Source: Nostoc sp. FACHB-152 (lineage in GTDB: Bacteria; Cyanobacteriota; Cyanobacteriia; Cyanobacteriales; Nostocaceae). From it: 64,000 nt of DNA. Of the stretch, positions 1-64,000 are shown piece after piece. The stretch's first letter is position 1, and each line of letters starts with the position of its first letter. The stretch spans positions 1 to 64,000 of the forward strand of contig NZ_JACJRV010000014.1 in NCBI RefSeq assembly GCF_014697475.1, read 5' to 3'. The notes beneath the pieces are model-generated. The model was not told the DNA's origin and did no database searches. It saw nothing but the letters and a program-made list of their open reading frames with translations. The translations under genes were made by a program, and so were the position numbers.

Positions 1-2
1 TA

Positions 3-80
3 TTGACATTAAGTCCTAATAAGCGTCCTTTCTACCAACAAGGTCAAAGAGCTATGAGACTTATTCTGTCTGCATTCTAG
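3..80 (+). CDS. 3' end of an unidentified gene (partial)
   Basis: One frame is open from the window edge to a TAG at 78-80 and would encode the last 25 residues of a protein, ending in RAMRLILSAF. The other two forward frames stop within the first 20 bases. The fragment is too short to identify a family. It would end convergently with cobM, leaving about 58 bases between the two stops. It could also be a chance open frame. Confidence 0.3.
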   Translation: MTLSPNKRPFYQQGQRAMRLILSAF

Positions 81-138
81 CCCTTTTTGTAGCCCCTTAA
101 GGTGTTCATAACACAGAGATGAGAATAAAAGAAAATGA

Positions 139-933
139 TTATTCTTCTATTGCCTTTGAATCAGAACGAAATAGATGATTATATTCAGGATTATATAAAT
201 GCGATCGCCCGGTTTTTGGCAAGAGTGCGGGAGTAATTACATACAGTGTGGTGCGAATGAGATTTTCTTGCTGCGTACATTCTGCCATTTGTTTGAGAGG
301 AACCACCCAAATTTTTTCATCAGGCCAACCTAGACGAAAGCATATAGCCACGGGGGTTTCATCTGGGTAATGTTCGAGTAATTTGGCTTGGGCATTTTCG
401 ACGTGACGCGCACTCAAATATAAGCATAAACTAGCTTGATGGGCAGCGAGGCTGGCTAATTCTTCTGTACTGGGGACTTCTGTACGCCCACTAATGCGGG
501 TGAGGATGATAGTTTGAACTAAGCCTGGGATTGTTAACTCTACCTTGAGTTTGGCTGCGGCGGCTTGAAAAGCACTAATTCCCGGTACGACTTCAAAGGG
601 AATGTTAGCCTCAGACAACATCTGCATTTGTTCGTGGACAGCACTGTAGAGGCTGGGGTCGCCAGAATGGAGACGGACGATAGATTTATGCGATCGCACT
701 CGTTCTACCATCAAAGCTACAATCTCTTCTAAAGTCTGATTTGCCGTCGGAATAATTTCTGCATCCGGTCGGCACAAATTTAATATTTGTTCTGGAACTA
801 AAGAATCTGCAAATAAAATTACATCCGCATGAGATAAGAGTTTTTGCGCCTTAACAGTTAATAAATCTGGGTCTCCCGGCCCTGCACCCACAATATAAAC
901 TGCTGTTTTTATAAAATTTTGATTAGTTTCCAT
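139..933 (-). CDS. cobM: Precorrin-4 C11-methyltransferase
   Basis: This SAM-dependent enzyme methylates C-11 of (cobalt-)precorrin-4 in corrin-ring assembly for cobalamin, or pseudocobalamin in cyanobacteria. The 264-residue length is normal for the CobM/CbiF family. The N-terminus carries the glycine-rich signature VGAGPGDPDLLT (about residues 15-26), followed by ADVILFADSLVP and a VRLHSGDPSLYSAV loop typical of tetrapyrrole methyltransferases. It stands alone: no other cob gene and no recognisable cobalamin riboswitch lies next to it, in line with the scattered corrin genes of cyanobacteria. The upstream gap holds a candidate small-RNA unit pointing the other way. Sibling methyltransferases (CobI, CobJ) are the main alternative, but the motif wording fits CobM best. 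Confidence 0.93.
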   Translation of the reverse strand: METNQNFIKTAVYIVGAGPGDPDLLTVKAQKLLSHADVILFADSLVPEQILNLCRPDAEIIPTANQTLEEIVALMVERVRSHKSIVRLHSGDPSLYSAVHEQMQMLSEANIPFEVVPGISAFQAAAAKLKVELTIPGLVQTIILTRISGRTEVPSTEELASLAAHQASLCLYLSARHVENAQAKLLEHYPDETPVAICFRLGWPDEKIWVVPLKQMAECTQQENLIRTTLYVITPALLPKTGRSHLYNPEYNHLFRSDSKAIEE

Positions 934-1052
934 ACAAAAAATCAGATATTTTTCTAAGTATTTACCCGTAAATAAAAAAATCTCAAAAAAAAATTTGGGG
1001 TTTTTCTCAGTAACTTTCCGGATTCACCCTCTAGCTATAGAAGAATGGAATG

Positions 1053-1100
1053 GTAGATGCACCCTGGTTAAGCCCTAGAGTCAAATCTGGGGCATTTTTT
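1053..1100 (+). ncRNA. Candidate small RNA with its own terminator (copy 1)
   Basis: Between the cobM start and the lgt stop, both minus-strand genes, the plus strand carries a TATAGA element at 1036, then GTAGATGCACCCT at 1053-1065. An 8-bp hairpin with one G-U pair follows (1072-1079 with 1086-1093), then a T-rich run. No plus-strand gene lies just upstream for this hairpin to terminate. The same order of elements recurs at 7149-7215. Transcription is inference from layout only. Confidence 0.35.
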
Positions 1101-1143
1101 ATTTTTGGTCATTGGTCATTAGTGCTTCTAGTAATTACTCTTC

Positions 1144-1998
1144 TCAATCACTGGACGAAACGACATCAGGTAAATGACGGTTACGCAAATATAGCCAAGC
1201 TAACCCAGTTAAACCTGCAATAATACCCGTTAAACTTACAACTTGGGCTATTCTCAGCGGCCCCAGCATCAAGCTATCAGTGCGTAAACCTTCAATCCAA
1301 AAGCGTCCCGTGCTGTAGGCTGTTAAGTAAAGCATTATTAAAGTACCTACTTTCAGCCGTATTTTGCCAGATACACCCCGGAAAAATAAATTTAATAGCA
1401 GGGCGAATACCATTAAATTCCACAGAGATTCATAGAGGAAGGTGGGGTGAAAGTATTCAAAATTAACAAATTCTGGAGGACGACGTTCTAGAGGAATATA
1501 TAGCTTCCAAGGTAAATTGGTCGGACTACCAAACGCTTCCGAGTTAAAGAAATTACCCCACCGCCCGATCGCTTGTCCTAAAATCAACGAAGGTGCAACT
1601 AAATCTGCTAGCTGCCAAAAAGAAACCCGCTTGAGTTTGGCAAAAATCAAGGCAGCTATTGTGCCACCGATAATTGCACCGTGAATCGCAATTCCACCCT
1701 CCCAAATAGCGATAATTTTATCTGGACGCTTGGCATATTCCGCCCATTCAAACAAAACATAATATAGTCGTGCGGCAGGAATTGCCCCAACCACTAGCCA
1801 AATTGACAAATCACTCAGCAACTCTGGATTAACATTACGGCGTTTTGCCAGGTACTGAGAAAGGCTAACACCAATTAACACCGCCGTAGCAATCAATAAG
1901 CCATACCAGCGAATAGTTAATGGCCCAATTTTCACCAAAATCGGGCCTGGAGAAGTAAATTGAAATGCCAAAGGCAAAGAAGAGATATCCAGTACCAT
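1144..1998 (-). CDS. lgt: Prolipoprotein diacylglyceryl transferase
   Basis: Lgt transfers diacylglycerol from phosphatidylglycerol to the lipobox cysteine of prolipoproteins in the plasma membrane, the first step of lipoprotein maturation. The 284-residue protein has seven or so hydrophobic spans and the two best conserved Lgt stretches: [12 protein letters not shown] in the middle, with the essential histidine, and [13 protein letters not shown], with the phosphatidylglycerol-binding arginine. Substrates within this window include the CmpA-like binding protein and the lipoprotein near 27 kb. An AGG lies 9 bases before the ATG. It is downstream of the flavodiiron operon but separated from it by a strong terminator, so it should have its own promoter. 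Confidence 0.96.
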
Positions 1999-2263
1999 GC
2001 AAAAGTACCTAGTTAACTACAGTATTTAGCTTGAGCAGCTAACAACCCCATGAATTATAGGGAAGTTTTGTATATAAACCATTAGAGCAGGTTTTGTTTG
2101 TAGAGAAAAATCGTCATAAAATCTTGACGCTATGATTTTATAGTGTTTGATACCTTTTTGATTTCTAAAAAAAACTCAGTATACCTTTGTTCCTTCTTTC
2201 CTGTTCCCTATTGCCTATTGCCTCTCTACACAAGTATTATTTACCATTGCATTGGTAACTATA
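1999..2263. other. Intergenic region upstream of lgt
   Basis: This is AT-rich and should contain the lgt promoter. No clear -35/-10 pair stands out. Around 2205-2235 it contains a CCTATTGCCTATTGCCTC stretch, related to the inner part of the dispersed repeat described at 10375 and 18471. Confidence 0.5.
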
Positions 2264-2305
2264 CAAAAAAGAGCCAGTGCTGCCTATAGAATTTCAGCAC
2301 TGGCT
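2264..2305 (-). terminator. Rho-independent terminator of the flavodiiron operon
   Basis: An 11-bp perfect stem (2272-2282 with 2295-2305, 12-base loop) is followed on the minus strand by CTTTTTTG. It sits 45 bases past the stop of the flv1-type gene and separates that operon from lgt. Confidence 0.85.
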
Positions 2306-2349
2306 TTAGTTGTAAATATCCGCAGGGCGGTAGGGAAAAAAAGAATTAC

Positions 2350-4062
2350 TTAGTAATGAGTACCTGTTTTACGATGATTAATTGCTGTCACTGCATCCGG
2401 CTTAATTAATTTGCCGTTGTCAACAGTGGCATAAACTACCCAGTGGTCGCCACATTCCATGCGTTGCTCAACAGAACATTCAACATAAGCAAGCGCATCG
2501 GTAAGAACTGGGCTGCCATTTTCAGCAGCAATAGTGCCGAAATTAGCAAATCTATCTTCTCCCGGTGCAAAATTCTTGCGGAAATGCTTCATGTATTCTT
2601 GTTGATTGCCTTCCGCCAGGATATTTAAGGCAAACTTACCACCAGGATACATGAGAGATTCTATTGCCCGTTCTTTGGCGATCGCTACAGTTAAACCAGG
2701 TGGGTTAAAGGTGGCTTGCGATACCCAAGCACCTAACATCCCGGTAGAAACTTCACCTTGCTTGGCGGTGATGACACAAACTGAACCGACAATCCGACCT
2801 ACGGCTTGTTCGACAGGGGTTGCAGATTGTTGGGGAACGCGGATTTTTCTGGCTTTTTTCAAGTTTTGAGCAAAGTCTGTACCGAGTTCTTCGCAGAACT
2901 TGAGGGTAACATCGTCGGGTTTGAACTTAACTTTTAAAGTTTCAAAACCAAAGCGATAGCCTGCATCCCTTAATTTACATTCAATCATCTCAACGGCTTC
3001 GCCACTCCAGCCGTAGGAACCGAAAACTCCAGCGACTTTGTTGTTATCGCCAACTTTCAAGACAATACCCAAAGCAGTGTGGATGGGTGTCGGTGCATGA
3101 CCGCCGATAGTCGGTGAACCGATAAGAAAACCATCTGACTTTTCTACCGCCGCCTGGATTTCATCGGGACTGGCAAATTCGCAGTTGATAGATTGAACTG
3201 CAACGCCGCCCTTGGTTAATCCGAGAGCGATCGCCCGTGCTAATGTGGCAGTATTGCCGTAAGCTGAGGCGTATAGTAGGGCGACAGAAATTTCTCGATC
3301 TCTTTGCGAATGGCTCCAGTCTGCATAAGCTTTGGTCAGTTCAATTAAACTACTGCGAACCAAAGGCCCGTGACCAACAGCATACATTCTCACTTGGAAA
3401 TCGGAGATTTTTTCTAAAGCGGCTTCGACGTGTTGCGCCTGGGGAGCCATCAAACAGTTGTAGTAGTAGCGTTGGTCTTCTTTGATTTGTTCCCAGTTGT
3501 CATCAAAAACTTCATCACCGCATATATGTGCGCCGAAAAGTTTATCTGTGAACAAAATTTGAGTCTGCTGGTCGTAGGTGCAAAGACTTTCCGGCCAGCG
3601 AGGGTTGGGAGTGGGGAAGGACTTTAATACATGACCCTTGCCTAAATCTAGGGTTTCTTTCCCCCGCATCACCAAAATATTTAAAGCATTATCTGGGAAA
3701 GCCGCCTTTAAATTAGCCGAACCAGGGAGCGAACAAACAAAGGTAATTTGGGGAGCCAGTTCCAATAATGCTTTTAAAGTTCCCACCCGATTGGGGCTAA
3801 AGTGACCCAGGATGACATAATCTAATTTTTTTAAGTTGATGGTCTGCTGTAAGGCTTCCAAAAAAATTGTCGTGAAGGTATCAGCAGGTGGGTCAATAAT
3901 CGCAGTTTTATCACCTTCAATTACATAGCAATTAGAGGTTGTGCCTCTTTCTAATACGTATTCAATTTCAAACCGCAAACGTGACCGACTACGCGCTCTG
4001 AGAACTTTGGTGTTTGTAGCAATGGGAAAAATCTGTACGTCACGGGGCTTGGAATCGCTCAT
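2350..4062 (-). CDS. flv1B: Flavodiiron protein, Flv1 type with degenerate iron site
   Basis: Cyanobacterial flavodiiron proteins pass electrons from photosystem I to O2, giving water, as Flv1/Flv3 partners. Domains in order: beta-lactamase-like (about residues 30-260), flavodoxin (from VALLYASAYGNTATLARA) and a flavin reductase unit (from AVGRIVGSVCVITAKQGEVS). Read against its neighbour, the diiron ligands are largely lost. H87 is kept, but the following E and D are S89 and N91, the middle His is R155 and the next Asp is K174. This is the known Flv1/Flv2 pattern. I chose the MSDSKPRDVQ start, giving 570 residues. The open frame runs further upstream to 4236, with another ATG at 4146, but that extension is low-complexity and lies over repeat DNA. 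The B paralogue is inferred from adjacency to a Flv3-type gene. Confidence 0.88.
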   Translation of the reverse strand: MSDSKPRDVQIFPIATNTKVLRARSRSRLRFEIEYVLERGTTSNCYVIEGDKTAIIDPPADTFTTIFLEALQQTINLKKLDYVILGHFSPNRVGTLKALLELAPQITFVCSLPGSANLKAAFPDNALNILVMRGKETLDLGKGHVLKSFPTPNPRWPESLCTYDQQTQILFTDKLFGAHICGDEVFDDNWEQIKEDQRYYYNCLMAPQAQHVEAALEKISDFQVRMYAVGHGPLVRSSLIELTKAYADWSHSQRDREISVALLYASAYGNTATLARAIALGLTKGGVAVQSINCEFASPDEIQAAVEKSDGFLIGSPTIGGHAPTPIHTALGIVLKVGDNNKVAGVFGSYGWSGEAVEMIECKLRDAGYRFGFETLKVKFKPDDVTLKFCEELGTDFAQNLKKARKIRVPQQSATPVEQAVGRIVGSVCVITAKQGEVSTGMLGAWVSQATFNPPGLTVAIAKERAIESLMYPGGKFALNILAEGNQQEYMKHFRKNFAPGEDRFANFGTIAAENGSPVLTDALAYVECSVEQRMECGDHWVVYATVDNGKLIKPDAVTAINHRKTGTHY

Positions 4063-4330
4063 AGGTGTTGGGTGTTGAGATAAAAAGGGAAAAAACCGAG
4101 TCTTAACAGATTGAATAAAACGAGTCAAAGAATTGGAAGATTGCATGGATTTGTTAAATCTTGGCAGGATGGGGATGCAGGGGACATGGGGAGCAGGGTA
4201 GCAGGGGAAATAGGATACAGGATTGACAGAACTCACTTCTGCCTTCTGCCTTCTGCCTCCTGCCCTTCGGGTTCAGCAGTTGCTCATGGGGGCAACCCCC
4301 AAGACCGCACTGCTTCACCTCCTGCCTTAT
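4063..4330. repeat. Low-complexity short tandem repeats between the flavodiiron genes
   Basis: The gap contains degenerate heptad-like repeats (TTCTGCC/CTCCTGCC at about 4240-4265, GGGGAGCAGG-like at 4165-4215). A hairpin-forming stretch, TGGGGGCAACCCCCAAGACC (4288-4307), recurs in related form near 44385. Repeats of this kind occur at many gene junctions in this window. Confidence 0.7.
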
Positions 4331-6070
4331 TTAGTAGTAGTTACCTACTTTGCGATGGCGAACTGCGGTTAAGCCATCGGATTTGGAAACACGACCGTCT
4401 TGGACTGTGCAATATAAAATCCAGTGGTCGCTGCACTCCATACTGCTTTGCACTTCACATTCCATGTATGCCAGAGCATCTGTCAAAATGGGTGAACCGT
4501 TTTTTGCGGTTTGGGTTTTCACACCTGCAAATCTATCAGCACCGGGATGTAGACGCTTGAGGAAGTGCTTTTTGAGTTCTTGATAGTTGCCTTCTTCTAA
4601 GACGTTTAGCACAAAGCGATCGCCTACTTGCATCAAAGCATCAATGGCGCGGTCTTTAGCAACAGCAATTGTAAATCCTAAAGGTTGCAAGCTGGCTTGG
4701 CTAACCCAAGAGGCTAACATCGCACTGCTGATATCGCCTTTTTTAGTGGTGACAATATACAATCCGTTGCTAATCCGCCCCAGGGCTTTTTCCATGTTCA
4801 CATCAAGGGCTTTAATTTGCTTGATGTTACGTTCACGGGTGACTGCTTGCCCTAAATCTGTGCCAGCTTCAGTACACAATTGATATGTAGATGCAGTGGG
4901 AGCTTGTTTAATCCGAATTGCTGGGAAGGCTTCTTTTACACCTGAGTCGAGAAATTTCCGGCGGAGGGTATCGACTGGTTCATCATCCCCACCAAAGCAT
5001 TCAAACAATCCAAAGAATTGTTTGTCTTTGGCAACGGAAATTAAAGAACTAATACCAGCTTGAGCCGCAACAGAGGTAGATGGAGGCATACCAATGATAA
5101 TGCCAGCTGCTCTACCTGCTAATTCTTGAATTTCTTGGGCTTCGGCTGTGCTGATGTCGAGCATTTCTACTCCAACGCCAGTTTTTTGAATCCCTTCTGA
5201 GATGGCTTGACCGAGGCGATCGCTATAACCATAGTCAGAAGCGTAAAATAAGCCAACGGTGGTTAGGGCTGTGGCTTGTCTTTGGCTCCAGCTTTGGTAG
5301 CACTCAGTCAGAATATCTAGATGATGATAAAGTAAAGGCCCGTGACCGTTTGCAATGATTTTAATCTTGCCCAGTTCGCCCATACGCTTCATCGCATTCA
5401 ATAGCGATCGCGCGTTTGGCCCCATAAGACAGTCATAATAAAATCTAAAGTCAGCTTCGATCGCTTCTAAATCTTCATCAAAAGTGCGATCGTCACAAAA
5501 GTGCATCCCAAAAGCATCACAAGTATAGATGGTTTGGGTTTTGCGATCAAAACTAAAGATGGTGTCAGGCCAGTGCAAGTTAGGCGCACTCACGAATTCA
5601 ATTTCGTGACCTTTGCCAATATCAATGCGATCGCCACTTTTCACAATCCGCTTAGAAAAAGGCTCGTGTACCAAACCTTCCAAAAATTGCAGCGCGATTT
5701 TAGAAGCTAAAACAGTCGCTCTCGGAGCTAGTTGCAATACATCTTCTACTAAACCACTATGGTCTGGCTCTGTGTGGCTGACAATAATGTAATCAATAGT
5801 CTTGGGGTTTACTAGACTTTTGAGAGTATCTAAATACAACTGACGAAACTTCTGGTGGGAAGTGTCAATTAAAACTGTTTGTTCGCCCCGAATTAGGTAG
5901 GAATTGTAAGTCGTACCGTTTTGCAGTCCGAATTCGATATCGAAGCGATCGCGATCCCAATCAAGACAGCGAATCGCCGTCGTGTTTGGGGCAATTTCTA
6001 CAGTTTGGACAGTGAGCCGATGCTGAACATTTTCTGCTTGGGCGTAGCCGGTCGTAGACATCGCTACCAT
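4331..6070 (-). CDS. flv3B: Flavodiiron protein, Flv3 type with intact iron site
   Basis: This 579-residue A-type flavodiiron protein has the same three-domain order as the next gene. All six diiron ligands can be read: H99, E101 and D103 in SHTEPDHSG, H166 in NLHWPD, D185 in TCDAFG and H243 in NGHGPL. The flavodoxin domain begins at VGLFYASDYGYSDRL and the flavin reductase domain at ALGRISNGLYIVTTKKG. In Anabaena PCC 7120 the adjacent flv3B-flv1B pair is heterocyst-specific and Flv3B helps protect nitrogenase from O2. The gene order and orientation here match that pair, which supports the B assignment. The start is supported by GGAG placed 7 bases upstream. It is first in a two-gene operon. 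Assignment to the A paralogue cannot be excluded from sequence alone. Confidence 0.9.
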   Translation of the reverse strand: MVAMSTTGYAQAENVQHRLTVQTVEIAPNTTAIRCLDWDRDRFDIEFGLQNGTTYNSYLIRGEQTVLIDTSHQKFRQLYLDTLKSLVNPKTIDYIIVSHTEPDHSGLVEDVLQLAPRATVLASKIALQFLEGLVHEPFSKRIVKSGDRIDIGKGHEIEFVSAPNLHWPDTIFSFDRKTQTIYTCDAFGMHFCDDRTFDEDLEAIEADFRFYYDCLMGPNARSLLNAMKRMGELGKIKIIANGHGPLLYHHLDILTECYQSWSQRQATALTTVGLFYASDYGYSDRLGQAISEGIQKTGVGVEMLDISTAEAQEIQELAGRAAGIIIGMPPSTSVAAQAGISSLISVAKDKQFFGLFECFGGDDEPVDTLRRKFLDSGVKEAFPAIRIKQAPTASTYQLCTEAGTDLGQAVTRERNIKQIKALDVNMEKALGRISNGLYIVTTKKGDISSAMLASWVSQASLQPLGFTIAVAKDRAIDALMQVGDRFVLNVLEEGNYQELKKHFLKRLHPGADRFAGVKTQTAKNGSPILTDALAYMECEVQSSMECSDHWILYCTVQDGRVSKSDGLTAVRHRKVGNYY

Positions 6071-6479
6071 TATTCGTCTCCGAGCGCAAATCTTTTGTTA
6101 TCTTTCTCTGCCCCCATTGTGCCGACAAATGAATTTTAAAGTTGTAATGAAGACTATTTTTCAAAAAATTGAAGTTGTATCAATTATTGCTGTTTTCCAG
6201 CATTTTTTTTAACTCAATAAATTCCTTATAAATCAGCCAATATCAAGGTATCAAGTCTTAAATATTGATATTTCTTGGCATAATTTAAAATTCCAAACAT
6301 ATCATATATAACTTATTTCTTTTAATAATAGTTCCGTAACAAAAAGCATAAATTCTAACATTTGTGTATTTAAAAATACAAGTAAAAAATACTTATAATT
6401 TCGTATTTACTTTTCAGAACTCCTTTTAGCCTAAGTTGTTAACATCTAATTTGAAGCTAACTGTTAAACATATAAAATT
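6071..6479. other. Divergent promoter region, flv3B / Cys-rich gene
   Basis: A 409-base AT-rich spacer separates two divergent genes. It carries an exact GTA-N8-TAC palindrome (6366-6379) and a TATAAT at 6394. No coding frame or RNA gene was recognised. Confidence 0.6.
6366..6379. promoter_or_regulatory. Candidate NtcA-binding site
   Basis: GTATTTAAAAATAC is an exact match to the NtcA consensus GTA-N8-TAC. It lies 100 bases before the 6480 gene and 296 bases before flv3B. The TATAAT at 6394 is only 14 bases away, closer than the roughly 22 bases of a standard NtcA-activated promoter. The region is very A/T-rich, so a chance match is possible. Confidence 0.4.
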
Positions 6480-7088
6480 ATGGCTTTGTTAATGCGGGAA
6501 TCTAATCAAGCTCCTCTTCATCAGCTGACAAAAATAGGTGGGAAACCCCTTGCTCCTGCGAATACTCAATGGGTGAGTTGCCGTGTATGTGGTGCGTGGA
6601 TGCAGTTTCTTGGTCAAATTGGCTTAGAAGAAACGGCAATCAAAGAAGTCTGCGATCGCCAACAGCTACTCCTTATATTTATGTGTAGTAATAACCCTGG
6701 ACTTTGTGATGAGTGGGATGCTAATTCGGGAGGCAACGTAGCAATACTAGTTTCTAAAACTAACTTGGCAAACCTTGAAGCACCTTGTGACCAAGAAGAA
6801 TTTCTGTTAGAAGAAACTTTGTTAACTCTAGATGAGTGTAATGATTTAGCTGACACTTATTGTGATATTTTAAACCAATCTCAAAATCAAATATGCGGCA
6901 AAATTGGTGGTGAGCCTTTGTGGATTCAGGCGGATGAAACTCCTATCTGTAGTTGTGGAGCTAGGATGACGTTTGTATTTCAGTTAGAATACAGTGCCGA
7001 AGTTCAGTTTGGCGATTCTGGTTCTGGATATGGCTTTGTTTGTTCAGTATGCCAACAAGGGGCGAAGTTTCTTTGGCAATGTTGCTAA
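6480..7088 (+). CDS. Duplicated Cys-rich protein, possibly DUF1963/YwqG-like
   Basis: The function is not known. The 202-residue protein has two similar halves: KIGGKPL...SCRVCGAWMQFLGQIGLE (about residues 18-50) and KIGGEPL...CSCGARMTFVFQLE (141-170). Paired cysteines at 34/37, 69/76, 157/159, 188/191 and 201/202 suggest bound zinc. The IGG-x-P start followed by a Cys pair and a FLxQI strand is reminiscent of the DUF1963/YwqG fold; that resemblance is my inference. No signal peptide or membrane segment is visible. It is divergent from flv3B, with a possible NtcA site between them, and ends shortly before a hairpin-plus-T-run at 7185. Confidence 0.75.
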   Translation: MALLMRESNQAPLHQLTKIGGKPLAPANTQWVSCRVCGAWMQFLGQIGLEETAIKEVCDRQQLLLIFMCSNNPGLCDEWDANSGGNVAILVSKTNLANLEAPCDQEEFLLEETLLTLDECNDLADTYCDILNQSQNQICGKIGGEPLWIQADETPICSCGARMTFVFQLEYSAEVQFGDSGSGYGFVCSVCQQGAKFLWQCC

Positions 7089-7184
7089 ATAACTAACAAG
7101 CTCACTGCAATTTGTAATTCTTCCGGATATTGCCAGCATTCATAAGCTTATAGAAATAGTAGTAGATGCACCCTTATAATTAAC

Positions 7185-7216
7185 AGCCCCCAGCTAATGA
7201 CTGAGGGCTTTTATTT
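7185..7216 (+). terminator. Hairpin plus T-run; terminator and possible small-RNA end (copy 2)
   Basis: Arms 7185-7193 and 7201-7209 pair with one C/A mismatch, and TTTTATTTTTT follows. It may simply terminate the 6480 gene, whose stop lies about 100 bases upstream. However, TATAGA at 7149 and GTAGATGCACCCT at 7162-7174 repeat the arrangement of the candidate small RNA at 1036-1100. Confidence 0.6.
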
Positions 7217-7237
7217 TTTAATTTCAGTGTACTGGCT

Positions 7238-7672
7238 TCACTTAAGAGGATTAATGATGGTAAGTTTTTGTTCAATAACCATGTTATCTTGCATATCTTC
7301 TGAATAAAAAATATTGGCATTTACAGATAAAGCACTAGCAACAATCAAGCCATCCCAAAATGAAAAGCTGTATCAACTCCGCAAATCAGAAGCATTCATA
7401 AGTATATCTCGATCTAACTCAACTACTGCAACTCGGCTGTAGAATGATTGAATAACTTGCTGAATTTGCAACTCAGTAAACGCGGCTTTTCTATGTAAAA
7501 CAGAGCAAACTTCATTAATGACTTGAGTGCTGACAACACCATTAACGCTATTAATTAAATTAATAGCTAAAGACCTTTTCCTAAGCTCTTCTGTCGCACT
7601 AGAGTTTGGGTCAACTATTAGATAATAGAGCCAAATATTGGAGTCAATAAAGCAGAGATGATTGCTCATCAT
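7238..7672 (-). pseudogene. PIN-domain toxin interrupted by an in-frame TGA
   Basis: The first 99 residues are the N-terminal two-thirds of a VapC-like PIN ribonuclease: FIDSNIWLYYL with the first catalytic Asp, and STQVINEV with the Glu. A TGA at 7373-7375 stops it after DLRS. The same frame then continues with YSFSFWDGLIVASAL and ends at 7238. That block is the conserved C-terminal part of PIN domains, where an Arg codon (RY-x-FWD) is usual, so CGA to TGA is the simplest change. Restored, the protein would be 144 residues, a normal length. The truncated product lacks the Asp of FWD and should be inactive. The start directly abuts the antitoxin stop. Sequencing error or readthrough are alternatives. 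Confidence 0.85.
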
Positions 7673-7894
7673 TTATTGCTCATGCATTTCTTCACGAGTA
7701 ATTGAGCGAATTCCTGGTACTGAGACAGGTTTTTGTGCTAGTTCATTCATAATGTCGAATTGTACATCTTGTTTCTGAGACTGCTTAAATACAACAATCT
7801 TAACAGTGCTAACCTCTACTAATTCTTGTTGATATTCTTCAGGAATAACAATGACACCATTTTCAACTTTGGCTTGAAATTCAACAGTAGACAT
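7673..7894 (-). CDS. Antitoxin of a PIN-type toxin-antitoxin pair
   Basis: This small protein of about 73 residues begins MSTVEFQAKVENGVIVIPEEYQQEL, the layout of cyanobacterial antitoxins with an N-terminal beta-rich DNA-binding part (AbrB/MazE-like). An acidic C-terminal tail would wrap the toxin. The start at 7894 is chosen because AGGAG lies 4 bases upstream; an ATG five codons earlier has no such site. Its stop is followed with no gap by the toxin ATG, the usual coupled arrangement. Because the partner toxin is interrupted, this may be a leftover antitoxin or one that still neutralises toxins elsewhere. Confidence 0.75.
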   Translation of the reverse strand: MSTVEFQAKVENGVIVIPEEYQQELVEVSTVKIVVFKQSQKQDVQFDIMNELAQKPVSVPGIRSITREEMHEQ

Positions 7895-7947
7895 AATACT
7901 CCTATACAAATAGCTTAATTGTTTTACATTTTATCTAGATGAATTAA

Positions 7948-8580
7948 TTATCTCAATACAGAAGGTAGCAAACTAGGTGCTAACCAGATTGCATAACCAA
8001 TAAATGCAAATAGTGATGTAATTAAACCAGTCAGAATATAGCTAAAAACAATTAGTAAACCGTCAGATTCAATAGTAGCGACTGCAAAAAGTATAATCCC
8101 AATGGTGGGAATGGGATTTGTAAAGGGGATTGGTAACATTAATAATATTGTTAACCAAGAAATACATAGCCCATTTATCCGCCAAGTTAAAGGATTTCTC
8201 GCTATTCGTTTTAACCGAGGGCGAGTAATTTTTTCTAATATTTTGGTGAGACGTTGCAGATTTTTTAACAGAAGTTGGGCAAAAGGGCGAGGGAATTTAT
8301 ATTTGGCAATTTGTTTAGGCAGCCAAGGCGATCGCCTGCCGAAAATCATCTGTACCGATATCAGCAAACAAGCAGCACCAAAAGGCCCTGCCAACCCTGG
8401 AGGCATAGGAAACAAAAAAGGCAAAACTAATATTACAATTACCACGCTGAATCCGCGTTCAGCCGTCTCTGCTAAAATATCGCCTAAACTCAGGTGTTGG
8501 TCAGATAAGCGTTGCAGTAAGAATTTAATTTCTTGAGAAAATCTCAGATGCATTTGGCGTGAGTTGGTGTGATTTGCCAC
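7948..8580 (-). CDS. ExoD-family exopolysaccharide synthesis protein
   Basis: The 210-residue membrane protein matches the ExoD family, named from a Rhizobium exopolysaccharide mutant; its molecular role is unsettled. Family landmarks are LSLGDILAETAERGF near residues 30-45 and a hydrophobic block containing LPFLFPMPPGLAGPFG. A basic linker follows, then a second hydrophobic region with MLPIPFTNPIPTIGIILFAVA. About four membrane spans are visible. It lies downstream of the lipid-kinase-like gene on the same strand, but a roughly 160-base repeat-rich spacer separates them, so co-transcription is uncertain. Confidence 0.85.
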   Translation of the reverse strand: MANHTNSRQMHLRFSQEIKFLLQRLSDQHLSLGDILAETAERGFSVVIVILVLPFLFPMPPGLAGPFGAACLLISVQMIFGRRSPWLPKQIAKYKFPRPFAQLLLKNLQRLTKILEKITRPRLKRIARNPLTWRINGLCISWLTILLMLPIPFTNPIPTIGIILFAVATIESDGLLIVFSYILTGLITSLFAFIGYAIWLAPSLLPSVLR

Positions 8581-8619
8581 AAGACCCAGCTTTATTTAAG
8601 TATAACAATTTAGATATTA

Positions 8620-8742
8620 ATAAAATGCACCCAGAAGAAGAGGCAGGGGGGAAAGGGAGCAGGGGAGCAGGGGGGAATTGCCTGTAACCTCTCCTCTGCT
8701 CCTCCGCACCTCTGCCCCTCTGCCAACAAGCTGCTCCCTCAT
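8620..8742. repeat. Low-complexity repeat spacer
   Basis: G-rich units (GGGAGCAGGGGAGCAGGGGG at 8655-8674) and C-rich units (CTCTGCTCCTCCGCACCTCTGCC) make an imperfect inverted arrangement, with the same composition as other intergenic repeats here. Open frames across it are low-complexity and not gene-like. Confidence 0.65.
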
Positions 8743-9660
8743 TCATATCGGTGGCACTAAAACAGTGACAGCCTGAGGTATAACTCGAAAGCTAGCTGGC
8801 GTGTAAGTTGTAATTTCGCCATCAGTATTGATTGGGCGGGGTTTACGAGTATAAATTTCAAATTCCTGTCCCTGCAAAGCACGAACATCGCGCCAAAGAA
8901 TGTGTCTACCTCGCCGCATTGCTGGCAATAAAGGTATGATTTGCCACCAATGTTGAATTTCTAAACTATAAAGATCAAGTCTTTGGTCGTCGATGGTGGC
9001 ATCATGCACCACCGCCATACCACCACCATAATATCTACCATTACCTATAGCTATTTGAACTGTTTTTACCCGAAAGGATTTATCCTTCATCCGAATTTCT
9101 GCGCTAAACGGGCGAGACTCCCAAATTACTTGTAATGCGATCGCAGCATAAGCAAATACTCCCCATCGGCGTTTCACTTCTTTAGTCAGGCGTTGAGTAA
9201 TTTTTACACTTAATCCCATACTGGCAACGTTGAAAAAATGCTTACCGTTGACCCAACCTAAATCAATACGCCGCATTTCTCCATAGGCAATAATTTTACA
9301 AGCTTCCTCTAATGAATTAGAAATGCCTAAAGTTCTGGCTAAGTCGTTGGCAGTTCCTAAAGGTAAAATTCCTAAAGGTAATTTGGTTTTAACTAATCCA
9401 TCTACGGCTGCGTTAAGAGTCCCATCACCACCGCCAACAATGACTAAAGCCACTTCATGCTGGTAACGCATAATTATTTCTGAAAGTTGTTTGGGGTGTT
9501 CTGTAGATTCTTCAATTAAATGAAAACCCAATTGTTCAAGATAATGAATCGCCTCTATCAATCGCTGTTGTCCTTGGCGGGCATGATGATTGACTAATAG
9601 TAAGGCTTTGGTATTGACAGGTACTGTTCTTGGTAACTTTGACCAATTGTTTGTATCCAT
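8743..9660 (-). CDS. Diacylglycerol/YegS-like lipid kinase
   Basis: The 305-residue protein belongs to the DAGK-catalytic (YegS/BmrU/DgkB) family, which phosphorylates diacylglycerol or related lipids. Motifs: LLVNHHARQG at residues 21-30, the nucleotide-binding GGGDGTLN at 76-83, and GILPLGTANDLARTLG around 97-112. A C-terminal domain contains GNGRYYGGGMAVVHDA and a terminal NTDGE, as in family members. The physiological lipid is not evident. It stands apart from both neighbours: a 920-base spacer lies upstream, holding its promoter, and an ExoD-like gene lies downstream. Confidence 0.88.
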   Translation of the reverse strand: MDTNNWSKLPRTVPVNTKALLLVNHHARQGQQRLIEAIHYLEQLGFHLIEESTEHPKQLSEIIMRYQHEVALVIVGGGDGTLNAAVDGLVKTKLPLGILPLGTANDLARTLGISNSLEEACKIIAYGEMRRIDLGWVNGKHFFNVASMGLSVKITQRLTKEVKRRWGVFAYAAIALQVIWESRPFSAEIRMKDKSFRVKTVQIAIGNGRYYGGGMAVVHDATIDDQRLDLYSLEIQHWWQIIPLLPAMRRGRHILWRDVRALQGQEFEIYTRKPRPINTDGEITTYTPASFRVIPQAVTVLVPPI

Positions 9661-10581
9661 ATATTTCCATATAATTTAATTGATGTTAACTAAAATCTGA
9701 TATTTTATATATAAAAATGTCTGACTCTATTATAGAAGCAATCTTCAATCAGGTTTTTAATAGTTATCCGGTATATACTTGCAGGTAAAATGCAGAAAAA
9801 TGCTAGTAATAGTTACAAATATTTAATTTTAATTTGTTTTTATTGATACTATTTGATGTCAATCTACCCTGTGACAGATTAAAATTTGTCTATTAGAGAA
9901 CAGTTTATACCAATTCATAATTCGCGGCGCACACTCGCAGGCTCGCTAAACTAATCAGCATTTAAGCTGCACTATTGAAATTGTGAATAAATGACTTAAA
10001 CCCTTTCCTCTGCCCCTCTGCTCACGGCAGTCGCTACACGCAACGCGCTACCTCCCCTGCAAAAGAGCGGTCTAAACTGCTCTCTTAGGTGCTTAACAGC
10101 TTACCGCCATTAAAAAAACTTAAATACAGCAAAGTTTTGGGAGTCTACATCTGTATCAGATTTTTCTTGGAATGGTATTACAGGTGACTCAGTTAAAATT
10201 ATTTTGCTGTTTGTAAATAAATCTACTGTTTATTCCTGATAACAATTTTAGATTTTAGATTTTGGATTAAACGCTTTGATTCCAAGTTGGGCATTTCATA
10301 CTGTTTCACTTTAAGTTTGATACAAATAGACAGCAGAAGAGAAATTATTTGTATCATTTATTTGGTGAAATGGTATAGCAATCCTATTTGATTTACAAAT
10401 TACTCGTGGGGGCAGGCAATAGGCAATAGGTTTTGGATTTTATTTAGGCTTGCTATGTCAGTTTTTTAATTTTTTAGGAAATAAAATTTTTTGATAAAAA
10501 AGAAAGCAAAGGATTAAGAGTAAATTAATCTACCATTAATCTTTTGCTTTATTGCTAACCTGTATCGTCGCAAACAATCTA
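9661..10581. other. Long intergenic region with dispersed repeats
   Basis: No gene is seen in these 921 bases. The left part should hold the lipid-kinase promoter and the right part is the 3' flank of the transporter operon. It contains a hairpin at 10063-10082 (AGAGCGGT / ACTGCTCT), C-rich repeats at 10008-10060 and a dispersed terminal-inverted repeat at 10375-10456. No narB gene follows the transporter operon, unlike typical nitrate clusters. Confidence 0.6.
10375..10456. repeat. MITE-like dispersed repeat, copy A
   Basis: An 82-bp unit begins ATAGCAATCCTATTTGATTT and ends TTTAGGCTTGCTAT, so its ends are inverted repeats of each other (one mismatch). The interior contains GGCAGGCAATAGGCAATAGG. 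Related copies lie at 18471-18785, with partial reverse-oriented ones at about 41427-41476 and 48392-48461. Confidence 0.75.
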
Positions 10582-11442
10582 TTAACCGACATCATCGTGG
10601 GCAAAACGGTTGAATAGGAAGTCTAAGGCATAGTTACGCAGTTTGTAATATTGTGGATCTTCCATAATGCGGGCGCGATCGCGGGGACGAGAAAAGGGAA
10701 TTTCCATGACTTCGCCAATTTTGGCATGAGGGCCATTCGTCATCATCACCAACTTATCTGCTAAAAATAACGCCTCATCAATGTCGTGGGTAATCATCAA
10801 CACTGTGCAGCGATTCTCGTTCCAAATTTTTAGCAGTTCTTCCTGCAATTCTTCTTTAGTAATCGCATCTAACGCCCCAAAAGGTTCATCTAAAATTAGC
10901 ACTTTCGGGCGAATTGCCAACGCACGGGCAATAGAAACACGCTGTCTCATACCACCGGACATTTGCATGGGCTTTTTCTCCATCGCGTCAGCCAGTCCCA
11001 CCATTGCCAAATGGTCGCGGACAATTGCCCGTTTCTCTGCTTCCATTTTGTTGGGGTAAACTGCATTCACAGCTAAGTAGATATTTTCAAATGCAGTCCG
11101 CCAAGGTAAAAGCGCATAGTTTTGAAACACAACCATCCGGTCTGGGCCTGGCTTGGTGATAGGTTCACCTTCGAGTAACACTTGCCCAGAGGTGGGAAAG
11201 TTGAAACCAGAAACCATATTAAGCAGTGTTGATTTACCACAGCCAGAGTGACCAATTACACAAAGAAATTCACCTTGATTGACATTTAGGTTAACGCCAT
11301 CAAGCACAGTGAAGGGGCCTTTCTTGGTGGGATAAACTTTGCTAACGTCTCTGATTTCTAGGAAATGTCTGCTGTTGTCGCTCAGAGTTGGTAATGGTTT
11401 TCTGGAAGTGCTGGTGACGGTGGACAAATTGCGGTTTTGCAT
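10582..11442 (-). CDS. cmpD: ABC importer ATP-binding subunit, CmpD/NrtD type
   Basis: This is the single-domain ATPase of a two-ATPase importer for bicarbonate or nitrate. It has Walker A GHSGCGKST at residues 64-72, a Q-loop in VVFQNYALLPWRTAFEN, the signature MSGGMRQRVSIARAL and Walker B VLILDEPFGALD. It lacks the extra solute-binding domain of its partner CmpC. It is last in the operon and is separated from cmpC by 474 bases holding a 42-bp tandem array, an unusually long gap for this operon. The substrate is inferred from the binding protein, since the ATPases do not distinguish nitrate from bicarbonate systems. The N-terminus has a Ser/Thr-rich lead of about 25 residues before the ABC domain. 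Confidence 0.82.
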   Translation of the reverse strand: MQNRNLSTVTSTSRKPLPTLSDNSRHFLEIRDVSKVYPTKKGPFTVLDGVNLNVNQGEFLCVIGHSGCGKSTLLNMVSGFNFPTSGQVLLEGEPITKPGPDRMVVFQNYALLPWRTAFENIYLAVNAVYPNKMEAEKRAIVRDHLAMVGLADAMEKKPMQMSGGMRQRVSIARALAIRPKVLILDEPFGALDAITKEELQEELLKIWNENRCTVLMITHDIDEALFLADKLVMMTNGPHAKIGEVMEIPFSRPRDRARIMEDPQYYKLRNYALDFLFNRFAHDDVG

Positions 11443-11501
11443 GGCGGTGGATGAAGTATGAAGGGTGAAGTAGATTGGGTGGAACTTAGGTTTTGGTATT
11501 A

Positions 11502-11540
11502 CCCCCCTTATAAAGGGGAGGGAACTCTTTATAAGGGGGG
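11502..11540. repeat. 14-bp perfect inverted repeat
   Basis: CCCCCCTTATAAAG (11502-11515) and CTTTATAAGGGGGG (11527-11540) flank an 11-base loop. It lies in the cmpC-cmpD gap beside the tandem array. The stem has no downstream T-run on the operon strand, so it looks more like a dispersed Nostocales palindrome than a terminator. Confidence 0.8.
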
Positions 11541-11582
11541 ATTTAAGGGGGATAATTTAACAGATGTGTACACCAATGAGTT

Positions 11583-11896
11583 TTTTATCTTCATTAATGG
11601 AGTTTGGAAATCGAAGAATCAGCCTTTTATCTCCATCGATGAAGTTCGGAACTTAGTGAATGAATCTTTTATCTTCAGCGATGAAGTTCTGAGCTTCGTG
11701 AATGAATCTTTTATCTTCAGCGATGAAGTTCTGAGCTTCGTGAATGAACCTTTTATCTTCAGCGATGAAGTTCTGAGCTTCGTGAATGAACCTTTTATCT
11801 TCAGCGATGAAGCTTTGAGCTTCGTGGATGAACCTTTTATCTTCAGCGATGAAGCTTTGAGCTTCGTGGATGAACCTTTGATCTTCATTAATGAAG
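11583..11896. repeat. 42-bp tandem repeat array (about 7.5 units)
   Basis: TTTTAT-type unit starts recur at 11583, 11625, 11667, 11709, 11751, 11793, 11835 and 11877, a strict 42-base period. Each unit contains a 5-bp hairpin, CTTCA-N4-TGAAG. The loop is GCGA in the central units and TTAA in the last, and the outermost units have a mismatch. Since 42 is a multiple of three, several reading frames stay open on both strands, giving a 14-residue repeat such as FIAEDKRFIHEAQN. I treat these as by-products, though a minus-strand frame does begin 4 bases after the cmpC stop. Confidence 0.9.
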
Positions 11897-11916
11897 TTCC
11901 AATACTCAAGCATCAG

Positions 11917-13920
11917 TTATGCAACTCTTCTAATGGGTGAGTCGAGGATAACTTCAGCAATAGAAAAGTCGCGTTTAATTTCTAAGCTGTTGAGGTAGGC
12001 GATGGGATCATCGGCGTTAAAAGGAGTACCATCAAATAACTGAATCGGTTGGCGAGTATAGCTGATATCTAAACCTAATTCTCTAGCGGCGGTACTGAAA
12101 ACGCGTACCCGACAAACACGTTCTACAACTTCTACCCAATTTCTGGGGAAGGGAGTATCACCCCAACGCGCCAGCTGACTCATAATCCAAAGTTGTTCTG
12201 TGCGGCTGGGACGGTTAATAGCAGACTCAGAATAAAATTGGTGATGGGCGTAGTCCCGCAAAGGATGGTCGATATCACAAACCAAGCTATCCGGGTCTTC
12301 TAGTTGGATGTATTCTAAATCCGTGCTGACGTAATCTCTCCCCGCCACAATTCTTCTGACTTCTTCGACGTTTTGGGGATTTGCACAGTATTGGCAAGCT
12401 TCCAATAATGCTTTGGTTAAGGCGATGTGGGTGTTAGGATACTTTTCTGCCCAATCTTCCCGCACACCAAGAACTTTACCGGGGTGTCCTAACCAAACTT
12501 CTAAGTCAGTGGCGATGGTAAAGCCGACATTTTCCACGGCGGCGCGATAGTTCCACGGTTCGCCCACGCAGTAACCGTCAATACTCTTATTTTGCAAGTC
12601 AGCGACCATCTGGGCGGGTGGAATAATGTGCATATCCACATCTAAATCTGGGTCAATACCACCAGCCGCCAACCAATAACGTAGCAGCATATTATGCATG
12701 GAGGCGGGATGGACTACGCCCATTGTGTGGCGTTGGTCGCGGGTGCGGAGGAGATAATTTTTGAAGTCAGATAAGGTGCGGACACCTTCATCATAAAAGC
12801 GTTTGGCTAGGGTGATGGCGTTACCGTTGCGGGTCATGGTGAGGGCGGTAACTACAGGCAAGGGTTGGTTTTTATAACCGCCTAAAGTTAACCACATTGG
12901 CATCCCGGAAGGCATTTGGGCTGCATCTAAATAACCGCCAGTGATGCCGTCAACGATACCCCGCCAGCTACTTTCCCGCACTAAGTTAACTTCATCTAAG
13001 CCATGCTTGGTAAAGAAACCTTTTTCTTTAGCGACAGCCAGAGGGGCGCAGGCTGTGAGAGGTAAGAAGCCAATTTCTAAGTTAACTTTTTCTAAACCGT
13101 GACGGGCAACATCCGCTGTTTTTCTCGCCCGAATTTTCTTAATCCGTTTTTGCTGGTTGAGGAAGTAAATCATTTCACTTCGCAAGCTGTAGTAGCTGGG
13201 GTGTTCAACTACTTCCATGCGTTTGCGGGGTCTGGGGATATCAACTTCTAAGATGTCGCCAATTTTAGATTCGGGGCCGTTGGTCAACATGACAATTCTG
13301 TCAGACAACAGCACTGCTTCATCTACGTCATGAGTCACCATGACGGCTGTGACTTTATTTTCTTCGCAGATTTGCATTAACTGTTCTTGCAAGTTACCCC
13401 GTGTCAAGGCATCTAACGCACCGAAGGGTTCATCTAACAGTAACAGTTTAGGACGGATTGCTAAGGCACGAGCGATCGCTACCCGTTGTTTTTGTCCACC
13501 CGATAACATTCCCGGTTGTTTGTCAGCGTGGGGACGTAAACCCACCATATCTATATGTTTTTCAACAATCGCTTTGCGTTCTGCCGCAGGTAAACCATTC
13601 ATTACTGAGTCTACTGCCAAGGCAATATTCTCTCTCACAGTCCGCCAAGGCAATAATGAATAGTTTTGGAATACCACCATCCGGTCTGGCCCTGGTCTGG
13701 TGATTTTCTGTCCTTGCAAAGTCACAATACCTTCAGTCGGCAAATCCAAACCCGCAATCATATTTAATAATGTGGATTTACCGCAACCAGAGTGACCAAT
13801 TAAAGAAACAAACTCACCTTTTTTAATTTGCAGGTCAATACCTTTTAACGCAATATATTGACCGCCACCAGTTAAATTAAAGACCTTATCAATTTGATCA
13901 ACAGCAACAAATACAGACAT
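11917..13920 (-). CDS. cmpC: ABC importer ATPase fused to a solute-binding domain, CmpC/NrtC type
   Basis: The 667-residue protein combines an ATPase (residues 1-260; Walker A GHSGCGKST at 42-50, signature LSGGQKQRVAIARAL, Walker B LLLLDEPFGALD) with a C-terminal domain (about 285-650) resembling the binding protein CmpA/NrtA, beginning EIGFLPLTACAPLAVAKEKGFF. This fusion is the hallmark of the Cmp and Nrt importers. The cytoplasmic binding-like domain is known to be regulatory, sensing substrate in NrtC. It lies third in the operon, after the permease. The start lacks a strong ribosome site. Downstream come an unusual tandem array and then cmpD. Confidence 0.88.
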   Translation of the reverse strand: MSVFVAVDQIDKVFNLTGGGQYIALKGIDLQIKKGEFVSLIGHSGCGKSTLLNMIAGLDLPTEGIVTLQGQKITRPGPDRMVVFQNYSLLPWRTVRENIALAVDSVMNGLPAAERKAIVEKHIDMVGLRPHADKQPGMLSGGQKQRVAIARALAIRPKLLLLDEPFGALDALTRGNLQEQLMQICEENKVTAVMVTHDVDEAVLLSDRIVMLTNGPESKIGDILEVDIPRPRKRMEVVEHPSYYSLRSEMIYFLNQQKRIKKIRARKTADVARHGLEKVNLEIGFLPLTACAPLAVAKEKGFFTKHGLDEVNLVRESSWRGIVDGITGGYLDAAQMPSGMPMWLTLGGYKNQPLPVVTALTMTRNGNAITLAKRFYDEGVRTLSDFKNYLLRTRDQRHTMGVVHPASMHNMLLRYWLAAGGIDPDLDVDMHIIPPAQMVADLQNKSIDGYCVGEPWNYRAAVENVGFTIATDLEVWLGHPGKVLGVREDWAEKYPNTHIALTKALLEACQYCANPQNVEEVRRIVAGRDYVSTDLEYIQLEDPDSLVCDIDHPLRDYAHHQFYSESAINRPSRTEQLWIMSQLARWGDTPFPRNWVEVVERVCRVRVFSTAARELGLDISYTRQPIQLFDGTPFNADDPIAYLNSLEIKRDFSIAEVILDSPIRRVA

Positions 13921-14037
13921 AAGCGTTAGGTAAGGAATTAGGGATTAGGGAGTGGAGAAAAATGGTGGAGATGAGGGTGTAAGGGGAGATATAAATTCTT
14001 TTTTCCTCCTGCCTCCTGCCCTCTGCCTCCTGCCTTC
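13921..14037. repeat. Short tandem repeats between cmpB and cmpC
   Basis: The gap holds CTCCTGCC/CTCTGCC units (about 14003-14036) and a GGGATTAGGGAGTGGAG stretch, the same class of degenerate heptads seen at other junctions. Confidence 0.65.
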
Positions 14038-14877
14038 TTACTTTTGTTCTGCTGGTAAAATCAGGTTTTGCAACCAAGCCATGAATTTATCGAGCAATAA
14101 ACCAACGACACCGATATAAACTAGAGCCAAAATTACTTCACTCACGTCGTTATTTTGGTAAGCATCCCAGATGAAGAAGCCGATGCCGACAATACCAGAC
14201 ATTACGATTTCTGCCGCAATAATCGCTAACCAAGCCAAACCAATCGCAATTCTTAATCCGGTGAAAATGTAAGGTAAAGCAGATGGAATCAAAATGTTGA
14301 GAAAGTATTCTTTGCGGCTGAGTTGCAAAACTTTGGCAACGTTGTTGTAATCTTGAGGAATTTGAGTTACACCAACCGCAGTATTAATTAAGATAGGCCA
14401 AATTGAGGTAATGAAAATTACGAATAATGCTGCTGGTTCGTTTTGACGTAGTGCAGCCAAGGAAATCGGAACCCAAGCCAAAGGAGGCACAGTCCGCAAT
14501 AGTTGAAACAGTGGGTCTAAAGCTTTAGACATGGTTTGATTCACGCCAATCAAAATGCCCAAACCAATACCCACAATCGCCGCTAAAGTGTAACTAATAG
14601 CCACCCGTTGCAAACTAGCTAAAATCTGCCAAAAGAGACCTTTATCAATGCCGCCTTTATCGTAGAAAGGATACAAAATCAAAATCCACGTATCGCTGAT
14701 GACTTGAATTGGCCCTGGTAATGTTGCGCCGGGAGTCAAAGCAAATAATTGCCAAAGTCCGAGAAATATTAAAAGTGCGATCGCAGGGGGTACAATGTTC
14801 GGAAATTGTTTTTGTAACTGGGATATAAAACTGTTATCAAACTTAGGGCTGGCTGCTCTTTTTTGGGCTATGGTCAT
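14038..14877 (-). CDS. cmpB: ABC importer permease, CmpB/NrtB type
   Basis: The 279-residue inner-membrane permease has about six hydrophobic spans, beginning IVPPAIALLIFLGLWQLFAL, and a binding-protein-dependent transport signature around VAKVLQLSRKEYFLNILIPSALPYIFTGLRIAIG that would contact the ATPases. It would form a homodimer with the CmpC/CmpD ATPases below. GAGG lies 8 bases before the ATG. It sits between the binding-protein gene (46-base gap carrying a TGACTAA heptad array) and cmpC, consistent with one operon. Confidence 0.88.
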   Translation of the reverse strand: MTIAQKRAASPKFDNSFISQLQKQFPNIVPPAIALLIFLGLWQLFALTPGATLPGPIQVISDTWILILYPFYDKGGIDKGLFWQILASLQRVAISYTLAAIVGIGLGILIGVNQTMSKALDPLFQLLRTVPPLAWVPISLAALRQNEPAALFVIFITSIWPILINTAVGVTQIPQDYNNVAKVLQLSRKEYFLNILIPSALPYIFTGLRIAIGLAWLAIIAAEIVMSGIVGIGFFIWDAYQNNDVSEVILALVYIGVVGLLLDKFMAWLQNLILPAEQK

Positions 14878-14892
14878 GATATTTTCCTCAAT

Positions 14893-14918
14893 TGACTAAT
14901 GACTAATGACTAATGACT
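14893..14918. repeat. TGACTAA heptad array
   Basis: There are 3.7 exact tandem copies of TGACTAA between the cmpA stop and the cmpB ribosome site. The same word recurs in related intergenic arrays (for example 38930-39060). Confidence 0.9.
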
Positions 14919-14923
14919 CTTAA

Positions 14924-16303
14924 CTAAACACTCACTTTCTTAATCTTGAGACTCTTGAGATACGCTTCGGGATTTTCGGGGTCAAACTTCACGCCATCAA
15001 AAAATTCTTCTACACCACGAGATGTCTTTGTAGGAATATCAGCCGAGGCAATACCCGCTTCTTTTGCTGCTTCTTTCCAAATATCTTCGCGGTTAACTTT
15101 ATTAATGAGTTCTTTCGCTTTAGCTGCATTATTGGCAATGTAATCTTTTGGCAAGAAGCCCCAACGAACGTTTTCAGTTATGAACCACAAATCATGACTC
15201 TTATAGGGATAAGATACGTTACCTTTTCCATCTTTCCAGTAATAAGCAGCCATTGATTTATCGTCAATTTTTCGGCCATCACCCATGTCATATTTACCTT
15301 GATATGGGCCTGCCAAAATTTCGGGTGTAGGTAAGTTGAAATAATTGCGTCCAGCGAGAATTTGTGCAGCTTCTTTGCGGTTATCAAAGTTATCTAACCA
15401 TTGCTGCGCTTCCATAATGCCTTTTAACAGTGCTTTGGTGGCTTTGGGATTTTTATCAACCCAGTCAGCGCGCATTGCAAAGTATTCTTCTGGGTGATTT
15501 TTCCAAATCTCTGCGGTTAAAGCAGCCATGAAGCCGATTTTATCTTGAACAATGCGATATGGCCAGGGGTCACCGGTGCTGAAGGCATCCATTGTCCCGG
15601 TTTTCATGTTGGCGACAGTTTGCGCCGCAGGTACAGTCAGGAGTTTGACATCTGCATCTGGGTCTAAACCACCAGCTGCTAACCAGTAACGAATCCACAA
15701 ATCTTGGTTAACGTGGGGGAAGGTGAATGCAGCTGTGAATGGTGTAGAGGATTTTAGTTCTTTGAATAGAGACTTAGCTTGAGCAACTTCTAGACTAATT
15801 TTACCGGCGTGTTTGCTGGCGATCGCAATCCCGTTCCCATGTGTAATTAACTGCGCCAACACATACATCGGGATTTTTTGATTACCTTTAGTAATTAAAC
15901 CCTCGGTAATTAAATGTGGCATTGGCATTTGCCATTGTCCACCATCAATCCCACCACCAGCCGAACCAATCTCTACGTTATCTCGCGCTGAACCCCAAGA
16001 AGCTTGTTTAGAAAGCTCCACTTTAGTCATGCCATACTTAGCAAAAAAGCCTTTTTCTTGAGCAATAATTAAAGGTGCTGCTTCTACAATAGGAACATAC
16101 CCTAACTTCACAGTTGTAGTTTCAGGTGCTTGTTCTGGGTTGACATTAGCAACTGATTGAGCAGTTGGTGCAGATTGCGAACTTCCACCAGTCAAATTCT
16201 CTGGAGGGTTTCCTAAACAGCCTTTGAGAAATACAGCACTTGCAGATGCACCTGCTGTTACGATAAATTTGCGGCGAGAAATTTGATTAAAAAAATCTGA
16301 CAT
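14924..16303 (-). CDS. cmpA: Solute-binding lipoprotein, CmpA/NrtA family, bicarbonate-type pocket
   Basis: This 459-residue periplasmic binding protein has a twin-arginine motif (SRRKF, residues 9-13) and a lipobox ending at C29, so it is probably Tat-exported and lipid-anchored. Aligning by eye to NrtA of Synechocystis, the nitrate ligands W102 and Q155 correspond to W103 and Q151. H196 becomes Q200, and K269 becomes E273 (in HPEEY). As I recall, CmpA has a Glu in place of that Lys, which helps bind Ca2+ with bicarbonate, so bicarbonate is favoured. There is no nirA upstream or narB downstream. In Anabaena PCC 7120 cmpABCD (alr2877-2880) lies close to kaiABC (alr2884-2886), as here. The ATG at 16303 is chosen for GAGGAG 7 bases upstream. 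Confidence 0.8.
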
Positions 16304-17000
16304 ACTATATCTCCTCAAAGCTGAATTTAAATTTTTTTAAGCATGAAAATTAACGCAAGTCGAATATGATTTCGCTTGTGGCTCTCACATGATAATTTCG
16401 CTCTATATTCAAACAAGCTAATTCCAGCCAATTATTTTTAATAAAAGGCTAAAATAACCAACTGGAAAGAGAATTATTGCGGCTTGAGAACTTTGTTTGG
16501 GGATCACTTAATTCGTTGAAACTTAGTTTACAGGTTTTAACGTCAAATTGGTTAACTCTCAAACCATAATTCTTAAATAAATATTAGATTGATCATATAA
16601 GTAAAAATTTATTGTTAGCAGCAAAGTCAACGAATAATGGCAATGTATCGGAGGTTATTGATGATAACAATCAACTTTCCATAATGATTAAGCTGTGTAA
16701 AGGTAATTTATTAAATAAACCATCAATAATTACTTATACGTACTATTGTCTAAAACATATATTTTGTCTACAAAATAAAATACAATCGAAATAATTGATA
16801 ATTACTGATGGTAATTATTGCTTTCAGCATATAGATAATGAGGCAATAGGCAATAGGCAACAGCAAGAATTCAAACGTCTTCCCCCTGCCCCTAAGCCCC
16901 TCTGCTCCCCCGCTCTCCTGCCCCCTTGCCCCCTTGCCTCCTTCCTGCGCTCTGCTTCAGCGTTACGATGAAGGGAATAATCCTTTGAGCTTTGCGCGTA
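16304..17000. promoter_or_regulatory. Divergent promoter region, cmpA / selO
   Basis: A 697-base spacer. Two TTA-N7-TAA motifs, the pattern bound by the LysR regulators CmpR/NdhR, lie at 16432-16444 and 16528-16540, 130-240 bases before cmpA. No GTA-N8-TAC NtcA site was found here. The part near selO carries C-rich repeats (16875-16945). A 60-codon open frame at 16612-16794 lacks a ribosome site and family features. Confidence 0.5.
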
Positions 17001-18458
17001 ATGACTCTGGCTGAAACTCCCAACCAAGACAACTCTTTTAATCCTTTGCTCACCCTTAACTACGAACCAGCCTTAGAATCTTTGGGTGATGATTACTATG
17101 ATGAAGTAGCCGCAGAGGAATTCCCGCAACATATTTTGCGTTGGCGTAATGATGCCCTGTTACCTTATTTAGGGCTAGAGCCTCCAGCCGTTAAAGATGA
17201 GCATTTTATTACCGCCTTTGGCAAATTCCAAGGACGCAAACCTTTATTAGCACTGCGTTACCACGGTTATCAATTTGGTACCTATAACCCGCAGTTAGGT
17301 GATGGCAGAGGCTTTCTGTACGGTCAAGTTCGCAGTACTGATGGCGAATTATACGATTTTGGTACTAAAGGTTCTGGTAGAACACCCTACTCACGGGGTG
17401 GCGACGGGATGCTGACACTCAAAGGCGGAGTGCGGGAAGTTTTAGCAGCTGAAGCACTACACCAGATGGGAGTCCGTACTTCACGCTGTTTAAGCATGAT
17501 AGAAACTGGCTTATCTCTATGGCGTGGTGATGAACCTTCTCCCACTCGTTCATCAGTAATGGTGAGAATGAGCAGTTCTCATATTCGCTTCGGAAATTTT
17601 GAGCGTTTCCACTATTTAAAGCGTTCTGATTTAACCCAAAAGCTGTTAGACCATGTAATTGAGTATTATTATCATCACTTAGTTACCGAAAAAGATAAAT
17701 ACGCCTTATTTTATGCAGAGTTGGTCAAGCGCGTTGCAGAATTAGTGGCACAGTGGATGGCAGCAGGTTTTTGTCATGGAGTTTTAAATACAGATAATAT
17801 GTCGATTACTGGGGAAAGCTTTGACTATGGCCCCTATGCTTTTATTCCTACTTATGACCCTTATTTTACCGCCGCATATTTCGACTATTACAAACGCTAT
17901 TGTTATGGTCATCAACCCAGTATTTGCCAATGGAATTTAGAAATGCTTCAGGAACCATTAAAGGCAATTATTGAGTCAAAGGACATGGAAGCAGGATTAG
18001 CCAGCTTTGATGACTATTATGGTGCAGAATATCGCCATTTAATGTTGAAAAAATTAGGTTTTGAACAGTTATTGCATCCAGAAGCGGATGAACTTTTAGA
18101 GCTAACTATTACATTCTTGAAAGAGAGCCAAGTTGGTTATCATTTATTTTTCTCGGAAATGGCTCGGACTTTTTCTTCTAAATGGCGTGATGAGCCAGCT
18201 TGCGTACTAAACAATTCAGATATTGTGCCAAATGCTGGTAATGCCGCAATTTTTGATAATTGGTGCATACTGTACCATAAAATCTTAAATCATTTCGATT
18301 TAGATGAGATGGCAAATATAGCCCAAACTTTATCTCAGCATAATCCTAAAACTGTACTAATCAGACCAGTAATTGAATCGGTTTGGGAACAAATTACTGA
18401 GCAAGATAATTGGCAACCTTTTAACCATCTAGTTCAAACACTTCAATCTCGAAGTTAG
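17001..18458 (+). CDS. selO: SelO-type protein adenylyltransferase (pseudokinase fold)
   Basis: SelO (formerly YdiU/UPF0061) transfers AMP from ATP to Ser/Thr/Tyr residues of target proteins; in bacteria and mitochondria it affects redox homeostasis. The 485-residue protein shows the family landmarks: [34 protein letters not shown] (about residues 107-140), [14 protein letters not shown], and the metal-binding [23 protein letters not shown] near residues 260-282. The ATG at 17001 is preferred over an in-frame TTG three codons upstream. It is divergent from the transporter operon and monocistronic. Targets in cyanobacteria are not evident from context. The C-terminal Cys of longer SelO proteins is absent, as the protein ends LQSRS. 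Confidence 0.9.
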
Positions 18459-18470
18459 CATTTAAGATGT

Positions 18471-18559
18471 ATAGCAAGCACTCCTATTTGATTGACAAAC
18501 TAATCTTAGGGGCAGGCAATAGGTAATAGATTTGTTTGGCACTCATTTAGGATTGCTAT
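18471..18559. repeat. MITE-like dispersed repeat, copy B
   Basis: This begins ATAGCAAGCACTCCTATTTG and ends TTTAGGATTGCTAT; the left end has a 3-base insertion relative to copy A. It lies 12 bases after the selO stop. Confidence 0.75.
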
Positions 18560-18589
18560 GTACAGCTTGCTAGGAGGCAAACATCCTCT

Positions 18590-18690
18590 ATAGCAGTCCT
18601 ATTTGATTTGTGAAAATTCCAAGGCTCAGATCCCTGACTTCTTGAAGAAGTCGGGGATCTTGTTATTTACGAATGATTTAGGAATGCTAT
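18590..18690. repeat. MITE-like dispersed repeat, copy C, with an inner palindrome
   Basis: It has the same terminal inverted repeats as copies A, B and D, but the interior is replaced by a hairpin with 16-base arms (18628-18643 and 18645-18660, one T/G pair). A relative of that hairpin sits at 53404-53436. Its last two bases are shared with the first two of copy D. Confidence 0.75.
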
Positions 18691-18785
18691 AGCAATCCTA
18701 TTTTATTTACAAACTACTTATGGGCAGGCAATAGGGAAGAGGCAATAGGCAATAGAGTTGTTTGCAGCTGATTTAGGATTGCTAT
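18689..18785. repeat. MITE-like dispersed repeat, copy D
   Basis: It starts ATAGCAATCCTATTTTATTT and ends ATTTAGGATTGCTAT, with GGCAGGCAATAGGGAAGAGG inside. It directly abuts copy C, so three copies stand in series downstream of selO. Confidence 0.78.
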
Positions 18786-18917
18786 ATAGATTAAGTATAA
18801 TTAATATATTAATACTGTTATAAGAATCAAGGAAAATAATTATATTTCTTAGCTAGTTGTTAATATGGTATATGCTTGATTTGATATAGATAAAATATAT
18901 TTAAAAAAAAGATTTAA

Positions 18918-18961
18918 TAAATATTAAATAATATAAATTAATTTATATTATTTAATATTTA
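18918..18961. repeat. Perfect 44-bp A/T-only palindrome
   Basis: Bases 18918-18939 are the exact reverse complement of 18940-18961 with no spacer, and the sequence contains only A and T. It lies about 340 bases upstream of the CHASE-domain kinase gene, in a very A/T-rich stretch. Confidence 0.9.
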
Positions 18962-19128
18962 AGATTAAAAGACTAAAATTTTTTATAAAATATATAGTTA
19001 GTTAATGAACAATATCCTAAAAGTTTAATAAAGTTTGCCAAAAAATAAAAATAATTTTATTTAGATGAAATACTAGGATTATAAAACAATAAGGTTAAGT
19101 TAACGTTTTAACTGCTTTATATCCTTCC

Positions 19129-19188
19129 AACTCCCCTTAAAAAGCAGGGGGGCTAATAACCCTCTTTTACCCCCTTAAAAAGGGAGTT
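19129..19188. repeat. Imperfect inverted repeat with G/C blocks
   Basis: AACTCCCCTTAAAAAG on the left and CCCTTAAAAAGGGAGTT on the right form an imperfect stem-loop. It resembles the dispersed palindrome at 11502-11540. The remaining intergenic bases up to 19303 hold only A/T-rich DNA, including the kinase promoter. Confidence 0.65.
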
Positions 19189-19303
19189 GCCGCAGGCAGG
19201 GGGATTTTAACTGAACCGTATTGGGTTATAAAATTAATTATTATCTTAAATAATTAACAAAAAATCATTATAAAAAATGCTGAAAGTGCTAGAGGATGAA
19301 TAA

Positions 19304-22300
19304 GTGGTTAGGCAGCACAGATATCATCAGGTGACAGCAAAGAAACTCTTCAGCAAGCGAGATTTGCTGCCATTGTTAGTGGGAATTGTGATTTTATTTG
19401 CGTTAATTCTACTTTGGCAGAGACTAATAATAGAAGAGCAAAAAAGCATTAAACAAACTGTTCAACAGCAAGCGATCGCAATTCAAACCCAATTAACTGC
19501 TCAACTGCATACTCGCATTTTGGCATTAGAGCGCATAGGAAAGCACTGGCAACGGCATAGTGGGCTGGAACAAAGAGAATGGCAACTACAAGCAACAGAT
19601 TATGTGGCAGATTTTGGCGGATATCAAACTCTGGAATGGGTAGATGCATCATTGCAAACTAGATGGATATTCCCTGAAGTTGGCAACAAAATGGCGAGAA
19701 ATCTCAATCTCAGCCAAGAACCTCAGCTAAAAGCCGCTCTAGAAACTGCGCGCAATCTTCGGCAAACCAGCGTTAGCCGCACAATTGAGTTAGCCCAAGG
19801 AGGGCAAGGATTTTTAGTCTATGTGCCGCTTTGGGTAGGTGAGCGGTTTGATGGATTTATCTTAGGAATCTTTGAAATTCAATCTTTGTTTGATTCGATA
19901 GTGAATTTGCCCCAAGGTTACAACATTAGATTCTTGGAGGGAAAAGAGTTAATTTACGGACAAGATGCGGTGCTACCCCAGTTAATACCTTGGCAACGAA
20001 AGGTAGATATTGACTTATACGGAATCAACTGGCGCATCGAGGTTTATCCTACTGCCGAATTATTAACAAAAATGCGATCGCCCTTACCAACAATTGTCTT
20101 GATTTTTGGGCTAATTGTCGTTGGGACATTCACATTATCCATTCATGTATGGCTAGGCACAGAACTTAGAAATCAGCATATAGCAGCAATTAATCTCGAA
20201 CTTGCCGAACGGTTTAAAGAGCAAAAAAACACCGAAATTGCTCTCCGGGCCAGTGAAACGCGGCTACGAGAATTACTAGAAACAGTCAAAGTTATTCCTT
20301 GGGAAGTAGATGCCAAGACTTTGCGCTTTACTTATGTCGGGCCACAAGCAGAAACCTTATTAGGCTATCCTCTTGAAGAATGGTACCAGGAAAATTTTTG
20401 GGTCAATCATTTACATCCCCACGACCGCGAACAAGCAATACAGATTTGCCAAGAAGCAACTGCTAGAGGAGAAAATCACGAATTTGAATACCGGATATTA
20501 GCTGCTAACGGCCGCATTGTCTGGTTGCGAGACATTGTAAATGTTGTACAGGAAGCTGGCACACCTATAGTATTAAGGGGATTTTTGTTTGACATTACTA
20601 ATTTAAAGCTAGTAGAAGAAACCTTGAGATTGCGGGAACGGGCTTTAGCTGCCGCCAGTAATGGAATTATGATTGTTGATGCCCAACTACCCAATCAGCC
20701 AATTATTTATGTCAACCCAGCTTTTGAGCTAATCACAGGCTATAGTACCACCGAAGTAATTGGCTATAACTATGGTTTTTTGCTGGGGACAGACAACTTA
20801 CAACCAGAAATTAGACAACTGCAAGCATCCCTAAAAGATGGTAATAGTTGCCAAATAGTGTTGCGTAACTACCGCAAAGACGGCAGCTTGTTTTGGAATG
20901 AATTAAGCATTTCCCCAATTCATGATGATACAGGCAAGCTCACCCATTTTATTGGTATTCATAACGATATTAGCGAACGGCAAGCCGCACTACGCGATCG
21001 CAAACAAGCAGAATTAGCCCTACATCGACAAGCCCTCATTTTTGAAAATATGTATGATGCGGTGATGATTGCAGACTTAACCGGCAAAATTATTGACTGG
21101 AATGATGCGGCCGAGTGGATGTTTGGCTATACAAAAGCCGAAATTATCGGGAAAACGCCAAGTATTTTATATAAACCAGAAATTACACAGACACCCATAC
21201 CCCAAATTTGTCAAGAAATTCAGCAGTATGGACGCTACTCAGGGGAATTTCACTTTCGGCGGAAAGATGGTAGTGAAGGAATTTGTGAAACTACAGTCAT
21301 TCTCTTACAAAATGAACAAGGAGAGGCGATCGCTAGTGTAAGTTTCAATCACGACATTACAGAAAGGGTCGCAGCACAAAAAGCATTACAACAACAATTA
21401 CAACAAACGCTACTGTTAAAGCAAATTACTCAGCAAATTCGTCAAAGTCTTGATAGCAAACAAATATTTGCAACCGCAGCTATTCAAATCGGGCAAGCAT
21501 TTCAAGTTGATCGCTGTTTAATTTACGCTTACGTTAGCGAGCCTATACCCCAAATCCCGCTCGTAGCAGAGTATAATACTTCTCCCACTTACCGTTGTCA
21601 GCAAACCTTGGAAATCTCCTTAACTGACAATCCTCACACAGAGCAGATCATTACAGAAGATAAAGCCATATCTTCTCCAGATGTGTATGCTGAACCTTTA
21701 CTCCAAAACTTACAAAGCCTTTGCCAAGACATTGGTTTAAAATCCATGTTAGCAGTCCGCACCTCTTATCAAGGCCAACCCAATGGAGTGATTGGTTTAC
21801 ACCAGTGCAGTTACTTTCGCCAATGGACAGCAGCAGAAATTGAATTATTAGAAGCAGTCGCCGCCCAACTTGGCATAGCCCTCACCCATGCTCATTTACT
21901 AGAACAAGAAACTCGACAACGAGAAGAACTCACCTTAAAAAACTTTGCCCTAGAGCAGGCAACACGCCAAGCAGAAGCAGCTAACCGCGCTAAAAGTGAA
22001 TTCTTGGCCATGATGAGCCATGAAATTCGCACCCCGATGAATGCCGTGATTGGCATGACAGAATTACTGCTAGATACTGACTTGACCCCACAACAGCAAG
22101 AGTTAGTAGAAACAGTCCATACTAGCGGCGATGCCTTGCTGACCATTATCAATGATATTCTCGACTTCTCCAAAATTGAATCCGGCAGGCTGGAACTAGA
22201 AGAAAAACCGTTTGATTTAAAGGCTTGTGTCGAGCAAGTCATCGACCTTTTAGCACCCAAAGCCGCCCAAAAACATATTGAACTGATTTATCTGATTCAT

Positions 22301-23995
22301 CCCCAAGTTCCCAAGCAGATTATTGGTGATCTCACCCGCCTGCGCCAAATCTTGATGAACTTGCTCAACAATGCGATTAAATTCACGCACCAAGGCGAAG
22401 TTGTCCTGTCTGTCTATGCCCATCAACTAGAAACTCAAAATAGTGCAACCAGCTACAAAATTCTGTTTAGTATTCAAGATACAGGTATTGGCATCACCCC
22501 AGAAAAAATGACGCGGCTATTCCAGCCATTCAGCCAAGCAGATGCTTCCATGACTCGACTTTATGGCGGTACTGGACTAGGGCTAGTGATTAGCAAACGC
22601 TTAAGTGAAATGATGAATGGGAGCTTGTGGGTAGAAAGCCGTGGCTGTATTGGCGGTCATCCTTGTCCGGAATGGCAAAATCGCAAACGAGTTGCATCAG
22701 TTTGCTCAGAGATAGGTTCCACATTCTACTTCACTATTAAAACTAATATTGCCCATACCCTAATGTCAGAAGTTGGCACCTCATTAACCCAGTTGGCTGG
22801 GAAGCGGCTGTTAATAGTAGATGATAATCCCACCAACAGTAAAATTCTCAGCTTGCAAGTGCAGCCTTGGCAAATGCAAACATATATTGCTCAATCAGGT
22901 GAAACAGCTTTAGCCATGATTGAGCAAGGAATGGAATTTGATATTGCTATTCTCGATATGCAAATGCCGACAATGGACGGGCTGACACTAGCTAGAGAAA
23001 TCCGCAAGCAGCCAAATTGTCAACATTTACCCTTGGTGCTTTTGACTTCCTTAACTCAAGCAGAAAGCAGCGACTTTGGTGATGTTGAAATAGCCGCTTG
23101 TTTGACTAAACCAATCAAACAATCTCAACTACATTACGTCCTGACCCATGCTTGGGCGCATCAGCAACCTCCAGCCAGGACTTCTCGTTCTCATCCTGGG
23201 CAATTTGATTTCCATATGGCAGAAAAACTTCCTCTGCGAATTCTCTTGGCAGAAGATACGATAGTTAATCAAAAAGTTGCACTACTGATGTTGCAAAAAA
23301 TCGGATACCAAGCAGATGTAGTTGCTAACGGGCGAGAAGTACTACAAGCATTGCAACGTCAACCTTATGATGTCGTGTTGATGGATATTCATATGCCAGA
23401 ATTGCATGGGCTAGAAACTAGCCGCATCATCTGTCAGGAATGGGAAACTAGTAGTCGCCCTTATATTATCGCTATTACTGCCAATGCCATGCGCGGCGAT
23501 CGCGAAGCCTGTCTAGCAGCTGGTATGGATGATTACATTAGCAAACCAGTGCAAATGGCAGAGTTAGTCCATGCACTGAGCAAATGTCAACCTCACCTAC
23601 AAGCACAATCAACACCGATATCCGAACAAACAAATTTAGTATCTACAATTGATAGCAAGGTTGTGCAATCTTTGCGCCAGATGGTAGCAGAAGATCAGTT
23701 AGCATTAGCAGAACTGCTGCACTGTTATCGCAGAGAAGCTGCGAAACTAATCCAAGAAATTAAAGAATCTGTGGCAACTCAAGATGCCCAAAGTTTATGG
23801 AAGACAGCTCATAAACTCAAATCCAGCAGTGCCTCTATAGGAGCAACAAACCTAGCACAACTTTGCCAGCAGTTAGAAGTTCAAGGAAAAAGTAATACTC
23901 TTTTTGGGTGTGCAGATATCTGTTCACAGCTTCAGCAAGAGTACGAGCAAGTCGCAACTGCATTGTTGCAAATGGAACTAGAGGAGAAAGCATGA
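19304..23995 (+). CDS. CHASE-PAS-GAF hybrid histidine kinase with two receivers and HPt
   Basis: The 1563-residue membrane sensor contains a full phosphorelay. Order: a membrane span (about 20-40), a periplasmic CHASE-like region (75-230), a second span (258-282), three PAS domains (315-695), a GAF domain (715-860), and a HisKA with MMSHEIRTPMN (phospho-His at residue 906). Then come a HATPase with TGIGITPEKM and GGTGLGL, REC1 (LLIVDDNPTNSK...AILDMQMPTMDG), REC2 (ILLAEDTIVNQK...VLMDIHMPELHG) and a C-terminal HPt with TAHKLKSSSASIGA. The GTG start has AGAGG 8 bases upstream. Its stop overlaps the start of the next gene, a diguanylate cyclase, which is therefore the likely output partner. The ligand is unknown. 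Confidence 0.92.
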   Translation: MVRQHRYHQVTAKKLFSKRDLLPLLVGIVILFALILLWQRLIIEEQKSIKQTVQQQAIAIQTQLTAQLHTRILALERIGKHWQRHSGLEQREWQLQATDYVADFGGYQTLEWVDASLQTRWIFPEVGNKMARNLNLSQEPQLKAALETARNLRQTSVSRTIELAQGGQGFLVYVPLWVGERFDGFILGIFEIQSLFDSIVNLPQGYNIRFLEGKELIYGQDAVLPQLIPWQRKVDIDLYGINWRIEVYPTAELLTKMRSPLPTIVLIFGLIVVGTFTLSIHVWLGTELRNQHIAAINLELAERFKEQKNTEIALRASETRLRELLETVKVIPWEVDAKTLRFTYVGPQAETLLGYPLEEWYQENFWVNHLHPHDREQAIQICQEATARGENHEFEYRILAANGRIVWLRDIVNVVQEAGTPIVLRGFLFDITNLKLVEETLRLRERALAAASNGIMIVDAQLPNQPIIYVNPAFELITGYSTTEVIGYNYGFLLGTDNLQPEIRQLQASLKDGNSCQIVLRNYRKDGSLFWNELSISPIHDDTGKLTHFIGIHNDISERQAALRDRKQAELALHRQALIFENMYDAVMIADLTGKIIDWNDAAEWMFGYTKAEIIGKTPSILYKPEITQTPIPQICQEIQQYGRYSGEFHFRRKDGSEGICETTVILLQNEQGEAIASVSFNHDITERVAAQKALQQQLQQTLLLKQITQQIRQSLDSKQIFATAAIQIGQAFQVDRCLIYAYVSEPIPQIPLVAEYNTSPTYRCQQTLEISLTDNPHTEQIITEDKAISSPDVYAEPLLQNLQSLCQDIGLKSMLAVRTSYQGQPNGVIGLHQCSYFRQWTAAEIELLEAVAAQLGIALTHAHLLEQETRQREELTLKNFALEQATRQAEAANRAKSEFLAMMSHEIRTPMNAVIGMTELLLDTDLTPQQQELVETVHTSGDALLTIINDILDFSKIESGRLELEEKPFDLKACVEQVIDLLAPKAAQKHIELIYLIHPQVPKQIIGDLTRLRQILMNLLNNAIKFTHQGEVVLSVYAHQLETQNSATSYKILFSIQDTGIGITPEKMTRLFQPFSQADASMTRLYGGTGLGLVISKRLSEMMNGSLWVESRGCIGGHPCPEWQNRKRVASVCSEIGSTFYFTIKTNIAHTLMSEVGTSLTQLAGKRLLIVDDNPTNSKILSLQVQPWQMQTYIAQSGETALAMIEQGMEFDIAILDMQMPTMDGLTLAREIRKQPNCQHLPLVLLTSLTQAESSDFGDVEIAACLTKPIKQSQLHYVLTHAWAHQQPPARTSRSHPGQFDFHMAEKLPLRILLAEDTIVNQKVALLMLQKIGYQADVVANGREVLQALQRQPYDVVLMDIHMPELHGLETSRIICQEWETSSRPYIIAITANAMRGDREACLAAGMDDYISKPVQMAELVHALSKCQPHLQAQSTPISEQTNLVSTIDSKVVQSLRQMVAEDQLALAELLHCYRREAAKLIQEIKESVATQDAQSLWKTAHKLKSSSASIGATNLAQLCQQLEVQGKSNTLFGCADICSQLQQEYEQVATALLQMELEEKA

Positions 23996-24975
23996 AAAGC
24001 ACTTTTCAAGAAGACCAATCTCTAGTTTTGATTGTGGATGATGAACCGTTTATCCGCACTCAGCTGCGGCTTGCTCTAGAGCGAGAAGGATATCAAATAG
24101 CAGAAGCTACAGATGGAACAGAAGCGTTAACCATATTTCAGGAATTACACCCCAATATCGTTCTCATGGATGCCATCATGCCAGGGATGGATGGATTTGA
24201 GTGTTGTCAACAATTACAATCTCTGGAGCAAGGCAAGTATACCCCAGTATTGATGATTACTGGACTAGAAGATCAAGAGTCTGTTGACCATGCCTTTGAT
24301 GTGGGGGCAATCGATTATGTCACCAAACCAATACACTGGCCAATTTTGCGCCAGCGCGTCAAACGCCTGATTCAGCAATCTCAGCTACAGCACAAACTAG
24401 AACTTGCTAATGAAGAATTGCAAAGATTAATTACTATTGATGCTTTAACGCAAGTCGCTAGTCGCGGACGGTTTGAAGAGTATTTGACTCAAGAGTGGCA
24501 ACGAATGGCACGAGAGCAATTACCTTTGTCTTTAATTCTTTGTGATGTTGATTACTTTAAATCTTATAACGATACTTATGGCCATCGAGCAGGCGATCGC
24601 TGTCTCAAAAAAGTAGCGCAAGCCATTAAAAATACTGCTAAACGTCCAGCCGATTTAGTGGCTCGTTATGGTGGTGAAGAATTTGCTGTGATTTTACCAA
24701 AGACAGAAATTCCGGGGGCATTGCTGTTAGCAGATCAAATTTGCTCGGCAGTCAGGAGATTAGCCATTCCCCATAGTAATTCTCAAGTCAGTGGTTATGT
24801 CACTATTAGTGCTGGGGTAGCCACAGATATTCCTCAGCCTGGATCGGACTTTCAAGAAATCATTGCTGCGGCAGATAGAGCATTATATCAAGCAAAAATC
24901 GCAGGACGCGATCGCTTTCAGCAGGCTCCCAAGCCATCACCTTCTAATTTTTCTATTCCCCGTTGGGGTGCATGA
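23992..24975 (+). CDS. REC-GGDEF response regulator (diguanylate cyclase)
   Basis: The 327-residue protein has a receiver domain (LVLIVDDEPFIRTQ, phospho-Asp D60 in VLMDAIMPGMDG, K in VTKPI) followed by a GGDEF domain (about 145-320). The active-site loop is RYGGEEF (225-231), compatible with cyclic-di-GMP synthesis. An RxxD inhibitory site, RPAD (218-221), stands five residues before it, suggesting product feedback. Start and upstream stop overlap as ATGA, and AGGAGA precedes the ATG, so translation is coupled to the hybrid kinase. A phosphorelay from that kinase to D60 controlling c-di-GMP is a natural inference. Confidence 0.92.
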   Translation: MKSTFQEDQSLVLIVDDEPFIRTQLRLALEREGYQIAEATDGTEALTIFQELHPNIVLMDAIMPGMDGFECCQQLQSLEQGKYTPVLMITGLEDQESVDHAFDVGAIDYVTKPIHWPILRQRVKRLIQQSQLQHKLELANEELQRLITIDALTQVASRGRFEEYLTQEWQRMAREQLPLSLILCDVDYFKSYNDTYGHRAGDRCLKKVAQAIKNTAKRPADLVARYGGEEFAVILPKTEIPGALLLADQICSAVRRLAIPHSNSQVSGYVTISAGVATDIPQPGSDFQEIIAAADRALYQAKIAGRDRFQQAPKPSPSNFSIPRWGA

Positions 24976-25024
24976 TGTCTTTGTACTTATAGCAGAAGGC
25001 AGGAGGCAGAAGGCAGGAGGTAAA

Positions 25025-25045
25025 AGACGTTGCAGTGCAACGTCT
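25025..25045. terminator. Palindrome between convergent genes, possible bidirectional terminator
   Basis: Ten-base perfect arms around a single base (AGACGTTGCA-G-TGCAACGTCT) directly precede the stop codon of the convergent glycerate kinase gene at 25046. A GGCAGGAGG-type repeat (24990-25020) lies beside it. There is no strong T-run, so a dispersed-repeat origin is equally possible. Confidence 0.5.
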
Positions 25046-26086
25046 CTACAAATCGTAGATTTTACCAAAAGTCCGGTCAGGGCAAATTTCAATCACCAAA
25101 TCAACTATAGATGACGATCGCAGCAATGGCTTCAGAAACAATTCTGGGTGTAGCGATCGCCAAAAATAATTGACAAACTCTTCAATTTGTGTATTGCTCA
25201 TCCCTGATTTGCCAGCACCCACCATTTGTTGTTCTGCTTGTTTGCGCCACTCTAAAGAAGAGCGATAATCGATAGGATATAGCAAAATCAAGCTATCTAA
25301 TTGCTCCCACAACGGCAGATAATTGCCCAGTTGATAATTCAGATCACGAGCAAATGTTTTGTCTGCATCTGTAATAATTGGCGGTGGTGCTAGATCAAAG
25401 GCGTTTGGGTCAATAGGTCGCACACCAACAAACCAGCCTTCAAATAATACAATATCCACATTTGTAATTATTTCTGGATCTGTGCGATCGCCTGCACCTT
25501 CATGAGCCGATTTATCAAACCTGGGAACAGTGACACAAGTTGCGCCTTGGCGAATCTGATTTAAGACATTTAAGCCTAATTCTATATCGTGGGTTCCTGG
25601 GGGGCCGCGCCAAATTAAGCGCGGGTCTTGCTGTAATAAAGCCAAGCGATCGCTGTAAGTTTTATACAAGTCATCTAATGACCAACTCAGAGTGCGATAT
25701 CCTAACTGCTGAAGAATCAAGGATAGAACTTGGCACATTGTAGTTTTACCAGTTCCTTGGACTCCTAAAATTCCTTGAATTAGGGGACGGTTTAGCTGTT
25801 GGCGGTGTGCTGCTAACTTCATCCCTAAAGGTAGCCACAACTCCCACAACAGGACTAACATTTCCTCAAAGTTGGCATGACGCAGACTTGTTTGGCACAA
25901 TTGACTAAAAGCTGGCAAAACTGATTTGAGTAAGTGCGATCGCGCTTGGATAATTTCATCCACATTTGTTGGCGTAATCCCAAACGCCTTTGCCTTTAAA
26001 ATATCAGCCAGTGCTGCCGCTCGTGCTTGTTGCCAAGTTAATTCTCGGACATCCTCTGCTATAATGGCACTGAGCCAAGAATGCAT
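25046..26086 (-). CDS. glyK: D-glycerate 3-kinase (plant/cyanobacterial GLYK type)
   Basis: This enzyme phosphorylates D-glycerate to 3-phosphoglycerate, the last step of photorespiratory carbon recovery. The 346-residue protein has the P-loop GVQGTGKTT (108-116), then WSLDDLYKTYSDR, RGPPGTHDIELG and VDIVLFEGWFVGVRP, the pattern of the phosphoribulokinase-related GLYK family. Ycf20 lies 33 bases upstream on the same strand, so the two may share a transcript. It converges on the response regulator. In this window it is functionally close to the bicarbonate importer, since both limit or salvage photorespiratory loss; that link is by pathway only. Confidence 0.9.
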   Translation of the reverse strand: MHSWLSAIIAEDVRELTWQQARAAALADILKAKAFGITPTNVDEIIQARSHLLKSVLPAFSQLCQTSLRHANFEEMLVLLWELWLPLGMKLAAHRQQLNRPLIQGILGVQGTGKTTMCQVLSLILQQLGYRTLSWSLDDLYKTYSDRLALLQQDPRLIWRGPPGTHDIELGLNVLNQIRQGATCVTVPRFDKSAHEGAGDRTDPEIITNVDIVLFEGWFVGVRPIDPNAFDLAPPPIITDADKTFARDLNYQLGNYLPLWEQLDSLILLYPIDYRSSLEWRKQAEQQMVGAGKSGMSNTQIEEFVNYFWRSLHPELFLKPLLRSSSIVDLVIEICPDRTFGKIYDL

Positions 26087-26119
26087 CTATATCACCATCA
26101 ATTACAAATCAATAATTTT

Positions 26120-26452
26120 TCAAGAACCTAACTTAAAAGCTTCGATAAACAAGCTGTAGGTAAAACCTACTTTCAAGAGATTGAGCGATTCTATCCACAG
26201 CGATCTCCGGGCAAAAAAAGCACGACTATAAAATATCCTACTAGTCACCTCTGTTAATAATACTAAAAAGGCGGCTACTACAATATCTAATTCTGCTTTT
26301 TGTCCTGCTGTCGTCGAAATTGCTGTTCCCAGAAAAGAACCGAATAAAAAACTAATGATTAATAGCGATAGCCGTCGCCAAGGATTGAGAAATAACTTAC
26401 CTAAGCTACTTGCAATTGCTTCAAATAAATTATTGATCCGTGTGTTTTGCAT
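26120..26452 (-). CDS. ycf20: Ycf20-like (DUF565) membrane protein
   Basis: The 110-residue protein begins MQNTRINNLFEAIASSLGKLFLNPWRRLSLLIISFLFG, the usual opening of cyanobacterial and plastid Ycf20 (DUF565). It has about three hydrophobic spans. A plant homologue affects non-photochemical quenching, but the bacterial function is not established. It lies immediately upstream of glyK on the same strand and is probably co-transcribed with it. Confidence 0.85.
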   Translation of the reverse strand: MQNTRINNLFEAIASSLGKLFLNPWRRLSLLIISFLFGSFLGTAISTTAGQKAELDIVVAAFLVLLTEVTSRIFYSRAFFARRSLWIESLNLLKVGFTYSLFIEAFKLGS

Positions 26453-26993
26453 TAATCAACCCTCTCAATTATTATTGTAAATTTATGCTCAATTCTCTGT
26501 AAAGTTAATCATTTTATACTGGCTATTTGCCTATCTTTAGGAATGTATATTTATTGACAAAAAATCTTTTCAGTAGAATTAGTTAAGAATAAGTAATCGA
26601 AAAATGTTAAAAAATATAAACTGTATCCAGTAAATATAAATGGGGGCTGACTCACAGAGATTTTGTTGTTCAGAATACACTAAACACAAAAATATTGAAA
26701 TGTGATTCTACGGCTATCATTTTTATTTAGGTATCATATTTTGCTGGGATTTTTTAGCTAATTAGTCCAAATTAACGAAATAATCAGGACTTTATAGGCT
26801 TTATAGTTGAGATACCAAACAATTATTGATGTAATTAGGTTTTCATCAAAATGCAACTTCTGATACATAGCAGGAGCTAATTGTACGAGAACCCATAGTA
26901 GACAAGCCAGCAAATTTCTTTAAATCTCATTGCGAATAATAGGCTAATATTTGGCCAAGACTAAACAAATACTTATTTCTAATCAATATCCAG
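26453..26993. other. Intergenic region, divergent promoters
   Basis: The 541 A/T-rich bases lie between ycf20 (minus) and a lipoprotein gene (plus). I see no open frame of note, no repeat family and no RNA gene. It presumably contains both promoters. Confidence 0.5.
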
Positions 26994-27623
26994 ATGAAAT
27001 CTCAGGTGTATCGTAAAGCTGCGATTACAGCTTGTGCATTGGGGCTGCTTGGCTTTCTAGCGGGATGTCTAGATTTGAGCGTGTCATTTGAGGCCTCAAA
27101 TCCTGAAACATCTTCCCCCGCCTCTACTAATATGTCTCAGTCAGAAGGTAGTGTAGAGTTGCCTATTGTAAATACTACAAATACTTCTAGGAGTGTTGCG
27201 AGCCAGCTAACAGTACCAGCAAACCAAGTACAGCAGAACAGCAAAGCTAATTCTATTTTGGTATATCGTCAAGAGGTCGCTGGTAATACTAAGGCTCTAG
27301 GAACCTTAAGGATGAGTAATCAAACTGATCAGCCTGTGCGGCTAGCTTTACTAGCACGGCAATCGCATAACAAAGGCACAGCGAGTAGCAAAATTAGCTC
27401 TGATATTCCAGCACACTGGGATTTTGCACCTCAAGAAGGTAGTAATAAAGGAATGATTCTTTCTTTGCCCAATGGCAATTTAAAACTAGAAAAAGGAGAT
27501 ATTTTAGTCGCCTTTGCCCAGGATGGTTCTAGACGCTATTGGGGGCCATATGTTGTCGGGGAGACTTCCCTACCGACTTGGAATGATCAAAGTAAAGAAT
27601 GGTTATTGGTACTGAGTCCATAA
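26994..27623 (+). CDS. Putative lipoprotein of unknown function
   Basis: The 209-residue protein starts with a basic and hydrophobic signal ending in the lipobox LAGC (C25), so it should be processed by Lgt and anchored to a membrane. A Ser/Thr/Asn-rich linker (30-85) follows, then a compact domain of about 120 residues including LVYRQEVAGNTKALGTLRMSNQTDQPVRLALL and GDILVAFAQDGSRRYWGPYVVG, which reads as beta-rich. I do not recognise the family. The glycosyltransferase gene 316 bases downstream is on the same strand. Confidence 0.75.
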   Translation: MKSQVYRKAAITACALGLLGFLAGCLDLSVSFEASNPETSSPASTNMSQSEGSVELPIVNTTNTSRSVASQLTVPANQVQQNSKANSILVYRQEVAGNTKALGTLRMSNQTDQPVRLALLARQSHNKGTASSKISSDIPAHWDFAPQEGSNKGMILSLPNGNLKLEKGDILVAFAQDGSRRYWGPYVVGETSLPTWNDQSKEWLLVLSP

Positions 27624-27939
27624 TGAACAGGGTGTAGGGTGTGGGGTGTGGGGAATCCCATTCTGAAAAAAAGGGGTTTCAAGCAAGGATGCTGTGTTTT
27701 GAGCATCGACGTGTCTGGAAACGCATCTTTTTTGTTTCCATGATTAAAATCAGGGGCTTGTACCTTCATCTTTGGGTCTGAATTATCTTTCTCTATACCC
27801 TACACCCTAGTTTTGCTCAAGAGTCCATAGTTGAACCATCAGAAATAACAACGAACAAAATCTCAAGATTTAACGACTAATAACTATTGACTGTTGACTC
27901 ATAACTCTTGACGATTAACTATTGACCACGAATTTCAGA
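27624..27939. other. Intergenic region with repeats and hairpins
   Basis: It contains a GGTGTAGGGTGTGGGGTGTG-type repeat (27630-27650), a 6-bp hairpin GATGCT/AGCATC (27689-27708), and GGAAAC/GTTTCC flanking a CATCTTTTTT run (27717-27739). The heptad words TGACTGTTGACTC and ATTGACC occur before the next start. No gene is visible. A small RNA around 27660-27735 is conceivable but unsupported. Confidence 0.5.
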
Positions 27940-29799
27940 ATGAAAATGAAATTGAGTGATTCCCACACTGTTGACCGATGGTTCAACAAAATAGCGCAAC
28001 GTCCAGCCCTAGCGGTGACTTTATCGATTTTGTGGCTGATGCTAATTAGTTGGCTAGGCTACGGATGGAATTTAGGAAATATTGGCTTAGTTGATGAAAC
28101 AGAGCCTTTGTTTGCTGAAGCATCCCGGCAAATGTTTGTCACGGGTGACTGGATTACTCCCTTTTTTAACGGCGAAACGCGCTTTGATAAACCTGCTTTA
28201 ATTTACTGGTGTCAGGCGATCGCCTATGCAATTATTGGTGTAAATGAGTGGGCGGTGCGTCTCCCCTCTGCACTGGCCGCAATGGCAGTCATTAGCTTGG
28301 TTTTTTATACTGTACAGTGGTATCTCGGAAAGCAAGATACTGCCGAGCAAGTTGAACGCCCGACTCGTCGCTATGTGACAGCTGCGATCGCATCTGCGGT
28401 GATGGCTCTTAATCCAGAGATGATTGTCTGGGGTAGAACAGGTGTCTCGGATATGCTACTAACTGGGTGTATCGCGTCTGCCTTGTTGTGCTTTTTTCTC
28501 GGTTACGCAAATAATCAGGGGAATGGGAAAGAAGTATCTCAACTCCCCACTCCTTATTCCCTACTCCCTAACAAATGGTATTTAGCTTGTTATGTCCTAA
28601 TTGCTGGGGCAATTTTAACTAAAGGCCCTGTAGGTATAGTCTTACCTGGGCTAATTATTTTGGCTTTTTTGCTGTATGTAGGCAACTTTTGGCAAGTTTT
28701 CCGAGAAATGCGCCCACTAATTGGGTTACTGATGATTTTTGCTTTATCAGTTCCCTGGTATGTATTAGTAATTTGGCGCAATGGCTGGAATTATATTAAT
28801 GCCTTTTTTGGCTATCACAATATAGAGCGTTTTACAGAAGTAGTTAATGGTCACTCTGCGCCTTGGTATTTTTATTTTGTGGTGGTGTTGTTAGGTTTTG
28901 CACCATACTCAGTATATTTACCTGCAGCTCTAGCCAGACTAAAATTTTGGCAGCGATCGCAATGGCGCACCCAAGAACGTTCTCAGCAATTAGGTTTATT
29001 TGCTGTTATTTGGTTTTTTGGAGTTTTTGGTTTTTTCACAATTGCTGTTACCAAACTTCCCAGCTATGTTTTACCTCTCATGCCAGCTGCGGCTATTTTG
29101 GTAGCGTTATTGTGGAGTGACTATTTTATAACGCCTGTTAAATCTAATTCTCGCTCCTCGCTATCTTTTTTCCGAGCTAGTGGTTGGGCAAATGTCGTTT
29201 TGTTTGCCGCTTTATCAGTGGCTATGTTTCATGTCACCCGTTTATTAGGTAGCGATCAAGCTGCACCTAACTTCCGCCAAACCCTAGAAAATTCTAATTT
29301 AACCCAAATAGGGGGTTATATTTGGCTCTTAAGTGGTGTGAGCGTGGCATTTATGTTAATAACTCGGCGTTGGCAAGGAATGATGATTGCCAATTTGTTG
29401 AGTTTTGCTGCATTTTTAATTGTAGTTTTAATGCCAGCTGTAGTTTTGATGGATCAAGAACGTCAGTTACCTTTAAGGGAAATATCTACTGTTGTTGCTA
29501 ACGTCAAACAACCAAACGAAGAAATACTTATGGTTGGCTTTAAAAAGCCTAGTGTCGTATTTTATAGCCACCAAAAAGTTAATTTCATCAAATTTACAAA
29601 AGATGCTGTTAACTATATCCAAAATCAAACCAATAGTCAGCCAAAGTACCCTTCATTATTGGTTTTGGCAGAACATAAAAATCTTGTGAGAATGGACTTA
29701 CCACCAGATGATTACGAAAATTTAGCTTCCAAAGGTGCTTATCAATTAATTAGGCTTTCTTTTAAAAAAATGAAGCAGCCAAAAGTTAATATTTCCTAG
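27940..29799 (+). CDS. ArnT/PMT-like membrane glycosyltransferase
   Basis: The roughly 619-residue polytopic protein belongs to the ArnT/dolichyl-phosphate-mannose mannosyltransferase group (GT83/GT39), which moves a sugar from a polyprenyl-phosphate donor to a lipid or protein outside the plasma membrane. The N-terminal loop carries the signature VDETEPLFAEASRQM...GDWITPFFNGETRFDKPALIYW, with the catalytic acidic DE. About twelve hydrophobic spans follow, then a hydrophilic tail of about 120 residues. A loop, NGKEVSQLPTPYSLLPNK, is encoded by DNA resembling the intergenic CTCCCCACTCC repeats, suggesting a repeat inserted in frame. The acceptor is unknown. I used ATG 27940 rather than a TTG six codons upstream. 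Confidence 0.85.
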   Translation: MKMKLSDSHTVDRWFNKIAQRPALAVTLSILWLMLISWLGYGWNLGNIGLVDETEPLFAEASRQMFVTGDWITPFFNGETRFDKPALIYWCQAIAYAIIGVNEWAVRLPSALAAMAVISLVFYTVQWYLGKQDTAEQVERPTRRYVTAAIASAVMALNPEMIVWGRTGVSDMLLTGCIASALLCFFLGYANNQGNGKEVSQLPTPYSLLPNKWYLACYVLIAGAILTKGPVGIVLPGLIILAFLLYVGNFWQVFREMRPLIGLLMIFALSVPWYVLVIWRNGWNYINAFFGYHNIERFTEVVNGHSAPWYFYFVVVLLGFAPYSVYLPAALARLKFWQRSQWRTQERSQQLGLFAVIWFFGVFGFFTIAVTKLPSYVLPLMPAAAILVALLWSDYFITPVKSNSRSSLSFFRASGWANVVLFAALSVAMFHVTRLLGSDQAAPNFRQTLENSNLTQIGGYIWLLSGVSVAFMLITRRWQGMMIANLLSFAAFLIVVLMPAVVLMDQERQLPLREISTVVANVKQPNEEILMVGFKKPSVVFYSHQKVNFIKFTKDAVNYIQNQTNSQPKYPSLLVLAEHKNLVRMDLPPDDYENLASKGAYQLIRLSFKKMKQPKVNIS

Positions 29800-29834
29800 T
29801 TGGTAATTATGAAAGTCCGACAGCCTTTTTACTA

Positions 29835-32800
29835 TCACCTCTCACCTGTCACCTGTTCCCTCTCTACTTGATTGTGAAATAAAGCTTGATTAATGTGATT
29901 TAATAAATTTTCCATTGAGATAGAACGAGGTAAAATCTGTGTGGCGATCGCGCTGATTGCTGTTGCGACTTCTCCTGTCAAATCGTCTGGATGATTTGAA
30001 CGTTGATCCAGTACCAAAATTGGTGGTTTTAGAGGTAAATCTTGCCATGATTGCAATGTTTTTAGCACTTCTGGATGAAGGGGTGATTCTCCTAGACAAA
30101 TTAGCAGCAAGTCCACACTTTTATGGTGTATTTGTTGGTTGACTTCTGCCCAACTACCCCCAATTGCTGCTTTTAAACTAGCAGTTTGGAGGTACTGAAC
30201 TAAAGCTTGAAACCATTCAGATCCGCGTTTAGCTGTAGCATTAGTGAGATGAGAATTTTTTCCAGTACGATAATTTCTCACCTGTTTACGTTTAATTTGG
30301 GGTAGGTCATGTAATGTGGTCAAATCTACAACTAAGATGCTAGGTGGACAGCAGATACCTGATGCGATTTGTAAAACTGACAACAGAGGATCTGTTTTGT
30401 CAGTCCGGTTACTGTTGTTTTGTCCAAATGGTGTTAGGCAAGGAAACACCGAAAGACCTGGTATCTGAGACGCAGCCAAGCTAGTAGCGACATCACAAGT
30501 TACTAATGGTAGAGCTACCAAGCGAGGGTGCTTAGTCAATTCTTCCAGATAAGTTGGCGATAAAGAACTGTCCACATCCAGTAAGATCACATCAAATTGC
30601 CACACTCGCGCTAAAAGTTCGGCTTGGTCTAAGTTATCTACTTCTATTACCCGATGTTCTCGTAAAGAAGGGTGGGGATTGATTGATCCCAACTCTGAAT
30701 TAACTAATCTGAGAATTCGTAGCAGTTGCTTTTTGGCAACGGTTTGGCTGCTATCAACTTCTGATGTTGGAATAGTAGGTGTTGTACACAGCTTGTCTAA
30801 AAGTGGTGTTAATGACTGATTTTCGATAGGTAAACTTAAGAAACCATCGGCTTGATTAGCAAAAGCTTGGTCTTTTTCTGCTGCTGTAGCAGTGACAATC
30901 ACAGGTATGTGACGAGTTGCAGCATCAGATTTTACCAATGTCAGCACATCCCAACCAGAAAGCAAGGGTAATAAGGGATTTAAAAATATGGCTTTTGGTT
31001 GCAAACGTCGGGCTTTTTCTACTGCTTCTGTGCCTGAACGCGCAATTACTACTCGGTAGCCTAAACCTTTAAGTTGTTCGGTTAAGTCTTCAATATATCG
31101 GGCAACGGCCTCAACTACCAGCACTAACCTTTGTGAACCAGCAGGTTGATGCTGCGTAGTAGCAGCCACCTGGGGCAGGACAGAAGTAGTAATTTTTTGA
31201 ATGCCCTGGTCTTGTGTATGATCTTCTAGGTTGTCTGTTTCCGAATCGGCAGAACCTGCTGTAGGTGGGGTAGGTGGAAGTAAGAGTGTAAACTGGCTAC
31301 CTTTACCTTCTTGTGATAAAAAGCTGACATCGCCGCCGTGCAAACGTGCTAAAGCCCTAGTCAAAACTAGCCCCAAGCCAGTACCTTCAAATTGGCGGGT
31401 GAGAGGGTTTTCGAGTTGTTGAAATTTTTGAAAGATTAAATGCTGCTGATGTTCGGGAATACCAATTCCTGTGTCCCAAATGGTAAAAGCCACCCATCCT
31501 TCCCAGTGACTTACCCGCAACCCAATTTCGCCAGATATTTCGGTAAATTTAAAGGCGTTAGACAGCAGGTGGACTAGCATCTGACGCAAGCGCAATTCAT
31601 CTGCCACAATTTGGTCTAAGCCTGGTTCGATGGTGAGGGTAAATTGGGCTACTGATACAGGTATGGCTGCTGCTTGGCTAGTAGGTAAATTTTTGCTACT
31701 TTGAGTCTGGATAGCTTTAGCTTCCGATAAAGCGCGATCGCATACAGCGCGTATATTAACTGGTGACAGTGCCAGTTCCATCTGTCCCGTTTCCATCCGG
31801 GTCAAATCTAAAATGTCATTCACCACGCTCATCAAGTGGCGACCGCTTTGATGAATTAGTCCAGCGTAACGCGCTTGCCTTTCGTTTAATTCTCCTAACT
31901 GTCTATCTACCAGCAACCGCGATAATCCTAAAACTGCTGTTAGGGGAGTTTTGAGTTCATGACTAATACAAGCTAAAAATTCATCTTTTAAGCGGTTGAG
32001 TTGAATTAAGTCAGCATTTTTAGCTGCCAGTTCTTTGCACAACTGCTGCTGTTCGGTGACATCCGTGGCTAACACCAACCACAGATTATCACTATTAATT
32101 GATAATTCTTGGGTTGGCTGGCCATCAATCAACTTTAGTTCAGGGCTATCTAAAGGAATTTTCGCAAATTGCCAAACTCGTTCCTGCCCGTTTTGTTCTT
32201 CGACAACACAGGTACAAGTACCCATTTGACTATCTAAAAAGCAGCGATTAGCATTAGTCGCTGGCGGCACTAGCGGCTCGTTGAGGTTGTTAAAATTTGC
32301 TGTCGTGGCTGGTGATAGCGGGAGTAACCCATTGTGGGGTAAGGCTTCATGCCTCACCGCCCAAGTACTTTCTACCGAATGCAATTTCAGAGGTGAAGAT
32401 GGGTCATCATTATCATGCTGGACTTTAGCTCCTGTTTGTCCTGCATATTCTGGCTGTTTAGCCAATTTTGGAGTCAGGATAGCTGCTACTTCTTCTCGCA
32501 CGCCATCAGCATCTTTTAAAACACCTAATTGCTGCCACCATGCTGGATTTTGTGAGACTATTTCGCCAGTGCTGGTTTGCAACATTAAAGGCCAAGGCAG
32601 TCGTTCTAATAACTGGATTAGGGGTGTATTTACCAATAACCGACGTTGATTGGCTGTGCGTCGCCAGTGAGGTTTTAGCCTCAGCTCATGCTTTTCTATT
32701 TTGGCTGACGGCTTCACCGACTGGGCGTATTTGCTACTCGCCGCCGTAATTGGGGCTTTTTCTTGGGCTAACAATCTCAAAATTCTGTTACTATCCAGCA

Positions 32801-33185
32801 GTCCTAAAAATTTGCCCTCAGCATCAATGAGTACCCAATTTCCGCTATTGTGAGTTTGGGCTGGTTGGTAACGCAAAAACTGGACAAATTGCTCTACACA
32901 GTCGCCTGCTGTTAATATCTGGACTGGTTCAAAAATTTCTTTGCAGATTGTTAATGGCTGTTGTAATATTTGTAAATATTCAGATTCATTAGATTCTCCC
33001 AACAGTTTTTGTGTTAATCGGGCTGAGTTTAATAACCCAATTGGCATTCGCTGTTGATTTACTACTACTAAGCGATCGCACTGCTCTTGCTCAAAAATTT
33101 CTAAAACCGCTACCAACGCACTGGTTTCTCCGCATTTGGGTACGGTTGCTAGAAAGTTATAAAGCGGATAATGTAGCATTGACAT
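29835..33185 (-). CDS. CBS-domain hybrid histidine kinase with degenerate receivers
   Basis: The 1116-residue soluble sensor begins with a CBS pair (about 8-140), a domain type that often binds adenine nucleotides. A PAS-like region (185-375) follows, then HisKA with CISHELKTPLT (H409), and a HATPase with WDTGIGIPEHQQ and GTGLGLVL. The following receiver (RLVLVVEAVARYIEDL) lacks the acidic pair, has N for the phospho-Asp (IFLNPLLPLLSGW) and L for the Lys, so it should not be phosphorylated. Two further receiver-like segments follow (VILLDVDSS and DLLLICLGESP). It is divergent from kaiA. A role in clock input or output is only suggested by position. It is not SasA, which carries a KaiB-like sensor. 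Confidence 0.88.
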   Translation of the reverse strand: MSMLHYPLYNFLATVPKCGETSALVAVLEIFEQEQCDRLVVVNQQRMPIGLLNSARLTQKLLGESNESEYLQILQQPLTICKEIFEPVQILTAGDCVEQFVQFLRYQPAQTHNSGNWVLIDAEGKFLGLLDSNRILRLLAQEKAPITAASSKYAQSVKPSAKIEKHELRLKPHWRRTANQRRLLVNTPLIQLLERLPWPLMLQTSTGEIVSQNPAWWQQLGVLKDADGVREEVAAILTPKLAKQPEYAGQTGAKVQHDNDDPSSPLKLHSVESTWAVRHEALPHNGLLPLSPATTANFNNLNEPLVPPATNANRCFLDSQMGTCTCVVEEQNGQERVWQFAKIPLDSPELKLIDGQPTQELSINSDNLWLVLATDVTEQQQLCKELAAKNADLIQLNRLKDEFLACISHELKTPLTAVLGLSRLLVDRQLGELNERQARYAGLIHQSGRHLMSVVNDILDLTRMETGQMELALSPVNIRAVCDRALSEAKAIQTQSSKNLPTSQAAAIPVSVAQFTLTIEPGLDQIVADELRLRQMLVHLLSNAFKFTEISGEIGLRVSHWEGWVAFTIWDTGIGIPEHQQHLIFQKFQQLENPLTRQFEGTGLGLVLTRALARLHGGDVSFLSQEGKGSQFTLLLPPTPPTAGSADSETDNLEDHTQDQGIQKITTSVLPQVAATTQHQPAGSQRLVLVVEAVARYIEDLTEQLKGLGYRVVIARSGTEAVEKARRLQPKAIFLNPLLPLLSGWDVLTLVKSDAATRHIPVIVTATAAEKDQAFANQADGFLSLPIENQSLTPLLDKLCTTPTIPTSEVDSSQTVAKKQLLRILRLVNSELGSINPHPSLREHRVIEVDNLDQAELLARVWQFDVILLDVDSSLSPTYLEELTKHPRLVALPLVTCDVATSLAASQIPGLSVFPCLTPFGQNNSNRTDKTDPLLSVLQIASGICCPPSILVVDLTTLHDLPQIKRKQVRNYRTGKNSHLTNATAKRGSEWFQALVQYLQTASLKAAIGGSWAEVNQQIHHKSVDLLLICLGESPLHPEVLKTLQSWQDLPLKPPILVLDQRSNHPDDLTGEVATAISAIATQILPRSISMENLLNHINQALFHNQVEREQVTGER

Positions 33186-33854
33186 AAGGCTTTGGGGTTG
33201 ATTCTTCCTCTGGCAGCTTTTGGCTTTAGCATTGGCGATGGGACAAATATGTTCGCGCTTGCAGTAATATTCTCTAAAAAGACTATAGGGAGCGATCGTT
33301 GCTTTTGCGGGAATACCATTGCAACAATGAGTTTGGTTTTCTAAGATATAGCCTTGCTTGCTGGGTTACTTAATTATTCCAGTGCCAGCCTCTACCTTTG
33401 CCGCTTTAGAACTTTGGGGAATATTCTAGAGGGTGTTTGACTTATGTTGAAACTCCTCATCGATCTTGACAACTAAAACAATTATGGCTTCAAAGATTCG
33501 CTTTAGAACCTTGAGGAATTATAATGATTTAGAATCAGCGTCAACTTTAAGTTAGTTTAAGCATCTTAAGCAAGAGGTGAATTCAACAAATCTATATTCT
33601 GATAGATATACATATGTGAATTATCAATGGAGTTATGTATTCTCAACTAACACTATCACAACTACCCAATAATGCTTACCGCTCACTTATTGGTTGTTGA
33701 GTGCCTGTAGGCAATTATTTAGCTCAAGTTGTCCTGGGGAATTAGCTAACAAATTAACTCTAAGTCTTAGTCCCCTTTTCTAAAGTTTTACTCAAACTTT
33801 GTTCACCTGCCCAACGTTGGTTGGAGTGATTCAGCAAGATATTTAAATATATAA
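33186..33854. other. Divergent promoter region, CBS kinase / kaiA
   Basis: The 669 bases have no gene-like frame. An in-frame TAA directly precedes the kaiA ATG, so no longer KaiA can be read from here. No clear remnant of a KaiA receiver domain was recognised. The clock-operon promoter should lie here. Confidence 0.55.
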
Positions 33855-34436
33855 ATGCTACTACCTATACTTATTTTCCAACCAAAAGTTAAAAAAATTT
33901 TAGATAAACCAGCTTGGCTAGCACTCGAACCAGCATACCAAACAAGCAATTACAGCTTTTGTGTACATAGCCTGGCCCAATTTAACACATTGCCATTGGT
34001 TGCCGCTACCATAGATAGACTCTATAACTTCCTGAATTGGTCGCTAGCAAATCTTAATGAAAATTTCACAGCCCAATATCTATATGTATTGGCGTGCCAG
34101 AGGCAAAAACCACAACAGGTTTTTCAACAAATGACTCAAGTCGATCAGCGAGTATTATTACAGCAGATCAAATCAGATTATCGCCAAATTCTTATAGATT
34201 ACTTTACTACAGACGAAACATTGAAAGATAAGATTGATAAATTTATCAATACAGTCTTTTGTGCTAATATTCCTGTGCCGCAAATTATAGAAATTCACAT
34301 GGAAATTATTGACGAGTTTTCTAAACAGCTAAGATTAGAAGGAAGAAGTGATGAAACATTACTTGATTATCGCTTAACATTAATAGATATTTTGGCGCAT
34401 CTGTGTGAAGCTTATAGATGCGCGATTCCTAAATAG
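33855..34436 (+). CDS. kaiA: Clock protein KaiA, N-terminally shortened
   Basis: KaiA stimulates KaiC autophosphorylation by binding its C-terminal tail. The last 100 residues contain the KaiC-binding and dimer domain: IPVPQIIEIHMEIIDEFSKQLRLEGRSDETLLDYRLTLIDILAHLCEAYR. Full KaiA is about 284 residues with an N-terminal pseudo-receiver, while Anabaena PCC 7120 has about 102. This frame encodes 193, so it keeps about 92 residues before the core. Of these, FNTLPLVAATIDRLYNFLN resembles the last pseudo-receiver helix and the rest looks like linker. An internal ATG at 34131 would give the 101-residue Anabaena-like form. Neither start has a strong ribosome site, so the true length is open. Confidence 0.9.
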   Translation: MLLPILIFQPKVKKILDKPAWLALEPAYQTSNYSFCVHSLAQFNTLPLVAATIDRLYNFLNWSLANLNENFTAQYLYVLACQRQKPQQVFQQMTQVDQRVLLQQIKSDYRQILIDYFTTDETLKDKIDKFINTVFCANIPVPQIIEIHMEIIDEFSKQLRLEGRSDETLLDYRLTLIDILAHLCEAYRCAIPK

Positions 34437-34546
34437 TAGATTACACTTCATAGCCTAGAAAAATGCTCAATAGCAGTAAACATCTGTGGATAACTACAGA
34501 TTGCCTTTATTTTCTTTTTTATGCTTAAGCCTGTACCTTTATCTTT

Positions 34547-34873
34547 ATGAATCAAGCCAGAAAGACCTACGTCCTTAAGCTTTACGTAGCCGGAAACACA
34601 CCTAACTCAGTACGGGCGCTCAAAATACTAAAAAATATATTAGAACAGGAATTTCAAGGTGTTTATGCATTGAAAGTAATTGATGTGCTAAAAAATCCGC
34701 AACTAGCGGAAGAAGATAAAATATTAGCTACACCAACATTATCTAAAATTTTGCCACCTCCGGTTCGCAAAATTATTGGTGATCTTTCGGATAGAGAAAG
34801 AGTATTGATTGGACTAGATTTGCTTTATGAAGAACTGACTGAAGAAAATTGGCAAGAATCGGATAATCTTTAA
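34547..34873 (+). CDS. kaiB: Clock protein KaiB
   Basis: The 108-residue thioredoxin-like fold-switching protein binds phosphorylated KaiC, sequesters KaiA and so drives KaiC dephosphorylation. The sequence [60 protein letters not shown] is near-canonical, and the C-terminal part has [24 protein letters not shown]. It lies 110 bases after kaiA and 77 before kaiC. In many cyanobacteria kaiBC also has its own promoter, and the 110-base gap leaves room for one. Confidence 0.97.
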
Positions 34874-34950
34874 ATCTAAATTTTTTTGTTTACAAATTAG
34901 CTACTTTAGTAATATAAAAACCGGGTTAAAGACCCATTTAGAATCTAGCA

Positions 34951-36510
34951 ATGAGTGAAAAAGAGCAACAAGAGAAGAAACTGACACCGAGTGGAGGTGT
35001 AGAAAAAATTCGCACAATGATCGAGGGCTTTGATGATATTAGTCATGGCGGGTTACCTGTAGGGCGAACTACCTTGGTTAGTGGCACTTCTGGGACAGGG
35101 AAAACCTTATTATCTCTTCAGTTTCTTTATAACGGGATCACCTACTTTGATGAGCCTGGAGTATTTGTTACCTTTGAAGAATCGCCCAGCGATATTATTA
35201 AAAACGCCCATATTTTTGGCTGGAACTTACAACGTTTAATCGATGAAGGAAAGTTATTTATTCTGGATGCTTCTCCAGATCCGGAAGGACAAGATATTGT
35301 GGGAAATTTTGACCTTTCGGCATTAATTGAACGCTTGCAATATGCGATTCGTAAATACAAGGCCAAGCGAGTTTCTATTGACTCAATTACCGCAGTATTT
35401 CAACAGTATGAAGCTGTGGGAGTAGTGAGGCGAGAAATTTTTCGGCTCGTCGCTAGGCTCAAGCAGTTGAATGTTACTACCATCATTACCACTGAACGTG
35501 GTGAAGAGTACGGGCCTGTAGCATCATTTGGGGTTGAGGAATTTGTTTCGGATAATGTGGTAATTGTCAGGAATGTATTAGAAGGAGAACGCCGTCGGCG
35601 CACGACAGAAATTCTCAAATTACGCGGTACAACTCACATGAAAGGTGAGTACCCGTTTACAATTACCAATGCTGGAGTCAACATTTTCCCCTTGGGAGCA
35701 ATGCGGTTGACTCAACGTTCTTCTAATGTCCGCGTTTCTTCTGGCGTGAAAACTTTAGATGAAATGTGTGGTGGTGGTTTCTTTAAAGATTCGATTATTC
35801 TAGCAACAGGAGCTACTGGTACTGGGAAAACTCTGCTTGTAAGTAAATTTTTACAAAATGGTTGTGTTAACAGTGAACGTGCAATTTTATTTGCTTATGA
35901 AGAATCACGCGCTCAACTTTCACGCAACGCTTCTTCTTGGGGAATTGAATTTGAGGAATTAGAACATCAAGGTTTACTCAAAATCATTTGTACCTATCCA
36001 GAATCAACTGGTTTAGAAGATCACTTACAAATTATTAAGTCAGAAATTGCTGAGTTTAAACCAGCTCGAATTGCCATAGACTCCCTCTCAGCTTTGGCAA
36101 GAGGAGTAAGTAATAATGCTTTTCGCCAGTTTGTGATTGGTGTAACCGGTTATGCCAAACAAGAAGAAATAACTGGTTTTTTTACCAACACAACTGACCA
36201 ATTTATGGGTTCTCATTCAATTACTGATTCCCATATTTCTACAATTACTGACACAATTTTAATGTTGCAGTACGTAGAAATTCGTGGTGAAATGTCACGG
36301 GCAATTAACGTATTTAAAATGCGAGGTTCGTGGCATGATAAAGGAATTCGTGAGTATAATATTACGGCAGACGGGCCAGAAATTAAAGATTCTTTCCGGA
36401 ACTACGAACGAATTGTCAGTGGTGCGCCTACCCGCGTTAGCATCGACGAAAAGGCAGAACTTTCTCGAATAGTCAAACGTTTTGAAGAGAAACAGAGTAC
36501 CGATTCCTAA
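34951..36510 (+). CDS. kaiC: Clock ATPase/kinase KaiC
   Basis: The 519-residue double-RecA protein is the central oscillator, a hexamer with slow CI ATPase and CII autokinase/phosphatase. Walker A motifs are GTSGTGKT (45-52) and GATGTGKT (287-294), with catalytic Glu pairs EE at 76-77 and 317-318. The CII phosphorylation sites corresponding to T426, S431 and T432 of Synechococcus are present as T425, S430 and T431 (in SITDSHISTITD). The C-terminal tail that KaiA binds is present. All residues needed for a phosphorylation cycle are therefore intact. It is third gene of the kai operon. Confidence 0.98.
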   Translation: MSEKEQQEKKLTPSGGVEKIRTMIEGFDDISHGGLPVGRTTLVSGTSGTGKTLLSLQFLYNGITYFDEPGVFVTFEESPSDIIKNAHIFGWNLQRLIDEGKLFILDASPDPEGQDIVGNFDLSALIERLQYAIRKYKAKRVSIDSITAVFQQYEAVGVVRREIFRLVARLKQLNVTTIITTERGEEYGPVASFGVEEFVSDNVVIVRNVLEGERRRRTTEILKLRGTTHMKGEYPFTITNAGVNIFPLGAMRLTQRSSNVRVSSGVKTLDEMCGGGFFKDSIILATGATGTGKTLLVSKFLQNGCVNSERAILFAYEESRAQLSRNASSWGIEFEELEHQGLLKIICTYPESTGLEDHLQIIKSEIAEFKPARIAIDSLSALARGVSNNAFRQFVIGVTGYAKQEEITGFFTNTTDQFMGSHSITDSHISTITDTILMLQYVEIRGEMSRAINVFKMRGSWHDKGIREYNITADGPEIKDSFRNYERIVSGAPTRVSIDEKAELSRIVKRFEEKQSTDS

Positions 36511-36560
36511 ATTTGGTATCGTGCTATATTCCTTCTTCAATTTAGTATCGTGCTATATTC
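36510..36560. repeat. 22-bp direct repeat between kaiC and the TolC gene
   Basis: AATTTGGTATCGTGCTATATTC (36510-36531, wording approximate by one base) recurs at 36539-36560 with one G/A change, a 29-base period. Each copy contains a -10-like TATATT. Confidence 0.85.
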
Positions 36561-36614
36561 TGTGGTGAAGAAAAGGTTTCTGCCGCTAGATTGATTTTCG
36601 TGTGAGGGGATGCG

Positions 36615-38921
36615 GTGAAAGGACAACAATTATTTCATACTTTTTTACCTGGCGTAACAGCAGCAGTATTAACAACTCAGCCTGCTTGGGCTGGGACAGT
36701 AGAGGTAAGTAGCATACAACCAACGTCTTCTCCTAATGTCTTGGCTTTCACTGAAGGTCACAACTTAGTGGCGGACAATACTAATATGCAACTGCCTAAA
36801 ACTGCTAGCCAGAATTTTTCAGATAACGGTACTGTATCTGGTTTAAATACATTCTATGTGCCGACTTTAACTAATAACAGTAACCCTGTCATCTTGACAG
36901 GAAATGCTGGTGTAGCGTTTGCACAATTAACTCAGAAACAACAAAGTCGTGCTGTCAATGTGACACCTACATCAAAGTTGTCCCAACATTCACAGCAGCA
37001 AAATTCTACCAAAGTTAAAAAAACAAAGAAATTAGCTGCTGCGGGGCAGAAATCAAATAATGGGGTTGTTAATAGAGCTACTTCTCAATTCTCGACAATT
37101 CCCCCAACAACATTTTCCTTGGCTGCAACTCCACAGTCAGCACCCAGGCAAAATCTCAAAACGCAGCTAGCAAAAGTTTTACCAACGGTAGTCAAAGGTA
37201 CAGGGGCGGCTCAACTTTTGGCAGTGCGAAGTTGTTCGCATCAGATGGGAATATCGAATAATTTGTCTTTGTACTCTAGAGGTTGTGGAGAGCCAAAGGT
37301 TACAGAAGGGCTGACAGCACAAAACAATACTTCTGAGACAAATTCAACCCCAGTACCGACTGATCCTAGTTCCACCCCAGCACCAGTTGAGGCGGCACCA
37401 GCCAATACTGTGCCGACTAATCCTAGTTCCACCCCAGCACCAGTTGAGGCGGCACCAGCTAATACTGTGCCGACTAATCCTAGTTCTACCCCAAATGAGT
37501 CAGCACCAGCAGCTAGCCCAAATGGGGTTGAGGCAGCCCCAACTGCCCCAGTTCCCAGCAACGCTAGTCCGGCTCCAGCAGGTGCTGTGCAAATTCCAGA
37601 AAACCTCATACCTAGCTCTAATCCTCTGCAATTTCCCACAAAGCCAGAGGAAGTGACAGTTCAAGGCAATCAACCGATTACTTTAGAACAAGCACTAGAG
37701 TTAGCACGGCGAAATAATCGGGAACTACAGGTATCTGTATTACAGTTAGAACGCAGCCGCGCCGCTTTACGAGAATCTCAAGCTGCTTTGTATCCGACTT
37801 TGGATATTAATGCTGATGTAACGCGCTCTCAGTCGGCTTCTAGTCAGCTTCGTGATGAGTTAAGCGGACGAGCAGGGGTACCTTCCAATGAAGATGAACC
37901 TGGTAATGCTTTTAATGGTCAAGCTCAGTTAACATATAACCTTTACACTTCAGGACAAAGGCGAGCCAATATCAAAGAAGCTGAAGAACAGGTACGTTTT
38001 AATGAATTGGATGTAGAACGGCAATCAGAAGAAATTCGCTTGAATGTGAGTATAGACTACTTCGATTTGCAGGGAGCAGATGAACAAGTACGCATTGCTC
38101 AGTCATCGGTAGCAAATGCCCAAGCGAGTTTGCGAGATGCCGAAGCATTAGAACGGGCTGGGGTTGGAACTCGCTTTGATGTGTTGCGATCGCAGGTGAA
38201 TTTAGCTAATGCCCAGCAAGATTTAATTACTGCCATCTCACAGCAACAAATAGCTCGTCGGCAGTTAGCAACTCGCTTAAGTTTGCCACAAACAGTAACT
38301 ATTTCTGCCGCAGACCCTGTGCAGCTAGCAGGATTGTGGAACAGGTCTTTGGAAGAAAGTATCGTTTTAGCTTTTCAAAATCGACCAGAACTCCAACAAC
38401 AGTTGGCACAACGCAATATTAGCGAACAACAGCGTCGGCAAGCCCTCGCAACCCTTGGGCCACAGTTGAGTTTTATTGCTAACTACAACTTGTTAGATCA
38501 GTTCGATGATAGCGTCAGCGTTACTGATGGCTATTCTGTTGGACTGAGGGCGAGTTTAAACTTGTTTGATGGTGGTGCCGCAAGAGCCAGAGCAGCTCAA
38601 GCTAGAAGTAATATTGCGATCGCTGAAACCCAATTTGGCGAACAACGTAACCAAATCCGCTTCCAAGTAGAACAAGCTTTTGCGACCCAGCAATCTAACT
38701 TAGAAAACGTGACAACTGCCAATACGGCTTTAGAACAAGCTAGAGAAGCTCTACGTTTAGCACGCTTGCGATTTCAAGCTGGTGTTGGTACACAAACTGA
38801 TGTCATCAACTCAGAAAACGATTTAACCAGAGCTGAAGGTAATCGAGTCACAGCTATTTTAGAATACAACCGCGCTTTGGCTCGACTACAGCGTTCAGTT
38901 ACTACCAGGGCATTTCGTTAA
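36615..38921 (+). CDS. hgdD: TolC-family outer-membrane efflux protein (HgdD-like)
   Basis: TolC proteins form trimeric outer-membrane tunnels for efflux pumps and type I secretion. In Anabaena, hgdD (alr2887) lies directly after kaiC, as here, and is needed to export heterocyst glycolipids. The 768-residue protein has a signal peptide ending at AWA/G (about residue 26), then a long low-complexity region (30-345) with a 19-residue Pro/Ala repeat. The outer-membrane-efflux repeats follow (about 353-768, from ITLEQALELARRNNRELQV). The GTG start is supported by GAGGGG 5 bases upstream. The N-terminal extension is much longer than in E. coli TolC. A role in glycolipid export here is inferred from synteny. 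Confidence 0.88.
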   Translation: MKGQQLFHTFLPGVTAAVLTTQPAWAGTVEVSSIQPTSSPNVLAFTEGHNLVADNTNMQLPKTASQNFSDNGTVSGLNTFYVPTLTNNSNPVILTGNAGVAFAQLTQKQQSRAVNVTPTSKLSQHSQQQNSTKVKKTKKLAAAGQKSNNGVVNRATSQFSTIPPTTFSLAATPQSAPRQNLKTQLAKVLPTVVKGTGAAQLLAVRSCSHQMGISNNLSLYSRGCGEPKVTEGLTAQNNTSETNSTPVPTDPSSTPAPVEAAPANTVPTNPSSTPAPVEAAPANTVPTNPSSTPNESAPAASPNGVEAAPTAPVPSNASPAPAGAVQIPENLIPSSNPLQFPTKPEEVTVQGNQPITLEQALELARRNNRELQVSVLQLERSRAALRESQAALYPTLDINADVTRSQSASSQLRDELSGRAGVPSNEDEPGNAFNGQAQLTYNLYTSGQRRANIKEAEEQVRFNELDVERQSEEIRLNVSIDYFDLQGADEQVRIAQSSVANAQASLRDAEALERAGVGTRFDVLRSQVNLANAQQDLITAISQQQIARRQLATRLSLPQTVTISAADPVQLAGLWNRSLEESIVLAFQNRPELQQQLAQRNISEQQRRQALATLGPQLSFIANYNLLDQFDDSVSVTDGYSVGLRASLNLFDGGAARARAAQARSNIAIAETQFGEQRNQIRFQVEQAFATQQSNLENVTTANTALEQAREALRLARLRFQAGVGTQTDVINSENDLTRAEGNRVTAILEYNRALARLQRSVTTRAFR
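37365..37497 (+). repeat. 57-bp coding repeat in hgdD
   Basis: There are two full and one partial near-identical 57-base units (starting at 37365, 37422 and 37479), encoding PSSTPAPVEAAPANTVPTN. The unit is Pro/Ala-rich and probably forms an extended periplasmic linker whose copy number may vary. Confidence 0.9.
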
Positions 38922-38929
38922 TCTGATCA

Positions 38930-39060
38930 TTAGTCAATAGTCATTAGTCAATAGTCATGAGTTAATGATCATTAGTTGGTCATTAGTTATCAGCAGGTAG
39001 TGAAAATTCTTGGCTTTGAACTATTGACCTTTGACTATGGACTATGGACTATTGACAAAC
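38930..39060. repeat. TCATTAG/TCAATAG heptad array
   Basis: Degenerate 7-base units (GTCAATAGTCATTAGTCAAT and then GACTATGGACTATGGACTAT) fill the gap between hgdD and the next gene. They belong to the same class as 14893-14918, 40090-40136 and 42210-42280. Confidence 0.8.
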
Positions 39061-39061
39061 C

Positions 39062-39445
39062 ATGACTCAAGTTACATCACAAGAAATTGCCTTATTTCGG
39101 TCTCAGTTAGTAGATGATCCTGTGGCAATGGAAGCCCTGGATTTAATTGAAGACTGTGAAGGAGATTTAGAAGATGCAGCCATGACCCTAGCCATCAAAG
39201 CCGGACAAGAACCAGAAACAGCAAATTCGGAATGGTTAGATTCTTTGGCGAAAAAATGGCGTGCCGTGATTTGTGAATCAGAATTTAGAGAAGAATTAGC
39301 TAATAACTCTATCTTAGGGATGATGGCACACATCAAAACAATGCAAACTTTCCCAAAAATTTTAGCAACACCAGTGTTAATTTATGTCCTCAAACAAGGC
39401 GTAAATAATTTTTGTGAACCATTGGATTTGATTAAATCAGAGTAG
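39062..39445 (+). CDS. Conserved hypothetical protein
   Basis: The 127-residue soluble protein is mostly helical by composition, and I do not recognise a named family. The first half is acidic (MEALDLIEDCEGDLEDAAMTLAIKAGQEPE) and resembles a UBA-like or ubiquitin-binding helical bundle only loosely. The second half (SILGMMAHIKTMQTFPKILATPVLIYVLKQGV) is hydrophobic but not clearly transmembrane. The ATG immediately follows a heptad-repeat array. Codon use and length suggest a real gene, and its position after hgdD on the same strand is its only context. Confidence 0.7.
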   Translation: MTQVTSQEIALFRSQLVDDPVAMEALDLIEDCEGDLEDAAMTLAIKAGQEPETANSEWLDSLAKKWRAVICESEFREELANNSILGMMAHIKTMQTFPKILATPVLIYVLKQGVNNFCEPLDLIKSE

Positions 39446-39576
39446 AGAATAGGGGCTAGAGGCTAGGGACTAGTATCTTTTACTCAGCACCAGCTTCTCT
39501 CTACGCTAACAGCACTTTTTTACTGATAGGCTGGTAATTAAGGACAAACTTCTATCAGACAACTGTTTTTAGATTA

Positions 39577-40077
39577 ATGAATTATCTTGTTGCAGTATTA
39601 CCAGACCGTATCCAAGCCGAAGCTGCTTATTTAGCTTTAGAAAAAGACAGCATCAATAGCACCATCCTCGGTAAGGGGTATAAAACTGCTGACGAGTTCG
39701 GCTTAATTGATCCCAAAGAAGAAGCTAAAAAGCAAGCACGGCTGATGTCATTTTGGCTAGTGCCATTTGGCTTTTTTGCTGGTTTTACCTTCAGTGTCAT
39801 AACTGGTTTAGATACTTTTGCCTGGGCAGGTGAAATCGGTAATCATGTCGTTGGAGGACTGCTAGGCGCAGCTAGTGGCGGTATGGGTAGCGTGTTTGTC
39901 GGTGGTGGGGTTGGGCTGCTGACAGGTAGCGGTGATGCTTTGCCATACCGCAATCGCTTAGATGCTGGTAAATACTTAATTGTGGTTAGGGGTTCGGAAA
40001 CTTTAACTCGGCAAGCAACCCGTATATTACGTCAGTTTGAACCGGAAAATATCCAAGGTTACGCAGAAGGTAAATAA
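39577..40077 (+). CDS. Conserved cyanobacterial membrane protein of unknown function
   Basis: The 166-residue protein opens with MNYLVAVLPDRIQAEAAYLALEKDSI, which reads like a small regulatory alpha/beta unit of the kind found in general-stress and DUF1269-like proteins. A hydrophobic stretch (about 60-85) and a glycine-rich one (GGLLGAASGGMGSVFVGGGVGLLTGSG, 92-118) follow. The C-terminus returns to a soluble segment, LIVVRGSETLTRQATRILRQF. The overall layout, a sensor-like N-terminus plus a Gly-rich membrane hairpin, is common in cyanobacteria, but no function is known to me. Confidence 0.72.
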   Translation: MNYLVAVLPDRIQAEAAYLALEKDSINSTILGKGYKTADEFGLIDPKEEAKKQARLMSFWLVPFGFFAGFTFSVITGLDTFAWAGEIGNHVVGGLLGAASGGMGSVFVGGGVGLLTGSGDALPYRNRLDAGKYLIVVRGSETLTRQATRILRQFEPENIQGYAEGK

Positions 40078-40136
40078 GGGTGTAGGGGTGTAGGATTGAC
40101 CATTGACTATTGACAATTGACCATTGACTTTTAATA

Positions 40137-40916
40137 ATGTTGCCACGCGAAGAACTTTTAAAGGGTGTAGATAATAGAGATAGTATTGCTCGTGTGATCG
40201 ATCAGGCGGAGCAAGCTATTAAAACTTGGGAAGTGGTTTTGACAGATTTTTTGTCTCCCCCTGAAGTAGCAGAAATTCAACGGGTTTTCAGCCGCTTAAC
40301 AGAGGTACAGTTGCTGGCTTGGGGTGGGTATCCGCAAGCTGAACGGCAAAGAATGGCACTCGCCCGTGCCGAAATGCCTCTAGATCAATCGCAAGTCGCG
40401 GTTGTTGCCCTAGAAATTGCTGGTAATTTTTTGTTTGATACTGCTACTCACCGCGACTTTTTAGGCGCAATGCTGGGAACAGGAATTGTCCGTGAGAAGA
40501 CAGGAGACATTATTGTTTTAGGCGAACGGGGAGCGCAGGTAATTGTTGTGCCAGAAATGGCAGAGTTTTTAGAGATGAACCTGCAACAAGTGCGTTCAGT
40601 TCCCGTGAAAACTCAGAAAATTGACATTAACGAGTTAAAAATTCGGGAACCGAAGAAAAAAGAATTAACAACTGTCGAGGCTTCTTTGCGCTTAGATGCG
40701 ATCGCATCTGCCGGGTTTGGTATGTCTCGCAGCAAAATGGTTGACTTCATCGACGCTGGTGATGTCCGCGTCAACTGGAAGGAAATTACCCAAGCGAGTT
40801 CTCAAGTCAAATCTGGCGATTTAATAGCTATTCGCGGTAAAGGACGCTTAGAAGTTGGTGAAATTGCTGTGACTAAAAAAGAACGTTACCGCGTCCAACT
40901 CACACGCTATATGTAA
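40137..40916 (+). CDS. Photosystem II S4-domain protein
   Basis: The 259-residue protein matches the cyanobacterial and plant family of S4-domain proteins (YlmH-related, labelled photosystem II S4 domain protein). The N-terminal part starts MLPREELLKGVDNRDSIARVIDQAEQA, with a middle region GGYPQAERQRMALARAE. The C-terminal RNA-binding S4 fold (about 178-240) contains SLRLDAIASAGFGMSRSKMVDFIDAGDVRVNWKEI. The family is thought to bind RNA; the link to photosystem II rests on early annotation and is weak. Heptad repeats separate it from the preceding gene, so an operon is uncertain. Confidence 0.9.
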   Translation: MLPREELLKGVDNRDSIARVIDQAEQAIKTWEVVLTDFLSPPEVAEIQRVFSRLTEVQLLAWGGYPQAERQRMALARAEMPLDQSQVAVVALEIAGNFLFDTATHRDFLGAMLGTGIVREKTGDIIVLGERGAQVIVVPEMAEFLEMNLQQVRSVPVKTQKIDINELKIREPKKKELTTVEASLRLDAIASAGFGMSRSKMVDFIDAGDVRVNWKEITQASSQVKSGDLIAIRGKGRLEVGEIAVTKKERYRVQLTRYM

Positions 40917-41052
40917 GTAAAGGTAATCTTTAAAGGGATTAGGGGTTAGAGGCCAGGGACTAGAAAGTAGTATTTTCTACTGAGCGTCCCGTAGTTTCAG
41001 GTCAGCTATTCATAAGAAAATTTCATAACCAAAGATATAGCAAACTTAAATG
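40917..41052. other. Left part of an 836-base intergenic region
   Basis: Short repeat words (GGGATTAGGGGTTAGAGG) and otherwise plain DNA. The remainder of the gap, up to 41752, contains two palindrome-ended elements, a partial dispersed repeat and an A/T-rich promoter-like stretch (41510-41750). Confidence 0.5.
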
Positions 41053-41301
41053 AACGTGAGTTCGATGAACCTCTCCCCAACCCCTCTGTCTTGAAAAGTT
41101 TTGCGCCGGGAAACCCGGACGCGCAAAGCCAGTTGCTTTAAGCCGGGAAACCCGTCCAACGCACTGGCTCAACTTTTCGCTCCGACGCGGAGAGGGGCAT
41201 AAATCTTCCTAGTTTTGAACGAAAAAACAAGTTTTGAAAGCCTCTCTCCTTGCAGGGGAGAGGTTTGGAGAGGGGTTTTTAACATCCGTCGAACTCACGT
41301 T
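41053..41301. mobile_element. MITE-like element with 13-bp terminal inverted repeats
   Basis: AACGTGAGTTCGA at 41053-41065 is the exact reverse complement of 41289-41301. The 249-bp interior is non-coding, with two GCCGGGAAACCCG palindromes and CTCTCC/GGAGAG blocks. No transposase frame is present, so it would need one in trans. No clear target duplication was found. Confidence 0.75.
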
Positions 41302-41395
41302 ATAGCGGTTCTCGTTCGGATGAAATACGCTTCAACCCCACCCTGTGAACGGGGTGGGGTTGCGACTGTATTGCAACGAAGTGAGAACCGCTATA
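41301..41395. mobile_element. Second MITE-like element abutting the first
   Basis: TATAGCGGTTCTC (41301-41313) and GAGAACCGCTATA (41383-41395) are perfect 13-bp inverted ends of a 95-bp unit. An inner G/C-rich hairpin is formed by AACCCCACCC and GGGTGGGGTT. Its first base is the last base of the neighbouring element. Confidence 0.78.
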
Positions 41396-41426
41396 AATGA
41401 GATCCAAACAAATCTGTTGCAAGAGT

Positions 41427-41476
41427 GCCTATTGCCTGTCTCCACGACTAGTTTGTAAATTAAGTAAGATTGCTAT
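41427..41476. repeat. Partial dispersed repeat, reverse orientation (copy E)
   Basis: GCCTATTGCCTGTCTCCACG...TAAGATTGCTAT is the reverse complement of part of the unit at 10375-10456 with several changes. Only one end is recognisable. Confidence 0.55.
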
Positions 41477-41752
41477 CCAAATCTTTATTCTCTAGCCTCT
41501 AATCTCTAGCCACTATTTTTTATTTAGATTTTTAAGATTTTGATATCAACAATAATCTAATTTTGATAACCCAAAATACATAACTATTAACCAGAATAAT
41601 TGTTCTGATAGCTAAGTATATAAAAAGATAAATTTGTAAAAACTTACTGATCAGCCAGAAGAAAGACTTTTACAACATTCATACCCAGGAAAGAGCAATT
41701 AATTTTGTTGATGCCGTTAAATTGCTGTTAGAAAACAGTTTAGGAATATCTT

Positions 41753-42208
41753 ATGACAAACAATATAGTAGGCGGTGTTATTCCTCCACAACCACCTATT
41801 GAGCCTCAGTCTGATGTTCATGTACTCAAGTCTCGCTTGGAGTGGGGTGAACCAGCTTTTACAATTTTGGATGTGCGCGATCGCCACACCTATAACGAAG
41901 GTCATATCATGGGATCGATGCCTATGCCCATTGATGAATTAGCAGAGCGAGCCGTACCATCCATCGCAAAAAGCCGTGATATTTACGTTTACGGTTCAAA
42001 TGACGAAGAATCTGCCCAAGCTGCACAAGTACTGCGTTCTGCTGGGTTTGAACACGTATCTCAACTCAAAGGTGGTCTGGCTGCATGGAAAGCAATTGGC
42101 GGCCCCACAGAAGGAATCGTTGAATCCAGAACTCCCGCAGGTAAAGACGAGTATAATGTTGTTGAGCGCGTGAAAAGTCACGTAGAAACTCAGAAAAAAG
42201 AAGTATAG
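41753..42208 (+). CDS. Rhodanese-like domain protein lacking the catalytic cysteine
   Basis: The 151-residue protein carries one rhodanese fold: FTILDVRDRHTYNEGHIMGSMPMPIDEL at about 36-63 and GFEHVSQLKGGLAAWKAIGGP near the end. Active rhodaneses have a Cys in the loop after the central strand. Here DIYVYGSNDEESAQ places G81 there, so sulfur transfer is unlikely and a binding or regulatory role is probable. The N-terminus is a short Pro-rich lead and the C-terminus a charged helix. It is a single gene, preceded by a long repeat-bearing spacer. Confidence 0.88.
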   Translation: MTNNIVGGVIPPQPPIEPQSDVHVLKSRLEWGEPAFTILDVRDRHTYNEGHIMGSMPMPIDELAERAVPSIAKSRDIYVYGSNDEESAQAAQVLRSAGFEHVSQLKGGLAAWKAIGGPTEGIVESRTPAGKDEYNVVERVKSHVETQKKEV

Positions 42209-42280
42209 ATTTTTGGTTATTAGTCAAGAGTCAGAGGTCAATAGTCATTGGACAGTTGACTATTGACTTTTGACTATTAA

Positions 42281-42910
42281 CTAATGTTCAAATAAATCTT
42301 TGAACTGCAACAAATCTAAAGAAACTATTGTTGGTAGAACTTGAAAGCATTCTTGTGCAAGTTGCCAACGTTCTTCTCGTTTCAGCATTTCACTCAGCTT
42401 TTGCTGAACGCTGATTAGATAGCGAACATCGTTAGCAGCATAACTTAATTGAGCTTCTGTTAAATTAGCAGCATTACCCCAATCAGAACTTTGGGAGCTT
42501 TTATCGAGTTCTACTTGTTCTAACTCTTGTACAACATCTTTCAAGCCGTGACGGTTGGTGTAAGTCCGAGCTAATTTACTAGCAATTTTGGTACAGAAAA
42601 TAGGCTGAGTGTAAATTCCCAAGTAGTAGCGCAAAGTGGCGATATCAAAACGAGCAAAGTGAAATATCTTCAGAACATTCTTTGCTTCGAGGAGTTGTTT
42701 TAAATTTGGGGAATCAGTTTGTCCTTTAGCGATGCGGATAGCCGTTACCTTACCGTCTGGGTTGCAAAGTTGGACGAGACACAACCTATCACGCTGTGGT
42801 AATAATCCCATTGTTTCGGTATCAACAGCGATTGTCTCTGATTGTAAGTATTCGCCCAGTGCAGCTTCACTAAGATCGCGATCGCAAACCTGAAAATCTT
42901 GTAATGTCAT
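42281..42910 (-). CDS. rnd: RNase D-type 3'-5' exonuclease
   Basis: The 209-residue protein is a stand-alone DEDDy exonuclease. Exo I is VDTETMG (D and E), Exo II lies at FHFARFDIATLRYYLG, and Exo III is YAANDVRYL with the characteristic Tyr. It also has CTKIASKLARTYTNRHGLKDVVQEL, typical of RNase D. It lacks the C-terminal HRDC domains of E. coli RNase D, as is usual in cyanobacteria. It probably trims structured RNAs such as tRNA precursors. It converges on the rhodanese gene, with heptad repeats between. Confidence 0.88.
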   Translation of the reverse strand: MTLQDFQVCDRDLSEAALGEYLQSETIAVDTETMGLLPQRDRLCLVQLCNPDGKVTAIRIAKGQTDSPNLKQLLEAKNVLKIFHFARFDIATLRYYLGIYTQPIFCTKIASKLARTYTNRHGLKDVVQELEQVELDKSSQSSDWGNAANLTEAQLSYAANDVRYLISVQQKLSEMLKREERWQLAQECFQVLPTIVSLDLLQFKDLFEH

Positions 42911-42972
42911 GAATTACTCAACAATATGCAGTTTCTTCCAGATTAGACACTACATGATTTAGGCAACTCCAT

Positions 42973-43509
42973 TTATCTAGTCAATAGAAAAATTTGCGTT
43001 AGATAGACCTCGCCTTGTGCATTAGTAGCTACGCCAACCCCAGTCAGGTTGTATTTACCCTTAATATTTTTTAAATGCCCAGGACTATTCAACCAACCGA
43101 TGACAGCTTGACTAGCAGGATTACTATATCCCTGATTAACTGCAACATTCTCGCCTGCACTACTGAAGCGAATTGAAATGGCTTTGACGCGTTTTTCTAA
43201 ACCATGATGGCTAAAGGGAACTTTCCCTGTCGCCATGTTTTGACTGTGAATCCTTGCTTGTCGAGAGATCTTGGCATTCAGAGTCAACTTTGGCAGTTTT
43301 TTCGCAACTCGATAGCGGTTAATTTGTTCAAAAACTGATTTCTCTAAAGCAGTCGTGTTAAAGGTAGTAGTTGATGTAGCAACCTGACTAGAAGGAATCT
43401 CTTGATTGGGATTGTTGGTAGAAGAGTGACTGGGTATAGGAGTAGTCATGAATCCACTAGCAAGGACAAGCGTACTTAAAGCAATGCCAAAAGCAGGTTG
43501 TCGGAACAT
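42973..43509 (-). CDS. Secreted CAP-domain protein (first copy)
   Basis: The 178-residue protein has a signal sequence (FGIALSTLVLASGFMTTPIPSHS), a short linker and a CAP (SCP/PR-1) domain from FEQINRYRVAKKLPKLTLNAKISRQARIHSQNMA to the end. Conserved features are HSQNMATGKVPFSHHG, SSAGENVAVNQGYSN and GWLNSPGHLKNI, with the histidines and glutamates that form the CAP cavity. Bacterial CAP proteins are extracellular with poorly known functions. A longer paralogue lies 1.1 kb upstream on the same strand, with a BON-domain gene between, suggesting an old local duplication. Confidence 0.87.
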   Translation of the reverse strand: MFRQPAFGIALSTLVLASGFMTTPIPSHSSTNNPNQEIPSSQVATSTTTFNTTALEKSVFEQINRYRVAKKLPKLTLNAKISRQARIHSQNMATGKVPFSHHGLEKRVKAISIRFSSAGENVAVNQGYSNPASQAVIGWLNSPGHLKNIKGKYNLTGVGVATNAQGEVYLTQIFLLTR

Positions 43510-43719
43510 GAAGAATTTGCAATATAAATGATTTAGACCTATACTCTACCTTCGAGTTCCGAGAATGTAGAACAGGATATTATTCAGAATTAATCAACTC
43601 CACAGATGATGATGTTTGCATCTAGTTATGGATTTGACTTTTTACCCTGCAAATTCGCTGCTTTCACAGCGAATTTATGGCATTCAGCTAGCGATTAAGG
43701 CAACACGCACCGCCTACGC

Positions 43720-44121
43720 TTAGGCGGTAATTGTAACCTGGCTAGTGTCTACTTGCTTAGTACCATCTACTTTGGCGGCTGCATCTTTGAGATGATTTAG
43801 GATGTCCTGGCTTGGCACAGAACCCTTGAGGACAATAATGCTACCATCTTGACCGATTTGTAGAGATTCAATTTCATCAATATGTGGTGCTTGCTCGAAA
43901 GCCTCAGCCACACGTTTAGCTAAACCGAGTTGATCGTATTCACCCTCAAGCCCCATGTATTCAGGAGGTGGAGGAGGTTGATGCTCTCCAGCTTTCTCGC
44001 GCCGAGAATGATCGTACTCACCAGTCAGCCCAGGACTCATGCTCGTCTCCGATTGCCCAGAGTCCTTTGTCTTTAGTAAGCTGCTAGTTTCTTCTTCACA
44101 AACTCTGTTTAGCCAACTCAT
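43720..44121 (-). CDS. BON-domain protein
   Basis: The 133-residue protein has a disordered N-terminal half (Ser/Glu-rich, then a Pro run at EHQPPPPPEY) and a C-terminal BON domain (about 68-130: AKRVAEAFEQAPHIDEIESLQIGQDGSIIVLKGSVPSQDILNHL). BON domains bind phospholipid or interact with membranes, and in OsmY-like proteins they aid envelope stress tolerance. No signal peptide is visible, so it is probably cytoplasmic. The residues GLTGEYDHS and GLEGEYDQLG look like a short internal duplication before the domain. It sits between two CAP genes, same strand, but the gaps suggest separate transcripts. Confidence 0.85.
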   Translation of the reverse strand: MSWLNRVCEEETSSLLKTKDSGQSETSMSPGLTGEYDHSRREKAGEHQPPPPPEYMGLEGEYDQLGLAKRVAEAFEQAPHIDEIESLQIGQDGSIIVLKGSVPSQDILNHLKDAAAKVDGTKQVDTSQVTITA

Positions 44122-44589
44122 TAGTATTACCTACTTACCGTAGTTTGTATCCTTATACTCGCTTTCGCTGTTGATTTTTTATTTTCCAAACCGCAAATTC
44201 TTACAGTGATAAGGCAATGAATTGGGAATCGTTGCAATACCTAAAGCTTCATCTTTTATAAGCGAGTATTTGTTTTTAAGATAACTCTTACTACTGTTGA
44301 TAACTTCTACTAAAAGAAAGGGTTTTATATTTATCACGATATCAGAGTGAAGAAGGAAGCAGCTAAAAAGAGCGCGATCGTAGTCCGGTCTTGGGGGTTT
44401 CCCGACAGGAGACGACTGGCGTTGCCAGGGTGCAAGGGTTTTGAAAATTTACCAAAATGTAGAGGTTTAAGTCCCCGACTTGCAAATTGCGTTAGCGAGC
44501 CTGTGAGCTTCATTGCCAATTGGTTTAAACCCCTGCATCCTTCTGCAAATCCTTGATTTTTTGATCACAGTGTAAGTTCTATAGCCTTA
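44122..44589. other. Intergenic region with dispersed palindromes
   Basis: There is no gene. It contains a block related to 4288-4307 (GGTCTTGGGGGTTTCCCGAC, 44389-44408). An imperfect inverted pair follows (44457-44470 with 44524-44538, about 13 of 15 matching) enclosing a C-rich stem. The open frame across it is repeat sequence. Confidence 0.55.
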
Positions 44590-45222
44590 CTACTTCAGAA
44601 TAAATATTTGGGTAAAGTAAACTTCACCTTTACTATTTTTGGCAACGCCGATACCTGTGAGGTTGTAGTTACCTTTGATATTTGTCCAATGTCCCGGACT
44701 ATTGCGCCAGCCTTGCACCGCTTGAGTAGCAGGATCGCTATAGCCCTGGTTGTAGGCAACATTCTCTGCTGCACTACTGTAGGAAATACCTGTTGCCTGA
44801 ACTCGCTGTGCAAAACCAATATGACCAAATGGAACTTGCCCACTAGCCATATTCTGGCTGTGAATTCTAGCTTGATTGTCCATAGCAGAGTTGCGCTGTA
44901 ATGGTGGCAGACCTTGACCACTCCGCAACTGATTAATTTGTTGATGAACTGAATTTTCTATAGCCGAAAGAGTGGAGGAAGTAGGAGTGGAAGTGGAAGT
45001 GTTATTAGTATTGGGTGTGTAAGTATTCCCATTACTGTACCTAGAATTGTTAGTAGTACCACGGTTGTAAGTATTAGTAATATATTGTCGCCATATGTCA
45101 CTAAAACTTGCTACTTGCACAGACTTTTGTGTATAATTTTGAACTGAAGTTGCAGGTGTGATTGCTCCACCAACAAACATCAAAGCCCCAGCAGCAACGC
45201 TGTAGAGTTTTTGCTGAATCAT
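44590..45222 (-). CDS. Secreted CAP-domain protein (second copy)
   Basis: The 210-residue paralogue of the neighbouring CAP protein has a hydrophobic N-terminal signal (LYSVAAGALMFVGGAITPA), a low-complexity Ser/Thr/Asn linker (about 55-100) and a CAP domain. Its motifs are HSQNMASGQVPFGHIG, SYSSAAENVAYNQGYSD and GWRNSPGHWTNI. The C-terminal 120 residues are clearly similar to the other copy. The changes HH to HI and GEN to AEN hint at functional divergence of the cavity. It is expected to be exported; the role is unknown. Confidence 0.87.
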   Translation of the reverse strand: MIQQKLYSVAAGALMFVGGAITPATSVQNYTQKSVQVASFSDIWRQYITNTYNRGTTNNSRYSNGNTYTPNTNNTSTSTPTSSTLSAIENSVHQQINQLRSGQGLPPLQRNSAMDNQARIHSQNMASGQVPFGHIGFAQRVQATGISYSSAAENVAYNQGYSDPATQAVQGWRNSPGHWTNIKGNYNLTGIGVAKNSKGEVYFTQIFILK

Positions 45223-45608
45223 AAATAGGTAGTCCTGAACACACTGAAGCTAATCTAGCCGGACTAACATAAATTCATCCACCGAGTTATCACTTGGTCT
45301 TTATGAATTTATCTCACTATCTTTATGAAAAATTTTTAACTCTCAACTGGCAATAACCGTATAAAACCGGATAACAAAAATAAACAAGTACAAAAATATT
45401 TCAGTACTTTAATAAGTACACTTAAGTAAATTTAGTTATCAATAAAAACATACTTGACAAATAAGATATCTATATATTTCCGATTTTAATGTATTTTATT
45501 TTACTTAATATTGCTACAAATACTAAGTAGGGGTTTAGCACTGCTAAACCCTTACAAAAAATCTGTATGAGGATTGTCGTTAATTGGTATAACTTCTGCC
45601 TCTGTTAA
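45223..45608. other. Intergenic region between trpB and a CAP gene
   Basis: A/T-rich. A hairpin of GGGTTTAGC/GCTAAACCC (45531-45551) is placed 57 bases past the trpB stop. It lacks a following T-run on the minus strand and is of a kind seen widely in Nostocales, so its role as terminator is uncertain. The CAP-gene promoter should lie near 45250-45400. Confidence 0.5.
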
Positions 45609-46850
45609 TTACTGCGGAGTGAGGAATTTAGCTACTGTTTGTACATCCTTGTCTCCGCGTCCAGAGCAGTTAATCACAATCCGGGGACTACCGCTAAGTT
45701 GGGGACAGAGGGTTTCGAGATAGGCGATCGCATGAGATGTTTCCAATGCTGGGATAATCCCTTCCAAGCGTGACAATCGCTGGAAGGCCTCCAAAGCTTC
45801 TTCATCTGTCACACTAAAATATTCCGCTCGATTAATATCCTTCAAATAGCTGTGTTCTGGCCCCACACCAGGATAATCTAACCCAGCACTAATTGAGTGA
45901 GCCTCCGTGACTTGTCCATCCTCATCTTGCAGTAAATAGCTCATTGCTCCGTGCAGAACACCAACTCGCCCTTTTGTCAAGGTAGCAGCGTGTTTGTCTG
46001 TATTCACACCTTCCCCTGCTGCTTCTACCCCGATTAACCTTACAGATGAATCATTCACAAACTCATAAAATAAACCCATTGCATTGGAACCGCCACCCAC
46101 ACAAGCCATGAGAATATCGGGCAAACCTCCCCATTTTTCTAAAGCTTGGGTGCGAGTTTCTTGACCAATCACTGCATGAAAATCACGTACCATCATCGGG
46201 TAAGGATGTGGCCCGGCTACAGAACCGAGGATATAGTGAGTTGTTTCGACATTCGTCACCCAATCCCGAATCGCTTCGGAAGTAGCATCCTTGAGAGTAC
46301 CTGTACCCGCCGCCACCGGACGCACTTCTGCACCCATCAGCCGCATTCTAAACACGTTCAAAGCTTGACGTTCCATATCGTGAACGCCCATGTAGATCAC
46401 ACATTCCAGCCCAAACCGCGCGCAAACTGTTGCCGTCGCTACTCCATGCTGTCCCGCGCCAGTTTCTGCAATGATGCGTTGCTTACCCATGCGCTTCGCC
46501 AACAACACCTGACCAAGGGCATTATTAATTTTGTGTGCGCCTGTATGATTTAAGTCTTCTCGCTTTAAATAAATTTGTGGCCCACTACCATCAGGACGCG
46601 CATAATGAGTAGTTAGGCGTTCAGCAAAATACAACGGTGTTGCACGTCCTACATAATCTCGCAGCAGTTGTTGTAGTTCTGCTTTAAATTCCTCATCATT
46701 ACGATATTGCTGATACGCTGTTTCGAGTTCAGCTAAAGCAGGCATCAGCGTTTCCGGGACGTACTTACCGCCAAAGCGTCCAAAGCGTCCTTGTGTATCG
46801 GGAACCTGAGTAGTTGTGGAAGAATTTGGGGAAAGGGGAGTAGTAGTCAC
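45609..46850 (-). CDS. trpB: Tryptophan synthase beta subunit
   Basis: TrpB condenses indole with L-serine to form tryptophan using PLP. The 413-residue protein has the Schiff-base Lys K107 in [19 protein letters not shown], the phosphate-binding GGGSNAMG, and the conserved [10 protein letters not shown] and [16 protein letters not shown] stretches. It is of the TrpB1 type that pairs with TrpA, although trpA is not in this window; cyanobacterial trp genes are usually scattered. The N-terminal 18 residues are a Thr/Ser-rich lead. Nothing unusual was seen in the active site. Confidence 0.97.
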
Positions 46851-46948
46851 GGAATAATTTTGATGACAAAATATACTACTTTATTATAAAACCCATATTC
46901 CCATCTTTATTAATTACTTGTTTATACTGATAGCGAATCCTATTAAGT

Positions 46949-46979
46949 AAAGTCCTCATTCTCTATTAATGAAGACTTT
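46949..46979 (-). terminator. Hairpin downstream of the PEP-CTERM gene
   Basis: Twelve-base arms (46949-46960 and 46968-46979, one mismatch) lie 28 bases past the stop of the PEP-CTERM gene, followed by ACTTAAT on the minus strand. It could terminate that gene before trpB. The T-run is weak. Confidence 0.45.
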
Positions 46980-47007
46980 GATATTTTGATTTCGTCTTGA
47001 TGATTTT

Positions 47008-47670
47008 TTACCTATAGCAAGATAACCTCTTGTTTGCCATCAAAGCCGCACCTGCTAGTACAATTGCCAGCAAGCTTCCAGGTTCAGGTACAGCAGCAAC
47101 GTCCGCATCAAGCCGTGCAGTTCCACCCAACCTACCTACCAAGCTGGGATTATCTAATATGCCTGCTAATTCTGGTGAAATCAGCAAGTTGACATTTGTG
47201 ATGCTGAGATTTTCACCGTTGAATGCCACAGAATTAGCAGGAATGCTCAAATCAAACAGAACTGTATTGGTAGAAACTGTATCTTTAAGATAGAATCCGC
47301 TTACACCGTTGACAGCGCGTGTCGGATCATATCCGAGTGAAAAGTTCCCAATTGTAGTGGTGCTATTGAACAGTACAGTACCAAAGTGTTCGATTGTACC
47401 CGCAATTGGTGTAAAACCATTAGCATCACTAAACTTAAAATTTGAAGTTGGCGCAATTTTAAAGCCAAGCAAAAAATTATCTGTAACTGGTGGAATTGTT
47501 TGTTGAGGATTAGATAAATTGATCCCAATAGTACTTAGTTCTGGCAAGTCATGATAGACACTTGTTACTCCAGACTTTACCTGATAAATCGTAGCTGCTT
47601 TTACAGGTGCAATTGTCATAGCAGCTAGTGTTATACCGCCAAAAATTGATGCAATCTGAGAATAACGCAC
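47008..47670 (-). CDS. PEP-CTERM anchored exported protein
   Basis: The 220-residue protein has an N-terminal signal (ASIFGGITLAAMTIAPVKA) and ends with the sorting signal VPEPGSLLAIVLAGAALMANKRL: a PEP motif, a hydrophobic helix and a basic tail. Such proteins are cut by an exosortase (here encoded elsewhere) and sent to the surface or extracellular matrix. The middle is beta-rich and Gly/Asn/Thr-rich (GINLSNPQQTIPPVTDNFLLGFKIAP) without a recognised enzymatic motif. It is transcribed toward trpB with a hairpin between. Confidence 0.87.
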   Translation of the reverse strand: MRYSQIASIFGGITLAAMTIAPVKAATIYQVKSGVTSVYHDLPELSTIGINLSNPQQTIPPVTDNFLLGFKIAPTSNFKFSDANGFTPIAGTIEHFGTVLFNSTTTIGNFSLGYDPTRAVNGVSGFYLKDTVSTNTVLFDLSIPANSVAFNGENLSITNVNLLISPELAGILDNPSLVGRLGGTARLDADVAAVPEPGSLLAIVLAGAALMANKRLSCYR

Positions 47671-47920
47671 AAAAAGTCCCTGTATTCAAAAAAAGTATAA
47701 AAATAGTTAAGTATTTTTTGCTGGTAACACTTAACTTTAGATTTAATATAAAAGTTAATGATCCTAAATAAAGTTTTGATAAGTTAAAATAAAGACAATA
47801 TAAAGAATAGCTAACAATAAATTTACGTAGTAGTTATTGTTTCTTTAAAAATTCACCTTTTAACCCGCAGTGAATTAAAGTAGAAGTCACTACTGTATGG
47901 TTTTTCTCAATTAAGTTTCT

Positions 47921-48268
47921 ATGTCTTCTTCAAATTCCCAATCTTCTGACAAACGCATGATTTATCGTGAATTTGGTGACGACAACTCTGCCGCCACCGA
48001 AAGACCAATTCAGGAACTACCACCGCAGCAACAAAACGTGAGAGTTCAAGCAACCCGCTCTGGGCGCAAGGGTAAAACAGTCACTGTGATTACTGGGTTT
48101 CAAGCTAAACCAGAAACTTTAGCAGCTTTGGTCAAACAATTAAAAACCCAATGCGGTACAGGTGGCACTGTCAAAGATAATGAAATTGAAATTCAAGGTG
48201 ATCACAAACAAAAAATATTGGAGATTTTGATCAAACTAGGTTACAAAGCCAAAATCAGTGGCGGTTAG
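47921..48268 (+). CDS. SUI1/YciH-family translation initiation factor
   Basis: The 115-residue protein has the bacterial eIF1-like (SUI1/YciH) domain in its second half: GRKGKTVTVITGFQAKPETLAALVKQLKTQCGTGGTVKDNEIEIQGDHKQKILEILIKLGYKAK. The first 45 residues are variable and polar. E. coli YciH can discriminate against poor initiation contexts and may act under stress; the cyanobacterial role is not established. It is a single gene, divergent from the PEP-CTERM gene. Confidence 0.92.
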   Translation: MSSSNSQSSDKRMIYREFGDDNSAATERPIQELPPQQQNVRVQATRSGRKGKTVTVITGFQAKPETLAALVKQLKTQCGTGGTVKDNEIEIQGDHKQKILEILIKLGYKAKISGG

Positions 48269-48391
48269 AATGTTATGGCTGTAGTCACATAGGTTGGGAC
48301 ATTTTAAAAGCGTGAATACTAGGAAAAGCAATACTTTTACCTCCTGCTTTCTGCTATATATAACAACCCATGTAGGAGATCTGAACAAAAA

Positions 48392-48461
48392 TCTATTGCC
48401 TATTGCCTCAACCCTATTGTCTGCCTAAATAAGCAGTTTATAAATCAGATAGATTGTTATA
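48392..48461. repeat. Degenerate dispersed repeat, reverse orientation (copy F)
   Basis: ATCTATTGCCTATTGCCTCA through TAGATTGTTAT resembles the reverse complement of the unit at 10375-10456 with substitutions and small insertions. Confidence 0.5.
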
Positions 48462-48469
48462 GCATTGTC

Positions 48470-48616
48470 ATGCTTGAGAGAAACTTTAACACGCTATGTT
48501 TAGCTGTAATTGTATCAGTAATAGCCACAATCATTGGAATCAAAAATTTAGTTTGGTTTGTCCAATTAGTTAGTCCTGAAACGGCGAAAATTGAACGCTC
48601 TGATCATCCAAAATAG
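48470..48616 (+). CDS. Possible 48-residue single-span membrane protein
   Basis: An ATG-started frame encodes MLERNFNTLCLAVIVSVIAT, continuing through one hydrophobic helix (about residues 9-34) to a charged tail ending DHPK. The inside-positive start, single span and polar tail look like a real small membrane protein. There is no recognisable ribosome site, however, and it begins 9 bases after a degenerate repeat. I do not recognise a family. Confidence 0.4.
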   Translation: MLERNFNTLCLAVIVSVIATIIGIKNLVWFVQLVSPETAKIERSDHPK

Positions 48617-48745
48617 ATACAGCGTTTCTCAGTTTTGTGCAGTACACCTTTCAAGGGGAGAGGCTAGAGACTAGAAAAATATACCTCATCCAGATGAAAA
48701 ATGCTGTATGGCGTTTTGTGGAAGAGTAGCAGAAGGCTGCAAAAC

Positions 48746-51700
48746 TCAGGATATTTTGAAGTCAGGACGAAGTACGCTAGAGATTGCTTGCACTAATTTC
48801 TTGGCTTCTATTGGCTTAGAGATGTGCTTCTGGAAACCCGCTTTGAGTGCCTGTTGCTGATTCATTTCACCAGCATAGGCAGTCAAGGCGATCGCAGGTA
48901 TTTGTTGACCTTGAGGTAATAAGGTTCTAACTTGCTGGATCAGCATATAGCCATCAACATCGGGCATGGCAATATCACTCAGCAGCACATCGGGTCGGGA
49001 TTGGGTAAGGGCTACAAGTGCCTCGGCTGCTGAAGACACGGCTATAACTGTTGCTCCATACTGTTCTAGAAGCAAAGCAGTGAATTCTCTTGTGTCGGTT
49101 TCATCATCTACTACTAAAACTTTGATATTCCTTAAATCTAAAGATGAGTCCAGCACTGTGCTGTCCTGATTTGTGGCTGGCTGAGTAGATATCAGGGGTA
49201 GCTTAATTGTAAAAGTTGCGCCTTGTCCAATCCCCGGACTTTCAACTTCAATTCTGCCACCATGCAGTTCGACTAGGTAACGCGCGATCGCCAATCCTAA
49301 CCCTAGTCCCCCAAACTTTCTTGTAGTAGCACTATCTTCTTGGCGGAAGTAGTCAAACACGAAGGGAAGAAAATCAGGGCGAATACCCTTGCCTGTATCA
49401 GTAATGGTAATTTTGGCATGAGAACCAACCTGCTCTAACTTAATGTTCACTTGTCCCCTTTCCGGAGTGAACTTGATGGCGTTGGACAGCAGATTCCAAA
49501 TTACTTGTTGCAAACGAGTTGCATCGCCAGAAACTTGCCCAACGTTGGGTTTTAGAAATGCTTGGACTTGGATTGATTTAGCTTGGGCTGCTAACCGCAC
49601 TGTTTCCATTGCGGCTCTAACGATAGCACTCAGATCAACGTTCTCAACATTAAGCCTGATTTTGCCCCGCAGAATTCGGGAGACATCTAATAGATCCTCA
49701 ATCAGTTCTGATTGCAACTGGGCATTACGTTGAATAACTGCCAATCCTTGGGCTAGCCGCGCTTCATCTAGTGTGTGGGTCTGAAGTAGAGTCGCCCAAC
49801 CTAAAATGGGATTGAGGGGCGATCGCAATTCATGAGAAAGCACTGCTAAAAACTCATCTTTGACTCTATTAGCGGCTTGGGCTTCTTCGCGTAATGCTTC
49901 TGCGGCTAACCGTGCTTGTTGTTGTGCTTCGTATAAGTGGGCATTCTCAACTGCGATCGATGCCATATGCGCCAACTGCATTAAAATACCTTCATCTGCG
50001 ACAGTAAACTCACCTTCATATTTATCTGACAGCTGAATCAACCCGATGTTATTTCCATCTCGCCCCATCAACGGTGCGGCTAGCCAACCCCGCAGGGGTG
50101 GGTGATTTTCTGCCTCGTTACTAAAATTTCGCCAAGCAGGATGAGATTCCAGTTGAGCTTGAGTCATTCGCATCGGCTGATTGAGCTGACAAACACAGGC
50201 GTAAACTCCCGACCCATTTGGCTTTGCATCGTAGTCTTGCCACTGAGCATACTTATCAGACAAGTACATAGAATGAATTGCCTGATCCCAGTTTTGGTCA
50301 ATGGTCATACTGGCAACAGATTGATGAGCGCCAATAATCGATGCTGCCTGCTGGGTAATTACTTGTAGCACTTCTTCTACAGAAAGGGCAGAATTGATTG
50401 CCAGTGCGGCTGTTGTCAATCCTTGCAATTGGTTAGCATAGTTTCTTTCACTGGCAAGAAGTTGCTCTCGCTCAAGTTCAGCTAGCCGGCGATCTGTGAT
50501 ATCACGAGAGATACATAACAACCTTTCAACTTGCCCATCGGCTCCTCTCATGGGAGTGATTTTGTTATCCCACCATTTTGGTTCCCCTGTGTGAGTTGGG
50601 CGACAAGCTTGAAAAGTAGCAACTTTGCCGGCTTTAGCGCAAGCGATCGCATTTATTGCGGCTTCTCTGTCTGCTTCTGCCAAAGATTCGATCCATGAAA
50701 GGTTGAGAAACGGCGTGATGTCATCGATGCCTACCAATGTCTGTCCCCCCGAATTCATGTACAGGAGTCGCCCTGATAAATCTAACACCTTGATACAATC
50801 ATCACTACTGTCTAGGATCTGTCGATTGAATTCCTCACTTCGGTGCAAGGCCGCTTCCGCTTGTTTTTGATTCGTAATATCAATTAACAACCCATCCCAC
50901 ACATCTCCTTCTGTGGTTGGTACGGCGCGAGAACTGCCACCAATCCACTTGAGTTTACCTGATGGTGTCATAAACCGCCCTTCCCAACGCCAAGGTAGGA
51001 AGTTCTCGACCGCATAAGCAACGGAACTTTTGAATGACTGCAAATCTTCAGGATGAATCAATTCTAAAAAAGAATTTATATCCTGGATAATGGTTTCCGG
51101 TTCTAATTCCAACAGTTCACGGGAGCCAGAACTCACAAAGTTAAACTGATGGGAAGTACCTGTGCAGGGCGCGTAACGATAAACTACACCCGGTAAATTT
51201 GCTACCAATGCCTCAAACTGAGCTTGGCTGTAATGCGGTGTTGCGCTGTTCGCTTGGTTTTGATGTGGAGTTTTTTGGGCTTTTTGACGCAGATGATTGA
51301 CCTTTTGTAGAGTCGGGGCGGTCAAGGTGGCTAAACGGCTCATCAACCGAGAGTCTTCCGCATCAAACTGTCGTCCCTCCTGGTGTGTCACAATCCAAAA
51401 AGTCCCCAATGGTTGCTCGTTTACATACAGTGGAATTAGCAATTGCTCAACAAGCGGAAACTGTGGATGGTGTAGATAGGTGAAATAACGTTCTGGATAG
51501 GCATAAAGTTGTGGCTGCCGAGATGTAAGTGTGGTGCCACAAGGACTAAAATTACCTGGGGTAGTAGTTTGTTCTAAAAACTCTAATGTACCCGCGATCG
51601 CTACCCAACAAAATTGTAATTCACCATTGGGCGCGGTTTCTAACAAGCTAACTCCAGCACTATCGGCTTGGCATAGATTGATTGTCATCCGTACCAAGAT

Positions 51701-51868
51701 TTTGAGTGTAGATGAAGGCTCATCAACTAGTTGTTGGGCGATGCTATATATAGCTTGGTGTTCAGCGTCTAAATCTGGCTGCTTGGCTGGACGAATAGCC
51801 AGTGCTGCTGTAATTAAGACATCAGCTTCTTCTATAGGAGCCGATGTATTATTGGGGGGAAGACACAT
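48746..51868 (-). CDS. GAF-PAS-PAS-GAF hybrid histidine kinase with receiver
   Basis: The 1040-residue soluble sensor kinase has in order a GAF (about 40-195), a PAS with PAC (215-335; ...WDGLLIDITNQKQAEA), a second PAS (340-460; ...LLCISRDITDRRLAEL), and a second GAF (480-655). A HisKA follows with FLAVLSHELRSPLNPILGW (H679), then a HATPase with ITDTGKGIRPDFLPFVFDYF and GGLGLGLAI, and a C-terminal receiver with VLVVDDETDTRE and VLLSDIAMPDVDGY. All catalytic motifs look intact. No membrane segment is present, so the signal is cytoplasmic. No response regulator gene is adjacent, so its output partner is not evident. Confidence 0.92.
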   Translation of the reverse strand: MCLPPNNTSAPIEEADVLITAALAIRPAKQPDLDAEHQAIYSIAQQLVDEPSSTLKILVRMTINLCQADSAGVSLLETAPNGELQFCWVAIAGTLEFLEQTTTPGNFSPCGTTLTSRQPQLYAYPERYFTYLHHPQFPLVEQLLIPLYVNEQPLGTFWIVTHQEGRQFDAEDSRLMSRLATLTAPTLQKVNHLRQKAQKTPHQNQANSATPHYSQAQFEALVANLPGVVYRYAPCTGTSHQFNFVSSGSRELLELEPETIIQDINSFLELIHPEDLQSFKSSVAYAVENFLPWRWEGRFMTPSGKLKWIGGSSRAVPTTEGDVWDGLLIDITNQKQAEAALHRSEEFNRQILDSSDDCIKVLDLSGRLLYMNSGGQTLVGIDDITPFLNLSWIESLAEADREAAINAIACAKAGKVATFQACRPTHTGEPKWWDNKITPMRGADGQVERLLCISRDITDRRLAELEREQLLASERNYANQLQGLTTAALAINSALSVEEVLQVITQQAASIIGAHQSVASMTIDQNWDQAIHSMYLSDKYAQWQDYDAKPNGSGVYACVCQLNQPMRMTQAQLESHPAWRNFSNEAENHPPLRGWLAAPLMGRDGNNIGLIQLSDKYEGEFTVADEGILMQLAHMASIAVENAHLYEAQQQARLAAEALREEAQAANRVKDEFLAVLSHELRSPLNPILGWATLLQTHTLDEARLAQGLAVIQRNAQLQSELIEDLLDVSRILRGKIRLNVENVDLSAIVRAAMETVRLAAQAKSIQVQAFLKPNVGQVSGDATRLQQVIWNLLSNAIKFTPERGQVNIKLEQVGSHAKITITDTGKGIRPDFLPFVFDYFRQEDSATTRKFGGLGLGLAIARYLVELHGGRIEVESPGIGQGATFTIKLPLISTQPATNQDSTVLDSSLDLRNIKVLVVDDETDTREFTALLLEQYGATVIAVSSAAEALVALTQSRPDVLLSDIAMPDVDGYMLIQQVRTLLPQGQQIPAIALTAYAGEMNQQQALKAGFQKHISKPIEAKKLVQAISSVLRPDFKIS

Positions 51869-52519
51869 TATATATACACAACTCGACTGTGTTTAACTGA
51901 AATCAAAATGTCTCACTATAGGACTCATATTTGATTTTTTCAAAAATCAGTATATTGTTACCTACCTTCTTTGCTATTGACTGTTGTCTATTGCCTCCCT
52001 ACACAAGTATGTTCAGTAATCAAACCAGATTCCTATAATTGTTGGCTAACAAGTTCAACACTGCATCTATTTATAAATGTGTTTAATTTCTTGGCAATAC
52101 CATCGAGAATTTCTTAGCTTCTTTTATGTAAGTTTTACTTGTTTTATCACTATTTTGGAAAATATAGAGATGCATGATCTAAATTCTAACTACCGTTGAA
52201 GTAAATAAAACGACTACAAAACAGACACTGGTATTTTTATTTGTAAAGATTAATCAAGAGACTACTAGTATCAAAAAATTATGCGTAGAAAATATTTTAT
52301 CTGTAATAAAAAACTGACTGAACTAGCTAAAGATAGATAAGCTGTTCCACATTTAACTTGCATATTTTTGATTTAATAGAAAAACTTCAATCTCTCTCCC
52401 CTGCTCTCCTGCGGTCTTAATGTACAAATTATGTGTGTAACAGCTTAGGATTGGCAGTTCTAGTTAAATTGCTCGCTAATTTTACTAGGCTTAGGTGGTA
52501 ATCAAAAAAATCAAGGCAG
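51869..52519. other. Intergenic region between divergent genes
   Basis: 651 A/T-rich bases. They include a CTATTGCCTCCCTACACAAG stretch (51988-52007), also seen near 2216-2235, and a C-rich repeat (52395-52415). No gene or RNA was recognised. Promoters for the kinase and for fghA are expected here. Confidence 0.5.
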
Positions 52520-53362
52520 ATGACTAATCTCAACCTGATTTCAGAATATAAATGCTTTGACGGCCAACTCGGCTTTTACTCTCACTTCTGTGCCACCTGT
52601 AACAGTGAAATGCGCTTTGCTGTCTATCAGCCACCGCAAGCACAGCAAAAACCGCTACCAGTGCTTTATTTTCTTTCTGGGTTAACTTGTACAGAAGAAA
52701 ATTTTATGGTCAAAGCAGGGGCGCAACGTTATGCAGCCGAGTATGGTTTAATTCTGGTGTCACCAGATACTAGCCCACGTCAGACAGGTATTGCGGGTGA
52801 AGATGATGAGTGGGATTTTGGCACAGGCGCAGGTTTTTATGTTGATGCTACCGAAGCACCGTGGCGATCGCACTATCAAATGTATAGTTATGTTGTCCAA
52901 GAATTACCAACTATTATTGCTGCCAACTTTTCTATACAACCTGACAAGCAAGGAATTTTTGGTCATTCAATGGGGGGACATGGGGCGTTAATTTGTGCGA
53001 TGAGAAACCCTCAAATCTTCAAATCAGTATCAGCCTTTGCACCGATTGTTGCACCTATGCGTTGTCCTTGGGGACAGAAAGCCTTCAGTCGTTATTTAGG
53101 CAATAATCAAGAAAATTGGCGTGCCTATGATGCTAGTGAGTTAGTTAGGCAAGTGGGATATCACAGTCCAATTCTCATTGACCAAGGCACTGCGGATAAA
53201 TTTTTACCTCAACAGTTGCTACCAGAAGTATTTGAGCAAGCTTGCGCGGCTGTTGGTCAACCCCTAAAATTACGTTATCAAGCAGGATATGACCACAGCT
53301 ATTATTTTATTTCGAGTTTTATTGCCGACCATATGCGCCACCATGCGATCGCTTTGGCATAA
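52520..53362 (+). CDS. fghA: S-formylglutathione hydrolase (esterase D family)
   Basis: This enzyme hydrolyses S-formylglutathione to formate and glutathione in formaldehyde detoxification. The 280-residue alpha/beta-hydrolase shows LPVLYFLSGLTCTEENFMVKAGAQRYAAE (about 47-75), the nucleophile elbow GHSMGG (Ser150), DQGTADKFLPQQL with the catalytic Asp, and YDHSYYF with the His. SPDTSPRQTGIAGEDDEWDFGTGAGFYVDAT is diagnostic for the family. No formaldehyde dehydrogenase gene lies nearby. It is monocistronic and converges on the NRPS gene through a shared hairpin. Confidence 0.95.
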   Translation: MTNLNLISEYKCFDGQLGFYSHFCATCNSEMRFAVYQPPQAQQKPLPVLYFLSGLTCTEENFMVKAGAQRYAAEYGLILVSPDTSPRQTGIAGEDDEWDFGTGAGFYVDATEAPWRSHYQMYSYVVQELPTIIAANFSIQPDKQGIFGHSMGGHGALICAMRNPQIFKSVSAFAPIVAPMRCPWGQKAFSRYLGNNQENWRAYDASELVRQVGYHSPILIDQGTADKFLPQQLLPEVFEQACAAVGQPLKLRYQAGYDHSYYFISSFIADHMRHHAIALA

Positions 53363-53403
53363 AATGTGAGCGATCGCCTAAATTTTACTCAGTGATAGTA
53401 TTC

Positions 53404-53436
53404 AGAACCCCGACTTCTCTAAGAAATCAGGGTTCT
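53404..53436. terminator. Hairpin between convergent fghA and NRPS genes
   Basis: AGAACCCCGACTTCT pairs with AGAAATCAGGGTTCT, with small mismatches. It sits 42 bases after the fghA stop and 25 before the NRPS stop. It is related to the palindrome inside the repeat at 18628-18660. A bidirectional terminator is plausible. Confidence 0.55.
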
Positions 53437-53460
53437 TGTAGCCCATCAACTCACTAGCCT

Positions 53461-56400
53461 CTAGTCTCTAGCCTCTAACCTCTCTCCACCCATAAAACCT
53501 GCAACCTGGTCTAAATGTGCCTGCAATTTTGCAGCCAGCACTTTTACATAAGGTTCTTGAAATAAACCAAGGTGATAACCCGGAATCTGTTCGACATCTA
53601 AGCCGCCAGCTATTAAATCACCCCAGCCGAATAGCGGATCATATTGTACACCAATTGCATCTAGTCGCTCCCGATCATCAGTCCGCATCAGAACTGCTTT
53701 ACCGGGATAAACTCGGAAGTTATATTCACTCACAGCTTGAATATTAACTTCCATAATTTCTACGTGCTGGTCAGTCTCAGATAGTTTTTGGGCAGAGTCT
53801 AGTAAATAAATAGGCTGAATATTTAAAACATCATTGCTTCTTTTTTTGAGATAGTATTTACTTCTGTTGAAACTGTCTCTAGCAACAGTACGCCAAACTT
53901 TCACCCTTTGCCTCAGGTAACTAGGCCCCATTTCTACCAGATTACGGAAATGCTCTCCTATTCGCTGCACAAATGGCAAACGCTGCGTAGACTCTGGTCG
54001 GCAAGAATCTATGAATACTAAAGTAGCGACTTGTTCACCTTGTTGACGGAGTTGTTGTGCCATCTCAAAGGCTACAAATCCACCAAAGGAGTATCCTCCT
54101 AAAAAGTAAGGCCCTTGGGGTTGAATAGCTTTGATTTCTTTAATATAGTGCGCTGCCATATCCTCTAAGCGAGTGATTAGCGGCTGTTTGCCATCTAGCC
54201 CTTGTGGTTGTAGTCCGTAAAATGGTTGGTCTGACCCTAGATGCAGTGCCAATTCCCGGAAACACAATACTTCGCCGCCTAGTCCATGAATGCAGAAAAA
54301 CGGAGGTTTAGAACCATTTGGTTGAATTGCTACTAGAGATGACCAAGTGGGTGGTGATAGCTGTTGTTGGCTGGCTGCCGTCTTTGGTGCCAAAATTTGA
54401 GCTAAAGCTTCAATAGTTCCTGATTGAAACAGAATTGCTAAGGGTAGCTTTACACCAAATGTCTGTTCAATTTGCCAAAACAGTCTGACTGCTAGCAGCG
54501 AATGTCCTCCTAGCTCAAAGAAATTATCTTTCACTCCTATAGGCTGGACACCTAAAACTTCTTGCCAAATCTGCGCGAGTTGATGTTCTACTTGATTGCG
54601 TGGCGCAACAAAGCTGGCTTCTAATTCTTGTCTAGATAATTCTGGTGTCGGTAACGCCCGACGGTCTACTTTCCCGTTAGCAGTCAAGGGCAAGGTATCT
54701 AGTATGGCGAAAGCTGACGGGATCATATACTGCGGCAACTTCCTATCCAGGAAGCGACGCAGCGCGCTAATGCTAAGTGCTGCCTCTGGTTGTGGCACAA
54801 TGTAAGCCACTAAACGTTGATCACCAGGAATATCTTCACGGGCAATCACTACAGCTTGGAACACTTCAGGGTGTTGAGTTAAGGCTGTTTCAATTTCCCC
54901 TGGTTCAATGCGGATGCCACGGATTTTAATTTGATGATCTCGACGACCGAGAATTTCTAGTAAGCCATCTGGACGATAACGACCGCGATCGCCTGTATAG
55001 TAAAGCAAATCCTTTTCATCATTCCTAAACGGATTTGGGACAAACCGCGCCTGATTCTCCTCGCTGGCGTTGATATAGCCCAAACTGCGAAATGGTGTCC
55101 GCAGCACAATTTCCCCAACTTCACCAATACCACATAGTTGGTTGGTGGCTGTCAAAACCAAAGCTTGAGTTTGCGGTAAGGTCAATCCTACAGGCTGTAT
55201 CCCTGGTGTTGGGACAGCAGGCACTCTGTGGTAACACTTGGCGAGGGTTGTTTCTGTTGGGCCGTAAAGATTGACAATTTCACCAGATTGAGGGAATGCC
55301 GCCCGCCAGGATTGTACGAGTGTCTCTTTCAGTGGTTCTCCAGCCAAGAACAACCAACGTAACTTCCGCAAAGATACTTCTACTGGGACATTAACTAACC
55401 AAGACTGCGCCAAGGAAGGCACTGTATGCAGAACCGAAATTTGCTCTCTTTCTAAGTAACGTAGAATTTGCGTCGGTTCCAGGCTATCTTCTGCTTGGGG
55501 AATGCATAAAGTTGCACCACTTGTCAAGGGCAGAAAAATTTCCCTGAGGACGACATCAAAAGAAAGTCCAGTTAATTGAGCAACCCGGTCTTGCAAGCCA
55601 ATGTTAAAGGTCTGCCGTTGCCAGTGGAGGAAGTGTGCCAATCCTTTGTGGCATCCCAGCACACCCTTAGGAACGCCTGTAGTTCCAGAAGTAAAGAAAA
55701 CATAAGCTGCATCGTCTGGTTTGATGCGGGGCAGTTCTCTAGTTTTACTATCTTGAGGCAGATTGATAATTTTTCCTGTCTGGGCATTCACATAGATAAT
55801 TTGCAGAGATTGCCATAACTGATTATCTTGTGGACACTGACCATCCAGACACAGCACATATTTTGCCTTCGCCGCTTGCAGCATGAGTTCATGGCGATAG
55901 CTAGGCAACTTCGGATCTAATGTTAGTAGTACGCCGCCACTCAAGAGTATGCCCAGCATACTGGCAATTAGCCCGAAACTGCGTGTGCCGTAAACAGCTA
56001 CAACATCAGATGGCTCGACTCCGTAAGCCATTAACCCTTGTGCTAGGGTTTGAGCTATGTTGCTTAATTCTCTATAGGTGAAACTGCGATCGCCTTGAGA
56101 TAGTGCAGTTTGTTCTGGGTTGCTGTCTGCCCAAGCTGTGAATAGCGTTGTGACTAATTGGTAGTCTGGTTGCGGCAAAACTACACTTGGATTTGGCAAC
56201 AACCTTTGAGATTGTGGTGTTACCAAAGAATAACTACTGCATACTTGCTCTGGAACTGCAACTATCTGATTAAGTAAATGATGGAATTGATGCAGCATCT
56301 CCATCATTCGCTCTGGTGCAAATAAGTCAGCGTTATAAACTAATTGCAGTTGAATGCCTTGGGTTTGTTCAATGACATACAACGTGATGTCAAACTTAGA

Positions 56401-59400
56401 AGCTGTTTCTACCCCAGTAACGCGTTCGACAGCCAGCCCTGGTAATTCCAGTTGTGTATCACCCAAATTGAGCATATTAAACCACACCTGAAATAGAGGG
56501 TTGCGGCTAGTATCTCGCTCTAATTGCAGTGCTTCTACTATTTTTTCAAAGGGTGTGTCTTGGTGAGCATAGGCTCCTAAGGCAGTTTCTTTTACTTGGG
56601 CTAGTAGGGAAGCAAAACTTGGATCACCCGCAAAGTTAGTCCGTAAAACAACTGTGTTGATGAAAAATCCAATTAGCTGTTCAATTTCAGCTTGATTTCG
56701 ACCAGCAACAGGAGTCCCAATTAAAATATCTTCTTGACCAGTGTAGCGATGCAGTAATGTACCGAAAGCAGCCAATAAGGTCATGAATAATGTTACGCCT
56801 TGTTGACGCGAAACTTTTGTGAGTGACGCGCCCAAAGTCGGCGGTAACATCAAAGATTGACTGGCTCCCCGATAAGTTTGCACTAGAGGCCGTGGTTTAT
56901 CAGTGGGGAGTTCTAAAACTGTCGCCGCCCCAGCTAGCTGATTTTTCCAGTAATCTAGCTGTGTTTCTAGTCGCTTACCAGATAGCCACTGATGTTGCCA
57001 TACGGCAAAATCGGCATATTGGATTGGTAATGGTGGTAATGGGTTAGGTTTACCATCGAGAAAAGCTGCATAAGTTGCTGCTAACTGCTGCCACAAAATA
57101 CCTATTGACCAGCCATCAGAGGCAATGTGGTGCATTGCCAACATCAAGATATATTCCTCGGCGGCGATTTGTACCAAGGTAGCTCGCAGCATGAGGTCTG
57201 ATGTCAGGTTAAAGGGGCGTTTTGCCTCTTGGTTGAGGATTTGTTGTGCTTGTTGCCAAGGATCGCTTGATTGGGATAGTAGGGGCGGTAAGAGCGATCG
57301 CAAATCAATAATCTTGAGTTCAACTGGTCGAGGTAAGCTAATTACCTGTACAGGAATACCATCATCAGAAGTAATAAAAGTAGTTCTTAATGCTTCATGT
57401 TCTACAACAATCGCATCCAGAGATTTTTGTAGAACATCTATATGCAGTTGTCCCTGCAAATGCTGTGTATCAGTAATAATATATGCCGCACTGTCTGGTT
57501 CAAGTTGTTCTAAAAACCAGATGCGCTGTTGGGCAAAGGATAGAGGAAGAGATTCCCGCTTTGCCGGTTGAATAATAGATTGGGTAAGAGTAGTTTCTGT
57601 AATTTGGTGCTGGTCAATTACTTGGGCAAACTGAGCAATTGTCGGACTAGCAAACAAAGATTGTAGAGGAATTTCCACACCAAAAGCTTGGCGCACACGA
57701 GAAATTACTCTAGTCGCCAGCAGAGAATGACCGCCCAATTCAAAAAAGTTGTTGTGAATGCCGACCTGTTTTATCCCCAGCACTTTTGACCAGATAACAG
57801 CTAAGGTTTTTTCTGTATTGCTGCTAGGTGGTACAAAACTAGTTTCCCAGACCAAACTGGCTAAATCTGGTGCTGGTAATGCACGGCGATCTATTTTGCC
57901 GTTAGGGTTTAACGGTAGACTATCCAAAAATACAAATACAGCTGGCACCATATGTTCAGGTAGCTGACTTTGCAAAAAGCCACGCAATTGATGTTGGCTT
58001 GGTGCTGGTTCTGAGTTGGCTACAACATATGCTACAAGACGCTTCTCCCCAGGACTATCTTCTCTAGCAATCACTACAGTCTGCTGCACAGCAGGATGTT
58101 GACTCAGCCGGGCTTCAATTTCTCCTAATTCAATCCGAAAGCCACGAATCTTCACCTGATGATCAATCCGACCCAGAAACTCGATATTTCCATCTGGAAG
58201 ATAACGAACGAAATCACCAGCTTTGTAAAGCCGCTCTCCAGGTTCGCTACTCAACGGGTGAGAAATAAACTTCTGTTTAGTTAATTCTGGATTGTTGAGA
58301 TAGCCTCGCGCTAAACCACGACCACCAATGTAAAGTTCACCTGGTTCACCTTCAGGTACAGGCTGTAAATCTTCATCCAGAATATACACCTGTGTATTGG
58401 CGATCGGACGACCAATCGGAGCAACGTTATAATTAGTTCCGCTTTGACAAACCCAAAAGGTAGTATCAATAGAAACTTCTGTTGGGCCATAGCAATTAAC
58501 TAAAACATTATCTAATTTCAAACGAGCCAAAAATAGCTCTACGAGGTCTATCGGTAAAGCCTCACCACCACTGGTGACGTGTCTTAAACTTTGGCAATTT
58601 TCAATTCCCTCCTCCTCTAAAAGGACGCGCAGGATGGAAGGTACTAAACCAATGACTGTGATTTGCTGCTCAATAATGGTCTGCACAAGGTAAGCAGTAT
58701 CCTTATGCCCACCTGGACGAGCCATAATTAACTGACCCCCAAATGACAAAGGCCAAAATATCTGCCATACAGAAGGGTCAAAGCTAAAAGAAATAGTTTG
58801 TAAGACTTTATCTTGTGGTGTAATTTTAAAAGTTTTTTGCCGCCATTGTAATGTGTTGTAAATACCACAATGGGGAATCATCACACCTTTGGGGTTTCCT
58901 GTAGAACCTGATGTGTAGATAACGTAGCTCAAGTTATCAGGTGTGACTCCACTAACAGGATTTTCTTGACTGTTTTGGGCAATGTCTCCCCAATCTGAGT
59001 CCAGACAAATAACTTTAGTCTGAGAAATAGTTAGATTCTTAGCTAGATTCTTGGTAGTTAAAATTACTGGTGATTGAGTGTCTTCTAAGATATAGGCTAA
59101 ACGCTCTTGAGGATATTCTGGATCTAAGGGTATATAAGCTCCACCTGCTTTGAGAATGCCTAACAGTCCCACTATCATTTCTAAAGAGCGTTCCAGACAA
59201 ATGCCAACTAATACCTCTGGCCCTACTCCTAATTTTTGCAAGTAGTGTGCTAGCTGATTTGCCCGCCGATTTAACTGTTGATAAGTTAATTGCTGATTTC
59301 CAAATACTACAGCAGTGGCATCAGGAGAGCGTTTTACCTGCTCTTCAAACATCTCATGAAGACACAATACAGTCTCCTCCACTTGAGTTACATCAGCCTC

Positions 59401-59472
59401 CGACAGAATTTTGTCAGCATCGGAATTAGTGAAGTTACTGACATCAACGATTTGCTGACAGTCTAAATACAT
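53461..59472 (-). CDS. Two-module non-ribosomal peptide synthetase, A-PCP-C-A-PCP-TE
   Basis: The 2003-residue NRPS should activate and join two residues and release them by thioesterase. Domains: A1 (about 40-540; YTSGSTGNPKG, K526), PCP1 (S583 in GGHSLL), C (640-1080; HHIASDG at 781-787), A2 (1105-1610; FFTSGTTGVPKG, K1601), PCP2 (S1658) and TE (1720-2003; GGYSFGG with S1795). All catalytic motifs look intact and there is no epimerase. Specificity residues read by eye against GrsA are D-P-W-G-V-S-C-I-D-K for A1 and D-V-R-H-F-A-L-L-A-K for A2; I cannot assign either. Starting with an A domain, it needs no upstream donor. Its partner gene lies 82 bases upstream. The product is unknown. Confidence 0.95.
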   Translation of the reverse strand: MYLDCQQIVDVSNFTNSDADKILSEADVTQVEETVLCLHEMFEEQVKRSPDATAVVFGNQQLTYQQLNRRANQLAHYLQKLGVGPEVLVGICLERSLEMIVGLLGILKAGGAYIPLDPEYPQERLAYILEDTQSPVILTTKNLAKNLTISQTKVICLDSDWGDIAQNSQENPVSGVTPDNLSYVIYTSGSTGNPKGVMIPHCGIYNTLQWRQKTFKITPQDKVLQTISFSFDPSVWQIFWPLSFGGQLIMARPGGHKDTAYLVQTIIEQQITVIGLVPSILRVLLEEEGIENCQSLRHVTSGGEALPIDLVELFLARLKLDNVLVNCYGPTEVSIDTTFWVCQSGTNYNVAPIGRPIANTQVYILDEDLQPVPEGEPGELYIGGRGLARGYLNNPELTKQKFISHPLSSEPGERLYKAGDFVRYLPDGNIEFLGRIDHQVKIRGFRIELGEIEARLSQHPAVQQTVVIAREDSPGEKRLVAYVVANSEPAPSQHQLRGFLQSQLPEHMVPAVFVFLDSLPLNPNGKIDRRALPAPDLASLVWETSFVPPSSNTEKTLAVIWSKVLGIKQVGIHNNFFELGGHSLLATRVISRVRQAFGVEIPLQSLFASPTIAQFAQVIDQHQITETTLTQSIIQPAKRESLPLSFAQQRIWFLEQLEPDSAAYIITDTQHLQGQLHIDVLQKSLDAIVVEHEALRTTFITSDDGIPVQVISLPRPVELKIIDLRSLLPPLLSQSSDPWQQAQQILNQEAKRPFNLTSDLMLRATLVQIAAEEYILMLAMHHIASDGWSIGILWQQLAATYAAFLDGKPNPLPPLPIQYADFAVWQHQWLSGKRLETQLDYWKNQLAGAATVLELPTDKPRPLVQTYRGASQSLMLPPTLGASLTKVSRQQGVTLFMTLLAAFGTLLHRYTGQEDILIGTPVAGRNQAEIEQLIGFFINTVVLRTNFAGDPSFASLLAQVKETALGAYAHQDTPFEKIVEALQLERDTSRNPLFQVWFNMLNLGDTQLELPGLAVERVTGVETASKFDITLYVIEQTQGIQLQLVYNADLFAPERMMEMLHQFHHLLNQIVAVPEQVCSSYSLVTPQSQRLLPNPSVVLPQPDYQLVTTLFTAWADSNPEQTALSQGDRSFTYRELSNIAQTLAQGLMAYGVEPSDVVAVYGTRSFGLIASMLGILLSGGVLLTLDPKLPSYRHELMLQAAKAKYVLCLDGQCPQDNQLWQSLQIIYVNAQTGKIINLPQDSKTRELPRIKPDDAAYVFFTSGTTGVPKGVLGCHKGLAHFLHWQRQTFNIGLQDRVAQLTGLSFDVVLREIFLPLTSGATLCIPQAEDSLEPTQILRYLEREQISVLHTVPSLAQSWLVNVPVEVSLRKLRWLFLAGEPLKETLVQSWRAAFPQSGEIVNLYGPTETTLAKCYHRVPAVPTPGIQPVGLTLPQTQALVLTATNQLCGIGEVGEIVLRTPFRSLGYINASEENQARFVPNPFRNDEKDLLYYTGDRGRYRPDGLLEILGRRDHQIKIRGIRIEPGEIETALTQHPEVFQAVVIAREDIPGDQRLVAYIVPQPEAALSISALRRFLDRKLPQYMIPSAFAILDTLPLTANGKVDRRALPTPELSRQELEASFVAPRNQVEHQLAQIWQEVLGVQPIGVKDNFFELGGHSLLAVRLFWQIEQTFGVKLPLAILFQSGTIEALAQILAPKTAASQQQLSPPTWSSLVAIQPNGSKPPFFCIHGLGGEVLCFRELALHLGSDQPFYGLQPQGLDGKQPLITRLEDMAAHYIKEIKAIQPQGPYFLGGYSFGGFVAFEMAQQLRQQGEQVATLVFIDSCRPESTQRLPFVQRIGEHFRNLVEMGPSYLRQRVKVWRTVARDSFNRSKYYLKKRSNDVLNIQPIYLLDSAQKLSETDQHVEIMEVNIQAVSEYNFRVYPGKAVLMRTDDRERLDAIGVQYDPLFGWGDLIAGGLDVEQIPGYHLGLFQEPYVKVLAAKLQAHLDQVAGFMGGERLEARD

Positions 59473-59554
59473 ATTGCTTAATTTTGAATAAGTAGTTAGT
59501 TACACAAAGCTTAAAGTCAGCTATCTATACGGATGCTTATAGATATGACAGATT

Positions 59555-60211
59555 TTAGTTCACACTGGCTTTGGCTAAAGCCAAGGCTTGACTAGCTTTA
59601 GAGAAGTTATCTTCATTTCTAAATTGATCTTTAAAGCGTTTCAAATAAGCTTCTAAATATCTCACTCGACAATGTAAATCCTCTGCACTTATCAAAAAAG
59701 GCAGGTCAGATTCAACCATAAACCGAATAGCCAGTATTGGAGTTGGGCTACGCAGAGGACGGAAGTTAGGGTTGTGCAATCCTGGAGTTTGATTATGTTT
59801 GTGAAATTCGCCTAACATTAGCCCTGACTCAACAAATAAAGGCTTCAGTTGTTTTTGTACATTGTCGATTAATCTTGGTGCATTCTCGTGAGTTACCTCA
59901 GGAAAAATGAGAAGTATAGCTTTATAAATTGCTTCTTCTGGCTCTGTTGGCTCTAACTCTAGAAAAGCATTTAAATACTTTAATACTATATTGGCAATTT
60001 CTTGAGTATCTAAATTTTTAGAGCGAATAACTTTTAATCTAATACTGTTTAAATTTAATGCTTTAGGCATATATGGGCAAACAGGCCCAATTCTCCCCAA
60101 ATCAGTATGGGGTTTCGCTAAGGAGCTTCTCAACCAATTCCAAGTTTCAACTAAATAGGGTATATCTTGCTGAATCTGATGAATATCATCAGGTGTATAG
60201 AGTTGCGCCAT
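59555..60211 (-). CDS. Conserved protein in NRPS operon, DUF6875-like
   Basis: The 218-residue protein has no signal peptide or membrane span. Two blocks look strongly conserved: GRIGPVCPYMPKAL (about 39-52), and EFHKHNQTPGLHNPNFRPLRSPTPILAIRFMVESDLPFLIS (134-174), rich in His, Asn and Arg as in an active site. It resembles proteins that I recall as DUF6875, often found beside biosynthetic genes; the name needs checking. Located 82 bases upstream of the NRPS on the same strand, it is probably first in a two-gene operon. It could supply or modify a substrate or the carrier-bound intermediate. That role is inference. Confidence 0.7.
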   Translation of the reverse strand: MAQLYTPDDIHQIQQDIPYLVETWNWLRSSLAKPHTDLGRIGPVCPYMPKALNLNSIRLKVIRSKNLDTQEIANIVLKYLNAFLELEPTEPEEAIYKAILLIFPEVTHENAPRLIDNVQKQLKPLFVESGLMLGEFHKHNQTPGLHNPNFRPLRSPTPILAIRFMVESDLPFLISAEDLHCRVRYLEAYLKRFKDQFRNEDNFSKASQALALAKASVN

Positions 60212-61612
60212 AGCTAAATTATGATAACTAGATGTTCTTTGTTTTGTGATGTTTAAAAGACTAGGTTGATGAAAAAAGAATCTAAAGCGTATATAAAATA
60301 GCTTTCGTTTCTTCGCTAATTAATTAACTTATAAGCTGTTTTTTTTGCAAACCTATTAAATCAAATAATTGAAAATTATATTGTTAGTCTACCATCCAAA
60401 GATAGAGATTAAATTTTATTTAGGGTTTCACAAAATAATCTATCTCTAAAAACTTTTTTCACGAAAAAATAGTCTAATAACTACAAACAGGCTTCAATAT
60501 TAAATTTAGCTGGTATTGAGTAAGTTGGTTTTTATATACTTAAGCATTTGCCTAAACATTTATACTCGTCCTATGAATAGTAATTTTAATGACTGTATAA
60601 TTTTGTTATTTAATAGTTTGCATAATTTCTTGCCAATCACAACATTACATTAAGTTATTTCATAAAATCTTTACGCAAAACCACATCATAGGAATCAATT
60701 GTAAAAACAATGTTAAGTAGATATTCGTTCAGGGTAAGTGTAATCACTACCACATCTACAAAATTAGTATCTTACATTAAAAAGGGGTTTTAAAGCATAC
60801 TTAAGCAGATTAATGTAATATAGATAACTAAAAAAATGCCAGAATTAGAAATTTAGCAAGTTATCAAATAACATTAATGTAAAATGCAAATATTATCACT
60901 CTATCATGTCGGATTCAGCCGCAAATATATACAGTTGCTATAAAGTTATCTGCGTGATCATGGTAGATGCAGTTATTACATGGCTATTAAATTCGACAAA
61001 AATATGGCAGTTGTAGCTCTGGTTAACTGCTCATAGTTGGTAGATATTTAGCATTTGTGCATCACAAAATTCTCGACTTATGTGAGAAATCGCAGATAGG
61101 AGGATCTCAATTTTTACAAATTAATTAAATAGGATGGCTATAAATAGTTTTTTATGAGAAAAATGCTTTTTACTCTACTTTTATCTAATTATTGATTAAA
61201 AATTATATAAACTTATGGTTGGACAGTCAAAGCTAAAAGCTGAAATTAATCTCAAATGTAGTAGTTAATAATTACCTAAGTAACTGAAATATGTACATTC
61301 TAGAAATTTAGATAATCATTTTTTAGGCAAAATTAACTAATATTTACCTTAACTAAATAAATATTAATATTAGAAGAAGTATTGCAAACAAAAGTCACGC
61401 AAATTGATGCAAAAACTTGCATAGTTCCAGACATAATGCTTAGAAGGCAAGCGCAAAAAAAATTCATTTGTGTCAGATTTGATGTCGATAACCTGCTTCG
61501 ACTTCAGGGGAGGATTTAAAAATAAAGACTCCGGCACAATCAACCTGAAGAGCAATTGCTGGGAAGCAGAGAGTCAGTGAAATAGAAAAATTAAGAGAGA
61601 GCTTAAAGTTAT
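60212..61612. other. 1.4-kb A/T-rich intergenic region, NRPS operon / glgP
   Basis: This is the longest gene-free stretch in the window and separates divergent transcripts. It holds four copies of a 9-base motif (60645-60882) but none of the dispersed repeats found elsewhere. A 61-codon minus-strand frame (61370-61555) lacks a ribosome site and looks random. Very short forward frames (such as 60960) are not gene-like. A small RNA is possible but nothing specific supports one. Confidence 0.6.
60645..60882. promoter_or_regulatory. Cluster of four TTACATTAA motifs
   Basis: The exact 9-mer occurs as TTACATTAA at 60645-60653 and 60772-60780, and as its reverse complement TTAATGTAA at 60810-60818 and 60874-60882. 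Sites one and four are followed, in motif orientation, by GTTATTT. TTACATT matches the half-site of HLR1, the direct-repeat element bound by RpaB. The cluster is 434-671 bases upstream of the NRPS operon and more than 700 upstream of glgP. Confidence 0.5.
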
Positions 61613-63826
61613 ATGGCTAACAGCAGTGCAAAGAGCGCATCGCTACGTTTAAGAGAAAAGTTACCTTTTCCGCTCAAGCGTTTAGCAGATTTGGCTTATA
61701 ACTACTGGTGGAGTTGGACAAGCGATCGCATATCCTTATTTCAAACTATCGATCCTCAAGAATGGGAACGTTGTGGGCATAACCCAGTAGCAATATTAGA
61801 GTCAGCCAGTTACGAACGCCTCACCCAATTGGCGGAAGACCCACTATACCTAAAGCAGATTTCGGCCTTAGCACAAGAGTTTGACCAATACATGGCACAA
61901 AAAGATACTTGGGTGAGTCGAGTTGCACCGCAAGTGTCTGCTGAACACCCCATCGCTTATTTCTGTGCCGAATTTGGCATCCATGAATCTTTACCCGTTT
62001 ACTCTGGCGGCTTGGGGATTTTAGCGGGAGATCACCTCAAATCATCATCAGATTTGGGTGTACCAATGGTTGGCGTGGGCTTATTGTATCGCCAAGGTTA
62101 CTTTCGCCAACGTTTAAATCGTCAAGGTTGGCAAGAAGATTATTACTTAGATAATCCTTTTCACAGAATGCCCTTAGAGTTAATTCAGAACGAACAAGGG
62201 CAACCACTTACTATCCAATTAGAAATTCGCCAACGGCAAGTAAAAGTCCAAATTTGGAAAGTGCAAGTTGGGCGAGTAACATTATATTTACTAGATAGCG
62301 ATCGCGAAGACAATGATCCTATCGACCGTTGGCTGACAGGACACTTGTATGGTGGTAACTTAGAAACCCGCATTGCCCAAGAAGTCGTTTTAGGAATTGG
62401 TGGTGTCCGCGCCTTAACAGCCTTGGGAATTAAACCTGCTGTTCATCACCTCAACGAAGGTCATGCTGCGTTCTGTACCCTAGAAATTGCCCGTCAAGAA
62501 ATCGAACGGACAGGTAAATCCTTCTACGATATTGAAGCCAGCGTGCGGAACAGTTGTGTATTCACCACCCACACCCCCGTTCCCGCAGGTCACGATGTCT
62601 TCTCACCTGATTTAATTGACTCTTTCTTTGCCCACTACTGGCCACAATTGCGGTTGTCCCGCGAACAATTTTTAGCCTTAGGGGCGCGGCGACTCGGCGA
62701 CCCTTGGGAACCCTTTGGCATGACAGTGTTAGCATTGCGGATGTGTCGTGCTTGCAACGGTGTCAGCGAATTGCACGGCAAAGTCTCCCGTAAGATGTGG
62801 ACTGTTCTTTATCCCCATCGCACAGAAGACAGCGTACCCATTGGTTACATTACTAATGGTGTTCATGCACCAACTTGGACTGCACCTTTAATGGCTGATT
62901 TGTATAACCAGTATTTAGGCGAAGACTGGAAAACTCATGCAGTTGACCCGCAGATGTGGGCTAAAGTTGACGACATTCCCAACGAAGAATTATGGGCAAG
63001 ACATCAAATCCTCAAAGAAAGATTGATTGCCTACACTCGCTATAAAATTAAAAAATCACGAGAACATCGGGGTGAAGATCATCAACACATTCACGCTGTT
63101 GATAGCTTGCTTGACCCGAATGTACTCACAATTGGATTTGCCCGACGCTTCAGCCCTTACAAACGCGGTGATCTGATTTTACGGGATGCGGAACGAGCAT
63201 TGAAGATTTTTGGCAATCCTCAGCGACCAGTCCAAATTGTGTTTGCGGGTAAAGCACACCCAGCCGATGAAGAAGGTAAACGCATTATCCAGCGTTTGAT
63301 GGAGTGGTGTCACAATTCCGGCATTGTTAACCGCGTGGCTTTTATTGAAGATTACGACATCTACACCGGACAAAAACTCGTGCAAGGCGTGGATGTTTGG
63401 TTAAATAATCCTCGTCGTCCCTTAGAAGCATCTGGTACAAGTGGGCAGAAAGTATGCTTTAATGGCGGAATTAATTGCAGCGTTTTAGATGGTTGGTGGT
63501 GTGAAGGCTACCAAGCTGATGCAGATGGCAAAGGCACTAATGGTTGGGCAATTGGTGAAGATGCTCACACAAGCGATCAAGAATTGCAAGACGGCATAGA
63601 TTCTCAATCACTGTATCATTTGTTAGAGTCAGAAATTGTGCCTCTGTACTATGACCAAGATGAGCAAGGTATTCCTCACCGTTGGTTACAGATGATGAAA
63701 GCATCAATTAAGACCAATGCACCATTGTTCAATACTGACAGAATGATTGCTGATTACGTTTCACAGGTGTATGTCCCAGAAATTGCTGCCCGTGTTGAAC
63801 CAATTTTGGCTAAGATTCTGCTTTAA
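61613..63826 (+). CDS. glgP: Alpha-glucan (glycogen) phosphorylase, GT35
   Basis: This PLP-dependent enzyme releases glucose-1-phosphate from glycogen. The 737-residue sequence belongs to the shorter bacterial subgroup, which lacks the regulatory N-terminus of muscle-type phosphorylase. Landmarks are YFCAEFGIHESLPVYSGGLGILAGDHLKSSSDLGVPMVGVGLLY (about 122-166), HHLNEGHAAF, FTTHTPVPAGHDVF, and RRPLEASGTSGQKVCFNGGINCSVLDGWW, with the PLP-binding Lys K613. A strong terminator follows. Glycogen breakdown at night fuels respiration in cyanobacteria, and heterocyst-formers often carry several phosphorylases. It is monocistronic behind a 1.4-kb upstream region. Confidence 0.95.
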   Translation: MANSSAKSASLRLREKLPFPLKRLADLAYNYWWSWTSDRISLFQTIDPQEWERCGHNPVAILESASYERLTQLAEDPLYLKQISALAQEFDQYMAQKDTWVSRVAPQVSAEHPIAYFCAEFGIHESLPVYSGGLGILAGDHLKSSSDLGVPMVGVGLLYRQGYFRQRLNRQGWQEDYYLDNPFHRMPLELIQNEQGQPLTIQLEIRQRQVKVQIWKVQVGRVTLYLLDSDREDNDPIDRWLTGHLYGGNLETRIAQEVVLGIGGVRALTALGIKPAVHHLNEGHAAFCTLEIARQEIERTGKSFYDIEASVRNSCVFTTHTPVPAGHDVFSPDLIDSFFAHYWPQLRLSREQFLALGARRLGDPWEPFGMTVLALRMCRACNGVSELHGKVSRKMWTVLYPHRTEDSVPIGYITNGVHAPTWTAPLMADLYNQYLGEDWKTHAVDPQMWAKVDDIPNEELWARHQILKERLIAYTRYKIKKSREHRGEDHQHIHAVDSLLDPNVLTIGFARRFSPYKRGDLILRDAERALKIFGNPQRPVQIVFAGKAHPADEEGKRIIQRLMEWCHNSGIVNRVAFIEDYDIYTGQKLVQGVDVWLNNPRRPLEASGTSGQKVCFNGGINCSVLDGWWCEGYQADADGKGTNGWAIGEDAHTSDQELQDGIDSQSLYHLLESEIVPLYYDQDEQGIPHRWLQMMKASIKTNAPLFNTDRMIADYVSQVYVPEIAARVEPILAKILL

Positions 63827-63863
63827 AGTGTTTAAAGAATTGTAATTTTCCTGGTTCAATAGA

Positions 63864-63891
63864 GGGGTAGGTTAACCTACCCCTTTTTTTT
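63864..63891 (+). terminator. Rho-independent terminator of glgP
   Basis: GGGGTAGGTTAACCTACCCC (63864-63883) is a perfect palindrome followed by eight T residues, 38 bases past the glgP stop. Confidence 0.93.
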
Positions 63892-63948
63892 ATCAGAACG
63901 CATATAAACGCAGATAATTTCATCTATATGCATCTACGATTTTAGATT

Positions 63949-64000
63949 ATGAAAATTTGGCAAGCTGACTTTTATCGTAGCCCACAACAAGATGGCACTG
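63949..64000 (+). CDS. Tab2/Atab2-like protein (5' fragment)
   Basis: An ATG opens a frame, MKIWQADFYRSPQQDGT, that runs off the window. This opening matches the cyanobacterial and plastid Tab2 (DUF1092) family, whose members begin with a similar xIWxxDFYRRPxxD motif. In algae and plants Tab2 is an RNA-binding factor for translation of photosystem I mRNA psaB. Only 17 codons are visible, so this rests on the N-terminal signature. Confidence 0.6.
   Translation, partial: MKIWQADFYRSPQQDGT

Follow-up and report, generated by a model that had tools for sequence, protein, structure and literature searches.

In systems of the NikQ/NovI type, a P450 is combined with an A-PCP unit and serves as a dedicated amino-acid oxygenase. 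AglA, a member of the YqcI/YcgG family, is a thiolate-heme hydroxylase that contains a four-stranded sheet, uses Cys44 as its iron ligand, and hydroxylates an arginine derivative, a soluble small molecule, according to PMC12866846. The DUF6875 proteins are reported in PMC13307353 to bind heme and to be capable of L-Trp oxidations, and these heme/Trp oxidases are named “cytochrome P422”. The same source proposes ZigI of zigralone biosynthesis as a C-7 hydroxylase, and the deletion of either zigI or the methyltransferase gene zigH leads to the demethoxylated product; the only activity found reported there for the family is on L-Trp or a Trp-derived indole.

The window analyzed here, which is the whole stretch of 64,000 nucleotides from Nostoc sp. 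FACHB-152, belongs to a genome of 8.6 Mb in 190 contigs and carries a DUF6875 gene beside an NRPS gene (Table 1). The conserved unit at this locus is DUF6875 together with the first adenylation domain of the NRPS (A1), not the dipeptide, and the two form a specific pair whose oxygenase–adenylation chemistry is predicted.

Table 1. Features of the locus, in window positions.
Feature	Position	Strand	Basis
Two-module NRPS, A-PCP-C-A-PCP-TE, 2003 aa	53461-59472	-	ORF, Pfam, and motifs
A1 adenylation domain, code DPWGVSCIDK; the part tracking DUF6875 across genomes	57877..59349	-	Pfam and code reading
PCP1 (approximate limits)	57619..57810	-	Pfam PP-binding and GGHSL motif
Condensation domain	56197..57558	-	PF00668
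A2 adenylation domain, code DVRHLLLLAK (approximate limits)	54652..56091	-	Pfam and code reading
PCP2	54394..54582	-	PF00550, residues 1631-1693
Thioesterase domain (3' limit approximate)	53518..54303	-	PF00975 from residue 1724
Gap between partner and NRPS, 82 bases	59473..59554	-	Same strand for both genes
Partner of the DUF6875 family, 218 aa; predicted to be a thiolate-heme oxygenase of amino acids	59555-60211	-	PF21780, AlphaFold2, Foldseek, invariant columns
S-formylglutathione hydrolase	52520-53362	+	Neighbor
Hybrid histidine kinase	48746-51868	-	Neighbor
Alpha-glucan phosphorylase	61613-63826	+	Neighbor

The NRPS gene and its DUF6875 partner

Pfam detects a pair of A domains, a pair of PCP domains, and a single C and a single TE domain in the NRPS, and the order A-PCP-C-A-PCP-TE, read from the Pfam stretches shown together with protein motifs, makes the enzyme dimodular. 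The core motifs HHxxxDG, GGHSL (twice), and GYSFGG are legible. This architecture with intact motifs had been put forward in the original prediction, which was also exact in its coordinates, strand, 82-base gap, and 218-residue partner. The DUF6875 gene is the upstream member of the pair, the NRPS follows on the same strand, and both are probably carried on one transcript; among the best 80 of 240 relatives, 30 loci have the same-strand downstream order, and 11 of these show gaps of 0–26 bases. The flanking genes are housekeeping or regulatory. Since these neighbors are a hydrolase, a histidine kinase, and a phosphorylase, no transporter, MbtH, or tailoring gene adjoins the pair in the window, as had been claimed, and the one MbtH match and two ACPS/phosphopantetheinyl-transferase matches found genome-wide are all on contigs other than that of the window. 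An alpha-glucan phosphorylase near DUF6875 is common to 7 of 21 loci, possibly reflecting an ancestral common site. A Lys2-like assignment of A2 (NCBIfam) was rejected as too weak, its 282.7 bits falling short of the 1030-bit cut-off; the same model gave A1 267.2 bits.

The partner matches DUF6875 (PF21780) in Pfam with an E-value of 6.9e-64 and 215.6 bits against a curated cut-off of 24.5. It can no longer be called an unknown partner, as it was originally, because this family has a published heme/tryptophan assignment (PMC13307353). Cys45 is invariant in three alignments (14, 13, and 9 sequences) and is the sole invariant cysteine or histidine in the most divergent of them, which comprises nine DUF6875 proteins, including those from Streptomyces and Rhizobium. 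Across these nine proteins, Arg40, Asn147, and Arg163 are invariant alongside Cys45, as are Met132 and Tyr189, and there is no invariant histidine; the His/Asn/Arg-rich core noted originally therefore holds among cyanobacteria, but its histidines do not persist in the divergent set. Cys45 provides the conserved candidate heme ligand expected of a P422-type protein and is probably the iron ligand, although it is not the only conceivable one, because Met132 and Tyr189 are invariant too.

A sequence search of the partner against the PDB returned chance-level matches only, with AglA absent, and was dropped as an uninformative route, so that a fold search was needed. The AlphaFold2 model of the window protein (pLDDT 88, pTM 0.84) has four strands (residues 57–61, 98–102, 131–136, and 159–164) flanked by helices, in agreement with the description of AglA. 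When this model was compared with the PDB by Foldseek, the top four matches were AglA (E 0.020–0.075, probability 0.97–0.89, TM 0.43–0.46, rmsd 8.4–9.1), and the following listed matches had probabilities of at most 0.57; taken alone this comparison is weak, because nothing reached E ≤ 0.001. For a Streptomyces lycii relative that is 43% identical to the window protein (model pLDDT 88.3), the five best matches were likewise AglA (E 8.4e-5 to 6.1e-4, probability 1.00, TM 0.40–0.45), and the match after these had an E-value of 0.16. The YqcI/YcgG family is absent from the Pfam matches of the window protein at E ≤ 1. Cys45 may stand in the place of AglA Cys44.

Co-occurrence of DUF6875 and A1

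The partnership between DUF6875 and A1 is specific. At a threshold of E ≤ 0.001, DUF6875 is present in 104 of the 217 genomes of the window's family, and the A1 motif, searched as a DNA pattern for the segment FDPSVWQ[IVL]FWP, in 91 of the 217 (about 42%), all 91 with DUF6875. The motif is thus found in 91 of 104 DUF6875-positive genomes versus 0 of 113 DUF6875-negative genomes (Fisher 1.8e-47, a value that ignores kinship). A control with one generic A-domain motif (55 of 104 versus 27 of 113) is also skewed toward DUF6875-positive genomes, but far less than the A1 motif. In none of the nine genera that are mixed for DUF6875 does any genome carry the A1 motif and lack DUF6875, and the window's genus (n = 11) has three genomes with both and eight with neither. 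Thirteen DUF6875-positive genomes lack the exact A1 pattern; in the three that were read, as named records matched by their coordinates (G028, the same as L096; G042, L116; and G086, L157), the A1 code is present and one motif residue is changed in each. A lack of co-occurrence had originally been named as grounds for refutation; the co-occurrence is in fact strong, and it supports a link between the partner and the NRPS, in which the partner most likely forms or alters a building block. Because the partner looks like an unusual heme oxygenase and keeps company with one particular adenylation domain in related cyanobacteria, the two probably make and load an oxidized aromatic building block of a small molecule.

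Of the 91 both-positive genomes, 40 have the gene and the motif less than 10 kb apart, the largest distance being 5.5 kb. Gene and motif are apart in the other 51, with 14 on the same contig at a distance of at least 0.4 Mb and 37 on different contigs, placements of which the latter may come partly from broken assemblies; these 51 consist of G002, G003, G011, and every one of the 48 both-positive genomes of g38, which is the largest genus and of the Nostoc type. The DUF6875 and A1 distances are correlated (r 0.74, 34 pairs, 0 of 5000 permutations, with one separated pair dropped for its short A1 frame), a correlation confounded by the species tree, which alone could give it.

Loci were fetched for 20 of the 29 other genomes with the highest DUF6875 scores, several with a nearby contig end being left out. 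With the window included, 16 of 21 loci have the NRPS 3' of DUF6875 in the same orientation, and the retention of this order in 15 of the 20 fetched relatives, together with the clear family match of the partner, puts the pair beyond chance; the other five loci, all from g38, have DUF6875 and no NRPS in the locus. A pattern scan of GTDB species genomes gave 240 relatives, and the analysis continued with the 80 best. Among these 80, the NRPS is next to DUF6875 in 39, in three arrangements: downstream on the same strand (30), upstream on the same strand (1), and divergent (8, in Oculatella, Stenomitos, Elainella, Nodosilinea, Tildeniella, and three others). It is farther off in one locus; another 39 loci, mostly from Nostoc and some of them ending soon after the gene, showed no NRPS, and the remaining one is a Streptomyces locus in which the DUF6875 gene was not called. 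DUF6875 is rare beyond the family in a phylum sample: it occurs in 11 of 386 genomes, all 11 within the window's family and the window genome among them, and the GTDB scan also places it in cyanobacteria beyond this family.

In L060 (g38), the NRPS is accompanied by a DUF6875 remnant of 111 aa at 11229–11564, and weak DUF6875 pieces lie near the A1-motif site in G091, G117, G128, and G179, with a full copy elsewhere in each genome, suggesting that the neighboring copy has decayed in these cases. Where the NRPS is parted from DUF6875 (L051–L063, in g38 and g3), it often adjoins recurring gene clusters; in L059, its neighbors are exopolysaccharide genes, encoding a sugar transferase, a polysaccharide synthesis protein, a protein of the O-antigen ligase type, and a glycosyltransferase.

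The A1 pocket code and the variable rest of the NRPS

Ten pocket positions were read in each A domain, at sites placed by what we take to be the relevant motifs. Wherever it could be read beside DUF6875, the A1 code follows DPW[AGT][VIMF][CST][CV]IDK, and the other modules vary. In the first set, DPW[AGT][VIF][CST][CV]IDK was found in all 36 of the 36 loci holding an A1-type domain, the last position being left unread in L034 and L051, where the domain is cut. In the named set, DPW[AG][VIM][CST][CV]IDK was found in 21 of the 23 loci read out of 80, the exceptions being L121, with a distant gene and another code, and L156, with no readable domain; some loci are duplicates, the same genome being listed twice with different names. 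For 20 loci, the search pattern itself contained the first three residues of the code, which was not so for the loci found through DUF6875 alone. The code stays constant even though the identity of the whole A1 domain drops to 50%.

The rest of the enzyme is far less uniform. A-PCP-TE proteins without a C domain, checked with Pfam, occur in L040, L142, L159, L150, and L065, and A1 is the second A domain in some loci (for example, L048, L067, L070, L106, and L157). Two-module relatives carry either the A2 code DVRH(L/V/I)(L/F)L(L/M)AK, as in the window, or others, which presumably resemble Gly or Ser codes, and the codes of the longer enzymes presumably resemble those for Pro, Val, or Asn. The original prediction had named a two-residue peptide or a derivative such as a diketopiperazine as the product; as the essence of the system this is not supported, because the NRPS ranges from A-PCP-TE to multi-module forms and DUF6875 with A1 is constant.

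Predicted function of the pair and comparison with known systems

We favor, with moderate confidence, a reading in which the DUF6875 protein is a monooxygenase with Cys45 as its ligand that oxidizes an aromatic amino acid, likely tryptophan, after which A1 loads the product for use by the NRPS. The 218-residue protein would be a small non-P450 heme monooxygenase that acts on the aromatic amino acid in its free (or carrier-bound) form, with hydroxylation of L-tryptophan as the most likely reaction. A1 would then select the oxidized residue as its dedicated substrate and load it onto PCP1, the C domain of the window NRPS would join it to a second residue loaded by A2, and the TE domain would release a dipeptide or its cyclized form. 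In relatives, the oxygenase and A1 would feed a one-module A-PCP-TE enzyme or longer synthetases, and because the same cassette would serve both, the constant part would be the building block. The one-module A-PCP-TE form may be the ancestral use of the cassette, releasing or dimerizing the residue.

Tryptophan is favored because of the reported activity of the family together with the Trp-linked neighborhoods of two Streptomyces relatives. In one, a Trp halogenase domain is encoded less than 5 kb from DUF6875 in the same orientation, and the other adjoins genes for indole-glycerol-phosphate synthase and phosphoribosylanthranilate isomerase, as well as trpA. Beyond the cyanobacteria, DUF6875 was seen here through plasmids and one Streptomyces contig. 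Among 61 matching plasmid records, 42 are from Rhizobium, and five plasmid neighborhoods were inspected. Trp-synthesis genes are present in one of these, which is that of the second Streptomyces relative just described; another contains an aminotransferase together with a multicopper oxidase, two show nothing evidently linked, and the fifth lacks annotation. Four aligned plasmid proteins, the Trp-linked one among them, share only 33–36% identity with the window protein, and their substrates may differ. In Rhizobium etli p42d (L164, 7836–8531), DUF6875 lies near nodD2/nodD3. The window itself has trpB at 45609–46850, about 7 kb from the NRPS; this was rejected as evidence for tryptophan, since the genome has a second full trpB and, of 107 loci, only L031/L082 (one genome, the closest relative) have trpB beside the pair.

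It is rather unlikely that a DUF6875 heme oxygenase supplies A1 with an oxidized residue other than Trp, such as Tyr, Phe, or a basic residue. Such a substrate would suit the best Foldseek match, AglA, with its arginine derivative, as well as the Asp at the ninth position of an A1 code that, to our knowledge, equals no Trp code. However, A1 shares five of its ten code positions with the GrsA Phe code (DAWTIAAICK), and a Trp code presumably also has an acidic residue at the ninth position, a likeness that is suggestive only. The two Streptomyces neighborhoods also speak against a non-Trp substrate, as does the sole family activity found reported (PMC13307353). An attempt to name the A1 substrate from its code failed, as a literature text search linking DPWG to an adenylation domain gave no match.

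A doubtful alternative is that DUF6875 acts after loading by A1, on the PCP1-bound residue and not on a free building block. NikP1/NikP2 are load-modify-release units, and the minimal A-PCP-TE enzymes without a C domain resemble such units. However, action on PCP1 would by itself give no reason for the one special pocket code of A1 in the loci read, and the characterized AglA takes a soluble small molecule (PMC12866846). It is very improbable that the two genes are neighbors or fellow travelers by shared ancestry only, with separate functions. The 39 of the best 80 loci without an NRPS, the non-independence of counts within one family, and the confounded distance correlation would fit that explanation, but the A1 motif never occurs without DUF6875 in the nine mixed genera, all 48 both-positive g38 genomes retain both though these lie more than 10 kb or contigs apart, and three neighboring arrangements retain the same A1 partner.

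The favored oxygenase-and-loading scheme turns a gene beside an orphan NRPS into a testable enzyme–domain pair, which 91 of the 217 searched genomes of the family carry (about 42%). If correct, it would assign a first substrate to adenylation codes of the DPWxxxCIDK type and bring non-P450 heme oxygenases into the synthesis of cyanobacterial peptides. It would also predict a common hidden metabolite class in Nostoc, Calothrix, and relatives. Whether the pair is also a portable cassette, mainly of heterocystous cyanobacteria, in which a small non-P450 thiolate-heme monooxygenase makes one oxidized Trp and a dedicated A domain, bearing a code so far unassigned, passes it into a series of peptides of one to several residues, is evenly balanced in our judgment; such a cassette would mean that A1 has a new specificity and that a family of metabolites has gone unrecognized. 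Among the papers listed by literature text searches, none was on a DUF6875–A1 pair; a family preprint outside their scope (bioRxiv 2025.12.11.692455) may describe it.

Among the described systems, ZigI and the DUF6875 “P422” oxidases (PMC13307353) belong to the same Pfam family, which has Trp-linked relatives in Streptomyces, whereas the partners of ZigI are P450s, a methyltransferase, and terpene enzymes, and the partner in the window is an NRPS A domain. AglA of the YqcI/YcgG family is the best PDB fold match for two DUF6875 models and has a Cys at a similar position, but the TM scores are 0.40–0.46, the identity to the DUF6875 models is 9–14%, there is no Pfam YqcI/YcgG match, and its arginine-derived substrate is unlike that favored for the DUF6875 protein. 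The NikQ/NovI type likewise obtains an unusual residue by pairing an oxygenase with a single adenylation domain; in contrast, the oxygenase here, at about 220 aa, is predicted to be a heme enzyme other than a P450, and the pair is found with several NRPS architectures.
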